Assembly (NCBI GenBank): GCA_001600495.1
Contig: BCKE01000032.1
Span: forward strand, 289,904 to 353,903
Source of the DNA: Pilasporangium apinafurcum
Taxonomy: Eukaryota; Oomycota; Peronosporomycetes; Pythiales; Pythiaceae
DNA: 64,000 nucleotides
Reading direction: 5' to 3'
How positions within the stretch are numbered: position 1 is the first letter of the stretch; every line of letters starts with the position of its first letter. The position numbers and the translations under genes are program-made. Below the pieces are notes generated by a model. The model saw only the letters and a list, made by a program, of their open reading frames with translations, was not told the DNA's origin and made no database searches. Below, in pieces: positions 1 to 64,000 of this stretch.

Positions 1-1402
1 AACTCTCCTTGATCGATCTGGCGGGATCGGAGCGTGCTTCTACAACGAAAAATCGAGGCATGCGATTGACGGAAGGCGCCAACATCAATAAGGTGAGCCT
101 TTTCTAGCCATAACTGTTTTCTTTCTTTCCGATGGATGATTTGGATTGTATTTTGGATTCCGTTTTTCTTTCTTTAGTCACTATTAGCATTGGCGAACTG
201 CATTAACAGTCTGACGTCTCAAAACAAAAATATTGTGCGACGAGCATCATTTGATAGTTTGACTGCGCATAAGAAGCAAAACAGGGGCGAAAGCAAGCTC
301 CTGAGCAAGTTTAGGACGACCAAAGTCCAGTATCGAGATAGCAAACTCACACACTTGCTTAAAGTAGCACAATTTTCGTGGCTTCTCATTGTACCGCGTG
401 AAATGAATGCTCATGATGCGTTTCTATTGCGTTTGTGTGATGTAGAATTCGCTGGAAGGTGATTGCCGCCTCGTCATGATTGCAAATATCAACCCATCCC
501 ACGCATCCTTCGATGAGTCGCACAACACGCTTAAATATGCCAATCGAGCGAAAAACATCAAAATTCGCCCGAAAATGCATGTCATTACGGCCGAGATGAC
601 GTACCAACAACGTATTGACAAACTTGAAAAGGAAAATATCCAGTTGCGAAAGGCTTTAACGGATACTCAGGCTGAAATTGAGCAACTAGCAACGATGCCG
701 AAGCGGAAGAGTATGGAAATTGAAATATCGCCAAATACAATCAAAAAATTCAAGAATTTCCCATTAGGTGAACCAACAAAGATTGATTACGAGCCTTCTA
801 TCCCACCAATGTCACAGAACAACGAAGAACTGGAAGCGTTGCGGGTTAGTATGAATTGTATGAATCCATTTGCTGCAATTTACCTTAGTCTTTCAGACTA
901 ATCTGATGTGGTTCGCTGGATACAGGCTACTATTAGACGTCTGGAAGCAGATAACGTGCAACTGAAGAGTGTCGTAGTAGATCTAAAGTCGGCTAACAAA
1001 GAACTGCAGGCAAAAATGCACAAGGCTGACACGTTACTCAAATGTCTTGCCAGTGACGTAGTGGTGCAGTCGATCGACACTCCTGTGCTTCCACCTCCGC
1101 CACCACCACCTGTGAGTTTGCCTGCATACAACTTCACGGCCAAGGGGACAATGATTCCACGCTTCAATCGCACATATTCGAAAGAACTAGATCCCAGATT
1201 AGATCAAGAGAACCAGCCATCACGTCTGAATGCTCCTACTAATGGTTCATGGCAGAGGTACCATCGAAGTCGAAGCTATCAAGAAAATGCCGAGCCTACA
1301 GAATCGAAGCAGCAGCAGCCCAAATCTTCATTTCTGAGCAATTTGCGTCGACCTTCCTCGTATCATCACCATAAACGACGACCGGGAAGCAATCGATTGT
1401 AG
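1..1402 (+). CDS. Kinesin-8 family motor protein, C-terminal part (5' end outside window)
   Basis: Microtubule motor; the kinesin-8 class (Kip3/KIF18) walks to plus ends and limits microtubule length. The window opens inside the motor domain. Visible are the switch-II region (DLAGSERAS), the helix beginning [21 protein letters not shown], and the motor end with [13 protein letters not shown], the form typical of kinesin-8. Exons: 1-92, 178-363, 446-844, 926-1402, all with GT-AG introns and consistent phase. After the motor come a predicted coiled coil ([18 protein letters not shown]), a second heptad-rich stretch, a proline run and a basic tail. The loop between NCINSL and YRDSKL carries about 35 extra, partly basic residues compared with usual kinesins. 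Motor assignment is secure. The kinesin-8 subclass is inferred from short motifs because the N-terminal half is missing. Confidence 0.88.
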
Positions 1403-1557
1403 ATCATTATCGCCATTATTTTCCTTAGTTTTTCTTCACAAAGTGAGATCTTTAGAGTCTGCATCTTGATATATCACCGTACCAGTCTATATTATATTAC
1501 TCCATACGTATTGACGTTTGCACAAGAATGGTCCATTACATTTCGCATCAACATCAA

Positions 1558-3253
1558 CTATATACTGACCATAAGCCCTTGATGTCGGAAGAAGAAGACG
1601 CCACCACAGATCACCAGCAAGGTAACGCTGACAATTACGACCAGCACCCAGCAGAACGCGCTGGTGGTGTGTGGGATGATATTAAAATTCATACCAAAGA
1701 TCCCAGTAATTAGCGTTCCAATTCCCAATCCAGCAGCAACGAGGCTGAAAATCAACTCCAGTGCAAGCAGATAATTTCGTGTATAATCCAACCTCATCAT
1801 AAGTAGACTCTCGGTGGTTTGAATATGATGTTGCAATAGTGCTGCCTTGGTTCGAGTGGAATAGATATCCTATAGGCAACCACTCCACAACCGTAGAGTC
1901 AGAATTAGAGTACATAACCAATTGCAACAGGTCAAATACAATAGAACCTTAAGATATGCCTCCAAGAGTATCTCCACTTCTTCTGGATCGAACAATCCTA
2001 AATTGTAAATAAGCCCGGGGTCCTCATACAGCTACACACCATCATGTCAGTCATATGCGTTACAGTTCCATTCATAAACGGTTCAACAAGATCAACAATG
2101 TGCCTTCGTCAAATACAATAGTCGAAGGTCTTCTTCGTTGTCCAATATCTCCATAAGTGCTCGCCGAACACTGTCCACTTGCGCTTCAAACTCGTTCATA
2201 TAATTTTTCATGAGTCTCAGCGTTTCCAGTTCTCCAGACATGATGCGTGCTTGGACCAATGAGTCAAGAGTACCGCCAATAGTGTATGCAAGTTGTTCCC
2301 ATTGCTCTGCAAAGATGCTTTTTGCCAGAACGGCGTGAAAACGTACATCAATATCGCTTTACATGAACATACACAAATATTCGTCAGTATTAACCACAAT
2401 TTACCTCGAAACGGTGTCCAAGATGGCTTCAAGAGCTCTGTTGACAAGTCAAACAAAAACTCGTACGAAAATGAGTGTGTTCCTCATAAGGAGAACAGTG
2501 ACATTGAATAGGAGCATACTTGAACTCATACGGAGTGCCTGAATCTTTCTCTTGGACACACTCACGAAACTTCTTCATCAGCACCGGCAGAAGGCTGTCC
2601 TTACCGTTATGAATGATAATTAGGGTAGTATCTCGCATAATGATGGAACGAACTGGATCGGCATTGATGAGAATCGCCTGCTTTCTTACGACGATGGAAG
2701 GTTCGTTTGCCCCAGCAGCAAACGACGAATCGAGTTTGCGCAGATCACGCATATGCACTGGTTGCAGATCACAATAGGCTCCTAACGGTGATATTGGCCT
2801 GCCAGATTGCTTGTTTGATGATCTCGTTTGCTCCATAGAATTCACTGAGTTTAAGCGTAACACAGAACCGCATTAGTACTGCATAAATAGAATGATTCAC
2901 TCTTTGAGACTAACTATTGGACTGTGTTTCTGCCTTTCGTATGAGCTGAAGGATGTCGCCGCGATTTAATTCCACGTAGGAATAGTCACCATTTTCATCG
3001 AATCTCAAAATCTATGTTGTAACACTGGTTTAGCTGAAATATCTCGTGGTCACCGAACAAACAGATAAGGATTTCTTACCAAAAAGGAGCTGCTTCGCAG
3101 ATTGTCGTTGAATTCACAAGAGAATGAACGCGGACTAATGATCTCAGCGAAATGCTCATTCAAAAAAGATGGTCTATACGGCGAAATAGTCGTCATCGAA
3201 GGTGTCACGACCTCAGAGAATGTGGTCGATACCTGGTCCCAATACTTTTCCAT
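1558..3253 (-). CDS. MRS2/CorA-type Mg2+ transporter
   Basis: Magnesium channel of the CorA-MRS2 superfamily, usually in mitochondrial inner or vacuolar membranes. Seven exons fit (on -): 3253-3080, 3011-2915, 2844-2520, 2437-2405, 2356-2104, 2031-1948, 1869-1558. In order: variable N-terminus, RDLRKLDSSF motif, beta-rich cytosolic domain, long helix (RFHAVLAKSIFAEQW; EILDNEEDLRLLYLTK), LLEAYL stretch, then TM1 ending in the signature GMN (ITGIFGMNF) and TM2. The GMN motif and the MRS2-type segments make the family secure. The exon 5/6 junction has no GT donor at the right phase; a GC-AG intron (2103-2032) restores the frame. The short tail after TM2 is normal for the family. It lies tail-to-tail with the kinesin (155 bp gap). 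Compartment is not determinable; no clear presequence is seen. Confidence 0.9.
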
Positions 3254-3485
3254 CCGAGCTAACGGGATCTTTTGAAGAGAAAATTTGATGATCTCTGCTT
3301 GTTCTGAGACTATGCGTCTCCCTTAGATGCCCTGTCTTGAAAGGGGGTTGAATCCCCGACCTTGATTTAGCCAACTCATCCAACGAATGAAAGCGTTAAA
3401 GTGTTCAAATCGCGTAGACCAATAAATTCATGTAGCCCAAATATCAAGGACAAGGATAACCTTACGAAATTGGCATTGTATTTCC

Positions 3486-6400
3486 TCATACATGATCATA
3501 TGCTTCCGTAGTAGCGGAGTTATGATGTGGTTCGGCCCCGAATCCAGATGTTGATGGATACGTAGAAGCCGTTACGTTCTTTCCTTGGCCACAAATGGCA
3601 CGTCGAATTAACTCCTTCTTACGCTGGAACGACGTCCGAACTGTGGCGGGAGTGTTGGATATATTATCCATCAAAAGATATAAGATTAGCAGAGAGGCAT
3701 GCTCCAGCACCAGTGCAACTAGAAAGCGAGATTGCATATCCAGACAGGTGAAGTCCGGATACATACTGTAATAAGCAGGTTAAGCAACATATGAGCCAAC
3801 AATTTCTTTACCATGAATGCAACCAAATCAGTGTGCCAAATACCTAAAATCCTTGCCACTGAAACGGTCACGAGAATTGCATTGAGTAAGGAAGTACTCC
3901 AATTCGCCCGAGCTGACACATATGAGGCCCACAACAATAAATACTGCTAAAATGAGTGTGATAAACAGCATTTTCTCCCATTGCCCAATACTATTGGACT
4001 TTCGTGGCACAGGGCGACGTCGCAGCACAAACAGTTTTTGAAAGCAGTTGCGAATATGGACGAGATTATTGGCAACAGCTGCCAAGGCACAGAACGGCCA
4101 CACCACCGAAAACATTACAACATAGCCCTGTAGCAAACAAAATCAGCGGATACATAATAGAAGTCGTGTGCCAGAAGCTGCGACCACATACATATTGAAT
4201 CACCATACGAAGGTAATCCGGCTAATATAAATCAAAGCAAAAATGTCAGCGATAGTTCACGGATATGTTGCTGTGGCAAAGCAAGATTTTGCACTTACAA
4301 ACGGATTATAGAGAGCAAGCTGACTTTCCTCCAAGACATCATCTGCTGTCATAAAATCTATGCATAATGCAATTTCATGGATAGTTAGAAAAAGAACCTG
4401 CAAATTTCCCGCTCTTGTAACAGTACGTTTCTTACATTTGTCGTTTCTGAAGCCCTCTAGCGTGTTAATAGTCACACCAAGTCCTTTCTCGATATATGGA
4501 ATTCGGATAGGCGTCATCATTTGAAGCTAATAGACACAAGGACAAATAATCAGGTGTTTTTACAATAGACTTTGACAGCAGATCGTATAAGGTGCATGCC
4601 TCAATTTTTGACTTGAAATCAAGTGGTGTCGCGGTTGATGAACGCTGGGAAACATCCGTCTGGAGGTTTTCGAAGGATGACTGGTATTCTGAAAGCGCCA
4701 AGAGTGTCTCAGCCGGGTTTGCACGCATAATTTTTGTTGCCATTTTCGATGCTTTCAGTGTTTCTCGTCGAAACATTTTAGGCAATGCCGTGTCAATGAG
4801 GAGATTCAGCGCTTGGGTGATTAGAAGAGGAGTCACTAATGCTGTTGACATGTCAATCACACCATTCTCCCAATCCACTGTGAGCTTTTTGTACTTGAAA
4901 TTCTCAGCAAGCCACGTCTCCACTGGTTCTCCGAATGGAACAATCACAAATGCAATCAGAATAAACCACAGGAAAAACGAGATCCAATTGATAACGAAGA
5001 GGCGATTGATCATAGTTCGCTGAAAATGAGCTTCCGTGGCGTGATTTTCTCGTACCACAAAAAAGTGAATGAGCTTCACACTTAGTAAATACACAAATAT
5101 GTCAAGTGAAATGCCGAGCAAAATGCCTTGAACGAGGATATAAAACCATCTCCGCGTGAATATAGTTGGTCGCTCAGTATCAAAGCACGACAAAAACTCT
5201 ACGCAATCCGGACATTTGCTGCATATTGGAGCCATCATTGCAGCCGTATACCATTGCACGAAAAAAATGATCCCTAGGACGTACGTGGCGATGAAAATCG
5301 TAAAAACAAGAAATGTCTGTATGTACGCTGGGATGCGGAACCACGGATTGTAATATGGCTCGCGAAAGAGTAGGACGCCGTGCGAATCGACTACATCCCT
5401 ATATTTTTGTGGCTTGAACTTCGTATTTGGGTATTCGGCTTCTTTAAACAGTCTCAGATTCCACACGTCATTGAGTAATTTATTCTTTCGATACCAAGCC
5501 TTCAAAAACGCTGTTCCCCAGATCGTAACGGTGCAGAAGCCGAAAATACAAAGTGCGCGCATATACTCAACAGTACCAACCCATCGACACGAAAAATACA
5601 CCACAGATCCACATAGCGCTGGGATTACTAACCATTTCGTATACAAGAACAAATAGCTGTAGTAGAATGCCACTCGCTCTCCGTAATAGTATCGCAGATC
5701 ATTCGTGATCTCATTGGACTCCCACCACCACTTGCTACATTTCGCAAGCAACACCTTCTTTACGTGTCGATTGTGAAGTGGAAAACAAGAATAGATGATT
5801 GGGTCGTTGATATTTTCTTCTTCAATGGCGATGGCAGCGCCTGGAGGATTCAGCTGATCAATATTGGATGTGGATGTGATAATACGGGCAATGGCTTGAA
5901 GACGCTCGGCAGGTGTAAACTTATAATCATCGTCGACGGACACACCTCGATGATCATCATAACGCATCAAGTTACCAGAACCACCATCGCTAGTGTGCGC
6001 GATACCAATGTCGCTGGATGCAATGAGCTGCTCAATCTCGGATGGTACTTCACCTACAGCACCAATTTGAAGCCAACGTTCGAGCACAAGCCGACTTTTC
6101 TCGATTTGTAGGCGCGATGGTGTTGGCCGTAGCAGTAACACCATATACTTGCAACTATAGAGTGAACTTGAAAGCACCGAGACCTCTAATCCGGCAGCGA
6201 TACAGCGCTTAATTACCTCCATTTGCTGCTTCCCAGCAGCATCGAGTCCGTTCCGAGCAAGAATGCGGGGTGTTGTAGGTTTGTTGTGTAGGATAAGCGC
6301 GAATTCGTATTTGGTCTGGTAGTCCACTACCGTTGCCGTTGAAACTCCGGATGCACTACGTGGAGACCAAATCTTGGGCAAGGAGGCCATTCGTGAAGCC

Positions 6401-6891
6401 ATAGGCGATGGTGCTGGTGAAACAAGTCCACCTTTATCATTGGAAGGCGCGAGATGCTTGACCAAACTACCCAGCGATTTCGTGTACGTACGCGAGCGTG
6501 CATGTATCGCCGACTCGTTGCGCCATGGTGCATGCGGCTGCCAGTCGCAGCAGCTCTTCACACGTCGATGACCACCCGAGCCAACATAAGCTCCATGACC
6601 ATCTTCTTCATGCTCATCGGCGTTGTATCGATCATATCGAGGCATTTCCAGCGATAGTGCTTCAGTGACCGTTCCAGAAGGTCGTCTTCGCAAGTGCACA
6701 CTACCGTGGTCATCGCGGCTTTGGCTTCTGTTACGCAAATTTCCTACTACTCGCTCCTCGTCAGTATGTTGATCGTGAAGATATTGGTGCGCGGGAGTGG
6801 CAAGTCGAATATCATCATGACAATCCACAAACACATCGAAGCTCCGTACCCGCCTCGGCTTCCCTTCCGACGCACCAGGTGTTGCTTTCAT
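3486..6891 (-). CDS. Anoctamin / TMEM16 family membrane protein
   Basis: Ca2+-activated chloride channel or phospholipid scramblase family. Exons (on -): 6891-4564, 4526-4436, 4357-4299, 4221-4192, 4127-3844, 3765-3486, giving about 1,020 aa. The first in-frame ATG is at 6891; the frame is open slightly further from a GTG. The N-terminal ~160 residues are low-complexity, Arg/Ser-rich. A cytosolic domain follows (FALILHNK; RLQAIARII), then the anoctamin core: YYGERVAFYYSYLFLYTKWL (first TM), LFKEAEYPNTKFKPQ, later TMs, and the family-typical P.PRKSNSIGQW segment before the last spans. The C-terminal region ends with LVALVLEH-like TM and a polar tail. Scramblase versus channel activity cannot be read from the sequence. 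It shares a ~380 bp divergent region with the GAF gene. Confidence 0.92.
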
Positions 6892-7272
6892 ATCGCTTTT
6901 CACGTGGTTAATCCTGCACCGCTATTGTATATCCTTCACAGTCGCGAATGAATAGCAGCGATGGTAATGGCACCGGTAGATCCCACCAACCAAGGAACCA
7001 AGCAGCCAATCTCTTTTACGTAGCGATGCTTTCAAAGTACAACTTTGCGATCTTGACCAGCGGCGATGCCGCCCCAATTTGCGGTTACGACTTCAATATC
7101 ACGATTTTAATTACCAGGTAGTCATTTTTTGTAGAAAATGTCGGCTATCACAGTTGAAGTAGGAGTGTTGGTCATTCCTGGCATCCGTTTCATTTCCACA
7201 TCCATGGCATAGTAATTAGTGGGAATTCCGATCAAAGCGTCAAGGTGTTCGAGAGCAAACGAAACGTGAAAC
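6892..7272. promoter_or_regulatory. Divergent intergenic region between anoctamin and RIIa-GAF genes
   Basis: About 380 bp separates the start codons of two genes pointing away from each other, so both promoters must lie here. No TATA box or other recognisable element stands out. Short open frames occur (for example an ATG at 6948), but none joins the downstream gene with good splice sites; this stretch is most simply 5' UTR plus promoter. Confidence 0.5.
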
Positions 7273-9168
7273 ATGGATTCGCAGACGGCAGAGGCAGGCG
7301 AGACATATCTTAACAATATGGGTTTCCGATCGCTCATCGAGTGGATGACGGCCGAGGCATTGCTTTCCCGACCGGACGACCCATTAACCTTTATTCGCTC
7401 GATCATTGATCAAAAACTCAACGAGGTGCGCGAGAACATCAGTGACTGATGATATACTGTTTGAATACATTTTGAGCCTGATTGCGTGTTTCGTGTGTTC
7501 AATAGCGGGCACAGGGGGAAAAATACCAGGCTGATCATGCTGTATCGTATATCAAGCAATGCTACGCTGCTGCCAGGTTGCTGAAGGGTCTCATCATCCT
7601 CGATCATGTGATAGCACGATGATGACGTGGGAAATTTTATTGTTACTATCTGTGTTTAGCGCGTCTGCAGATGAAAATGGACGGATTGTGATCAGACCAC
7701 GGAAGATCGCGTACGTACTAGTTGTTCCAACTTCTTGGTGTCAAGCATGTGCTCATACTTACTCTTATTTATGTTGTGTAGCCGACCACGCATGAACGAT
7801 GGTATCTCATCGAGCTCTAATGCAGATCCGGAGCTGATGAAGCGCCTGTCGAAGATGGACACCTTATTGCACGCGTGCCGATTATTGGGAATGCAGCTGA
7901 ACCCAGACGATGGTATATCTGCCGTGTGTAAAGTAGTTTTCGTCGTCCACCTGATCCTTAATGTAATTCCTAATGTGACTTCTGCGTAGCCACCATTATT
8001 ATCATTAAACAAGCGTGCGTCGTCTTGAACGCTGAGCGAGCAACCCTCTTTATCCATGTAAGAGAAAGTGGAGTCAAACTCATCCGTTAAGCTTTTCAAC
8101 TATATGGGGATCTTTATAGGATCGTGCGAGTAATACTATGGTACTCAAAGTTGCCGAAGGAGCTTCTGATATTCGTGTACCTTTTGGAACGGTAGAGCAT
8201 TGACAGCGTTGTGTATAATATTGTTCTTAACTACAGACACAGTAATCGCCTGTTCTGCTGGGTAGGGAATCGCTGGGACTGTTGCAGCCACCGGAACAGT
8301 GGTGAATATCTCGGATGCTTACGCCGATCCTCGCTTTGACGCACAATATGACCAGAAAACTGGTTATAAGACTAGATCGATGCTATGCGTGCCTGTTCGC
8401 AACGGCGATAACACCATCGTTGGTGTCGTGCAAGTGCTCAATAAGACTGGAGCTACAGAACGTGAGCCTGGCTTCTCTGCTAGTGACGAAGAAATCTTAT
8501 CTCTTTTGGCTGGGTACGCTGGTGTCGTGCTCAAAAACGCGGAGACGCATGCTATGGCCTGCCATGCGCGCGAGCGTGTAAAGGAGGTGTTGTCCATCGT
8601 TCAGGATATGCATCGCGATCTCGGTTTCATCTCACTAATGTTTACCATCTCAACACGCGTACAAAAATTCGTCAATTCTGATCGTTGTACACTTTACATC
8701 GTCGATCGTATCAAGAACGAGCTGTGGACGCTACAGGGGGAGGTCAATATCCGCGTACCAATCAATCAGGGTATCGCTGGCGCTGTCGCGCAAGAGAACG
8801 TCACTATAAATCTCGCTGATGCCTACAATGATCCACGGTTCAATCCTGATTTCGACCAGAAGCATGGTTATCGCACGCGCAGTGTGCTTGCGATGCCATT
8901 GCGAAATCAAATGGGTGATGTCATCGGTGTCATGCAATTGATCAATAAATTGGATTCACGTGGTGTGTTCTCAACTGACGATGAGGAACTACTGGGCACA
9001 TTCCTTCAGATCGCAGGACCAATTCTGGAAACTTCACAGTCACATCTACCAAAAGCGACCCAAAACAAGGACGAGACTGGGAACGAATTCTCAGGTAAAA
9101 TCGGACGAGGGACAGCCGAAGTGATTGAAATGAACGTCATCAGCGAAAATGACGAAGAAGATGGTTAA
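7273..9168 (+). CDS. RIIa-like dimerisation domain plus tandem GAF domain protein
   Basis: Likely cyclic-nucleotide or small-ligand sensor. Seven exons: 7273-7425, 7506-7576, 7660-7710, 7782-7912, 7990-8057, 8120-8191, 8266-9168; phases agree throughout. The N-terminus (YLNNMGFRSLIEWM...RPDDPLTFIR) resembles the RII-alpha/DPY-30 dimerisation-docking fold seen in flagellar and PKA-anchored proteins. Two GAF domains follow, both of the phosphodiesterase type: GAF-A contains ERATLFI, FGTGIAGTVA, ISDAYADPRFD and VVQVLNK; GAF-B contains SDRCTLYIVD, NQGIAGAVA, LADAYNDPRFN and VMQLINK. The second copy closely repeats the first. The protein ends about 50 residues after GAF-B in an acidic tail, with no phosphodiesterase, cyclase or kinase domain. 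It could therefore be a regulatory subunit or adaptor; ligand unknown. Confidence 0.82.
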
Positions 9169-9322
9169 CGTCCAATTTAATCATCGGGGAATCTGTAGAC
9201 ATGAGGGAATTTGTAGTCGACATTTCTCCAAAGTTGGTCTTCCATGCTATAAATAGAAATGTAGCCATCATTCAAGTTTGGGTTCACTGCATGGGAAAAC
9301 GTCACCGACTTTACTTGAGCAT

Positions 9323-11773
9323 ATGATCGGCACATCTGGTTCACAGAAGATTCGTAGCGGTGCAGTAAGTCTGAACCGAACACGTTTGCTCAGTGCTATT
9401 CAAATCTTAGATGGTGAAGAGCAGAAAAGCGACGATTGCTGCAGCGATAAGATACATAACAAGGCTACATCTGTTGCACGTACCTGCAGTGCTCTCCGCT
9501 TTCTCTTAGAGATTACGTTTCTATTGGACCAAGACTCTGCAACCAAAGATGAAGTGATAACAGTTTTGGAAGCTCGTGTACTTCGTTGTCTGCACCGGTT
9601 TGTTGAGAAGCACAACCTCGTTCTCAACTCGAGTATTGGAGTTTGTTGTGAGGACAAATGCCAAGAACGCCTCATTCGCTTGGCAGTAGTCACCTTGCTG
9701 TACTACACTTGCCGGGAACCAAGGATGGCGTCATCGATTGTGAAAGAAAAGCTGCATAGCTTTCTACTGGAAGTGTGCCTGCCTCCAGTACTACCTTCTC
9801 AGACATATTCAGATTCAACCGTCTCGCCTTGCTCACCGAGTTGTACTGATATAAAAAAAATTGACCCACGTGATCTAATGATCGCCATTGATCCATTTGA
9901 CTGGTGTTACCAGTCGATTTGCAATCACTTAGTGAACGAGCAATGTGAAATCTTCTTGGTACCGTGTGGTGCGAGAACGTTGGTGTATTTACTTGCTGGT
10001 GAAGCAATTCCGACGGATGAAATCACTGACCACGAGAGAAGTGAGAGATGTCTTCAAACGTTGAAGGACAAAAGTCGAAGAAAACTAGCCAAAATAGCCC
10101 AATCACCTTCGATATTCACCTTTCAAACGAAAGTCCAGCATGAAGGTGCATCCCAGCAGCGACAAAGAAAACTTTGTAGACGTGTTCGAAGCGATGCTGA
10201 AGATGTGTATAAAGTTGTGTTGAGTGATCTTGCGATCACTCACTTGGCGCTTCGAGCTCTAGTTGTACTGGCGCTGCATCTGCGTCACCCATCGACAGAA
10301 AGGAAGGAACTGTTTGGATATGGTGGTGGGCGGCTGGTTTCAGTCTTCGCATCCATGCAGTCCACTGATATAATAAATTCCTATTCAATTGCGCCTATAG
10401 TAGGTATCCCCATGTATCAGACTACGGCGCTGTATTCGACTATCTTCCGTCAAATGGCGCTCGCTGGACTTGCATTAGTGCATGTTCATGAGAAACCTCT
10501 TCGTTGCATCGATCATTCGTCAGCGGCATCAGACAGAGCGATTTCTACACGCACGAAGGGAAAACGCGAACCTAGTGCGTCGAAAAACCTTGGTAACCGC
10601 TTACGAACGGCGACTGAAGACGCCAAACGAGAACTTCGCACTACTTCATCAGCAGTTCAGTTGCAGAATGCACTCGAGATAGAGAGCAGTCGGCGGCGTC
10701 ACATTCTTCGCGAAGCCTGCACACGCTTAGAAAGCACGCGAGAGCATTTGGATAGTGGACTAGCAGTGCTATTTACAGGAAGAGTGCATCCAAATGCGAA
10801 TCAGACATTCCGAGAGTGGATTGACTCATTACCTACCATGGAGAAGCTGGAGCAGGAACGTCAGTACCAAGAACAAATGCGACAACGGCACATACTGGAA
10901 CTGCAATACCAACAGGAAGAACGGCGTCGACGCGAGCGGCGAGAAAATACGATAATGGAGGTAAACGATTATGATGTTCCCAACGTACAGGAGCGAACTG
11001 TTCATGAAGAAAGACGGTTGCAGTTCCTGGCAATGCAGAAGGACGCACATCAGCTTGAGCAAGAACAATTGCAACTAGTACCCGCACGAAATATAAGCAG
11101 CCACATATCCGACGATGAAGCAGCCAGAAGGGCATCAATAGAACGCATCATGCACCAACAACAGCAGGAACGCGAAAACGAGGAAAATAAGCGTCTGCAA
11201 TGGCTGGCGGATCGCAAGCGTGCAGCAAAAGAACTGCATCAAATGGCAAAAGAAGACTTGTACTATGTCGAGAAGATCATTCGCGCCAAGCAGCATCAAC
11301 AGCAGCAGTTACATGAGGCGCAACGCGCAAAATCCAAACAGGCTGTAGTTAATTCAATCGAGGAGCAGCAACGGAAAATACAACATATGCGATTACTGGA
11401 TCAAGAAAAAAAGCGCGTTGACAACGAACTTGACGCGATGTCTCTTGAGGATCTTTTCGGTCGGCAGCAAAGGCTAATCAACGCCGAAAAGCGGAAGCTG
11501 ATGGTGCAAAACGAGTGGCGAGCACGAAAAGCCATGGAATATGAAGAGAGGATCTGTCGCAGTATGTGGATTAAGATTGATCAAGAGCGCGTGAAGCATG
11601 AGCAAGCAGAGCTGAAGCGACAGCGGATCGAAGCGCGCCAGTTGAGACGCCAGCAAAAGCGTGAGGAAGAGCAAGTACTTGCCGCATGGGTACAAGGCTG
11701 GGATGAGTATGGAAATGCATACTATTACAACCAAGTGACAGGGATCTCGCAATGGGAAAATCCTTTTGCATAA
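9323..11773 (+). CDS. Coiled-coil protein with C-terminal WW domain
   Basis: Single-exon gene of 816 aa. I do not recognise a named orthologue. Residues ~1-380 are mixed helical sequence resembling an armadillo/HEAT-like helical region (inference). From about residue 430 it becomes a long Gln/Glu/Arg-rich predicted coiled coil (EKLEQERQYQEQMRQRH and similar), with repeated RLQWLA/RLQFLA segments. The final ~30 residues form a WW domain: W..GWDEYGNAYYYN followed by G.SQWENPF, with both tryptophans and the Tyr block present. WW domains bind proline-rich ligands. The ATG at 9323 was chosen as the first in frame; the frame is open from 9278 without ATG. It starts 155 bp after the GAF gene and ends 34 bp before the convergent glycosyltransferase stop. 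Confidence 0.8.
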   Translation: MIGTSGSQKIRSGAVSLNRTRLLSAIQILDGEEQKSDDCCSDKIHNKATSVARTCSALRFLLEITFLLDQDSATKDEVITVLEARVLRCLHRFVEKHNLVLNSSIGVCCEDKCQERLIRLAVVTLLYYTCREPRMASSIVKEKLHSFLLEVCLPPVLPSQTYSDSTVSPCSPSCTDIKKIDPRDLMIAIDPFDWCYQSICNHLVNEQCEIFLVPCGARTLVYLLAGEAIPTDEITDHERSERCLQTLKDKSRRKLAKIAQSPSIFTFQTKVQHEGASQQRQRKLCRRVRSDAEDVYKVVLSDLAITHLALRALVVLALHLRHPSTERKELFGYGGGRLVSVFASMQSTDIINSYSIAPIVGIPMYQTTALYSTIFRQMALAGLALVHVHEKPLRCIDHSSAASDRAISTRTKGKREPSASKNLGNRLRTATEDAKRELRTTSSAVQLQNALEIESSRRRHILREACTRLESTREHLDSGLAVLFTGRVHPNANQTFREWIDSLPTMEKLEQERQYQEQMRQRHILELQYQQEERRRRERRENTIMEVNDYDVPNVQERTVHEERRLQFLAMQKDAHQLEQEQLQLVPARNISSHISDDEAARRASIERIMHQQQQERENEENKRLQWLADRKRAAKELHQMAKEDLYYVEKIIRAKQHQQQQLHEAQRAKSKQAVVNSIEEQQRKIQHMRLLDQEKKRVDNELDAMSLEDLFGRQQRLINAEKRKLMVQNEWRARKAMEYEERICRSMWIKIDQERVKHEQAELKRQRIEARQLRRQQKREEEQVLAAWVQGWDEYGNAYYYNQVTGISQWENPFA

Positions 11774-11806
11774 TAAATCATAAAGAGGAATGGTATGATC
11801 ATGCGT

Positions 11807-14800
11807 CTACACTACATCATCGAAATCTTTATCATCCTCTCCGCTCGGATAAATTTTTGATCCAGCAAAATCAAAGAAACGTTCCCATTCTAGGACAGCA
11901 TTTCGGTCTTGCGATAGGCGATCGCGGCCCCGCTGAATCTTCTTTTCCACCTGTGCGTGAAACTTTGTATCCGTCGCCAAGCGTATCGCAAGGTCGACAT
12001 ATTCGTCCATCGACGTTGCTATTAAGTCGCCGATGCCCATTTGCTGATAGAATCCGTAAGTGATGCGAGATGCCCAGAAATAACCAGGCCACGTAACCAC
12101 TGGAACGCCGATAGTAAAGGCCTCCATAGCACTTCTCGCGCGGGTGAGGTGCAGGCTTGACAGTACTGCATCAGCTGCGTGCATGAGCATGGCTTCTTGC
12201 TTATCATCAACGTCATTGAAGAAGAAGACGCGCTTAGCGGTCTTTTCTTCGCCTAATCGAGTTGCTAGCCGCGCGATGAACTTTACTTTCCATTTCTGTC
12301 GATTCGAGACCGACAGGAGAAATATGTGCGCCTTGTCATCCTTCTGTAAAATCCGTGTAATGCTCTCATCAAAGTCTGGATGGATGTGCAGAAGTGACTG
12401 AGTGATAAACAGTACCATCATAAACATCACAGCATTAGGTTTTCTATACAATCATCAACTTCACTAAGTGCTAAATAATGTACCTCAATGCAGAAGTAGA
12501 ATCGGAAGTCTGATGGGATGTTAAATCGCTCTTCCATTGCTCTTCGAATCTGTGCCCGAGTGATGTTCTGCACAGGAAGTTCTGGAAGTTGATGATAAAT
12601 CCCCATGCCCCTACGTCGAAGAAAGCGTTTGTCAATAAGGCTTAGTACGCTCTTATTACCGAGATATATTAGATAGTTGTTCTTACTTGAACTGGTACAC
12701 CTCCTCCGTGTAATGCTCGTTGTAGCTTTCGTGCTCATATTCACTTGCCAGATAATAGTCGATTGTTGGCACTCCAGATGTGTCGGAATTACCCCACCAC
12801 ACTGCCTGAACCGGAGCTAAGCGGGTAAATGACAGCAAGTACGTCGTCTTATCCATCCCAAGCTGCAAAACCAATACATCCCATTTTCATCATACAAGTA
12901 TTAGTAACTGCGCACAAAACGACTTTAGCTTTCCCTATGCAATTAATTGAAATGTAGTACCTCTGGATAGATGAGTAAGTCTAACTTGGCGGCTTTCACT
13001 TCGACTCGGGCAACGCGTAAATCCCGTGGAAGCCCTACAATCTGCTCGCAGAAATGACAGACCCAAATGGATTTGTGAGTGGTGTTTTTACCGCGTTAAT
13101 CCTGTGAATCTCACGTACATGTTCGGCAATTTGTTCGACTCTGTGCACTGTCTTCATGGACTTACTGAGCCCGATACCAAACACAAAGATCTCGTACTTA
13201 GTCCGATCCAATTGGGGAATGAGTTCGGTCATGTAGAACCCCACTGCTGGGTTGAACATGAACCGGGAGAGGAAGCCAACTCGAAGGCGCTGCGGACCAC
13301 TCTATAGCATACATAACAATCTAGAATGATACACTGAAATAAATCCAATACATTCGCAGGTTTATTCGTACCGGTGGATGTTCAACTGGCAAGCCGATTA
13401 TTTGGCGGTACGGCGGCGGGATGATGGCGTAGCTGGCGACGTAGTCTTCCCGTATAATTTGATGTGTATATAGGAGGTTGTTGTACAGATTGGCCACTTT
13501 TGCTTTCAGTACGCGGTTGTTGCGGTTGTGCGTGTTCATGGTGATACATGTGGAGAAACCAATCCGGCTCGGGTCAATTTTGCCCATTTCTAACCGGTCA
13601 ACTGCAAAAATACAGCACTTACTTAGTCAGCACTAAAACAGACAAGAGCAGCACAGTAGCTGAGCAAAACATACTATTGATCTGTAAGGCATCGACTTCG
13701 CGCTCGAATCGGTCGCGAATGGCGTTGATCTCTTCCTGTGTAGCCGGCAAAATGCGAGGTAGCACTGTTGCCTTCATAACCAGCACACGTGTCAAAGAAT
13801 AAGGCTGACTGAGGGCGTCCTCATTCATAATCTGGACAGAATATGCACATCACAAGTAAACAAATTAGAATAGCAAGGAAGTGCCGAGGAATTTGATGCT
13901 ATTGCGTGCATACACACAGCATCGATACCCGATTGTAATACTCGATACTCTCCTCCGTGTCTCCCAAGGTCTCTAGCGTGTCTGCAACACTGATCTGCAG
14001 TAAAAAACAATAGAAATTGTCAGACATTTCATCATTAACGAATGCGACTTGTAATTTTATCAGATGAATATACCGTTGCAGTGAGCGATCCTAGGTTCGA
14101 CGCACGTTCGTATTCGTGCAGTGCTGTTTCAAACTGCCCTGCAAACAATAACAGATTCCCGCGATCGTTGTGAAAGCTGGATCCATGTGGCCACTTCTTG
14201 ATTGCATCCGTCAGACAGCGTTCTGCTTCGTACCACCCATCGGTAAAGCGTACAAGCTCGCACATGCGACCAGTGGCATCTTTCACGAATCGCTCCTGTT
14301 CCTGCGCGCGCGTTGGATCGCTTGGGAGGTCGTTGGCTATCGCTACCACTTTCTTATACTCGTGCATGGCTTCCTGCCACTTTCCTTGCGATTGCAAAGC
14401 ATCACCTAAATTCAGCGCTGCCTGTGTGCAGGACGGTCGCAGTTCGATGGCACGGCGAAAGTGGTTGATAGCTTCATTAGTGCGCCCCATTGCCTTCAAA
14501 CATAGACCCATCGAGTTCTGAAAATTTTCGTCACTGGCATTGCCCTGAGCAGCGCGTTGGATGTAATAATACGCTTCCTGTGGGTCTCCTTCTTGGTAGA
14601 TCACCAGTCCCAGTAAATGCAGTGCCGTCAGGTGATCGGGGAATTGTTCCAGAATGAATCTGTAGATCTGTGCAGCCACGTTGCGGTCGTTTGCGTGGTG
14701 AAATTGTGCACCGGTGTCTAATGCATCAGCTACGCTCATGCGCAATGACCATCCAGGCAGTTGGATCGACGCGACTTTAAACGTGCGCATGGAGATGCCA

Positions 14801-15321
14801 ACGACGTGACCACGATTCACGAGTCCAACGGAGATACTATACGAGAGCCCTGGCACCAAGCCAGAAAGGTAGAACGTTGTGTAGTTAACGTTCTGCTCGA
14901 AGCATACTTCAGGTAATTCGCTTGTGCCCGTCTCGAGCTGCACGTCCGGTGGGATATACGTCGGTTGCATGGCGATACAGACGCGTGGATTCTGGATGCG
15001 AGGTTTCAAGTACCCACCGCGGATGGCGATCTCAATCTGTAAATCCGTGTCTGCGAGCAAGAAACCCATAGGTGGATGGAGAATCTCTAGCACTGGCTCG
15101 GTGTAATACGGTACAGGGTCATTGTATCTCTTCGCATCCACTGGCAATAGCAATGGAGAGACATCAAACCTAAAGTAAATGTTACTGCTGCTGATTATGA
15201 TGCCGATCACGAAAGCTATAGCCAACCATTGGAGCTTAAAACACATTTTCCTGATACATTGTCGCAGCGTGTGTGGTCTTTTCCATCCATCACGTCCTTG
15301 CTGCGCCATCTGCAGGACCAT
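11807..15321 (-). CDS. Membrane-anchored TPR / O-GlcNAc transferase-like (GT41) protein
   Basis: Predicted glycosyltransferase of the OGT/SPINDLY family, which moves GlcNAc or fucose from a nucleotide sugar to Ser/Thr. Nine exons (on -): 15321-14074, 13994-13929, 13831-13675, 13601-13372, 13301-13092, 13044-12961, 12862-12687, 12640-12484, 12397-11807 (~970 aa). Order: basic N-terminus, one hydrophobic segment (~31-50; LAIAFVIGIIISSSN), a ~150-residue beta-rich region resembling a fibronectin III-like fold (LSGLVPGLSYSISVGL), TPR repeats (~205-430), then the GT41 catalytic region (RVGFLSR.MF; APVQAVWWGNSDTSG; FFFNDVDD; HLTRARSAMEAFTIGVPVVT). The signal-anchor is unusual, since OGT is nucleocytoplasmic. 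It would place the catalytic part in the ER/Golgi lumen. Donor sugar and acceptor are unknown. Confidence 0.85.
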
Positions 15322-15566
15322 GCCATTGAAGGAAGATCGTAGGAAAAAAAGGAGATGAATTGATGTGCATAGTTGTGTATACTTTAGTGCTGAGCTCTCC
15401 AGTATCCGGATACTTTGGGTAAAACTGTTTATTTAAATATAAGTATTAAATTGATATTAAAAATATTTTATACTGTATAAATTGATATTACATTTCGTCT
15501 GGAGGTGGAAAAGTCCTCTCCAATTGAAAGTAGGCGGGGAAAGCTGCTGGGAACATCTTGTCATTC
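15322..15566. promoter_or_regulatory. Divergent promoter region, GT41 / SMPD4-like genes
   Basis: 245 bp between two divergent start codons. It contains a strongly AT-rich block at about 15425-15493 made of TATTAAA/TTTAAAT-like words, the only such tract nearby; this may be a shared nucleosome-free promoter core (inference). No specific factor site is recognised. Confidence 0.45.
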
Positions 15567-18254
15567 ATGGCCACATTGCGCTCACGATCTTCACTGAGCC
15601 GCCAGGACAGCAGCAACAGCAGTAGCAATGGGAGCAGTGCACTCCGCCGCCAGCCTTCCACTGATATCAGCAGCAGCGTTAGCTACGAAACTGACGAGGA
15701 ATTTGAGCGCGCACTGAGTTCCTATGACATCCCTGCTGTCTCTGATGCCTTGCGCCGATATCTCGCGTTTGAAGTCCAATCTAGGTATGATGCATAGCTG
15801 CTTCTCCACACAATTTACGAGTAATGTATTCTCACAGCATGCCTTATTCTTTACCATGCTGATGACAGTCTCTCTAGTGCATCAAGCAAACAACAGTCAG
15901 CGCAAGTCAAAGGCAAATTCTATGAACGCTTTAATCAGATCTTAGACCGGATTTTTGGTAATGACGACATCTCCAAGCATAAATACGGTGGCTGGTTGGA
16001 CTATAGTATGGGTGTAGCCATCGCCGGTGCGCCTACTACGCTCAAGAAAAAGAAATCAAATCTGGGATTGATGCGAACGGACATCGACACATATCTCGAA
16101 ACACTTTCCACAAACGGACGAGCCGTGCTAAAGCTATTAGGCAGTGGAAAGGATGATGATGGGTCGATTTTTCAGTTTCTCTTCCGCATGCCACATCCCG
16201 TTGAGTTCAAATTAGATCTGGACATGCTCACTGAACAGTCCAAAATGTCGATTATGAGTCGTTCAGCGTTTACGTCAGTGTTATTTACGCAATTGCTGCA
16301 CAAGCCACTGGCAAAGCAATTTTTGGATCTACGAAACCCAGTGTTGCTCGTCACAATCAAGGAGTTGTATCTGTTTTGCTTTCTACGGCATCCAGCGTCA
16401 GCCACGCATCAGACAACACCAGGAGGCAGTGAGAGCTCAGCGAAAGATGCATTTGCAGCAGCTAAACGACCGTCGTCCTTGATGGGCTCCATCTCTGAAT
16501 CATTTGGGAAGCCTAAGGGGAAAACGGACTATAGTTGGCGCAATTTCTTCAATGATGGGCTCCTGTCGTTGACCAAAGGCAACCCTTATAATGTCTTGCT
16601 ACTTCAATATCTGCGTGCATTTTTCCCCGACACATCCAAGATCGCAGCGGAGAGTCGTTTCCATGCGAAGGTTCTCCATCAATCTAACCTGTTTTTGCAT
16701 ATTCTGATCGAGTTTTGGCTGCGACAAAATCTGATCGTGTTTTCCGAAGAACCTGAGGGCCAAGCTGATACAAATGTCAACAACCTCGCACGAGCGACAC
16801 CCAAGCTGGCCAGTCCCTTTGCGAATGTGCACACCTACACCAGCTACATGGCTCCATCGGACGATTTGCTCTGTTCGTTGCTGCTCACACTCATCCATTT
16901 GCTGTCCGATTCGTTCTTCCCAGCGGCAATTGCGGAACCAGTCGTCCCTTCTCCGGCGAAGAGTGGGTATTACTCATCTCCAGACTTGATGGTCGGAAGT
17001 GGTGGGGTGTATTTGACACCAAGCGTGACTGTCATCCGTCGACCGCTGTACGAGTTCTTCCGGTTGGTGTTTTCGCGAGCACCTATTGGTCTCTCACCAA
17101 CTGCATTCTTAGCGATCACCGATGTATGGTTGGCGTATATCCAACCGTGGAAGTGTAAGGCATGGGGTGAAGCACATGTAAAACGATCGACTTTAGATGG
17201 CAATAATGGCAGTACTGCGGCAGCAGCAAACACGTCGGAGTACACATCAGCCTGGGAGAGTTACGTGCTTGCAAACTATCACTTCTACACGGTGCTGTTG
17301 GGTGTCTTTGTGGAACGAGCCAAGGAATTGGATTTTACGGGCTCCGATGAGCGAAATTTGAGTGTCCTGGATCGTGTGCTGAGTGTTTATAATAGTGATT
17401 TGCTCGTTCTACTACGCAAGGCATCGGAGTATTTGGAGAAAAGTCAACCATTCGCTATGCCATACAATTTGGGGAATGTTCGAACCAAACCCAAAGCAAT
17501 CGATCCACGCGATGGATTAACGCCGATTCAGGGTCAAATCCTAACCTTTTACTGCAAATCTCTTGGAGTCGAATGTACACCGGTTCCTTTGCACGGTAGT
17601 TTTCATCGGGATGCAGAACGGCTCTTTGACAAACTCTGGACAGACGCTGGTATTTCTGGTATGGAAAACAGTAGCCCTGGAAGCAAATCGACGTCTTCGA
17701 CTTCATCACCGCTTAGCGCTGTCTTCCGCTCCGGAGCAGCCGATCCAGCCGAGAAGTACTTGGAGAGAGTACAGCGATTAAGTCGAAATCTCCGACGCGT
17801 GTTTGAAATTTCCGATGCTTATGTCTCATCGACCAATCACTCTAGGTCCTTGGCTGGGTCTTCCAGTGCTGGTGGTCCGGAGTCGTTTGCTCCAAGTCGT
17901 GACTCAAAGCTTCCGCATTTGCTTAGTTCACTAGGAGTATTCCAATTGACGCATGGCCTTCGATTGTGCTCTCCCGACTCGATTTCGTATCTTGGTGATC
18001 CAATGCTTCGCCCCATCTGTTCCTATGAGATCCCCTTCCTCGTCCGGCTATCATATCGCGTATCAACGTGGCTGAATGAGCAATTGGGACTAGAGAATCC
18101 GTACCATGGCCGACACTTTGACGACAACATTGAGGTCGATCCTTCTAGTGCTTATTCGCGCTTCCGATTCAATTTCCGCTGCCTAGCCAGCAAGGTCAAT
18201 CTTGCTTACCTTAGTGGCTTTTTGCTGCTTTTCTATGTATTACACTTGTGGTAA
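15567..18254 (+). CDS. Sphingomyelin phosphodiesterase 4 (nSMase3)-like protein
   Basis: Resembles SMPD4, an ER/nuclear-envelope membrane protein described as a neutral sphingomyelinase. Two exons, 15567-15784 and 15878-18254, encode ~865 aa. The first exon is Ser/Arg-rich and then gives a short helix (DEEFERALSSYDIPAVSDAL). Family-like features include RRPLYEFFRLVF, AYIQPWK, a helix before DPAEKYLERVQRL, the segment SYLGDPMLRPICSYEIPFLV near residue 775, and a C-terminal hydrophobic span (YLSGFLLLFYVLHLW). The order and spacing match SMPD4, while residue identity is modest. Catalysis cannot be judged, because no classic DNase I-type motif is present in this family. It converges with the bromodomain gene (203 bp gap). 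Confidence 0.8.
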
Positions 18255-18457
18255 AAAATATCAACAAGCCGCGAGCTCGTGGAGATGGTTTCTCTTATCG
18301 TACTTGTTTATTGTTGCTGTTTTGTATCCTTCCCTCACTCTCTCCGCTCACTCTGGTGATACAGTAATCTCACGTGGAGCATCACGTCTTCACAATACAG
18401 ATTGTGCTATGGCAAAAGCTAAAACTACGATGGAACTCATAAACGCGTACCATTCAT

Positions 18458-21400
18458 TCACTCACTATCACTTTTCCCATCATTACTTGAATCATCATCG
18501 CTCTCGGCAGAAGACGAGAAATAAGACGAAGACGACGACGACGGGGACAGATACGAATTCAATAATGTTGGAGAATTGACGTACGCACGATTCCCTTCTT
18601 CCTCCACCTTTCGGCCAGAACGCGCATGCGGAGATGCTTTCCTTGAACTACTATTTGCAGCCGATCGTATTTTAGTTTTTGGTGTCACAGCAGCTTTCGA
18701 CGTAGAAGCTGGTAATGGCGGAGGAGGAGGAGGTGGTGATTTTGGTGGTTCGACGGCTTCGAGTATTGCTACACCTACCGGAGCAGAATTGGAATTTGTG
18801 GATTGAGAGTCAGTATTTGACACGTTCCTGGATGGTTCTGGTGGACGAACAGTCTCATTGTCCGAGTCTACATCCTCAGAACTTGCCGAGTCATCCGAGT
18901 CTGATGATGATACTTTATCATCTTCGCTATCATCCGAGCTGGAACTATCGCTTATTCGGAGTCGTGTCGGCCGATTCACTGATCGCGATGTTCGCTGGGA
19001 CACCTGGGGCTCTGTAGGTGACGATGAAGTGTGAAGAGGAGGTGGCGGAGGAGGCTGAGTTGGAAATTGTTTAGTTTGAGAACCGTTGGCAGTAGGCGAT
19101 TCCGTCTTCTGATTCCTTCGAATAGGTCGACGGGAGGCTGGTTTGGTATCTGAACTAGATGAATCACTATTCGCGTCACTCTTCCATGTTGGGGCACGTT
19201 TCTTTGCTGCACGTGGTCGTGTGGTCTCTATTGCTCGATTGGATATAGTGGTCAGTTTTGAGTTTTGATCTCGCGTAGTTGGACGACTCCTCGTTGACCA
19301 CCTCGTTTGTCGTGTCATGTCATTGTCACTCGCATTACTACTGTCGGAAGAATCATTGTCATCATCACTGGATCCGCTAGATGCAGACGAGCTACTGCTT
19401 TCTGTCCAGGCTTTGTTGACACTACTACGTGACTCTGGCCGGCTTTCTTCGCTTGAACTACCATCGCCGCCATTACTGCTTCCCTCGTTATCCGATATCT
19501 TGTCCTTCATTTTCCTCACATTTTTCCTTTCGGCAATTTTGCTCATATATCGAAACATCTCGTCCAAGGAATTAGCGTACTGCACAACCACAGTGTCTGG
19601 ATCATTGAATGTTCGGCAGTTTTCCCACACATGCTCGACATCCATTTTAAATTGTTCCCATGTCTACCATAATAACAACCATGTATGACATGTCATCAGA
19701 ACATTTACTCATCGTATGTAAACTGTTAATTTCATCGTACCTGGTAGAATTTATTCTGCAGGCGACTGCGAATTGTTCCTAAATCGATGGGGTATTTGAT
19801 GACCGAAAAGTAATCGGGACACCCATCCAATTCAGGATCGACAGGCCGTGCAAATAAATCCTATGTTCCCAAATTCATAGTCGCTTATCAGTAAGCACAC
19901 AACACGATTTTCATAAATATACCCCAATCACAGTATGTTCATACCGCTATTTCTTCCTTTAGGAGCCGATCCACTATAGTCAAGCAAAGCGTCGACAGAC
20001 TACGTTTATTGCCCTTCACAGTTCACCACATTAATATACGTGTATTGGTTTCTACAGACTGAAAACAAAGTCCCAAGTAGGATGCTTACCGTCAAAATCG
20101 ACCAATTTATCCAGTCGCCAACCACAGACGCAATTTGGGGATGCTCGTCATCATCGTTACTGCCAGCGTCTTCGTCAGATTCCATTTGACGATGCCGCCT
20201 ACGTGCACGTGAAGCTCTACACTCCACACACCTCAAATCAATAAATGCTTGCTTCTCTAATAGCACAGCATGCTGACTGCAACTCACCTTTCCAAAGCAA
20301 GTTGTTGTTTGCTATCATATCCAACTGTTCCGTTAAGAGATGATGCACGTGATCTAGTTCGCCGTCCTTCATTGTGTTCGTCGTCTGATTCATATTCTTC
20401 CACCTATCCAAAATGCATAGTTCTGTCAGACATTCTTGACACACTGTGCTGACCATAAACAATCCACCACTTACATCAGAATCTTTAGATGTCTGACTCT
20501 TAATCTTGCCTATCGCAATGCGCGATGACTGACGCCGCGGTAACACTTGCCATGCCAATTCTTGCTGTTTCCGTCGGTCCTCCTCTATCCTTTCTTGCGT
20601 TTTCAAAATTGAAATGAGTCTACCTCTTAATCTATCAAAACGGCGACAATAAAGAGCCACAATATTACTTTCCACTCCAGATGTCCTTGCATCGCAGCAA
20701 ACAACAACTAGTTACCTTTCTTGCTCCAGAGACCCCCCCGAAAGCATTTGAGTGAGGTTACGAAGATCGTCTAACGTCGAGCACACTACTCTCCATGAGG
20801 TCGGCCCCTCCAGCATGTCAGAGTGCCAATCTTCACCAGATATTCTCACATTCTCCATTGCAAGACGATCTTTCCGTCTGGCTTGAAATGCACCCAGTAG
20901 CTTCGAAAATTCATGGTGATACCTTCGCCGGTGGTGATGATGACTGCTGTGATGATGGGATGACGACGAGGATTTCTTCTTGTGCTTCTTGGAAGATGAT
21001 TTCTTGGAGCTGCTATGATTATTGGAAGAGCTACTTTTCCTCCGTTTATTGCTGTGACTACCACTTTTTGAAGAGCTAGACTTGCTGTTACTTCCTTTGG
21101 AACTTTTAGATCTCGAAGACGAACTTCTCTTTTTTGACGAGCTTTTCTTTTCTTCGGATTCTTCAGTCTTAGCAGTGGGACTTTTGGAACTTGACTGACG
21201 GCGACGTGGCCACCCTCGTGCATCATTTACCAGACACTCAAAGCATCGCCACTCTCCAGATGGTCGCTCCAGTAACGGTGGGTCTAGATACCTCATGTCA
21301 TAATCTTTCTTGCAACATTCGCATATCACGTCAAAATTTTCGACCACTGGTGATTGCGATCCTTCTTCCTTCTGTATCGTTGATGGTGCAACTAACTCGC

Positions 21401-23699
21401 TAGTTGTTTTCTTTTCGTCTTCTTGCTCGTGATCACCTGCAGTTTTTGATGATTGTGTCTCCTTTGCCTCAACTTCTTTTTCAGTTTTCAACTTCTTCAC
21501 AGCATCTTTCTGAGCTGTTTCAGTATCCATGCTTGCCTTTCGTTTCTTTTTTACTGGTGAAGTGATCAAATCCGATTGTTGCTTGGCTTTTGACTTCTTT
21601 TTTTCACCACCTTCCGAATCACTACTACTATCGGTCGTATCATCATCGATTATAAACTTCTTCTTCGAGCCCAACACTGCCATATGTCGAGCCTGTAGAT
21701 CTTCACTTTCTTTTTCATCTTTGTTAGGCTGCATGCCTCCATTCGTTGTGGTATCGACTTTTGATTCTGGAACGGTGGTCGCGTTGGGATTCTCATCCGC
21801 ATTATCAAGCGGTTCATGCTTCATTAACTTTTCCACGGTAGCTGCAACACTATCGTCAGCAGAATTGTGGACAGCAGATACAACCACCACGCTCTTTCCC
21901 AACAGATTCTCTCGAGACTCAACCTTGATCTTCCCATCATCACTGGAAGGAGATGATGCACAAATCATGCTAATATCCATCACGCTTCTTGCTTTCAACT
22001 CCACAATTTTACTATGCGATACTTTCTCAGCTTCGTCACCAACAGGAGAGATTTTCTTTATCGTCTCACCACTTTCTTCTTTCACCATATCACTGACAGG
22101 TGACTCTTTCTTTGCTACATCACCATTGTCCGCTTCCTTAGACGCTCTACTGACCAGTGACGCGTTATTTGCAGTGTCATCCTCTTCTTCTTTAACTATC
22201 GGGAGGTGTGTGTGATCCGAAGCAGGTCTTTCTGGTTCGATCTGGTCCTCTTTCAATAGGAACTTTACAGCATTTGCCTGATTATCACTTTCGCCATTCG
22301 CAGTAATTCGCTGCTGAATGGTGTTGTCAACGTCAAAGTTGATGGAAAGTTGTATTCGTTTTGCATTGGCAAACTCTACTACATACACAGGCTCTCTGAA
22401 CAGATGTCAATGTAATAAGTCAGCAATTCTGCACACTTGTATCTCGATACAGTAATCAACTTCACGACAGCGATTCATATGTAATCACATCACCTTTTCT
22501 CCACTTGCCATCGCGGTTTGTCTTCTGCATATACCCAGCAGCCATCATCAAAGTACCAATAAGAAACGCCCTGGTCATCGGTACCGATTTCACTTCCTCT
22601 CTGTAGATGCACAACATGCAAAACCACTCAGAAATCGAGTACACTTCCCATCAAACGTAATGCGCATGGATGTACCAGTGCATCGAACGCATTGCTATCG
22701 TTTTCTTTCTGAATATTAGCAATGTGGTTTCGAACTTCCATGGATGACTCCGCTTTCCAATGGCAAAGCGCATTCAAAATGTCAATCTGCGTAACAAACA
22801 AAACACACCATAAGTTTGTTGCGCCAATGCTTCAGCCATTACTGGAGTAATGTCATTCGTACTCGCTGTTCAACAGTCAGGTCTGCATACGATGTCTTCT
22901 CCATGGGATTGGCCGGGAATGCAAGCTGCCAATTTTCGGCGAGTTTCCTTGCAACTGCTCGTTCCCAGTCCTGGAGCCTACACCATTGTTTAGTTCAACG
23001 CGGATCACCATTACCGGTGAGAAACGACGTTTTATAAGCACTATTCCTCAGTAGAAGATGTGGTGGACTTACATTTTGTCCATTTTCACGCCCAGTTGCT
23101 CCCGTGCCAACTTATAATGGAGCTCCGCCAACAGATCCACCTACGCAGCGTAAGAATCAATATCAAGTAGCTCTTAGTTTTATTTCTTGTAATAAAACAA
23201 GATTTTGCAACGTTCTGCAGAACGTACATGTCTCCCGTAACTATTTGGCGCTTCAACAAGCGCATCTTGCAACTCCTGTGCACGTCACGCGCCAACAACA
23301 TCAATGCCACCCAACCCCGCCAAAAAACACACAACATCAGTCAGTAAGTTATTCACATATAAGCGCCATCAATCAAGCGCTTTCTCCACGTTCCCCCGCA
23401 TCAAGAGACCATATGAGTTGATTCTGAAGATGTATCCACCTCATTTCGGTCGTGTGGTTGCCTTTTTGAAAAGGGGAAACACTCAAACGAACGAGGGGAA
23501 CAAGAAAGAGAAAGCACTCAAGGGATCCACGCCAGAAAGCGATTACCGTTCGTGTAAACGCAGACAGCTTGAGCGGCACGCGGAATGTGGTGCAGAAGTG
23601 GCAGATCTGCGCCAGTGCCACGTTACCGTGCAGACTCGAGTGCTGCGCCGCCACAGGGGCGTCGTCGTCGCGCTCCGAGTGGCCACTGGAGCTGCTCAT
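18458..23699 (-). CDS. CECR2-like chromatin protein: DDT/WHIM, PHD finger, bromodomain
   Basis: Likely subunit of an ISWI-type nucleosome remodelling complex; this is inference from domain order. About a dozen exons. The N-terminus from 23699 (ALAQICHFCTTFRVPLKLSAF) and the following WHIM-like part (GTDDQGVSYWYFDDGCWVYA, exon near 22490-22600) resemble CECR2. A large exon (~22395-20717) carries acidic and Lys/Ser-rich linkers around a PHD-like finger (ICECCKKDYDMRYLDPPL...WRCFECL). Its tail is a long Ser/Lys/His low-complexity tract. Downstream exons give a helical region and EEYESDDEH near 20300-20400. A bromodomain follows (PDYFSVIKYPIDLGTIRSRL; VWENCRTFNDPD), then a Ser/Asp-rich disordered tail that ends at 18458. 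The PHD has Cys pairs but imperfect spacing. Exact intron positions in 22400-23500 are approximate, and one gene versus two was judged from continuity. Confidence 0.75.
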
Positions 23700-24001
23700 A
23701 TTTTGGTAATTTTGACCCGCCCGCCCTCAAACGACAACAGTGAGTTTGTTCTGATGGGCGAAAACAGGTTCCATAACAGATAAAAGAATGTGGGAAGATG
23801 GTAAACAATTCAGATATAACAGATAAAGTGTAATATGGTTTTAAAACCGAACGTTCACCTTTTATCTCATCAATCACATTTGGTGCTGATAATGGTGGCA
23901 ACGATGCTATTACTGTGGATGTAATGGATAATGGATGGATGTACAAAAGGATGCATGAATCCAAGCCTTTTTTCCTATTTCTCGATTGCTGTTTGCTTTC
24001 A
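23700..24001. other. Intergenic, promoter of CECR2-like gene and 3' end of ADSL
   Basis: About 300 bp with no coding signal. It contains the upstream region of the CECR2-like gene, which starts at 23699 and reads leftwards, and the 3' flank of adenylosuccinate lyase. No repeat or conserved element was seen. Confidence 0.4.
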
Positions 24002-25925
24002 CTAAACGTTCACTGTGTCGAGGTCTTGCACATCCAAGAGATGCGCATGTTCCTTGAGAATAGGCGCAATCTCTTCCGAGATGAACTCTTCGACCTGTTG
24101 TGGGCAACGGCCAATGAACAACGATGGATCCAGCAACGCATCAAGGTGTTCGTGCACAGGCTTAAACAATGGGTCAGTGGCGATACGTTCCAACAGGTCG
24201 TTCGCGGCACCTTCGACCTTGACGCGCTTGCCCGCCTCCATCGAGTGTTCACGAATGGCTTCGTGCAATTCCTATAGTGAGGATTGCCGCAGTAAACATC
24301 ACGAAGTTAGGAAACAGCCACATCCATCATATATATACAGCTATGAATGGTCATACCTGACGATCTCCACCAGCCTTGACACACGCCATCAAGATGTTTT
24401 CCGTCGCCATGAATGGCAGCTCCGCCTTGATATGCGCCTTGATCACGTTTGGCCAAACCTGCAACCCGTCTGAAACGTTGGTCACGAGGTTCAGAATCAC
24501 ATCCGTGGCGAGGAACGCTTCAGGAAGCACCATGCGGCGGTTGGCTGAGTCATCCAACGTTCGCTCGAACCATTGGGCGGCGTGAGTCTGCGCGCCGTTA
24601 TCCGTGAGCGAAATCACGTAACGAGCGAGACTACAGATACGTTCTGAGCGCATTGGGTTACGCTTATACGCCATAGCCGATGAGCCAATCTGATCCAGAA
24701 CCAATCATGATTTTCTATTAGTATAAGAAATAGTTACGTCACCATCTCGACATAATCGACATCTCTTACCTGGTTCTTTTCAAATGGCTCTTCAATTTCC
24801 TTCATGTTGGCGAGCAGACGGATATCACCTGTGTAAACGAGGAAAGAAGAGTACATGAGTACAGCTTCTTGAAATGATCTAAAATTTTAAACTAACACTC
24901 ACCAGCCATCTTGTAGGCCGACTGGGCAATGCCAGAAAGAATCGATAGCACGAAGTAATCGATCTTGCGGCTGTAGGTTTGACCAGACAACGGGATAACT
25001 TTCTTAAACCCCATTTGCTCTGCAACAAGCTCATTCAGCTTCTTGACCTATAAACACCAATTATACTCATCAGTACAATAAATACAAGAGCACTAAGTCA
25101 CGAAATTTGCACACCTTGGCATGATCGCCTTCGAACAAATCCAGGAAACTTGCTTGCGTACCGGTCGTACCCTTGACACCACGCATTGGCAGACTTTCGA
25201 TTTGCTCATTGAGGTGCTGGAAATCTAGCCAAAAGTCTTGCAACCACAGCGAGGCGCGCTTGCCGACGGTCACCAGTTGCGCAGGCTGAAAATGTGTGAA
25301 ACCCATCGTTGGCATATCCTTGTACTATATAACACAAATAGTACATCCAGACATAGTAAGATACAACGACTAATGGCTCATTTCGTAAACAAGATTCATC
25401 AAAAGTATAATACCTCCATTGCAAAGTCAGCAAGTGTCTTCATGGTCTTGAGCAGCTTGCGCTGAATCAATTGCAACCCTTGCTTGATCTGGTGCATCAT
25501 GGGAAACGTCAGTGTCAATCGTCATTTTTCCCCCTACAAAACTGTAATACTCTTACTTGGATGATATCCGCATTGTCACCAACGTAGCAACTCGTGGCAC
25601 CCAAGTGGATAATGGGCATTGCCACAGGTGCAGCCTTGCCAAACGTATGCACGTGCGCCATCACGTCGTGACGGAACCTCTTCTCCATCTCAGCGGCGTA
25701 CTCGTAGTCAATGTCGTATAAATGTTCCTTCATGGCATCCAATTGCTCCTGCGTAATGGCCAAGCCCAACTCCTTCTCGGCCGTCGCCAGCGCCAACCAA
25801 AGCTTGCGCCAGGTCGAGAATTTGCAGTCCGGGGACCAGATCTGACTCATCTCCTTCGTGGCATAGCGGCTCACGAGTGGGTGCTCGTAGCGGTTGTGCG
25901 CGGATTCCGATAGTTCGCCACTCAT
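24002..25925 (-). CDS. ADSL: Adenylosuccinate lyase
   Basis: Purine biosynthesis enzyme: splits SAICAR to AICAR and adenylosuccinate to AMP, releasing fumarate. Seven exons (on -): 25925-25557, 25488-25414, 25324-25115, 25047-24903, 24828-24770, 24689-24357, 24271-24002, giving ~486 aa, the normal eukaryotic length. The fumarase/aspartase-superfamily signature is intact ([15 protein letters not shown]), with the flexible-loop serines. Other conserved parts: [24 protein letters not shown]-like [17 protein letters not shown], and [12 protein letters not shown]. The ATG at 25925 was chosen because the longer frame begins with GTG. This is a housekeeping gene, predicted cytosolic, with no targeting signal seen. 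Confidence 0.96.
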
Positions 25926-26009
25926 CGAATATCTCTTCACGTTTGCTGTGTTCAGTGGCTGGTGGTGCTGTTTGCGTTTTGCGATGTCGAAGTTTGCGTG
26001 TTTTGATGG

Positions 26010-26050
26010 CCGTACGGACTTTACCTAATTAATACAGTATTACTCATAGT
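26010..26050. repeat. 41-bp dispersed repeat, copy 1
   Basis: This 41-bp sequence, starting CCGTACGGAC and ending ACTCATAGT, is repeated without a mismatch at 63836-63876 in the same orientation. Both flanks differ. It lies between the ADSL start and the Fanzor element, so it may be the end of a mobile element. Confidence 0.85.
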
Positions 26051-26272
26051 TACCTAATTTTTTCCTTATTTTTTATAAGAAATGGGTAAAATTGAGAGGT
26101 TAAATCTTGCAATATCAGCAATTCGTACTTTATCAAACCCGTTCGGGTTTCTCCCGTTTTTAGACCTGCTGGGTATGAGATATAATGGAGATCCATTACA
26201 TACCAACTGTAGCAACCAAAAACCTCAGCGCACGATCGGACGCCAAACTTCAACATTCTCCGATTTGCCACG

Positions 26273-27944
26273 ATGAAGAGAAGAGGTCGTCCACCAGATT
26301 TCGATGAGGAAGACTCTCACGATGACTTTGAAGACGTAGGGCTTCAAATTGGCACACCACGCTTGCGTTCCAGAGTCAAGTGCAACCAGAAGCCTTCAAA
26401 TCAAAAGATCACTACCAAACGCAAACGCGAAGAAGACGCCTCCACGGTCAATAAGGATGGACATCCATCTACATGGTTCAGACCTGCTATAGCAAGCACA
26501 TTGTGGTTCCCCGAGCGTANTGCGTTGCGAGTGGTGGATACGCGCATCAAAACAAGAAAGTCGAGGAAAGCAAAGATCTGTGGGAACAAAAAAGTTCGTA
26601 AGAAGAAACGCCAACAAAGAAAACATCGGGAAAAGCGGGTCAAAAACAAACAACCAGCGCATTTACGAAACNNNNNNNNNNNNNNNNNNNNNNNNNNNNN
26701 NNNNNNNNNNNNNNNNNNNNNTATCGCCCGATCTCACAATCAGGTAAAATGGCGGGATATTTCAGAAACAAGAAAGCATTAAGGCGTCATTGTCAAGCTG
26801 ACGATGAAGTACGGGGGTCTGCGTTTGGAGACTTTACGAAAGCGGTCGATTCATCGTTGGCGTTGTTTTTTGCCAAAAAGGAAAAAAATGAGAAGACCAC
26901 GTTCCCAGAGCTTCGCTTCAAAAGCAAGTTCGCACGCTCGAACTCGATTGAATTGCGTAGTCATTCGATCAAGATTGTGAAAAGCGGTGTTAGGTTCCAC
27001 CCAACTTTTTTTGGTTTCAAGAAAGACGAAGGAATCGAGGTGCGCGAGAAGCTTCCCGAACTCAACTATTCAGTTCGGNTGCGGCGCTCTCGTGAAGGTG
27101 AATATCATTTATGCATCCCTCGACACAAGGCATTCCCAATATCAACCTCAAATCGATCATGCGCGCTTGATCCAGGAGTACGCAAGTTCATCACGCTATA
27201 CGACCCCGACGGCAGGGTGTTATGTGTGGGTGATCCGAACAAAGAGCTCGTGCGGCGCTTTCANCTCATTAACACGTATAAGAGAGAGTTGTCGTTAATG
27301 GAGAACGCGATTGAGTCAACTACATGCAAGAAGTCCGTCTGTAATTGCAAGAGATTTTGTAAGACACGGACACGGACTGCGAAGAAGCAAGCACGACAAA
27401 GAATACGCACGAGCAAACGTCAGCGTTATCGTCTGCGACGCAAGATTCGGTTTCTGTTGAGAAAGGTGTCACGGATGGTCAACGATATGCACCAGAAGCT
27501 CTCGCGGTGGCTGAGCGACAATTATCATGAGGTACTGTTACCAAGGTTTCAGACAAAAAAATGGCTGCAAGATATGTACTTGAGGAAGTTGAAGATGCAA
27601 CACCAAGAAACTTATGGGAGCCAGAGGAGATGCTGACAGTACGTGGACGCAAGCGCAAGATTTCAAGTCCGACGACGCGGATGATGTTGGCTCAGGCACA
27701 TTATCACTTCAGAATGCTCCTAACACAGAAGATGGAGCGCACAGGCGGACACTTGGAAGAAGTCTGTGAGAGATACACGGCCATCTCGTGCTCACGCTGT
27801 GGGAAGATCAACAAGAGACTCGGTGAAAGCGAGACATTCAAATGCAAGAAGTGTACGTTTGATCACGATCGTGATGTAAGTGCCGCAAAGAACATCTTCC
27901 ACAAGAATATCGGCGGATCTATCTTGCGCGAACACTTCGNCTGA
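26273..27944 (+). mobile_element. Fanzor / TnpB-type RNA-guided nuclease element, reading frame broken
   Basis: Eukaryotic relative of transposon-borne TnpB nucleases. The frame from 26273 begins MKRRGRPPDF (AT-hook-like) and passes into a very basic, nuclear-localisation-like stretch (NKKVRKKKRQQRKHREKR). A 50-bp gap follows. After the gap the frame (26722-27556) carries the TnpB-like N-lobe (DEVRGSAFGDFTKAV) and the RuvC-I motif ALDPGVRKFITLYDPDG, with its catalytic Asp. Next is a Lys/Arg-rich helix and the RuvC-II region (EVLLPRFQTKK). The frame shifts at an A7 run (27554-27560). The C-terminal part, 27561-27944, has a zinc ribbon (CSRCGK...FKCKKC) and RuvC-III DHDRDVSAAKNI. Domain order is complete. 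The frameshift, single Ns and the gap may be assembly faults or real decay. Activity is therefore uncertain; the family assignment is firm. Confidence 0.85.
26672..26721. other. Assembly gap (50 N)
   Basis: Fifty consecutive N inside the Fanzor N-terminal region. A round number suggests a placeholder rather than a measured length, so the true coding length and frame across it are unknown. Further single Ns occur at 26520, 27079, 27264 and 27940. Confidence 0.99.
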
Positions 27945-28330
27945 TAAAGCAAAAAAATATCGAAGTCGCCTTCTTCGAGGAGTCCTGCCAGCTTTACTGG
28001 TGTTATAGGCCCAAGAGGGAGTAAGTGTCCGGTACTTTGGTATCTTTGCCATCTATGAGGATCTCCTTAGGCGTTACTTCCACACCACTGCAATCCATTG
28101 GCTATAAAACCTCATTTTCGGTAATGATTGGTTGAAAATAGAAAAAAAAAATATGTGTGGGTACGGACAGCTTGAATCGACATTGATATTGGATGTGGAT
28201 ATCAGCTCAAAGATACGATACACTTTGTATTCAAAGGCTAGACATGAATACGAACTCGAAATCTACGCCAGGCGCATCTATCACTATTTCCTTGTTGCTG
28301 CGACATTATGCAGCAACTTATTTGCATCCC
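27945..28330. other. 3' flank of Fanzor element; possible guide-RNA region
   Basis: 386 bp without a coding frame between the Fanzor stop and the AP-3 mu stop. Just after the stop a short hairpin is visible (TCGAAG ... CTTCGA, about 27959-27977). In TnpB and Fanzor systems the guide RNA commonly overlaps the 3' end of the nuclease gene and the element end. Placement here is inference only. The right boundary of the element is not identifiable by eye. Confidence 0.3.
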
Positions 28331-29960
28331 TCACAATCGAATTTGGAACCGCCCCGCCTTTGTAAGCGTTCGCACGCCCTTGTAAGGCTTGTACTTTTCG
28401 TTCGTGATTAGCAACGTCTCCACATTCAACCCCGAGACGGTCGCCATGGGGACTTTGAACCCAAGCAACACAATGGGCTTCTCGTCCGGGATCGACGCGT
28501 TTTGATGAAGGATGATGTTGCCCCGCAGTGTTGGATTCGTGCCTTTCTTGCCCATCTTGCCAACATTCCAGCGAACAGTCTTGGTTGATTCATCAAAGAG
28601 ACAGCTGCCATATTCTGTGTTCACATCCACCGTCCGAATACTCTTCGGAAAGGTCACGTCCACAGTCACGTCTTCCACTTGGAGGTTCTTCTTCGAGTTG
28701 GATGCGAGCGTTGGCATCCCTCTTGTCCCGATCTGCAAGTCCAATGTGCCTGTACCTTTGTCATTGTACGAGATTTGTGGGTGGCAGTATACTGGTGGTA
28801 CGAGCTGTTGTACCTGCACGCGGTACTGCATCAACTCGAATTGACCATCCGGTGGTACAAAGGAAATGACGCGTTCGCGCTCATATCGTGAATAGCGAAC
28901 ACAGGGATGGAACGAACAATCATCGATCACCGAGGGGTCCGTAAACACCATAGTCAAATCAGGGACACCCGACAAGCGACTGTTGCTGTGAATCACGCCA
29001 TTCACTTCGCACGAGATCATTTGGCCATTATAGTCCACAATGGCGTCGATTTCCTCGACAATATCAAAGTAAATCTCGTTCTGCGTGTACTTGACTCCAC
29101 TCTTGCGCCACGGGATGTTAGAGATCGCACCTTCGGGCAGAGTATTACTGACACGAGACTTCCCCTGCATATGACGAAGCGCATCTCAGTAATAGTTGGA
29201 GCATACACCGTTTGTAGCTTAAAGCAACGCCTACTTACTGACACCATAGCGGCAATGCGGTTGGCCGTAGACGGTGGAGCCACCATTGCTTTCAATGCGT
29301 TTGGTTCTGTTGTCAATGGATAACCATTGTCGAGCATTTCTTCCAACAGCTACAGACAAATACGAAATCAGCCAAACTAATAATGAGACAAAGATTATTT
29401 CATACACGATAGGCACCCACTTGTCACGTACCTGGTATACAGTCGAGAAATTGTCCTTGATAGAGTTCTCGTCAAAGTTACCGAAATAATCACGAAAGAC
29501 AGCAACCACGCGATGTAGAAACTCAATCACAAAAAGTGGGGAGATCTGCCAATAAGTACACAACACCGTTCACTTGGTCAAACATTCAAACACGGGTTTT
29601 CCTTAATCTCATCAACGTGTCTTGCACGAAGAACATGCTAACAAACACACCTCATTCGTTACGACCGCCAACACAAACAGATCATCCCGAAATACACTAA
29701 CGAGGTAGTACTTGTTGGTCACTATAATCGGTGGTACATCCTCTCGTTCGCGGTATTTGTTCACTTCTTCCATGAAGAAGTCGCACACATTCCGGCTAGT
29801 CAGTCCTCGCCAATGCTTCTCGATGATGACCTCACTGCAGGTATCCGCCGATGCATATAGTGAAGCCCAATCAGCTGTATGAACATGCGAAACCCTATGA
29901 TTTGTATGTGGGTCAGCTCGCTTACCCAGTGGTGGTGATAATAAACATCGACTGGATCAT
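28331..29960 (-). CDS. AP3M: AP-3 complex mu subunit
   Basis: Cargo-binding medium chain of the AP-3 adaptor, which sorts membrane proteins from endosome/Golgi to lysosome or vacuole. Five exons (on -): 29960-29926, 29834-29651, 29545-29432, 29349-29239, 29164-28331, ~425 aa. The longin-like N-terminus starts MIQSMFII and contains EKHWRGLTSRNVCDFF and PLFVIEFLHRV. The mu homology domain shows IPWRKSGVKYTQNE, FDIVEEIDAI, PDLTMVF, SFHPCVRYSRYE and FVPPDGQFELMQYRV. The terminal KYKPYKGVRTLTKAGRFQIR is typical of mu3 rather than mu1, mu2 or mu4. All phases close. The gene is complete. Confidence 0.94.
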
Positions 29961-30361
29961 CCCTCCTGTTGTCCAAACTCCAATGCGCTGTCCTGATCCG
30001 AGGGGTTCTCAATTCCACGATCTTTCTATGTTTTCTTTGCCTGTCAAATGGAAAAGTAAATTTTTAAAAAAAATTGGACCAAAATTGAAATTTTTTGACT
30101 GAAGAAGAGACGATACCTTTAATATCTCAATAAAAGACTATGCTGAAATAATCATCCAAATAGAGGACCTAGATCAAACAGATCAAATCGAAAAGATACA
30201 AAAACGGACGAACGTAACACATTCGAAAAACACGCAAAATCGAAACGAATGAAATTGTACAGATTGACACGAAGGTGAAAAATGTCGCTCTATCTCATAC
30301 GCTTTTACTAACGACCCTATTGACGAATTATTCCCTTCGTTTTCATCTCGAGTTCCTACAA
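29961..30361. other. Intergenic between AP-3 mu and URC1-like gene
   Basis: About 400 bp, AT-rich, with A-tracts near 30060-30100. It holds the promoter of AP3M and the 3' flank of the URC1-like gene. No reading frame, repeat or structural RNA was recognised. Confidence 0.4.
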
Positions 30362-32213
30362 TTATTCGTATTCGCTTGCACCACGGCCCACAACTGTTTT
30401 GAGCACTTCCTTGTCGACCTTATACACATTTCCGCCATTGTAGCCAGCATAGACTTTGGCAGTAATTTCAACCTTGGCATCCTTTGGTACAAGTTCCTCG
30501 GGGATAGGAATACGTTCCACAATCTCAATACCCTAATGACATCATGACAAATGATCAGTGAAGGATATAACAAGGCTTGTACAATGCAGTCTATTCGTAC
30601 CGATTTGATGATAGCATCATATTTCATGTCGCTCATAGACACAAAGCGATCAATCTTGGTAATACCGAGCCAATGCAGCGCATCCGGCATCAGAGCCTGG
30701 AAACGGACATCTTGAATACCGGCGACAGCTTGAGTGCAGTTGAAGTATTCTTCGGCACTATCGCCACCTTCTTGACGTTTGCGAAGGTTGTACACTAAAT
30801 ACTTCGTGACTTCGCCAAGCGCACGACCTTCCTTACGGAAGTAAACGATCACACCGGCGCTGATAGCAGTCAAGCAAACGTTAGCAATCAACATAAAGTA
30901 AATCGAACGAGTAACTTCACTTACCCTCCTTCCTGTGCTGTTTGGACGCACACTTCAATGGCATGAGCAAGATACGGTCGGCATGTGCAGATATCCGATC
31001 CAAAGACATCCGAGCCGTTGCATTCGTCGTGAACGCGAACAGCAAGCGTCTTTGTCGGATCCGAAATTGCCTCAACTGAGCCGAAAATGTAGATCGAAAT
31101 CCCTCCAATTGGTGGTAAAAATACCTTCAAGTCAGTTCTAGTGACTAACTCAGGGTACATTCCGTTCGTTTCTTGGAAAATTTGCTGACGAAGATTGTCT
31201 TCCGTGGTGTTGAAGCGCTCAGCAACCCCAGGGAGATACCAGACAGGATCAATAGCAGCTTTCGTAATGACAAGCTGTGATGATCCCTTCAGAATCTTTC
31301 CATCGGGCTTCAAGCGCCCAAGACGGACTGCCTCATTAATCTCAGGCAAATCCATATGCGCCTTAGTAACTGTAAATAATATCAACCCAAAAGTGTCAGT
31401 ATAGCATTCTTTGAACGTACAAGTCATTACATAGCTCGCGCAGCCTACCAGCAATAGTTGGTCGAATATCGTAACCCTTCTCGAAGTGTTCTGGGAAAGC
31501 TTCCAGTACGCAATGTCCAAAAGGATCAATGGTCACAATCTATCAGATGCATTCACAATAGTTAGGCAAAAATTGTTACAGAGATAGTAAACAATAATTT
31601 CGCACCTTCTTCGGATCAGACCACGATGGATGTGGTCCAATCTTGGCGGCTGGAGTCGTCATTGCTAGATTTGGAAGGGAAGCTCTGTCCAAATTTCCTG
31701 CTGCAATCTATAGAAAATAAGTGTCAGAACGATCGATGCATCTTCTATTGCAGCATGAGAAATACAACATCCACATACTGCAAGACCGCGATAGATGCAG
31801 TATGAGCCACCATGAGCGCCAATAGCGTTTCTGTACTTATGATGGCGGTTGGTGCCAATGACCGGCCCACGCACTTCAGGCTCAGCATGTCCCCACTGTA
31901 GATACAAAAAATATATGTCAGAATCTCTCTTATTTGTTTTGTCTCCAATCGCATCATGTTCTTCTTCTTGTACTTACCCGAATACGAACAGGTTCCACTC
32001 CAAATTGCTCGGCATGCGAGGTCAACGAGACATAAAACGTGTTAGGATCAAATTCATCCTTCTTCTCAATTTGTTTCACCACTTCGGCTGCATTTCCGTG
32101 TGTTAGTAAAATGTAACTGCTCTTTCAGCATAGGATCTTATACGGACGTAAGCCCTACCATCGACGGATTTCTTGCGCTTGCCGAGTGTATCGATCTTCT
32201 TCAGCGCGTTCAT
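30362..32213 (-). CDS. GTP cyclohydrolase II-like enzyme (URC1 / uracil catabolism type)
   Basis: Member of the GTP cyclohydrolase II family, closer in layout to fungal Urc1 of the uracil-catabolism pathway than to bacterial RibA. Eight exons (on -): 32213-32159, 32087-31978, 31895-31779, 31707-31606, 31539-31449, 31369-30925, 30859-30601, 30532-30362, ~449 aa. The catalytic half carries the three Zn-binding cysteines with RibA spacing (VHDECNGSDVF, then DICTCRPYL). It then has GVIVYFRKEGRALGE, corresponding to the EGRG catalytic-Arg loop. The N-terminal ~190 residues (RGPVIGTNRHHKYRNAIGAHGG; PHPSWSDPKK) are the URC1-type extension. Riboflavin synthesis is the alternative role. Family sure; pathway inferred. 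Confidence 0.85.
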
Positions 32214-33309
32214 GATAGCTTAGCTGGGTAGGGGAGGGCTCAGAGGGAGACGAGGGGAGTTACGACACGTTCTTCTTCCGATGAAGCACGTTCAATAATG
32301 CGAACGCCCCAGGATCTAGTGCGGAAAAGAATTCGCATTCAGCAGAGGTAACAGCAACAGCGAAAAAGAAGGAGGAGCCTTGAAGTTCACCCCTCCTGGA
32401 AACGACACTTCCCTCCTCTACGACGCAAGAAGGTAACCCACTTTTTTACAACATGTTTTTACCCTTTTTATCAGGTGTAAAAAGCCCAATTCCGAATGTT
32501 CATTGGTCAAAATACAGGTTGACGTCCCATGTTGTTGCGTCGAAACGTGGTGGTGATGACGTCCCTGGACAAATGAACTTGGCTAAGCTGTCTGCCGGTG
32601 AATGTGAATGAATGTGCTGCCCTTGCAGGAAAAGGTATGCATGCAGGCGTTGACTCCATTATCATGCAGCAAGAATCTTTATTGCATGAGAACCCTCCCA
32701 ACTACCATCTTTAATAGCAAAAATGAACTCTGATAACGGACAGATGGATACGTACTGCCAGGAAACGATGACACAGCTGGGCGAGAGGCACTAAGCGACA
32801 TCGTCTCATGCGTTTGGAGGTGCGAAAGGCAGCGAGATACATTCTCATCAAAATGAATTTTCGTCACAGAAAGAAGAGGAAGAAGGGAGAATGCAATCTC
32901 GTTTCCAAATCTTTCCTATTTTTAGCCTATCAGAGTCAGACAAAATTTGTAGCACAATAGACGTCCTTGAAGTTTTGTTGTGTCAAATTAAGGTAGGTTG
33001 TAAACCTATAAAATACCGGTATAAAAATGTAACCGGTAACCCATTGTACCGGTATTAACCGTATTTAACTGAATCACTTTGGTTTTTGAATGTTCAAAAG
33101 CCCCCTTTTCAGTTCAAAAAAACGAAAATTTAGGGAAAAAAAGCCCACAATAAAAGATCCGCAAGGCCCATACACAGCCAACAAAAAAGCACACGCGCAG
33201 TTTAGTTCCCAGTTTCTTCTTCTACGCGCTCTGTGTCTCTGTGTGTGGATATCTGTGCACATCACTCTGTTCATATTGCAATCTGCCCTCGCATCTCTCC
33301 AGACCAAAG
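32214..33309. other. Long intergenic region with ACCGGT repeat cluster
   Basis: About 1.1 kb between the divergent URC1-like and cyclin B genes, so it contains both promoters. No credible gene is seen; all frames are short. At about 33010-33060 three ACCGGT-centred words lie within 50 bp. The last ~250 bp before the cyclin ATG are probably cyclin 5' UTR and promoter. Confidence 0.5.
33010..33068. repeat. ACCGGT-rich short repeat, copy A
   Basis: Three words (TACCGGTAT, AACCGGTAA, TACCGGTAT) in ~50 bp, partly palindromic. Similar words occur at 54561-54582 and 63774-63800. This suggests a dispersed short repeat; similarity is limited to the core motif and its immediate flanks. Confidence 0.45.
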
Positions 33310-34828
33310 ATGCCGTCGCTGATCCACAACAACGAAAATGAAGTACCGGTCGATCTGCACAACCCCCGACCAACAAAAGTGAGCCGCAAGGTGAGATGAA
33401 AATGCTCTTCTTTTGGGACTTCAGCAGGGGGTTTTATTTGCTTACGCTTTCTATTGTTTGTGGGTGATGGATGATTGTGTCACAGACTTACAGACCGCTT
33501 GACGATAATGCGGGCAAGGCAGAAAAGCGTCCACGCGGACTGAAGCAACAGACGATGAGCAGCAGCACTAGCACTACGACTGGCCGCCGTGCAGTGCTGG
33601 GCGATGTCACCAACCGAATGGGCGTACGTTCTGATGTCGTTTATTCTATGCCAAATTCGTAAGAGATGGCTCATGTTTTGTATTAACATGATCACGTGTC
33701 TCCCTTGACACTACAGATTAAGAAATCCACAACGACTACGTCGAAAGGCTTGGGCGCGTTGCCAAAGAAGAGGACCATCCACCCGCGCCAACGCATGCAT
33801 CTTCCAGTGGCTATGACTCCATTGGCACAGAGTCTTGGCACAGTTGGCTTTGAAGAAAAAGTTTCTCCGTCGGCGCCGCTCGTACCAACAGCTGAATTGA
33901 GCGAGATCGTAGAGGAGGAAGAAGATCATGATATCGACTCGGCCGACAGCCATGACCCAACACAATGCTGGCAATATGCTGAAGACATTACCAAATACCA
34001 ACTGGAGACAGAAAAGAAGCGCAAACCGTCGGCGTCGTACATGTCCCGTCAATCAGATATCAACTCCAAGATGCGGGCTATTTTGATTGACTGGCTGGTG
34101 GATGTACACTGCAAGTATGACCTCGTGCACCAGACACTTCACATCGCCATTCACTTGATCGATCGCTACCTGGAACAAAATCTTTCGGTGCCTCGTCAAC
34201 GGCTGCAATTGGTGGGCGTAACAGCACTCTTTATCGCCTCCAAATACGAAGAAATTTATCCACCAGAAACAGAAGACTTTGTCCGCATCACAGACAATGC
34301 CTACACCCGTGACCAAGTGTTTCGCATGGAAGAGGAACTGCTGGCTACTGTGGGATACCGTGTGACATTCCCTACTGGTTATGAATTCATGAAGCGGTTC
34401 CTTAAGGCTGCGCGTACGTGTGATGACCGCGTGGAACACTTTGCACATTACGTCATTGATCGCAGCTTACAAGAGTACAAGATGATCAAATACCTTCCGT
34501 CAACTATTGCAGCGTCAGCTGTGCATATCGCTAGGACGCAAATGCGAGATCTTCCAGCTTGGGTAAGTTGGGAGAATTGCGTATGTTTTTGTCTTCTTCT
34601 CATTATTTATGCTGTCTGTCATTCTTGTAGTCGTCAACACTAGAACACCATTCTTCATACACAGAGACAAGTCTAAGTGACTGTATTGAAGACTTGAAGG
34701 AAATGCTTTGGAATGCTCAGAACGGTGTGGGCAAGACCAGCAAATTGACAGCTGTGCGACGGAAATTCAACAAGGAACGCTTTATGGGCGTGTCATCGCA
34801 CCCACTGGTATTCGATGATGCCAACTAA
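33310..34828 (+). CDS. G2/mitotic-specific cyclin B
   Basis: Regulatory partner of CDK1 that drives entry to mitosis. Four exons: 33310-33390, 33486-33623, 33717-34562, 34631-34828; 420 aa. The N-terminus contains a destruction box, R-A-V-L-G-D-V-T-N (about residues 56-64), which targets cyclin B to the anaphase-promoting complex. The cyclin box begins with the B-type signature MRAILIDWLVDVH, then LHIAIHLIDRYL, VGVTALFIASKYEEI and YEFMKRFLKAA. The second cyclin fold follows and the protein ends with VFDDAN. Spacing and length are normal for the family. The D-box plus MRAILIDWL makes B-type the best call over A-type. Confidence 0.95.
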
Positions 34829-35195
34829 ACACGCCTCGACCTGTCAGTTAGCCCCCAATAGTGATTGATTACCAGCCAACCCTGTGATTGTAAAGTGACA
34901 ATGGAGTTTTTCTCGTTAAACCCGGCACTGGACGAAAAATCGCTGAAGACGCGTGTAATTTTCTTCAGCGCTTATGTGATGTATAGTTTTCATTATTCTC
35001 ATTTATACTTTATCTTCTGCATAGAAAATTAGTGCCTACGTGAGTAAATCACGATGGTAAGTGGAAAGATAAAGATAAATGAAGCCCAAGAGCAAGCAAA
35101 ATGTTTGAAAAATGAACAAAACATTGGGATTTGTGTGTGTGTGGTGGGGAGGAATGAACTCTATCGATAGGCATACAGGAAGCGTGAGGTTGTAT
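34829..35195. other. Convergent 3' region, cyclin B / HGH1
   Basis: About 370 bp between two stop codons. It contains only 3' UTR-like AT-rich sequence and a short GT repeat (~35132-35142). No gene was seen. Confidence 0.4.
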
Positions 35196-36611
35196 TTAAT
35201 CCACACCAGGGTCTTCCTCATCCTCGTCTTCTTCGTCACTACTGACATCGAGATTCATGATTTCATTGGCGAGCGACGTTGCGATATCATCGGGCACTTC
35301 TTCGTCTTGCACCTCAGCTGGCGGTTGAGTTGTACTCGGAAGTGGTTTGTTTAGCACTGAATCCTTTGGAACGGGCAATTCTTTCTTTTCGGTTTTGATA
35401 TTCTCACCATCGTTTTTCGGTTCTGCTTTGGAAGGTACTGGTGCTGCTGCCATTGGAGTCGGTGCGTCCACCAGTTTACCGTCTTCGGAGACTTTGGTTT
35501 CTTTATCGTCTGCAAATGCCTGTGCACGAATACTGTTCCAGTCCGGTTCTTCGCCTTCTTCGTCGCGAATCAAAAAATCCACGAGCTTGTAAATCTGGTC
35601 GCCAATCTCCTCTTCGGGTTCCACCAAATGCGCGTTTCGTACAATTGGGTATACTTTCTTTCGACGGAGATCGTTGCGGCCATTACGGGTCGTACAGAGC
35701 AACAGCAGGCAATCGACAGCTGCGAGTCGTACTTGTTTATCCTGTTCACGTTTCTTTTTCTCCCCAAGGCGATAGATGCTCGGATGCATGCCAATTTTGT
35801 CGTCTTCATCCAAAATCTCAGGACCGGCAAGCAAATACATCATTTTGGAAGGAACATCAAGTTGGTCATAGAGGAAAAAATGGTTGTCCGTGTCGAAGCT
35901 CAAGTTACGAATAGCTGCCGAAATTCCACGGCGGCGAATTACATTTGGCGAACGCAGCTGCGGCAAAAGTGTTGCCACGAGTGTTGTATCGCCGCGATGC
36001 TTGAGCAAGAACGCGCGTCCTTCTTCCAACTGACTAATGTTGGCGAGGATGCTGGCCACATATTGATACTCGTCGTCCCACTTGGCATCGCCTGTGTCTG
36101 GATCTACGCCATCTGGTTCTGGTTCGCTCTCCAAGAATAAATTCGTCAGTGTGCGGATTTTTCTCTCACGTAACGCTAGCATGGCATCAGTCATCTTGGC
36201 ATCGTAACCAAGCAGTGCCTTCGCTCCTTCAGGTGTGGTTGTCACATTGGCGAGAAGCATCATAGAATAGTCTTTAAGTCGCCAGTCGCTGTCTTCAATC
36301 TGTGTCATGACGCGATTTAATAGATCAAATTTAAGTGTGCGTTCACAAGCAGCTGGATTTGCAGCTGTAAGATTGATCAGCGCCTTGATGGCGTCTTCGG
36401 CGATCGGCCGCATGTCGCTCACAACACGACAGAGTGCCTTGATGACATCGCACTTCTTAAGCTGCAGCAACTGGTACATTCCTTGATCTGAAGCTGTCAT
36501 GTTGATCAGCAAACTGGACGCGGACTTGCGCAGTTCCGGCCGTGGATGCGATAGGAATGAGACCAGCTCTTCCATCGATTTCAATTGCTCATCCATCGCC
36601 TCCATTGCCAT
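35196..36611 (-). CDS. HGH1: HGH1-like armadillo-repeat protein (eEF2 chaperone family)
   Basis: HGH1 helps fold elongation factor 2 with the TRiC chaperonin in yeast. Single exon, 471 aa; start MAMEAMDEQ at 36611. The protein is a helical armadillo/HEAT repeat array. Family segments are visible: LLANVTTTPEGAKALL, YVASILANISQLEEGRAFLL, GISAAIRNLSFDTDNHFFL, RLAAVDCLLLLCTTRNGRN, and the HGH1 C-terminal motif YPIVRNAHLVEPEEEI. The last ~110 residues are acidic and disordered, longer than in yeast. It is convergent with cyclin B and divergent with the SET gene (163 bp apart). Confidence 0.9.
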   Translation of the reverse strand: MAMEAMDEQLKSMEELVSFLSHPRPELRKSASSLLINMTASDQGMYQLLQLKKCDVIKALCRVVSDMRPIAEDAIKALINLTAANPAACERTLKFDLLNRVMTQIEDSDWRLKDYSMMLLANVTTTPEGAKALLGYDAKMTDAMLALRERKIRTLTNLFLESEPEPDGVDPDTGDAKWDDEYQYVASILANISQLEEGRAFLLKHRGDTTLVATLLPQLRSPNVIRRRGISAAIRNLSFDTDNHFFLYDQLDVPSKMMYLLAGPEILDEDDKIGMHPSIYRLGEKKKREQDKQVRLAAVDCLLLLCTTRNGRNDLRRKKVYPIVRNAHLVEPEEEIGDQIYKLVDFLIRDEEGEEPDWNSIRAQAFADDKETKVSEDGKLVDAPTPMAAAPVPSKAEPKNDGENIKTEKKELPVPKDSVLNKPLPSTTQPPAEVQDEEVPDDIATSLANEIMNLDVSSDEEDEDEEDPGVD

Positions 36612-36773
36612 CGTGTGTCTTTTTCAATCCAAAATTGCTTCTCGAAATTATTATTTGACAACCATTGGAGCTGGTCAGAAGACTGTTCTTCCGCACTTTG
36701 ATTGGCTAAAATTCAGCAATTAGATGTACTTCCGATCCAGAATAATGATGGTCATCCTGAGTGAACTGTGAAG

Positions 36774-38365
36774 ATGGCAACATCCTTCATCTTCCAGCGC
36801 GTGCAGGAAGCTGTACGCCGCTGTAGTGGGAGTTATGTGAGCGCACTTGTTGAAGCGCGTATGATTCCTAATATGGGCGTGGGCGTCGTCGCAAAAGATG
36901 CGATCCCGAAAGATACACTGGTGTTCCAAGCAGGGACAGATGCCTGGTATCCGTTTTCTGCAGAGTGTGCACTCAACGAAGCACAAAAGAAAGCGCCAGG
37001 TTTCCTACAGCAAGTGCAGCAACTCGTTGCGTCGAACCCGTCCTTTCAGACCCGTTCTTCGTTTGTGCCCAATGCACTCATACTTGGTGTACATTTGCTG
37101 GTGAATTTCCAACATTCACCAATGCCACAAATCTCCGTCAACGATGTGAAGACTGCTACACTGGGAGATCTGTACATCAATGCGCTCCCTAATTTTGTGG
37201 ACTTACCTTTTTATTGGGACGACAAGCAGCTTCAAGAACTAGAAGCTTGCCAAGAAGCGCGTCGAGCCATTCAGCAAGGGTAAGTCCTGGTACTTGAACG
37301 TACTTTGGCTGGGTCATTACTGACTGCCCGTGCGCTACTCCCTTGGTCATGTAGCAATCGCTTCTATACTCAAGTTTTTCGACATTTATTTGGTAATGGT
37401 AATGCGTTAGTGACCTCCGAATCGTTCTTCTGGGCGATTTCAATTCTGATGTCACGGGCTACCTCTGGGCAGAATCAGCCGTTCACCCTTATCCCATTCT
37501 TCGATTGGTTCAACCACGCCGATAACGGGTAAGGGAGATTGTGATCACATGTTGAATAGATTTAGTTTGTTTGACAGCATTATCGCATGACTCAAAATGT
37601 TTCTCCACGGCAGGGATGAATGTGTTCATGGTTTTGACTCGCAATCAGGGTTTACTGTGTACACAACCCGAGCGTACAGCCCAGGCGAGCAGCTATTTAT
37701 CAATTATGGTCATCATTCCAACCTCCGCTTACTTCGAAATTACGGATTTACCTCCATGCAGAATCCCTACGATGTTGTTGAACTCGCATTGCCAGCGCCA
37801 TTGCAACAACTGCGTTCGGATGATCCAGAATATAAAGCAAAGAATGCTTTACTTTGTTCGCTTCAATTAGGACAGACAGCTGCATCGAATCCTGATATAT
37901 CACCTGTGAAAAAAACAATCGCGTTGAACTCGGACGGACATATTGACGAAAATTCCCACCAATGGCTGCAAGTTCAGCTGGCGTCATCAGAAGAACTACA
38001 AGCTCTCTTTCAGCAGGCTTCATCACCAGAAGAAATGCCATCTACTAGCTCCAGCAATCATGTTTCATTGCAACTTCCATCGTCTCTTGTAGAGAAAGTG
38101 CATGCGAGGATACTCAGCATCGCTAATGAACGACTGAAACAGCACAAATCTACGATAGAGGTACTGATATACCATGTTCTTCGTTCTTGTTCTGCTAGTA
38201 TACTCATTGTGTGTTGTCGTATAGTCTGATGAACGCTTTCTTAGCGAGCATGATCGCCAAATGGCGAGGTGGCTCAAATCATGCCTACATATTCGAATAG
38301 GAGAAAAAGCGATACTTACCAATGCGGTTGCTACGTACAGTCCACAGGCACGCTCAACCCAGTAA
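36774..38365 (+). CDS. SET-domain protein methyltransferase (SETD3/LSMT-like)
   Basis: Predicted lysine or histidine methyltransferase using S-adenosylmethionine. Four exons: 36774-37279, 37355-37528, 37614-38160, 38225-38365; ~455 aa. The split SET architecture is typical of the SETD3/SETD6/Rubisco LSMT group: GVGVVAKDAIPKDTLVF (SET start), a helical insert, then PFFDWFNHADNG (the N-H motif of the cofactor site) and YSPGEQLFINYGHHSN plus LLRNYGF (final SET knot with catalytic Tyr). The C-terminal ~180 residues correspond to the Rubisco-LSMT substrate-binding helical part, less conserved here. The substrate is unknown. It converges with the SUN gene, with 84 bp between stops. Confidence 0.87.
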
Positions 38366-38449
38366 ATATTCAAATGGATAAAACGCATGTGATAGCACAT
38401 ACTTCTGACACAGCACACAGATATTCTAGATATTATTACTTCGTTTCCT

Positions 38450-41091
38450 TTACACGGTTCTTCCATGTACTCGGAAACGATAAAGACATGTAAACTCCGG
38501 GTGCCCGTGATTGGAGTTGATCTCCAGTGTAATACCATCAATGGGGGTACGCTGACTCTGTAGATCGCACAGGCATGTGATGTTATTGCACACATAAAAC
38601 CAGCCACATTATTAACGAAACAAGCAAGTCACTCACAATCGGAGAAGTTAATTTAAACGTCTGTGTTGGTTGTCCGTTGCGACCATAGGAGAAATTGCCA
38701 AACGGAATAGAGTCTACTGTTTCACGCACTCGATCTCCTGACAAGCCCTGCACACCAAAGATGTTCGATGTTAGCGAGTACTCAATATTACACAAGAAAT
38801 AACTCAACGTACCAAAATGCGGAATTCATAGGGTGCAGACCCAAAATCGGATGCAACTTGCTCTGGAATATGGTCAATGGTTATTGCATCGACAATGATC
38901 CGCTTTGCAAACTTTACAGATAGTCGACCGGATGAGCCAGGAATACCCCAGCAGCTCCCAATTTCCATTGTTTCCTATGAAGCAATAGCCGATTAGTACT
39001 GAACTGCGTGGGCTGATCAATTCAAATCGATTAAACGTACAGAAAGAGCAGTTTCTGGACGTCCATTATGTCGAGAAAGCCATCGCGGGATTTCACACGA
39101 CGACGTGAGCAAACCAAGAATCTGAAGTGGTGCGTTACGATAAGATTGCGATGTGAAAGTATCATGGCTGCCAGAAAAGCCCAACCCGATGAGCTGAGTG
39201 AAATATTGAAACGGGGAATAGTCGTTTGGGAATAGCAAATCTCTGGGAATGGAAACACGTGAGCAGTCACGAATATCAATAACTATATATCCCTTCTCGA
39301 TAGCAGCACATACCGTTCTGAGCGAACAACCACAGCTCCGTTTGCAAGGGCTGCGTAATCAACGCGTCCCATTCTTCGTGTATCTGCGACGACCAACGCG
39401 TCCTCAATCAAGTTGACCAGAGCCGGATTAGCAGCATTCATATTGTGCAGAGATTCCACACTATCGAACAGTAATTGTTTCTCAGTGAGTAGAGCTTTCG
39501 ACATTCGATTTTCGACCTCGTGAACTTCTCGTTGCAATTCAGTTTGTAGTTCTTGTTGGAAAGATAGTTTCCACTCATTGAATTCTTTTCGAATCTCTCG
39601 TTCATGAACGTATTCACCAGCTTGCCCTGAAGATACGGCTTCGATAGCGAGATTTCGAATTGCCTAGAAGAAGAACACAAATCGTTAAAGGTGTCACTAA
39701 TCGAAAGCAGTGTATGGCATAACTAGTGAACCTACATCTATTTCTTCTTGGTGATCTTTGATCGTGCTTGAGAGAGTAGCTTGATGATTTGTTATCGTTC
39801 TCAATGTTGCTTCCGTTTGGGACGTCTTCTCAAGCACTTTTTCCCACTGCACAGTACAAAAAACAATTACATGTGTATCATTAGAATTGAGAAAGAAGTA
39901 GCCAAGTCACTTCAAGCAGACTCGTACCAACTCTTCGGTGTGCTTGGACACAATTCGCTCAATGTGAACAGAGATGGCACTGTCGCTATTTGCTAAGCTG
40001 AATTTTTTCTGTTGTTCTTCATGCACATGACGAAGTGATTCATGGAGCAATCGTAGTGCCTCCATCTCACGCTCTTGGGACTCCATTGTTTTTCGCAAAA
40101 AAGATATCTCCTCATTCATCGTGGATAGCTTGACGTCCACAATTTCCTGCACAATTGAACGCATGGTTCCTTTCTCAAACGAACCAACACTTGATTGGGT
40201 TCCCATGGCTGTTGTGGTTAATATATCCACATAACGAATAGCTGTTGTCAAATATTGAGGCACTAGAATCGCGATCAAAAAACATCCCAGCGGAGCCAAG
40301 AGCCACAGCACATTCATGGCCATGAACGAATTCCGCAGGACAAATTGCTACAATAGCATAACACCATAACGCACCACCATACGACATTAGACATGCGGAT
40401 CACTATCATTACAACAAAAGCATTGTTCCAAAATTTCGTACCCAGAATTTCCGAGCATATTGACCGATATTAAAGACGTGAAACCATGCACCAAGGCGTC
40501 GAAAAAATGCTACACATCACAAAGCATGCGATCAGTCCATAACATTGCTTCAATGCCAGTAATAATCATATCCAGGAACACAATACTCATAGTCGCTGCC
40601 CGTCGTTTAAAGAATCCAGCTGCGCCAGCTTTCTTCTTCTTCGAGCGTCGTTGCAACATGTAGTTCTCCTCCTCTTCTTCCTCGTCGTCGTCGTCATCTT
40701 CGTCATTAACATGGCGCACACGTCGACTGATCACCCCAAACCGTTCCGTTCGACTAGTAGTATCTTCACCATCATTATCCTCTTCTTCCTCTATATACTC
40801 TTCTTCCTCTTCGTCTTCATCTTCAGTCTCATCCGTGTACAATGTGCGTTGCACCGGTTCTGGAGTGCGGATACCGTAGCTAGTTGTGACGCTGCTCGTA
40901 CTAACCGAATCGTTCACGCTCCCCGCATCTCTGGAAGTTGATGACGCCGACATCATCAATGTCGATGTGGTTGTTGTCTCTGTGTGCTGTGTGGAGTGTC
41001 GAGCGCCGCGACGGTCGGCCTTCACAGAGCTCGAGCGGAGGTTGTACGCGCGATCGAGGTCCATTGCCTTATCGGCAAGTACTGTCACCAT
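38450..41091 (-). CDS. SUN-domain inner nuclear membrane protein
   Basis: SUN proteins span the inner nuclear membrane and bind KASH proteins to link chromatin and cytoskeleton. The first exon (41091-40587) encodes a nucleoplasmic region with long acidic runs and a basic patch (RRSKKKKAGA). Further exons: 40509-40442, 40347-39928 and several downstream. One TM follows (VLWLLAPLGCFLIAILV), then long coiled coil (EISFLRKTMESQEREMEALR; QQELQTELQREVHEVENRM). The SUN domain starts MGRVDYAALANGAVVV and contains IGSCWGIPGSSGRLSVKFAK, DAITIDHIPEQ and the canonical end FTCLYRFRVHG, four residues from the stop. Exon positions within 38500-39300 are approximate. The middle of the SUN domain has an insert of ~80 residues (about 39017-39260) that is not readily aligned. 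Confidence 0.88.
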
Positions 41092-41168
41092 ATCCCTGTC
41101 CTAAAACCTCAACATTGGGGTTAAATTTGCCAACCTGGAAGACCTCATCTTCATTTTGTAGGTTGATT

Positions 41169-41879
41169 TTAACAAGCAATCCGCGAGCCAACGGTGCCAG
41201 TTTTCAGTTGTTTTCCTAAACTCAAAAAATCCGCAACTGCCTTTTAGCACATAATATTTTGGCATAGGATAGTTTTTTATTTGTAATGATGAACAAAGCA
41301 AACAGCGTTCAAATCGAACTAGTGGTTGTCGAGTAATTAGCAGTCAAAGATGAGTATTCGCTTCCATTTTGGCATTGTTTTAGCTTGATGGTCATCGTTT
41401 TTATTTCTTTTGATTCATAATTCGTTTCATATATGTCATTTACCCTAACCATATTGAATAAAATGAGCTCTAATATTGTCAAGAGTGTTTGTCGTCCAAG
41501 TAATTTGGCGGCAATCTTCGAGTTATTGGTGCAATACTGTTGGTGTCTTAAGCCACTCTTCAGCACTTGAGTTCCATACTATGTGCTACAGAGTATATCA
41601 TTGGACAAAAATGGTATTGTGGTATTTTTTATGTTCTGAACGACCTTGAGAATCGCAAAATCGATGACCATCTGACAGAAAATGCAAATTTTGTCGTACC
41701 AGTTCTCCTCTCTGGATGCTACGACTTGGATAATAATCACGGGAAACAAGTTTTCTTGGACGGATCTGTTTCGAACTGCCACACATTTTCGTAGAGCACG
41801 AATAGCGGATTTTTTGGATTTTGGCCAACCTAAGAATTAGGCTGTTTTTGGCTCCCTTGACTTGCGGATTGCTTGTTAA
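41169..41879. mobile_element. TTAA-flanked DNA transposon / MITE with inverted ends
   Basis: Both ends are flanked by TTAA (41169-41172 and 41876-41879). Between them lies a 703-bp body whose ends are a perfect 12-bp inverted repeat, CAAGCAATCCGC at left and GCGGATTGCTTG at right. A second word, AAAAAATCCGC, recurs inside both termini. TTAA duplications are characteristic of piggyBac-type insertion, so this is probably a non-autonomous or decayed piggyBac-class element. Internal frames are short (e.g. 41567-41794) and no convincing transposase is seen. The first 68 bp are identical to 63933-64000, indicating a recent family. It sits 78 bp upstream of the SUN gene start. Confidence 0.75.
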
Positions 41880-42226
41880 AATCATCGAATTCAAATAGCG
41901 TGCATGCCTCTGTGATTAAAGAGCTTTACAAGCGCATTCGAAGGGCATCATGAAGAGCGTCCGCCCTACACATGCGATTTGGACACTTATGCTCTCAATA
42001 TGATGCTTCGTTTTCGCTTCTCACCGAGAATCCTTGTGTACTCTTTAGTTCTCCCGCTTATAAATGAACTAATTTTATTGGTTATAAATATGTATGATGC
42101 ACCAATAACAGCAAAAAGTAATATGATTGGTTGAATTTGTGCTTTGCGGTTCTAGTGACCAATTTCAAACAAGAGCAGTAGGTGCGGCCGTCCATTTGGT
42201 TCTTGCTGATCATCCAGACCAAAAAA
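41880..42226. other. Intergenic upstream of the DNA-binding/dehydrogenase gene
   Basis: About 350 bp between the TTAA element and the next ATG. AT-rich, no frame or repeat recognised; it is presumed promoter and 5' UTR. Confidence 0.4.
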
Positions 42227-44746
42227 ATGGAAAGTGCAGTGAAGGACGTTCGTCGTCGAGGGGGCTTTGGTGCACCTCGCAAGGATGACGACGAAGGTGT
42301 GGATGGACTAGGTCCCGACGGGAGCGTAGACTCGTTCGTGGCCCAGCATGGCGATGTAGGTGACGCGAGCGTCGTGGCTGGAGGTGATGCACTCCATGGC
42401 CATCACACTGGTCACTCTTTCACGTCGTTGCTGACGAAGCGTGAAAGCGATTCCGACATTCATGACGAAGAAGAAAATGAAGAAGAGGATGAGAATGAAG
42501 AAGATGCTGCTCGGATGCTACCTATGGGCGAAGATGACGGCTCATTCGTGCAATGCGCTGCCATCAACCCGTGCTTTGCCTCGTGGGAAGATTTTCATCG
42601 CGCCATGGACGAGTACTGCATTGCAACGCACCAACCGATGCGGTTGCGCACGTCGGACTCGGCAAAGGCAATTAATTCGCGCGCGGCAAAGCGAAACAGT
42701 TTAAAAGAGCCGATTGATGAAAGCGTCGGGTTTGTCAAGAAGCTTTATTTGTGCACCCATGGTGTGAAAACGAAGCCAAGAGGTAAAGGCAAGCGGCCGC
42801 GCCAGCACTACCGATATATGGGCTGCCCTGCGATGATTCGAGCATGTATCTCGGAGCGAAAGCCAGGTGAAGACCCTGGGAACAACAAATACGTCGTGCG
42901 TGTTGTTGCACAGGTGAGATCATATATGCATGTGGAAAATTACTATTTCATGTGGTGTTGCTTTTTACTGATACGCCCACTATTGTAGATCAACAAGCAC
43001 AACCATCGACTCAGCGAGCATTTGTTCAAATCGTACTCAGAGAGTCGCGTAGTCATTGACGACGAGCTTGTCGTTCCGCCTGCTCAGGGACGTCTGAAAG
43101 ATGAGGCCACTACCGAGCCGTCAGTCACTGTGAACGTGGATCAGATCCAACCGACTGTTAATTCTACGTTGGAGGACCACGCATTGAAGACTGCTCGTAA
43201 GTATCATTATGCGTTTATATAATTGTTACTTGCAGATATTTATAATATTTCACGATACTTTATTGTTCTGCTCTTTGGTAGCCATTTTCCAGAATCAGGC
43301 TCTTGATCTCATGGGGGGATCTCGAATGAAACTACGGTAACATTTGACAGCCTGCTTTCAGCCAAGGATATTTTTCAACCATCTTCACATCAAATGTTGC
43401 TTGGTTTATTGTGTTTGCGTCTGTAGAGTTGGGTGGATTGGTATTGGTATCATGGGGAAGAGCATGTGTGGGCACATTCTGGTAAGGAACAGATAATGTC
43501 GCCTGCTATCTTTGAAGGTTTTCCAAGTGCATTTAACCCTTGGTGTGCATAGAATCATGGGTATGAAGTTACAGTATATAACCGCACTGCAAGCAAATGT
43601 AATGCTCTGCGTGAAAAAGGCGCCCGAGTGGTCAGTTCACCAGCGGAGGTTGCGCAACATTCAGGTTAGTGTGGAAGCTTTAGATGTTCTTTGTTATATA
43701 GCACGATGTTGGTAATTAAGAAGTGTGTGTTTGTGGGCTGGATGACAGACATTGTGTTCATGATCGTCGGCTATCCGAGCGATGTTCAATCCGTGATTAT
43801 GGACCCACAGACAGGTCTGTTATCGCGCATGAAAGCTGGCGGAATCATTGTCGACATGACCACAAGTGAGCCATCGTTGGCAAAGGAGATCTACGAAGCT
43901 GCAAAGCAGAAGGGGGTGTCAACGCTTGATGCACCTGTGTCTGGCGGTGACGTTGGAGCGAGAGAGGCGACATTGTCCATTATGGTCGGTGGTGATGTGG
44001 ATGCAGTGTATTCGACAATGCCGTTCTTCAATCTAATGGGCAAGAACATTCGTCATATGGGCGGGCCTGGCGCAGGACAACACACCAAGATGGTAAACCA
44101 AATTTTGATTGCCACCAATATGATTGGTGTGGTGGAGGGTCTTCTGTATGCGAAACGCAGCGGTCTAGACATGCATGAAGCGATTCGAGCAGTTAGCGCG
44201 GGAGCAGCAGGATCATGGTCAATTAGCAACATGGGACCCCGTATTGCCCAGCGAAATTTTGACCCAGGCTTCTTCGTGGAACATTTCTTGAAAGACATGG
44301 GAATTGCACTGAAAGAAGCAGAACGGTGAGTGCTGTACACATTCTATAATATAGTCAAGACTAACCTTGGACTTTCTCACATGTGCACGTTGCCTCTTCT
44401 TGTCGCTGGGCAGGATGAATCTGTCGCTTCCAGGTTTAGCGCTCGCGCATCAACTCTACGTCGCTGTGAAGGTAATCGTTTTTAAAATACTATAGCAAGA
44501 ATGCGCACTTTCATTGCCTAACGTCCTTCACAATTTTGGATATAATGTGTACAGGCTCAAGGGCATGGCAGGCTAGGTACACAAGCACTCATGCTAGCAC
44601 TGGAGCAACTCAACGGTTTGACGGATGGTATGTAAGCTCTGATTGCGATGTGTTGTTTTTCGAGTTCGTATGACACAAATTTCATCTCGGCTGCTCTTTT
44701 TGTCAATCTAGCTGGAGACAGATCCAAGAACGTAGAAGTGGTATAG
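42227..44746 (+). CDS. FAR1/ZSWIM-like DNA-binding region fused to beta-hydroxyacid dehydrogenase (possible fusion)
   Basis: Nine exons keep one reading frame: 42227-42913, 42989-43196, 43282-43336, 43427-43481, 43553-43664, 43749-44325, 44414-44471, 44555-44627, 44712-44746. Residues ~1-120 are acidic and disordered. Residues ~120-270 look like the FAR1/ZSWIM3-type DNA-binding fold: [53 protein letters not shown]. From ~310 on it is a complete 3-hydroxyisobutyrate dehydrogenase-family enzyme: Rossmann [36 protein letters not shown], and [13 protein letters not shown] with the catalytic Lys. The junction exon 43282-43336 joins both parts in phase. It also contains an ATG at 43311, so a separate dehydrogenase gene starting there is the alternative. 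Readthrough of exon 2 instead gives a stop at 43222. Confidence 0.72.
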
Positions 44747-44975
44747 CCATCTCCTCGTCCATTTCTCCGCGCTCAAGTAGATGAACAACTCCCCACAGTT
44801 TTTGTTCCAGCTTTTGTGTCACTATGTTGCATTTAGCCTATGAAAATACATTCCACAGTTTCTTACGTTGCATAAAGTCTCTTTTCGCAACTTTTTCAAT
44901 TTGGCGCAACATTTTTGAAAGAAAAGAAGCAAAAAAGAAGATAACAAAGAACGAGAAGGAAAAAAGCCAAATCTG

Positions 44976-45931
44976 ATGGATCTACCCGACGAAGAGCTCA
45001 AGGTACCGCTAGTTGACACCCAGCCGGCTGCAACGCCGCCTCTACCAGCACCGGCACGCTCACCACAGCACCCCAATCCATCACCTACTCGTGCTGGTGC
45101 AGGTAACAACTATGTCAAAATGACGCGCAATGTTCCATCCGATGGTGGCGAAGAAGAACAAAAAGAGGAGAAACACCCACAGCGCTTCATGTATACAGCT
45201 CCTAATGTTCATCCGTATGCAGCTGCACAGTACCAGCCACATGGGTACGGTGGTGGTGGCGCAAGTGAAAATAATAATGGTGGCGGTGGATGGGGCGGTC
45301 ACGACGAACATGACGACCAAGCTGCGACGGTCGATATCGTGTTCAGCGGCATGTACACACTAGCAGCGGCTTTCACAATCATCCAGGGATTTGCCATGCT
45401 CGTTGATTTCAAGTTTGCATCAAGTAAGTTGAGCGTGCTCGTCAAATTATTATTTTACCCTTGCAGTTGTGTAAGCGATCTTCTCATATTGTATACTAAT
45501 GTGTGGATGGGGAATATCAATCATGTTTCTTTTAGTTACTCTCGGACTGTACACGATGGCATTCGGTACGTTCAGCCTATATTCTCATGAACATGTGTCT
45601 TTTTACCAAGCAATTACTGATGGTGTTGTTTCTGTTGTGCTTTGCTTCGTGAACGACTGCAGGTGTAACAGCGATTCTCTATGATCTAAAAGCTGTGGTT
45701 AATGGTGTGAGTGTGGAGGTATATTTTCCATTCCTTGGCAACTATATCGGCCGCGCCGCCACAGTGTTGTTCTTTGCCATTCTGTGCGCTCAAGTATATG
45801 AATCCACGGGCTGGACAAAAATGATTGTTTTCTACAATCTATTCGTGGCAACGTTGCAAGGCTTTGTCTATTTTACAACGAAAACCGTGTCACCCATGCA
45901 GCCCAACATGGAAGATTTGCCCGATCTATGA
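44976..45931 (+). CDS. Four-span membrane protein, COPI-associated/TVP15-like
   Basis: Three exons: 44976-45423, 45536-45565, 45663-45931; ~248 aa. The N-terminal ~115 residues are Pro/Gly/His-rich and disordered. Four hydrophobic segments follow: FSGMYTLAAAFTIIQGFAML, a short one spanning the exon 2 junction (TLGLYTMAFG), LGNYIGRAATVLFFAIL and MIVFYNLFVATLQGFVYF. The GR before the third span and overall size recall COPI-associated (TVP15) Golgi proteins, which is the best but uncertain match. No enzymatic motif is visible. The gene starts 230 bp downstream of the dehydrogenase stop. Confidence 0.6.
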
Positions 45932-46312
45932 ATTTGCGTGTCCAAGTAGCAGAAACAAGTTGATTAATGATCGACACAATAGTACATCCATACAATTGTT
46001 TGTCCTCTTCAACATGTACGAAGAGTGTGAATATCGGCTGGGAAATGGAGCTGTTTTGTTTCATTACTCGAGAACGTTGTGTTTCTTGTTTTTGCCAACA
46101 ATCCCATATCGTTTTTTCCAATCCAACGGGCTCTTCTTCATTTTATCAACCGAGCCCTTTCCTGATCTAAATGTACCAAAATTATGGTACATTGTACCCA
46201 TCAAAACACTACAATTTCGTCCTCGGTACCTCATTTGTGGTACATTCCTTTGTTTTATTCTCTTACCCGTCCCCTCTCAGAGTTGATCAGGTCGTCTCTC
46301 TCTTTGGTCAGA
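45932..46312. other. Intergenic, upstream of MFS-Sec14 gene
   Basis: About 380 bp, pyrimidine-rich near the downstream ATG. No gene or repeat was found. Confidence 0.4.
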
Positions 46313-49032
46313 ATGGGAGCAGCTACCACCACGTCAGCAGCTTACGGTGGAGGTGAAGCGATCGAAAAAGCGTTATCGCCTACGTCCTCCGAAGCGTCCC
46401 TTGGGAGCAGCACTTGGAGACCTTCGACACCTGCTAGTTGGGTACCATCGACCCCTGCGGGCAGTCCTACCGAGATCAACCACCACGCGCATTCCTTTAC
46501 AGGTGCAACAGGCAATTCGAGAAGCCAGTCCAGCGAGCCGTCGACCATGACGTACTGTTTCGGCTGTTGCCGCGGGTTCAATGCGCGGCTTCTCTTCCTC
46601 ATGGCCTGCGCCATGATCGAGTATATCTCCCACACGGTTATTCTGATTTTAGGGCCGATGATTGCGCTGCATTTCTATCCAAATACAGCATTCCCGCGCA
46701 TCGGCTTTTACACGGCACTGCTCTCTGGATCAGGATACTTGGGTCACGCGCTTAGCTGTCGATTGTGGATTAATATGGCGCGCACACTCAAGAGCAGTAA
46801 AGGCGTGATTCTATGGGGGTTGGCGATCATCGGCTCGAGCTTCCTCAGTTTGCTGTTCTGTCAGAGTTTATTGGCCATGACGATTGTGCGATTCGCTACT
46901 GGGTTATTTAGTGGCGTGATTCCCGTTGCGTTGATTGAAATTGATCATATTTGCGGGTATGTATATGTGATGCATGTGCTTGTTTATCTACTTGCTTATC
47001 TGCCAGCAGATGTACTAACCGCCAAACATTGTCTTTCTGCGTACTTTTGTGAAGAAATCGTCAATCACATTTGGCTTCATCCACCAAGTTCCTCGGCGTC
47101 GCGATTGGATCCGCAGCGACGTTCTTTTTGGTGGGAATGGGGAACAAATTTGCATTGGGCCCACCGGAATCGGATTCCTCTCTCTTCTTTTATCCACTTT
47201 GCTTCGTGTCGATCATTTCGTGGGTTGCGACTGTCGTGACCTTGATTGGTCTTCGAGTTTCGAGCCGCGCATATCTTCAATTAGGCGGCGATGAAGACGA
47301 TGATCTGAATTTCGGGCAACCGCACAGTCGCAGTGCTGTAGATGATTCTCCTGTGAGTCAACAGCCATTGGATGCGGTCAGGTCTGCGTTTGAGGAAACA
47401 TTCCGCATGAATCGTCACCCACACAAGCATATTCTCATGGCGCCACAACCGCATTTTCGGACGATTCGAAGCATCATGCCACACTATTTCCATGGGTATA
47501 CTACCGATGGACACGTCGTGATTTGGGATTTTCTTGGTCAAATCAAGGTGGACAAGCTGCATTCGTCGGGTTTCACGACAGCCGACATTCGGGAACATTA
47601 TCGCTTCTTCCTGCAGTTTGCAGTCGACAAATTACTCAAGCCATCGCAGAAGATCGTTTATGTAATTGATCTGGAAGGTTTGACACTGACGGATGCCGAC
47701 GATCGTGTGGTAGACATGGCCTGTTCGGTTATTAGCGAAATCAAGCGTGATTTCCCAGACAAACTGCAGTCATTGGCGGTTTTGAATGCGCCGGTGTGGT
47801 TCTCGCAGGTTATGACATCCATTCGCCCACTTATCTCAAGACGAACTGCCGATAAGCTTTTGTTCTTTCGTGGTGGTTCGACTTTGCAAGATCTATTGAA
47901 GTTGATTGGTGTAGACAGTTTACCCAAACGCTATGGCGGTCGGAATGGTGTGGAAATGGGCAAAAGCAGCCAGGAACGTGCATTGGATGAGCTCTTAAAA
48001 CAGACAACAGGCTCGTTGGAAGAAACGATTGAAATTATCAGCCGCGCACAACCGCGTCGCGGCCGAACGGGGAGCGTTCGTTCCGATGGGGATGCAAGTG
48101 ATGAAGAAGCCTTTTTTGATTGCTCCGAATATGGATTGCAAGGCGTTGAGGACGATGACGATGACATTTCCATTGTTGTACATTCCCAAGCAAACACTAA
48201 CTCCACCGAAGCAATCGCGAGGGCATTGCCACCACAAAATCACAAATATGTGACGATGGAGAAGAAAGCTTCAGGAGGCAACGGGAAAGTAGTTAAAGTT
48301 GACCATTTGGCTACTTCTGACGTCATTCCAGACATTGCCATCACACGGGAACCGCACGCCTATTTAGTGCTGGCGATATTTTTCTTTTGGTCGCTTGTGC
48401 AAATTAGCTTCGATGAGATGCTACCGCTATGGTTTTTCAAGCAGAACCCATTGATGGTCGGTAGGATACACGCTGACCCGTTGCATACGACCATCTCGTC
48501 CATCACCATGACGACGGCAGGCTGTATGGGGCTCGCATGCATAGCTGTATTGCTTTGCCAGCTGTTCTTCTGTACGTTTTCATCCAATGTCATGACTCCA
48601 TTGGCCACGTATCGCGTCGGGCTTCTCTTCCAGATCCCTATCATCGGGTGTTTCCCACTGATCGACCTATTTAAAGTCGATAAAATGCAATTCGCCTGGG
48701 TGATCGTTGTGGTCGTGATCGTCGTCAAGCATTTGGCGGCAGGTGTGGCGTTGCATGGGATTTTGTCGCTGTTGGATAACTCTATTGCGGTGGATCGCCG
48801 ACTTGCAGTGCATCGCGCGGCACAGATGGTCTCGTATGTGGCATATTTGCTTTCCAGTGCGATGGGACCGTCGCTGTTTGCGCTGATGGGCTACTTTGAG
48901 CACAGCTTCCCGTTTGACCAGAGTTTGCTCTACTTTATTCAGGGTCTCGGTTTGATCTTTCTCTTTTTGTTTTCGTGTTTGATCCCGAGTCGATTAAACT
49001 TCCCCTTGCTCTTTGCCATGGGGAAGAGGTGA
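46313..49032 (+). CDS. MFS transporter with internal CRAL-TRIO (Sec14) lipid-binding domain
   Basis: Two exons, 46313-46956 and 47055-49032, ~873 aa. N-terminal Ser/Thr/Pro tail, then MFS spans from ~residue 85 (ACAMIEYISHTVILILGPMI, GFYTALLSGSGYLGHAL, ILWGLAIIGSSFLSLLF, further ones across the intron). The central loop between halves (~300-640) contains a CRAL-TRIO/Sec14 domain at ~350-510: YTTDGHVVIWDFLGQI, IVYVIDLEGLTL, SLAVLNAPVWFSQVMTSIRP, KLLFFRGG. An acidic/polar linker leads to the second set of spans (YLVLAIFFFWSLVQISFDEM onwards). The Sec14 fold binds and exchanges phospholipids or other hydrophobic ligands. Substrate and function are unknown. No similar fusion was recognised, but I cannot search for one. 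Confidence 0.83.
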
Positions 49033-49360
49033 AAATGGAAGCAGATAAGTGTAGAAACAGCACATCAGGAAAGTACGTAGCGATAATGATTTAAAATGGA
49101 GTTGTATGTATGGCAAAAATACCTTATGGAACTATTGGAGCAGTGTCCACTAATAACTACTACAGGGTTTCTCTGGTCCAAAGCCCACCCATCCACTTAT
49201 GGATGGCAGCAATCTGTCGTTTGAGCATAACTTATTTACAAACTAGCATTGGTCGATTTCTTCACGTGTCAGATAAATGTGTGCGTACATGCTCGGTAGT
49301 TGACAGGAGAGCTCGGTAAAGAAAATGAATTCATCTATTGGGCTGAGAGAAGCAAGAAAC
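49033..49360. other. Convergent intergenic, MFS-Sec14 / CDP-alcohol transferase
   Basis: 328 bp between two stop codons; 3' flanks of both. No coding or repeat signal was seen. Confidence 0.4.
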
Positions 49361-50662
49361 CTAAAAATTGCCGTTCTTGTTGGGAGCATAGGTTGACATA
49401 CCCGAATTTGAGTACAAGAACAGCACGATCGCCAACACAATGTTGAGCACCACTGCAAAGTACAGCTGTACGTAGAAGATGGCGTCCCAGTAAAAAATCG
49501 CCACAAAATAGGCCGTGTACAAGCCCGTCACATGGGCACTGATACCCATGAACGACGCCAGCCGGATGATGTTATAGTATCTCTTGATGTACTGCGCGTG
49601 GTATTCTTGATTGCAAGTTGCCAAGAGCGTTTGTCGTGCCACCTCCGCTTTCGAAGCCGCATCGGTCGTAAATGTCGCTTGCGCCGTTAAGTAGATCACA
49701 TAGATTCCAAGCAAAATACTGTCCAATGCATAAGGAGATTTCGCTTTAGCCTCGAGGTATTCAGCACGCACGCTTTCCACGGTCTCCCCATCACATTCCG
49801 ATTGCGGGAGTGCATTCTCCATATATACATTCTTCACCTTGTCATAAATTAGCGCGTGCAACCACAGTGAGATGCCAGCACCAACAGCCAAAAAGAAGTA
49901 GGGCTCGCCGTATCGGTTCCGTAGCATCAACGCCATCACGGCGCAGTTGGGGGCAATCACCAAACCATCTACCACACCATCGAGGATTCGGCCTGTGCGT
50001 GTGCCTCGCTTGCATAGGCGAGCTACCTGTCCATCAGCGCAATCAGACACAATCCAGGAAAACATGAGGAAACTCGCCGCGAAGAGCGATTGATCTGGAT
50101 GCCACCCCAATGGTGTGTGGAATTCCGAATCATATAAGCACACAGCAGCAGCCCAGCCGAGCACCAAACCGAAGAGTGTGATCTGGTTCGGCGTGATGAT
50201 AATTGGCAAATAGCTCACAATGACAGCGGTAAACGCCGCCAATCGCCGATGGAAATAATAGTCTACCAACTCTTCGACGTCGTACATCTTGGTCGAGGTC
50301 GCGCTACGATACCGCTCAACGAGATTCATCACTAAATTCTTTGACTTTTCCGTAAAGTTCTTCTTCGTGTAGCTGCCGAAATTTGATGATGTCACACCAG
50401 TAGCTGACGAAGAAGAACCGGACGAGTGGCTGCTCCCTTCGCTGTCACTACTAGAGGGCGATGACGCACGGGAGGATGCAAACGCAGCAGCCGTGTGTGC
50501 ACGATACGTGACCGTTCCATTCTTTTTACCTTTCGAAATTTTTTTCGCCACGGAGATCGCGCGGTCGGTCGTGGTGCTCCCATATAGCGCCGACGTGGGC
50601 GACTGAGTACTAAACACACTCTCCTTGTGGTTCGATTGCAGCGGTTCCATTAATAACGCCAT
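49361..50662 (-). CDS. CDP-alcohol phosphatidyltransferase family protein (divergent)
   Basis: Single exon, 433 aa. Polytopic membrane enzyme family that transfers a phospho-alcohol or phosphatidyl group from a CDP-activated donor. The catalytic motif D-x2-D-G-x2-A-R-x8-9-G-x3-D-x3-D is intact as DCADGQVARLCKRGTRTGRILDGVVD (here split into shorter pieces: SDCADGQVAR and GRILDGVVDG). Before it lies a Ser-rich ~110-residue N-terminus; around it are at least seven predicted TM spans, the first near LAAFTAVIVSYLPIIITPNQ. Which lipid it makes is not determinable. It differs from the EPT-like gene at 54650, and its motif context is less like CEPT1. Confidence 0.85.
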   Translation of the reverse strand: MALLMEPLQSNHKESVFSTQSPTSALYGSTTTDRAISVAKKISKGKKNGTVTYRAHTAAAFASSRASSPSSSDSEGSSHSSGSSSSATGVTSSNFGSYTKKNFTEKSKNLVMNLVERYRSATSTKMYDVEELVDYYFHRRLAAFTAVIVSYLPIIITPNQITLFGLVLGWAAAVCLYDSEFHTPLGWHPDQSLFAASFLMFSWIVSDCADGQVARLCKRGTRTGRILDGVVDGLVIAPNCAVMALMLRNRYGEPYFFLAVGAGISLWLHALIYDKVKNVYMENALPQSECDGETVESVRAEYLEAKAKSPYALDSILLGIYVIYLTAQATFTTDAASKAEVARQTLLATCNQEYHAQYIKRYYNIIRLASFMGISAHVTGLYTAYFVAIFYWDAIFYVQLYFAVVLNIVLAIVLFLYSNSGMSTYAPNKNGNF

Positions 50663-51719
50663 AGTAAGTTGCTTACTGTTTCACGCTGCTTTTGCTTCAG
50701 GTGGATAAGATAGGAACGGGAAGGGGGGGGGGCGCTCTGTATGTTCACAAGTAAGGCTCACCGAAGTCGCTCTTGCCCAGCGGTAGCTTGCTCGACGTAA
50801 ACTGGCGGATGAGGGGAAATGACCCCTTCACACACGTACTTTTCGTGCGCCTTCAGGAGTTGTGGCGTGATGGGAAGATAAAAAAAAACAAAAAACCTCA
50901 ACTACACACCTAAAATTAGCTCCATTTGGATACCAAAAGGCTCCTTCTTGTAAAAACCTGATAAAACCTCGAGTAGAGCAAAAAAATACAGGGAATTTTA
51001 GCAGTTATTTTTTTGGTAAGAAGAAAAAATCAAATAAAAATGGGAAAAGGAATTTGTCCAGGACATCCAGTGGTGTGCTTTCTGAGGTTCTCCGTGAGTG
51101 TGATACCGATCTTCTTGTCAATGAGATGATAATAATACAGTAGTTTTCTAGGATACATGCTCCAACGTTGCACAATTTTTCGGAAAACGTACTCACTTGG
51201 CATCATTGGGAGGGTTTTGAATTTTTCTTTATGTAATATGAGATGTGGGGTAAACTTCCTGATGGGATTATGAGCAGATTAGTACAACATCAAGACGTAA
51301 TCGTCAGGAGAAATATTAAGACAACCTGATGGGAGATTGAGTGCTCCGTTTCTGTGTGACACTTCCCACTTCCCAAGCGGATCACCCTCCCATCACAACC
51401 AATCAATTCTTACCCAGCATCTCCCTAAGATGAAAAAAATGAGTTCTTCAAAACCCTTCGCTGTTCAGCAATCAGCAATCCACGAAACATGCACTTGCGC
51501 CAGCCGCTGCAGCGTTTCGGGGGCGTGACGTTTAATGGATCGAACGGAGGAAAGAGTGAAACGGTATGTCCACCAGCCAACGGTAGACTGCTAGTCTGGT
51601 TAGCGCAATTTTATTAGATGATTATGCACTTCAGTCTGCCAGTCGCAGTTTTTTAATGATGTTTATGCTTGGGACTTTGCATGATTTCTTTCGCACCTTG
51701 AAGTTCACAAACATGACAC
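50663..51719. other. Long intergenic region
   Basis: About 1 kb between the CDP-alcohol transferase start and the EGF/TM gene stop. Contains a G10 run near 50723-50732 and AT-rich sequence. Only short frames; the 3' end of the EGF/TM gene may extend slightly into it by an alternative splice near 51780. No gene was recognised. Confidence 0.45.
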
Positions 51720-53611
51720 TCAACCTTTGGTGCGAGTGTTGCGTAATCTCCAACGTCGTGACAAGGGAGGAGGCAACTGCGCGTAAAGAGCCCATTTGTT
51801 GGGTACCTTTTCTTTTGTTCGATCTTGTTCCTCGAGTTTGTCATCGTCATTATCCAAGGCAACCAAAGAATGAATGACGTTGGCACCCTTGGAAGATTCT
51901 GGAATGGGCTTGGACGAGCCCGACAATCCGAGATGGAACCAAAAGTCTTCAATGTGATATAGCACCAAGCTCGAAAAACCGACAATCGAGATGCCCAACA
52001 TCCCAAGCAACCACACCTTCAAAGTATAAAAACATCAAATGATTGCGAGCACTTGCCTCAAACAAGCTCCTGCTTTGAATTATAAAAATGAATGTACCTC
52101 AAACGTTGTGGTTGTCTTTGGATTGTCAATTGCTGATACGAATAGTCCTAATACTCCAGTCCAAACTGAGAGACTGGCTCCACACAGACGAAGGCCATTG
52201 ATCTGCAATCCAATATGCACAACTGTGACGATATATGTCGTTTCCTATTGCATTGTCACACTCACCAGCGAATACAAACATGGCTTCATCCATACAGTCA
52301 CTGTTGCAAGAATCACGCTGTCCACCACGACAATGACACAAAGTGAATACTCTGGAACTTTCATCGCGGTTTTGTTCGTGTTACGTACGAGAACAATGTA
52401 CAACCAAGACAGAGGCAGAGCGGATTTGCATTCATGAAAGCAACGATAATCTCCAGACACCAAGTTAGTTTACAATATGAGCCTTCATTTTCCAGTATCG
52501 AGCACACATACCATCGCTAGGGGTGCTTTAAGTGTTTGAACCATTCTCACATATCGTACGTCAGTCCATAGAGTTGGTAGTGGTGAGGAGCCCTCGCAAT
52601 TGAGTTGAAAAGAAATCACTGACGTCACAAACCAAAATGTTATCAACACCACAAAACCCAATGCGATTTGGCCAATTTTCAGCCAAGTGAAGCAGGCAAT
52701 GTCGAGTGTGGGCATGTCATTCGAACTTTCACTCCGCTTGTATCCGATGAAAAGGCACTCAAACGGAAAAAGGAGCATGATTATCACCGGAAGCACTGCC
52801 CACTCACTGTAGGCACGAAGGATGATTGTGCACAGGTCCTCTGTTGGTGCGTTCTTGGGCTGCGGCTTGAATAATGGGAAGCGATGGATACCCACAATAC
52901 ACCCCAGTAGCAGCATACCGGGCACGAATATGACGGCACTGTAAAACATCATCTCAGGAAACTCATGAGCGTCTAGATGAGACCAATACGGATGCAACAA
53001 GAACAAACGAAAAAACTACAAAAGCAATCAAGATAATTCGAAGGCTCCAGCAGTAAATTTAGAGAAGATGACAGCTGTAGATTCGTACCTGTGCTATTCG
53101 TCGACTGGATGTCGGCCATGGTACACCAGGTAAGAAACAGATCGCTATCAATTGCACCCATACTAGCAGCTCCATCACCACTATCACCATTAACCACACA
53201 TTTTCCGCGATATGGTATTTGCGCGGGATTCCCTTCTCAATTGGTCCTGTCCACGACCCTACAAGCCGATAAAGCGGGCTAAGTAGCAGCGAGCAGGAGG
53301 GTGGGTCGTCTATTACGTTTTCCCACACTCGCGGGAATTCGAAACCGTCCCGTTTACTTTCTGGGAATCTCAATACAGCAAGCGCTTTCCTGGTGAGGCG
53401 CACACCGAGGAAACAAAAGATCAGAATTGCTACCCACGCCATCGAGAGCTCAAATTTGAGCAGCCCATCTCGTATCGTGCATTCTGAACCGGAATATAAT
53501 TCATCACACTGACAAATCTCGATGGTCGAATTCGGTGAGGTGACGCACGATCCATGGAAGCAAGGTACACCGTTGTTGCACATATTATGTACGTAGGCAA
53601 AAATCTATCAG
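51720..53611 (-). CDS. Multi-span membrane protein with EGF-like N-terminal domain
   Basis: I recognise no named orthologue. The exon ending at 53089 begins with an EGF-like module: CNNGVPCFHGSC then ICQCDELYSGSEC, with six cysteines in EGF spacing. It is followed by TM segments (LSMAWVAILIFCFLGVRL; VWLMVIVVMELLVWVQLIAI). Later exons (from ~53015, ~52440, ~52220 and 52019 downward) add about seven more spans (FYSAVIFVPGMLLLG; WAVLPVIIMLLFPF; IALGFVVLITFWFVTSVI; SLCVIVVVDSVILATVTV; VWTGVLGLFV; MLGISIVGFSSLVLY). The tail is charged. The start is uncertain: an upstream exon carrying the initiator probably exists, because the EGF exon opens at an acceptor near 53611. A cell-surface or secretory-pathway location is inferred. 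Confidence 0.6.
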
Positions 53612-54649
53612 AAGGGTCGCCAATGCATATGCCGACTATAGGCGCTTCCTTGTTTTCCATGCAACGTCACACCGAAATAAAACCCACGTCTACGAGGAAG
53701 CTCGATTCCTCTGTTTTAGGGAGTTCGAACTATTTGCAAAGAAGGTTCGCTACGTTTTAGCAATCCACGAAAAGCGGGAATAAAAGGAGCGAATCACATC
53801 TTATCGCGTCAGTGTTGCGCAAGGGTTTTGTTTTTGGCTATTCTCATTGACCAAAAAGCAACATTTTGTTGATTGGTTGAAAACCCAAGTCCATGAGAGC
53901 ACACCAAAAGAATTGGATAGAAGCGCTCATGAACATGCAACGATCAGGTCCATTCATTAAAGCCACCAAAATGGGCTGGTTTCCTGGTGTTCGTCCTTGA
54001 CACAGAACGTGTACCCTCTACGCTTGGTTTGTATGAAGATGATGTGTATATCGATAATGAAAAAGAATAATCTGCTGCTGACAGAAAACAAGTAGAAGCA
54101 GTGCTGACGGTAGTCCAGAAAGCAAATTTGAGCGTTAGTAGAGATGAAGCGACAAGTCGACATACGAGCCCAACAAGCATGTACACACACACGCAAGTTA
54201 TTTCCGAACCACATGCTGTTGTGCGTACATACATAGAAGATTACACTTTATCTGAATGGAATGCTGAGGCGTGGCTAGAGAATTCATGGCGAATGTCGCA
54301 GATACTTTCGCTTATCCGCATGCAGAAGCGCAATTGATGGCGCTTTACCAGAAGATCGAGGACTGGATCCAGCGATCATTTGAAGATACTCGAACTAAAC
54401 CATGACGAGAAGGCGGAGGCTATACCTGCATGTATGCTGAAACGTGTTGCCGCAACGGAACGATGTATCAGCATATAAATGTTCATGTCACATGGCTTCA
54501 CCCAAAGATCTCACATATCGCGTCCTTTCATCAGTGGTACCGCTGCGCGGTACTGGGTGATGTACCGGTTACTTACCGGTATCTTCCCGATTTCTGAATT
54601 GGATGACAACCTTTCTGTGGAAGCACGTAGTCGATAAATTTGCAAGCAG
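53612..54649. other. Intergenic region with small frames and repeat
   Basis: About 1 kb between the EGF/TM gene and the EPT-like gene, which are divergent. It must hold both promoters and possibly a first exon of the EGF/TM gene. A small frame at 54286-54405 and an ACCGGT-type repeat at 54556-54582 are noted separately. Otherwise nothing recognisable. Confidence 0.45.
54556..54582. repeat. ACCGGT-rich short repeat, copy B
   Basis: Contains TACCGGTTACTTACCGGTAT; the TACCGGTTACT part recurs at 63792-63802. It lies about 70 bp upstream of the EPT-like start codon. Confidence 0.45.
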
Positions 54650-56313
54650 ATGGCAGGGGGAAAAGCTGCTATGATTGATCCGAATACGGCAACGATTCCA
54701 AATGCGACTATACTGGGGACGAAGGCAACGGTGATAGAATCCTCTTGTTTATCCAATAATAGCGATGACCAAGTGGCGAACAAGTCATATCGATACTTGA
54801 CTGAGGAAGGTGCCAAGAACATTTTACAGTACAAGTACAGTGGCAGCGATGCTTCGTTGATCTACAATTACATCATCTCGCCATTGGCACAGAAGCTTGT
54901 GGACTACGTCATCCCTCCCAGCTTGGCGCCGAATGCTATCACAATCTCGGGATTGGCGTTGGTGGTGTTTGCACATATTTGCATGCTATGGTAACAGTTT
55001 GCTTCTGTTGAATGAGCAACTGTAGTAGTGGAGAGGTATCAAATTGATTTATCTCATATAGAATGGATGTATTACCACAGGTATGCGCCTAACATGGAAG
55101 AAGAAGCACCAAGATGGGTGTATGCAGCAGCAGGATTGTCGTTGCTGTTATACCAAATTCTGGATGTTGCAGATGGCAAGCAGGCGCGGAAAACTGGCAA
55201 CTCATCGCCACTTGGATTGCTCTTTGACCACGGATGTGATGCCGTTAATGTGGTTATTAGCGCTTGCACGTTCGCGTCGACGATTATGTCTGGGCCTACC
55301 TATTGGGTGAGTTTGCTCTTGAAGGCGCGTATCTTATTCTGTTGGATGTTGCTGATATGAAATGTGTTATTTCCGCAGTCGCTGCTGATTATGTTGGCTC
55401 CTGCGATGGTTTTCTTCATGGCAACGTGGGAGGAATATTACACTGGGACTCTTGCGCTGCCAATCATCAATGGGCCTAATGAGGGGCTCGCTGCGATGTA
55501 TTCGCTCTACTTTGCGACAGCAGTCTTCGGTCCGTCGTTTTGGCGTGAACCGAATTTTATTTTTCCAGCACTACCAAATAACCACGCATTCATTCTCTTC
55601 ACGTTTATTGCAGCAATTGGGCAATGCTTTCTCAGTGGTATGTGCTACTATAATGCTATTTGATGCTAGGTGGTCTAAACGCATGTTCATCTCAATAACG
55701 TTCTGTTTGATTTCACAGCTGTCGTAGCTATCAAATCGCTGGAAAGAAGAGCACGTGATGGCGCTGCTGCACTTCTTGGGCTCACTCCGTTTATTGCGCT
55801 GATTGGGCTTTCTGCGTTGTGGGTGTTGTGGTCACCCTCAGACATTTTCACCGATCATCCTCGCTTGATTATGTGGACTGTCGGTCTTTTGTTTGCCAAG
55901 GTATGTGGGAGGATGCGATTTGTTCTTGTTGGTACCCTCGTACTCATCATCCTGTTACATATGTGCTTTTGGTAATCAACCATAGATGGTGATGCACATG
56001 ATGCTTTCACATATGTGCGAGGAGCCGTACTGGTTGTTACGCAAGACGTTTCTGATCCAACTTGCCGTTTCCTTCCTTCTCGTTGTTGGCATCGTACCAT
56101 GGGTAAGCATGCCACCACCTCATTTTGAGTTATCGATGGAAGCCTCCTGTCTTTACGCTTTGTATTGATTGTTTACCACAGGGTCATGAAAATGTTGTGG
56201 TTGAACTCTTCTTCGTCCTTACTCTGGGTGCCTATATGCATATGATCTACTTTGTTGTCACGGAACTTGCCACCATCCTCAATATTCATGTCTTTAAAGT
56301 GAAGCAAGGATGA
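54650..56313 (+). CDS. Ethanolamine/choline phosphotransferase (CEPT/EPT-like)
   Basis: Last step of the Kennedy pathway: CDP-ethanolamine or CDP-choline plus diacylglycerol gives PE or PC, in ER/Golgi membranes. Six exons: 54650-54990, 55081-55306, 55379-55637, 55719-55900, 55986-56102, 56182-56313; ~419 aa. The catalytic motif is complete: LDVADGKQARKTGNSSPLG followed by LFDHGCDAVN. The N-terminal part has YKYSGSD.SLIY and the family-typical LAPNAITISGL before TM1. At least eight spans; ends VKQG. CEPT1 and EPT1 cannot be separated by eye. Confidence 0.92.
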
Positions 56314-56387
56314 CAAACGTCCAAGCTTCGATGAATTACCCATCTCTTTGTGATTGATATTACATATTCGCCTGTAGTGCTGTACGG

Positions 56388-58008
56388 CTATGTTAATGGA
56401 ATACATGGATGAAATAAACTACAGCTTTGGTCCAAACTCAAGATTGCCATTGTACTAGCGAGCATGGCGATGAACGCAGCCAAACCAAACAACACATACA
56501 TTCCCCTCTGAGTCTTTCGTGTCTAGAAAAGGACAATATTAACCCCACCCATGGTTAGTTACTTTCAGTTCACCACAGGATAATCTTATTTCCATGGAAG
56601 GCATACCACAAGTCGCGGTTGTGACATTGGTGTCTGTAGCTGATTGATACGTTTATCCAATTGCTGATATCGCTGAAGTAGAGTCTTCATGCCGTCTTGA
56701 AGTTCTTGCTGCAGCTTTTTTAAGAAATCTGCCATCAATTCTGCCTATTGATCAACATCCTCAATTCAGTACCACGATATTACTGACTGAAAACATACAA
56801 CAACCATTCCCGGTACCTTTTCATCACGTAGCTTCCCACTTGTAACGAGGCTCACAATTTGACCCTTGATTTGTGTAATCTCAATCGCTCGACCTTGCTC
56901 CATGACCTCTGCGTCGTGTTTCCTACGTTTCGTTTCGGATTCCAGTTCGGTCAATTGTTCTCGCTGTAGACGAAGCTCGTCATATACATCCTCCTACACC
57001 CGTTCATATCATGGAATGAGTTCCATAAAATTGTGCTAACATCCACAACGTATAAATCCACACGATATAAATACCAAAACATACCTTTACATTCGTTTGC
57101 GATTGAAGCATTTTACCCTGAACAATCTGCGACAGCTGATGATTGAGATGTTCCAACGATGGAAAGATTCCACTCGCGTGTTTATCAAACTCAGCCTGAT
57201 TCCTCAGCAATTCATCTTTTTGTTGCACGAGTTGCGCGATGGTTTCCTCCATTTGTTTCACGTACGTGCGCAGATCCTGGTGAGAGCGGGCAAAATGGTC
57301 GTCCATCATATCCATATTACTGGAAAGTGGACGAGTAGGGGAAGGACCGATCGAATCATCGTCGTCCTCAACGTCTGGACCATTGAAATCTAATACCTGC
57401 TGTACGAAATCCTTGGAATATTCCCGTAACATCTTCGCAGCTGTCCGTGTAGGGGTTGTATTGGCCCGAACGCGCACTGTTGGGCTGATCCGCCCACCAC
57501 CATCCAGATAATTTTCGCGCGGTCGCACTACCTTGGCGTTCGGATTCCACTTTAAGATCGCCGCACGTCCAATTTTCTCATTGCGCACATCCGAGAGTTC
57601 TGCCAGTTTCATGCGCTCTGTGTTTGTCCCATCCATGCGCAATGCCTCTTCATTGCGCGACAATTGCAGCAACCGTTCTCCTGATTTACTACGGATCGGT
57701 TGGGGTGTTCTGTATCCTGATGGCACTCCGTTGTAAAGCTCCTCGCGATTGCCGCCACCATTGCTCCCACCTCCACTACTACCTGGTGGGATATTCTGTA
57801 AGTTGGCGTGAGCATCGTTGAAGTACCTGACGTGGCTGTCATCGTCATCTGGCATCATGTACTCGTGGAGCTCAGTCAGCTCGTTACGTGACTTAGAGAT
57901 GCGTTCATTTAGCAACGCATCCTCGTCCTGTGTCCCGAATTCACTGGTGGTATCGTCCATCGTATCTACAGCAAAACGAGGCGGTACTCCTTCCATCTGC
58001 CCAGGCAT
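56388..58008 (-). CDS. Coiled-coil protein with C-terminal membrane anchor
   Basis: No named family recognised. The first in-frame ATG is at 58008; the frame is open a further ~40 codons upstream (to 58131) without ATG, so an extra 5' exon is possible. The N-terminal ~250 residues are disordered (acidic, Gly/Asn-rich, SPTR motifs suggesting CDK sites). Next come coiled coils (TYVKQMEETIAQ; DELRLQREQLTELE; LLQRYQQLDKRINQLQ). The final exon, ~56522-56388, carries one TM (MYVLFGLAAFIAMLASTMAI) about 20 residues from the end, so this looks tail-anchored. This layout recalls golgin- or tether-like proteins, which is speculation. It is convergent with the EPT-like gene (74 bp). Confidence 0.6.
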
Positions 58009-58359
58009 GTATGCGTATGAAAACCTGCGCGCTCTTCTTCTTCTCTCTTTCCGTGAGACCACGCGCGCTTCGCGTCTTTGGTTCAAAATGCCACCGTAAA
58101 TCAGCAACTGTGTCTTCCCATCATTTGGCAACCAAGCTCATTAATAACTGTGATTAACAGAAATGGTTAAAGCGCCAATATCACGATCAAAGTGCCTTTG
58201 CTATGAAGAGCTACATAAGATAGATATGAGTCTTGACTGGAAGCAGGATTACAAGAAGCGATAGCTAATGCTGTCATTAATCCCCAGCAGAATATCAGAG
58301 AAGTCAATCAAATAACGAAAATTTGGACAAATTGGAGTACTCGTGTCTTCTGTGTCTTT

Positions 58360-59607
58360 TTATCTGGACGAGGCAAACGAAGATGTCGAGGAGGGTTGTG
58401 TGGAGACTACAGAGGTTTCACTAGGAGGCGCTTTTTCTTCCAGAGAGGACGGTGATTTAGACTATATATACCCATGTGAAATAAAACAATAAGTAAACAA
58501 CGTTAGCCAGCTTTTCCGCTGATGAACATGCAATGGTAGCCTTCATTCCCAAGAGCGTACCTCCTGGTTCTCCTCTAGCTGAGCAAACAATTCCTGTCGA
58601 AAATTGTCATGGGCAGGGTGATGCTTTGTGAAGCGAATGGTTGACCCTGGTTCGTTGTTGTAGACATTCTCCAGCGATTTCTCCACGCAGGCTTCTACGT
58701 TGGTAATGTACTTGTCGCGATTCTGGCGGAACCTGCAATAGCATGAGAAATTAAAAATGAAGATATGAGCGTATTGATTGACGAGAAAGAAGCTATCTTA
58801 ACATATATAGTACTTACATGTCAAGAGCAGATGGGTTTGCCACATTTCCTTCGTACAGAAAATCTTTCATGTAGAAAATGCTCTTCAAGTATGTGAGCAC
58901 TGCTACCATGTAATGAAGCTCCGGGTCCCATTCTGGAAACTTGGGTGTCAGATCCAGCTCTTTTGTCTACAGGAAGGATATGTTGGACGTAATAAGCACT
59001 TGGAGCTATCAATATTACGATACTGGTGACATGTAATATGTACATACCTCTGGATGGACATAGGGATGGAAAATGTGCGTGTTAAAGGTAATCTGAGGAT
59101 ACGTTCCTGGGCCATTATAGCTTCAAACCCATGTGAAACCACATTCAGACGGTGATTACCTTATTTCTCGTTGCTCCGATCGTAGCCAAACGACGACGGC
59201 AGCGTTTCTCTTACCTTTCCGGGAGATTGATGGTGAACTTGAAGATGCCGTTCCGGTAAAGACCTGTGTGGATAAAAATGGCCCCATACCACACCCGTGC
59301 TTGATCAAAACTTGGCAACACGTAGATACCACCAGGAACGTGTAGTCCTAAGTGTTTGTACTCGATCATCAGGCCATAGTCCTTCATAGTCTGTGACCGA
59401 TATCGTTGTAGCGATGTCATTTGGTCGGTGCCGCTCGTCGCTCCGGCATCTTTGTCTGCTGTTGTCACACCCTGATCGCTTTCACTAGCACGCGGGGTGC
59501 TCCTATACGCACATATAGGTCATCCCCTCACTCGTTAAGCATCGTATACATGCAAGATTTGATGAGAATCGATCTTACCCGTCGTCATTCTTCAGTCTTC
59601 TCAGCAT
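58360..59607 (-). CDS. AKTIP/FTS-like ubiquitin E2 variant (UEV)
   Basis: UEV domain lacking the catalytic Cys. AKTIP is part of the FHF complex that links dynein to early endosomes. Six or seven exons including 59607-59579, 59502-59215 and one ending near 59046. Matching features: DYGLMIEYKHL, PGGIYVLPSFDQARVWYGAI (as in AKTIP), LYRNGIFKFTINLPE, PQITFNTHIFHPYVHPE. The HPY-V-P segment takes the place of the usual E2 HPNIC active-site stretch, with no cysteine. The C-terminal tail is Ser/Pro-rich and ends SSFASSR. Divergent with XAP5 (113 bp between starts). Confidence 0.85.
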
Positions 59608-59720
59608 GTTTGTTGTGTTTTCCAATCGGCGATGAGATGCGTGTTGAACGCTAACAAGAATAAAATCGTACTTAAGCAGATTTTTCGAGTCGGGCACCTT
59701 TGTGTCACACAAAGGCAAAT
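59608..59720. promoter_or_regulatory. Short divergent promoter, AKTIP-like / XAP5
   Basis: Only 113 bp separate two divergent start codons, so promoters and 5' leaders of both genes must share it. No element was recognised. Confidence 0.5.
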
Positions 59721-61307
59721 ATGTCAAATATTGAGCGTTATGGTTCGTCGGGTGTGCACACTGTGGAGGGCAACTTGGCCGGTCGACGTGCAGCGAAATT
59801 GACGAAAGAGCGGGAGAAGCAGAAGCAGGAGTATGAGCAGAAGAAGCAGGACATTCAATTGACTCACCAGCGCGGCGCTCGTATTGACAAGAACTTTGAA
59901 TCCCATCGCGACGACGATGAAACAGAGTTCAAGGTAAACCTATAGCATCACTCATACACAAGCATACACTTTTGGAGAAAAGATAAAAAGAGTTGCGATG
60001 ATTGCATGTGTTGAAATAAATAGCGTCAAACAGTTGGGCTGGTGACAGCGGAAGAATTTCGACGGAAACGTGAAAATCTCCAAAACAGTCGTAGAGTGGC
60101 TGACGAGGAAGTAAAGTATGAGCGTTGTGGTCTTTCTGACTCTAGCATACTCTTGGCCATAGTCAACCGAGCTAAATGGAATTCAATTGCTATATATTGG
60201 GTTATTTGTCTCATAGACCGGAAGAAAAGAAGAAAAAGAAGAAACGCAAGGTGAAGAAGCTCGGTCCCCTTTCGTTTGACTTAGGCGATGCAGATGAGAA
60301 TGGCGATGGTTTATCGGACGGCAATGGAAATGAAAATGCGCCGAAAAAGAAGAAAAAAAGCATTAAGAACCCCAATGTAGACACCGATTTCCTTCCTGAT
60401 AAAGAGCGCGATGAAGAAGAGGCGCAGGAGCGTAAACGCCTGCAAGCCGAATGGGAAGCAGAGCAAGAAAAAATCAAGAGTATGTGCATCAGTCTGTGTT
60501 GCCTATACTGAGTTATTGCTGTACTAATTGTTTCCATTTCATCCGTTTGAAGATGAAAACGTCAGTGTGACGTATAGTTATTGGGATGGATCAGGGCATC
60601 GACGAGAAATTACGGTGCGTATGTACTTCCTCATTCCTTCCGGGGGAGAAGACTTTTTTACTTACAAACCCATGATGTCGGTGGAAAGATTCCCAAAAAA
60701 ACAACCATTGGCAAGTATCTCGAACTGGTAAAGCAGCAACTGATTACTGAATTCGCGGAGTTACGCGGTGTGAGCGCAGAGAACCTTATGTATGTGAAGG
60801 AAGACCTAATCATCCCGCATGTAAGTATTGCTCATTGCACTGAGAAGCTCATTCCAAAAAGCGTCTTTTTTACCGACCATTTTTGCTTTATCTGCAGCAT
60901 TACTCCTTTTACGATCTAATCGTAACAAAAGCACGTGGGAAAAGTGGCCCTCTCTTTCATTTTGACGTGCATGATGATGTCCGCCTGATTAATGATGCTC
61001 GAGTAGAAAAAGACGAGGTATGTAGCTGACGTCTACAATAGCATTAGACAGGAGGAGAGACTGAAATGTGTTTCTTGCTTGCAGTCTCACCCTGGGAAAG
61101 TAGTTGAACGACACTGGTACGAGAAGAACAGACACATTTTCCCGGCCAGTCGTTGGGAAGTGGTAAGATTGTGTGCTGTATGCACAAGCATTATTTTAAA
61201 GTATGTCGTGATAACGAGTATTTTGATGTCAATGGCAATAGTATGATCCAAGCGTAAAACGCGCGAAATACACGATTCATGGGGATGAACTGAACGGAAA
61301 GAAATAA
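59721..61307 (+). CDS. FAM50: XAP5 / FAM50 nuclear protein
   Basis: Conserved nuclear protein linked to transcription and splicing. Eight exons: 59721-59933, 60024-60115, 60217-60479, 60553-60614, 60689-60820, 60898-61017, 61085-61162, 61242-61307; ~341 aa, close to human FAM50A. The N-terminus starts MSNIERYG and is helical and charged. A Lys-rich NLS-like run follows ([13 protein letters not shown]). The XAP5 domain shows [54 protein letters not shown] and [11 protein letters not shown]. The whole family core is present and in frame. Confidence 0.95.
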
Positions 61308-61701
61308 GCTCCTCAATAGACAGATATACGGTTAGTCATAAGGTTATCTTGAATGAAAACACGACAGAACCAATTTTGTATCCACCTTACATATATTCTA
61401 CATCACCAATTCATCACACAGAATGCGAAGACGAAGATGGAAGTAAAAAAACCGACTGAGCAATCGAAACACACTAGTCTCGACCAGAAAAGGAACAGTT
61501 TTGTCACTGTTCAGCCATCAAGTGGCCTGTATCACGATCAACTCTGTACCTTGAATATGCAGCTCTTCTCATGCATCAATTAAAAAAATTTCCCCAACTT
61601 CACATACACGATGTGAATATGGGTTTTGCGACTAGCAGACACTCTAACATTCTGTCATGCTTAAGAAGTGCTCCGCTAATCGCATGTCGTTTGAACTAGT
61701 T
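61308..61701. other. Convergent intergenic, XAP5 / WIPI
   Basis: About 390 bp between two stop codons, AT-rich 3' flanks. Only a short frame (61353-61583) of low-complexity sequence, which I do not support as a gene. Confidence 0.4.
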
Positions 61702-63643
61702 TTATTCATCTTCGTCCGATTGAATGAACTTGGAGTACGACGTATTTTGGCATTCACCATTGGCATCGAACACAGCTTTGTAAAACGATCCATCCGCACC
61801 GACAACTACTCCGCAGAAGAAATGCATAAATAAACAGAGCCAACTAAATTATCAGACAACAGCTTTATGACATACCTATAATCGTGTTCTTTTCAGCCCC
61901 AAATGCGCAGATAGTTCGTGTCTCTGGAACGCGAAACTGCGCAAAACTCCATTCCGAGCTAAAGTACTTTGGAAGGAGCCCACGCATAAACGAGAAACTG
62001 CCAAATGCATCGATAACAAGCACAGGTTAGCAATTCCATTCTGAAAGAGCAGAATTACACGGCGTTTAAAATCTACTCCCTTACCTGGATTTGGAGTTTT
62101 CAGTACCATCCTCTTCGCTTCCACTTCGAGGTCCATTTCCAGATGAATAATGTGGGGCTGAGATTCCAGGAGATGCTGGAGAAATAGATGAATGATCCGT
62201 GGAAAACGTTCCGTTCGTTCCGGATCCCTCCGCCGTCAATGCAAAGACGTGAACTGTGCCTTTGTCACTGGAACAAGCAAGTAGTTGGGAGTTTGGACTG
62301 AAGCAAATGCTGTAAATCTCTGCTCGGTCGGCACCACGTCTAAGATAGCAGTACGAAGTCAGTCCCCCACCAAATCACAACCTAATTTATAGGACATAGA
62401 CAATTATATACCTCAGTTCCTGCGTAATTTGACCGCTTTGCGTGTCAAAAATACGAATTAGTGTTCCTTTATCTGATGCAGTTGCGAGGCGTGTTCCCTC
62501 CAAGTTCAAGCAGATCTACAATAGAGACACGAGAAACAAGATCATCAGACAGTGCACAATTATTCTTATAGAATTATATGTGATTTACTTCACCTGCGAA
62601 AGTTCCGCTTCGTGTGCAGTGATCAACGTCGTCTTGCGCAAATCATACAACTCGATGCGAACAGTTCCACGACTGACACCAGGACACGCCAGCACTGTAT
62701 TGGAGGAACTTGGGCACAGTGCACAGAGCCCCTTCGGATTTGCAATAGTCTCGATATGATCGACCAACTTCAAGTCCGCTGCACAAATTTAAAAAAGGTT
62801 AAGTTGTTTAATCACGCCAATCTTGCAAGTCAAATCCTCAACATACAAAAGTTGTAGACGTAGATCTTGTTCTGCAACACAACGACGACACTGCAATAAG
62901 CAACAATTATCAGTATCGCGCAAAAATGAAAGTATGCAAAAGCAAGTAATACACACCGATCGCGTCTTAAACGCACAGCTTTTACTTCGCTCCGGAAGCT
63001 AAGTTCACCAATGTTGCGACTCTGATGATCGTCCCAGATCATGACCTACAGTTATAATCAGAACAAACAAAAAGATATTCGTGAGATCCCAAAGCGACTG
63101 ATCTAAACTATGCGACATCACGAATAATACATAATACCCACCTTGTTAGGAGGGTATCTTGGATTGCGACCACCTCCAACAATCGCGAGGATGTTGCATC
63201 GAAACAACATTTCCACGATACCAATTCCACCATTAGAGAAATCTGTTGGTATAAAGTATTCCAAATGTTCACATAATCAAACATGTAGACGGCAAACATC
63301 ACAGAAACAAGAAGTTAGATCCTTCTTCGAACCAGATACATTCATCAATCTGCCTATGTATACAATCGGCTTCGCACCTCGATGGAACGTCTCCTTGAAA
63401 GGATCACAGTTGAAAATCTTGAATCCCGTATCCGTTCCGCACGCAAAACATCCTGCACATTACCAAAAATACGAGAGAACATTTATTCCCTAAGTGAAGT
63501 TCCTCGAAACGACGCTGTAGATTCTTCCCACGCCGCAAGCTGTAGGTTATGTAGATATGTTCATCAAACATACCGCTGTCCTGGTTGAATCCGACGAACA
63601 GAAGCTCATTCTGCTGTTCGCGGCTAAGGTTCATCGACGACAT
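61702..63643 (-). CDS. WIPI/ATG18-family PROPPIN (WDR45-like)
   Basis: PI3P-binding seven-bladed beta-propeller acting in autophagosome formation. Ten or so exons: 63643-63574, 63452-63378, 63242-63142 and further ones to 61702. Start [22 protein letters not shown] at 63643, with the family-typical [14 protein letters not shown]. Also [20 protein letters not shown] and, near ~62400-62340, [12 protein letters not shown], which carries the two-Arg PROPPIN phosphoinositide motif (L in place of F: LRRG). Blade 7 has [21 protein letters not shown] Ser/Gly-rich insert (~62220-62140) interrupts blade 6. Closest to WIPI3/4 (WDR45) by these features. Confidence 0.92.
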
Positions 63644-63773
63644 GTTCTCCCGACTTTCCCTTTACTTGAGCTTCTCCTCCTTCTTACGCTCTTCGTTTTT
63701 CTCGATCGCTCGGATTTATTCTTCCTGTAAACTTTCATCGTAATTTACATCATCCAGAAAGAAAATTACATAA

Positions 63774-63803
63774 AACCGGTATTTAAAGCCTATACCGGTT
63801 ACT
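63774..63803. repeat. ACCGGT-rich short repeat, copy C
   Basis: Contains AACCGGTATTTAAA and TATACCGGTTACT, with the same ACCGGTTACT word as copy B at 54561. It is followed within 35 bp by the 41-bp repeat. Confidence 0.4.
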
Positions 63804-63835
63804 GCTACCCTCTGACAGTTTTTTTAGTTATGCGA

Positions 63836-63876
63836 CCGTACGGACTTTACCTAATTAATACAGTATTACTCATAGT
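63836..63876. repeat. 41-bp dispersed repeat, copy 2
   Basis: Identical over 41 bp to 26010-26050, same orientation, different flanks. It lies 13 bp before a 24-bp palindrome and 52 bp before a second TTAA element. Confidence 0.85.
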
Positions 63877-63889
63877 CTAGGGATGCGAG

Positions 63890-63913
63890 AAGTATTTAAC
63901 GCGTTAAATACTT
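63890..63913. repeat. 24-bp perfect palindrome
   Basis: AAGTATTTAAC-GC-GTTAAATACTT reads the same on both strands with no mismatch. A related, imperfect palindrome (GTTAAAAATATTTAAC) follows at 63918-63933 and overlaps the left end of the TTAA element. Confidence 0.9.
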
Positions 63914-63928
63914 TTTCGTTAAAAATAT

Positions 63929-64000
63929 TTAACAAGCAATCCGCGAGCCAACGGTGCCAGTTTTCAGTTGTTTTCCTAAACTCAAAAAATCCGCAACTGC
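63929..64000. mobile_element. Left end of a second TTAA transposon (runs off the window)
   Basis: TTAA at 63929-63932, then 68 bp identical to 41173-41240, the left end of the full element. The rest lies beyond the window. Identity of all compared bases suggests a young family. Confidence 0.85.

Follow-up and report, generated by a model that had tools for sequence, protein, structure and literature searches.

The locus raises a question in three parts: whether the nuclease-like gene at its centre is indeed a Fanzor, the eukaryotic relative of CRISPR nucleases, what kind of mobile element carries it, and whether the nuclease has left traces at the sites where the element resides. The window analyzed here is a 64,000-nucleotide stretch of the Pilasporangium apinafurcum genome; unless a contig is named, positions are those of the window, and all features of the element lie on its plus strand.

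The protein of the element is a Fanzor, closest to Fanzor2, an identity that we consider nearly certain. Its coding sequence falls into three pieces. The N-terminal piece (26273–26671) opens with the basic stretch MKRRGRPP at 26273, in agreement with an earlier note on this DNA; RGRP is an AT-hook motif, this piece has no match in Pfam, and F3, a related copy described below, lacks RGRP. The middle piece (26722–27554), which includes the TnpB-like lobe recognized previously and RuvC-I, matches OrfB_IS605 in Pfam (1.9e-6; 28.5 bits, under the 30.5 cut-off of this profile) and guided_TnpB in NCBIfam. The C-terminal piece (27562–27944, with the stop codon at 27942–27944) matches PF07282 at 4.8e-18 and guided_TnpB at 1.4e-14; all the guided_TnpB matches are under the NCBIfam whole-protein cut-off because the pieces are short.

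With the sister copy L010 as the query, 86 homologs were retrieved at E <= 1e-3 (best 1.5e-151), with identities spanning 22–50%. In their alignment, the DPG of RuvC-I (27169–27177, catalytic Asp at 27169–27171, within the LDPGVRK motif at 27166) is kept almost throughout (D in 85, P in 86 and G in 85 homologs). The place of the canonical TnpB RuvC-II glutamate is taken by proline (codon at 27541–27543) in 83 of the 86 homologs, and an alternative catalytic glutamate is found before the zinc finger, in CERYT (27768–27770; E in 82 homologs, a gap in four), a position that the earlier note had not found obvious at its usual place, with reference to relocated glutamates in Fanzor. The zinc ribbon CSRC...CKKC (27789–27854; CSRCGK at 27789, CKKC from 27843) and the RuvC-III stretch DHDRDVSAAKNI (from 27861) are likewise where they had been placed; the ribbon is not universal, its first cysteine being kept in 62 of the 86 homologs, and the RuvC-III aspartate (DHDRD, 27867–27869) is D in 69. 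Because the profile matches from Pfam and NCBIfam are joined by these 86 homologs, the motifs are not a chance occurrence. The earlier note had also allowed for an alignment that would assign the motifs to another family or the aspartates to noncatalytic positions; the alignment showed no such thing, and DPG and the alternative glutamate are both kept in 81 of the 82 homologs that have both columns. Among solved structures, the mimivirus Fanzor2 L79 (ApmFz2, PDB 9b0l) ranks first by sequence as well as by the fold of a homolog's model; the Fanzor1 SpuFz (9cey) appears far lower in Foldseek, at rank 46, and the tree took in no Fanzor1 rows. Together with the profile matches and the homolog alignment, this assigns the element to the Fanzor type, as first proposed.

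The span originally delimited (26273–27944) holds the coding part of a wider element of ~2.06 kb (26013–28073). Alignment of sister copies places the left end at 26013, where a variable six-base tip, here TACGGA, is followed by CTTTACCTAATTAATAC (left-end region 26013–26121), and the right end at 28073, in GATCTCCTTAGGCG; the right-end region (27945–28073), common to the sister copies and ending in GGCG, is a candidate for the 3' part of a guide-RNA scaffold. The window copy is not one gene; it is dead and cannot encode a Fanzor protein: its pieces lie in three differing frames (26273–26782, 26749–27636 and 27561–27944), an assembly gap of 50 N (26672–26721) replaces ~370 bp of copy L011, including the first TnpB-like strand, and the frame breaks at an A-run (27555–27561), as it does in the sister copies L013, L017 and L023. 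In addition, ~320–330 bp of the 5' sequence of longer copies such as L011 are absent near 26122 (26122–26124). The right neighbor (28331–29170) encodes AP-3 mu, with homologs that are 92%, 87% (Pythium insidiosum) and 86–87% (downy mildews) identical, which points to an oomycete close to Pythium as the host, and the left neighbor resembles, by eye, adenylosuccinate lyase. Near the contig end, the family is represented by a further left end, CCG followed by TACGGACTTTACC, at 63836–64000; this left end (63839) enters a high-copy repeat after ~40 bases and was rejected as an autonomous partner.

Across the genome (36.47 Mb in 136 contigs), the search for related copies that the earlier note had advised recovered 55 exact right ends (with a pattern containing Y; GGTG in nine of them) and, with up to three mismatches allowed, 55 left ends; reversed control patterns gave no matches for either end. 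Copies with few N reach ~2.65 kb, and these longest ones carry only Fanzor; a TnpA query had no match inside the ends of the family copies examined. Comparison of the ends of the element revealed no TIR, and no TSD was found between the flanks at zero offset (23 pairs); the high duplication scores at other offsets are produced by the conserved ends themselves. The long pair L031, considered as an autonomous partner with the same ends, was discarded as mostly N (5,525 of ~6,030 bases).

The family copies are young, with 380 differences from L010 per 29,588 aligned coding bases. These differences are distributed near-evenly over the codon positions (119/124/137), and therefore no selection on the protein in cis is visible during the burst; shared variants comprise 27 nonsynonymous, 8 synonymous and 1 stop, and singletons lean synonymous (71 nonsynonymous, 42 synonymous, 2 stop). 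Many copies are broken or internally deleted. One long frame is kept in two sister copies, L010 (648 codons) and L011 (724 codons), both without the segment that bears the start codon of the window copy. A subgroup (L011, L014, L020, L022, L023 and L028) is without ~50 bp around this start codon and RGRPP, a segment flanked in the window by CACGATGA repeats. At L012 (C24:139400–149100), two family pieces are ~3.4 kb apart, with an eL8-like ribosomal-protein ORF between them (by eye), and the ten bases left of the first piece recur right of the second. The diverged relative F3 (L095 and L116; C135:12490–16600) has a 703-aa open frame and an interrupted zinc-ribbon region; both of its ends are homologous to those of the family, and its junctions likewise show CCG and GGCG.

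Left and right ends could be paired for 45 copies, and in 41 of these the element is immediately preceded by CCG (26010–26012 in the window), with A or G before the CCG in 39 of the 41; of the other four pairs, two have CTG and two have damaged left ends. Among the 11 unpaired left ends, ten show CCG and one ATCG. Element-free paralogs carry CCG as well, so that the motif is part of the target: of four such paralogs for the L029 site, L021 and L019 have CCG, L023 has CCA and L028 is not comparable, five of six for the L031 site have CCG and one has CTG, and L015 and L016 carry CCG as well. The same trinucleotide is the TAM of NlovFz2 from Naegleria lovaniensis, which cuts bluntly after base 19 in vitro and shares the Fanzor fingerprints with the protein studied here (PMC10432273); a Naegleria lovaniensis homolog in our set (P0046, 26% identity) may or may not be NlovFz2 itself. 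Because the nuclease recognizes the rejoined site, the motif used for insertion should match the TAM, and we infer that CCG is the TAM of the family nuclease. The nuclease would take RNA from the right end of the element, with the adjoining host sequence as the guide, and an RNA-guided cut would fall on CCG plus protospacer, that is, on the empty allele of each insertion. By the logic of TnpB and Fanzor, and with 19 bases taken from the NlovFz2 cut (PMC10432273), the would-be guide/protospacer of the window copy is 28074–28092. The two cases differ in that neither a clear link to a transposase nor inverted repeats were seen at the NlovFz2 locus (PMC10432273), whereas ~55 young copies are found here.

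The element is probably a Fanzor2 transposon of the IS607 lineage that is devoid of TnpA and is moved in trans; insertion 3' of CCG would most likely be made by a serine recombinase of the IS607-TnpA family. Recombination by IS607 takes place at (G)GG, over two base pairs that are identical, and leaves no TSD (PMC6188088); to this the (C)CG target and the CG at the right tip are a close parallel. As in the present family, IS607 is described as having neither TIR nor TSD and a tip dinucleotide equal to the end of the target motif (PMC6188088); the differences are GG there versus CG here, the absence of TnpA, and mismatched junction dinucleotides in 10 of the 45 pairs (33 are CG/CG and two damaged). 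All ten pairs with TG are mismatched (eight CG/TG, two TG/CG), which counts against this scenario since strict IS607 exchange requires identity. In mimivirus, Fanzor2 elements come with an IS607 recombinase (PMC3627910), unlike the window family; Fanzor2* elements of Chloropicon and molluscs are also described as being without an IS607 TnpA of their own, but these cut-and-paste elements have TIRs and TSDs (PMC10711439), and the window family has neither.

Transposase remnants point in the same direction. Three older Fanzor2 copies sit downstream of an IS607-transposase piece, one such piece matching the NCBIfam IS607 transposase at 5.5e-11, under its cut-off. With a typed TnpA piece as the query, 150 places were scored among 235 candidates genome-wide, and decayed pieces are abundant among them; a PF00239 profile search, which yielded only three TnpA pieces, thus undercounted. 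Given that IS607 pieces precede older Fanzor2 copies and abound in the genome, TnpA acting in trans is favored, against which stands the lack of an intact TnpA among those read. One of the 150 IS607-TnpA-like places (C36:99347–99652) has a 218-aa open frame with no stops. The TnpA pieces near L021, L023 and L028 may lie there by chance, given this abundance. An older, decayed Fanzor2 family, F2 (e.g., L033, L034 and L035), has an IS607-transposase piece upstream and the ends TTAACC...GGTTAA; its Fanzor piece, used as a query, hit 160 places, and among the matches listed ~26 belong to F1 or F3 and well over 100 are F2 pieces, many with stops.

Four copies have left tips that a serine recombinase does not predict, which also counts against this explanation. 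In four of the 45 paired copies (L029, L055, L024 and L050), the tip equals the first 6, 6, 9 and 11 nt of the right flank, respectively, with two, one, five and ten left-end bases lost and with microhomology of 4, 4, 3 and 2 nt at the switch points; the L029 and L055 cases lean on the flank match, few left-end bases being lost. In 20,000 re-pairings of tips and flanks, such matches numbered 0.11 on average and three at most. More generally, among 49 left ends in clean register (seven of 56, namely L012, L024, L025, L050, L055, L066 and L110, were left out), tip positions 1–4 vary in 8, 10, 10 and 5 copies and positions 7–17 in none or one; elsewhere, left position 34 varies in 16 of 49 and right-end positions -15, -16 and -2 in 10, 8 and 9 of 53.

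Three other scenarios rival the IS607/Fanzor explanation. Under the first, a rolling-circle or other HUH-type element took up Fanzor2 and joins as a single strand 3' of CCG without TSD, with a short TSD and damage to the left tip as the outcome of one-ended events. The mismatched TG/CG junctions fit such a carrier, as does the absence of a TSD from copies with a complete left end while four of the 45 have TSD-like repeats of 6–11 nt directly 3' of CCG, a pattern also seen in the TSDs 3' of TTTT in Fanzor1-carrying Helitrons (PMC3627910). In CRe-1/2/3, the Fanzor1 Helitron2 elements of Chlamydomonas, insertion likewise takes place on the 3' side of a fixed motif and leaves no TSD, and truncated left ends likewise accompany a TSD beside the motif; these elements differ in having Fanzor1, the motif TTTT and mostly longer TSDs in 10–70% of cases (PMC3627910). 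We nevertheless consider an HUH carrier unlikely, given that there is no clear terminal hairpin (the left end folds no better than shuffles, and the 129-nt right end has z -1.51), that, judged by eye, copies with only a right end are about as frequent as those with only a left end, and that the transposase pieces beside the relatives are of IS607, not HUH, origin. The PF14214 search for a Helitron Rep/helicase protein gave 0 candidates, yet its controls also recovered 0 of 14, which makes it uninformative.

Under the second scenario, another transposase, such as a tyrosine recombinase, would have left the tip as a coupling sequence from a 6–7 bp overlap; the six-base length, the hypervariability and the occasional identity of tip and target agree with it, and the varying length of the flank-derived stretches, where a fixed overlap is expected, together with the absence of donor-type tips from the 45 right flanks, makes it quite improbable. 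Under the third, Fanzor is an idle, passive hitch-hiker and the tips are ordinary end damage. The near-even codon-position differences, which weigh against the IS607/Fanzor explanation, and the many broken or internally deleted copies would suit this view; however, DPG and the alternative glutamate are kept at 22–50% identity, which argues for selection on the lineage over a longer span, the CCG motif is the same as a TAM measured for a Fanzor2 (PMC10432273), and the number of flank-derived tips exceeds that in every re-pairing. Accordingly, we give the hitch-hiker little credence.

The IS607/Fanzor explanation also implies a guide RNA. The right end folds into a stem closed at the element's final base, with the outer stem kept in 15 of 15 sequences (five of the 20 found were left out). 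Among these 15, none of 37 pairs has changes in both partners; the fold energy of L010 has z -1.14 (26 of 200 shuffles as good) and that of the window z -1.08, with a best fold different from that of L010. By eye, two middle-stem pairs are disrupted in F3, the covariation term for F2 right ends is -0.10 (16 of 22 sequences used), and an Rfam search gave no match. The right end as a guide-RNA scaffold is thus unproven, and this lack of support from energy or covariation counts against the explanation.

The flank-derived tips could record RNA-guided homing by Fanzor, a tentative proposal to which we assign a low probability. On the empty allele, the nuclease would cleave within the protospacer that lies downstream of CCG. 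The end so produced, which still bears the first protospacer bases, would anneal by 2–4 nt of microhomology to the interior of the left end on the chromosome that carries the element, and the element would then be copied across. In the product, the TAM would be followed by k bases of the protospacer and a left end that has become shorter, and the right end by the complete protospacer; inheritance of altered tips by later insertions would render the tip hypervariable. The flank-derived tips would also be explained by one-ended insertion in which the second cut is staggered. The lack of visible selection in cis during the burst makes homing less likely, while still allowing for a protein supplied in trans.

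Fanzors are already known in the oomycetes Pythium, Phytophthora and Albugo (PMC3627910); the titles and abstract openings listed from the open-licence literature on Fanzor and IS607 in oomycetes or eukaryotes, and on Fanzor together with Helitrons, show neither this family nor the left-tip scar. The biological role of Fanzors is described as unknown (PMC10432273). The junctions of the sister copies suggest the targeted DNA motif and may record past cutting: ~55 young, near-identical copies with readable junctions are available in one genome, the TAM deduced from them agrees with a biochemical TAM, and possible repair scars are present at the junctions. Homing is therefore testable by allele sequencing at named loci, without first establishing a genetic system. 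TSDs 3' of TTTT occur in 10–70% of Fanzor1-carrying elements versus 1 of 200 Fanzor-less ones, a difference whose cause was left open by Bao and Jurka (PMC3627910); if homing is true, the TSDs beside TTTT in the Chlamydomonas Helitrons would be the same scar.
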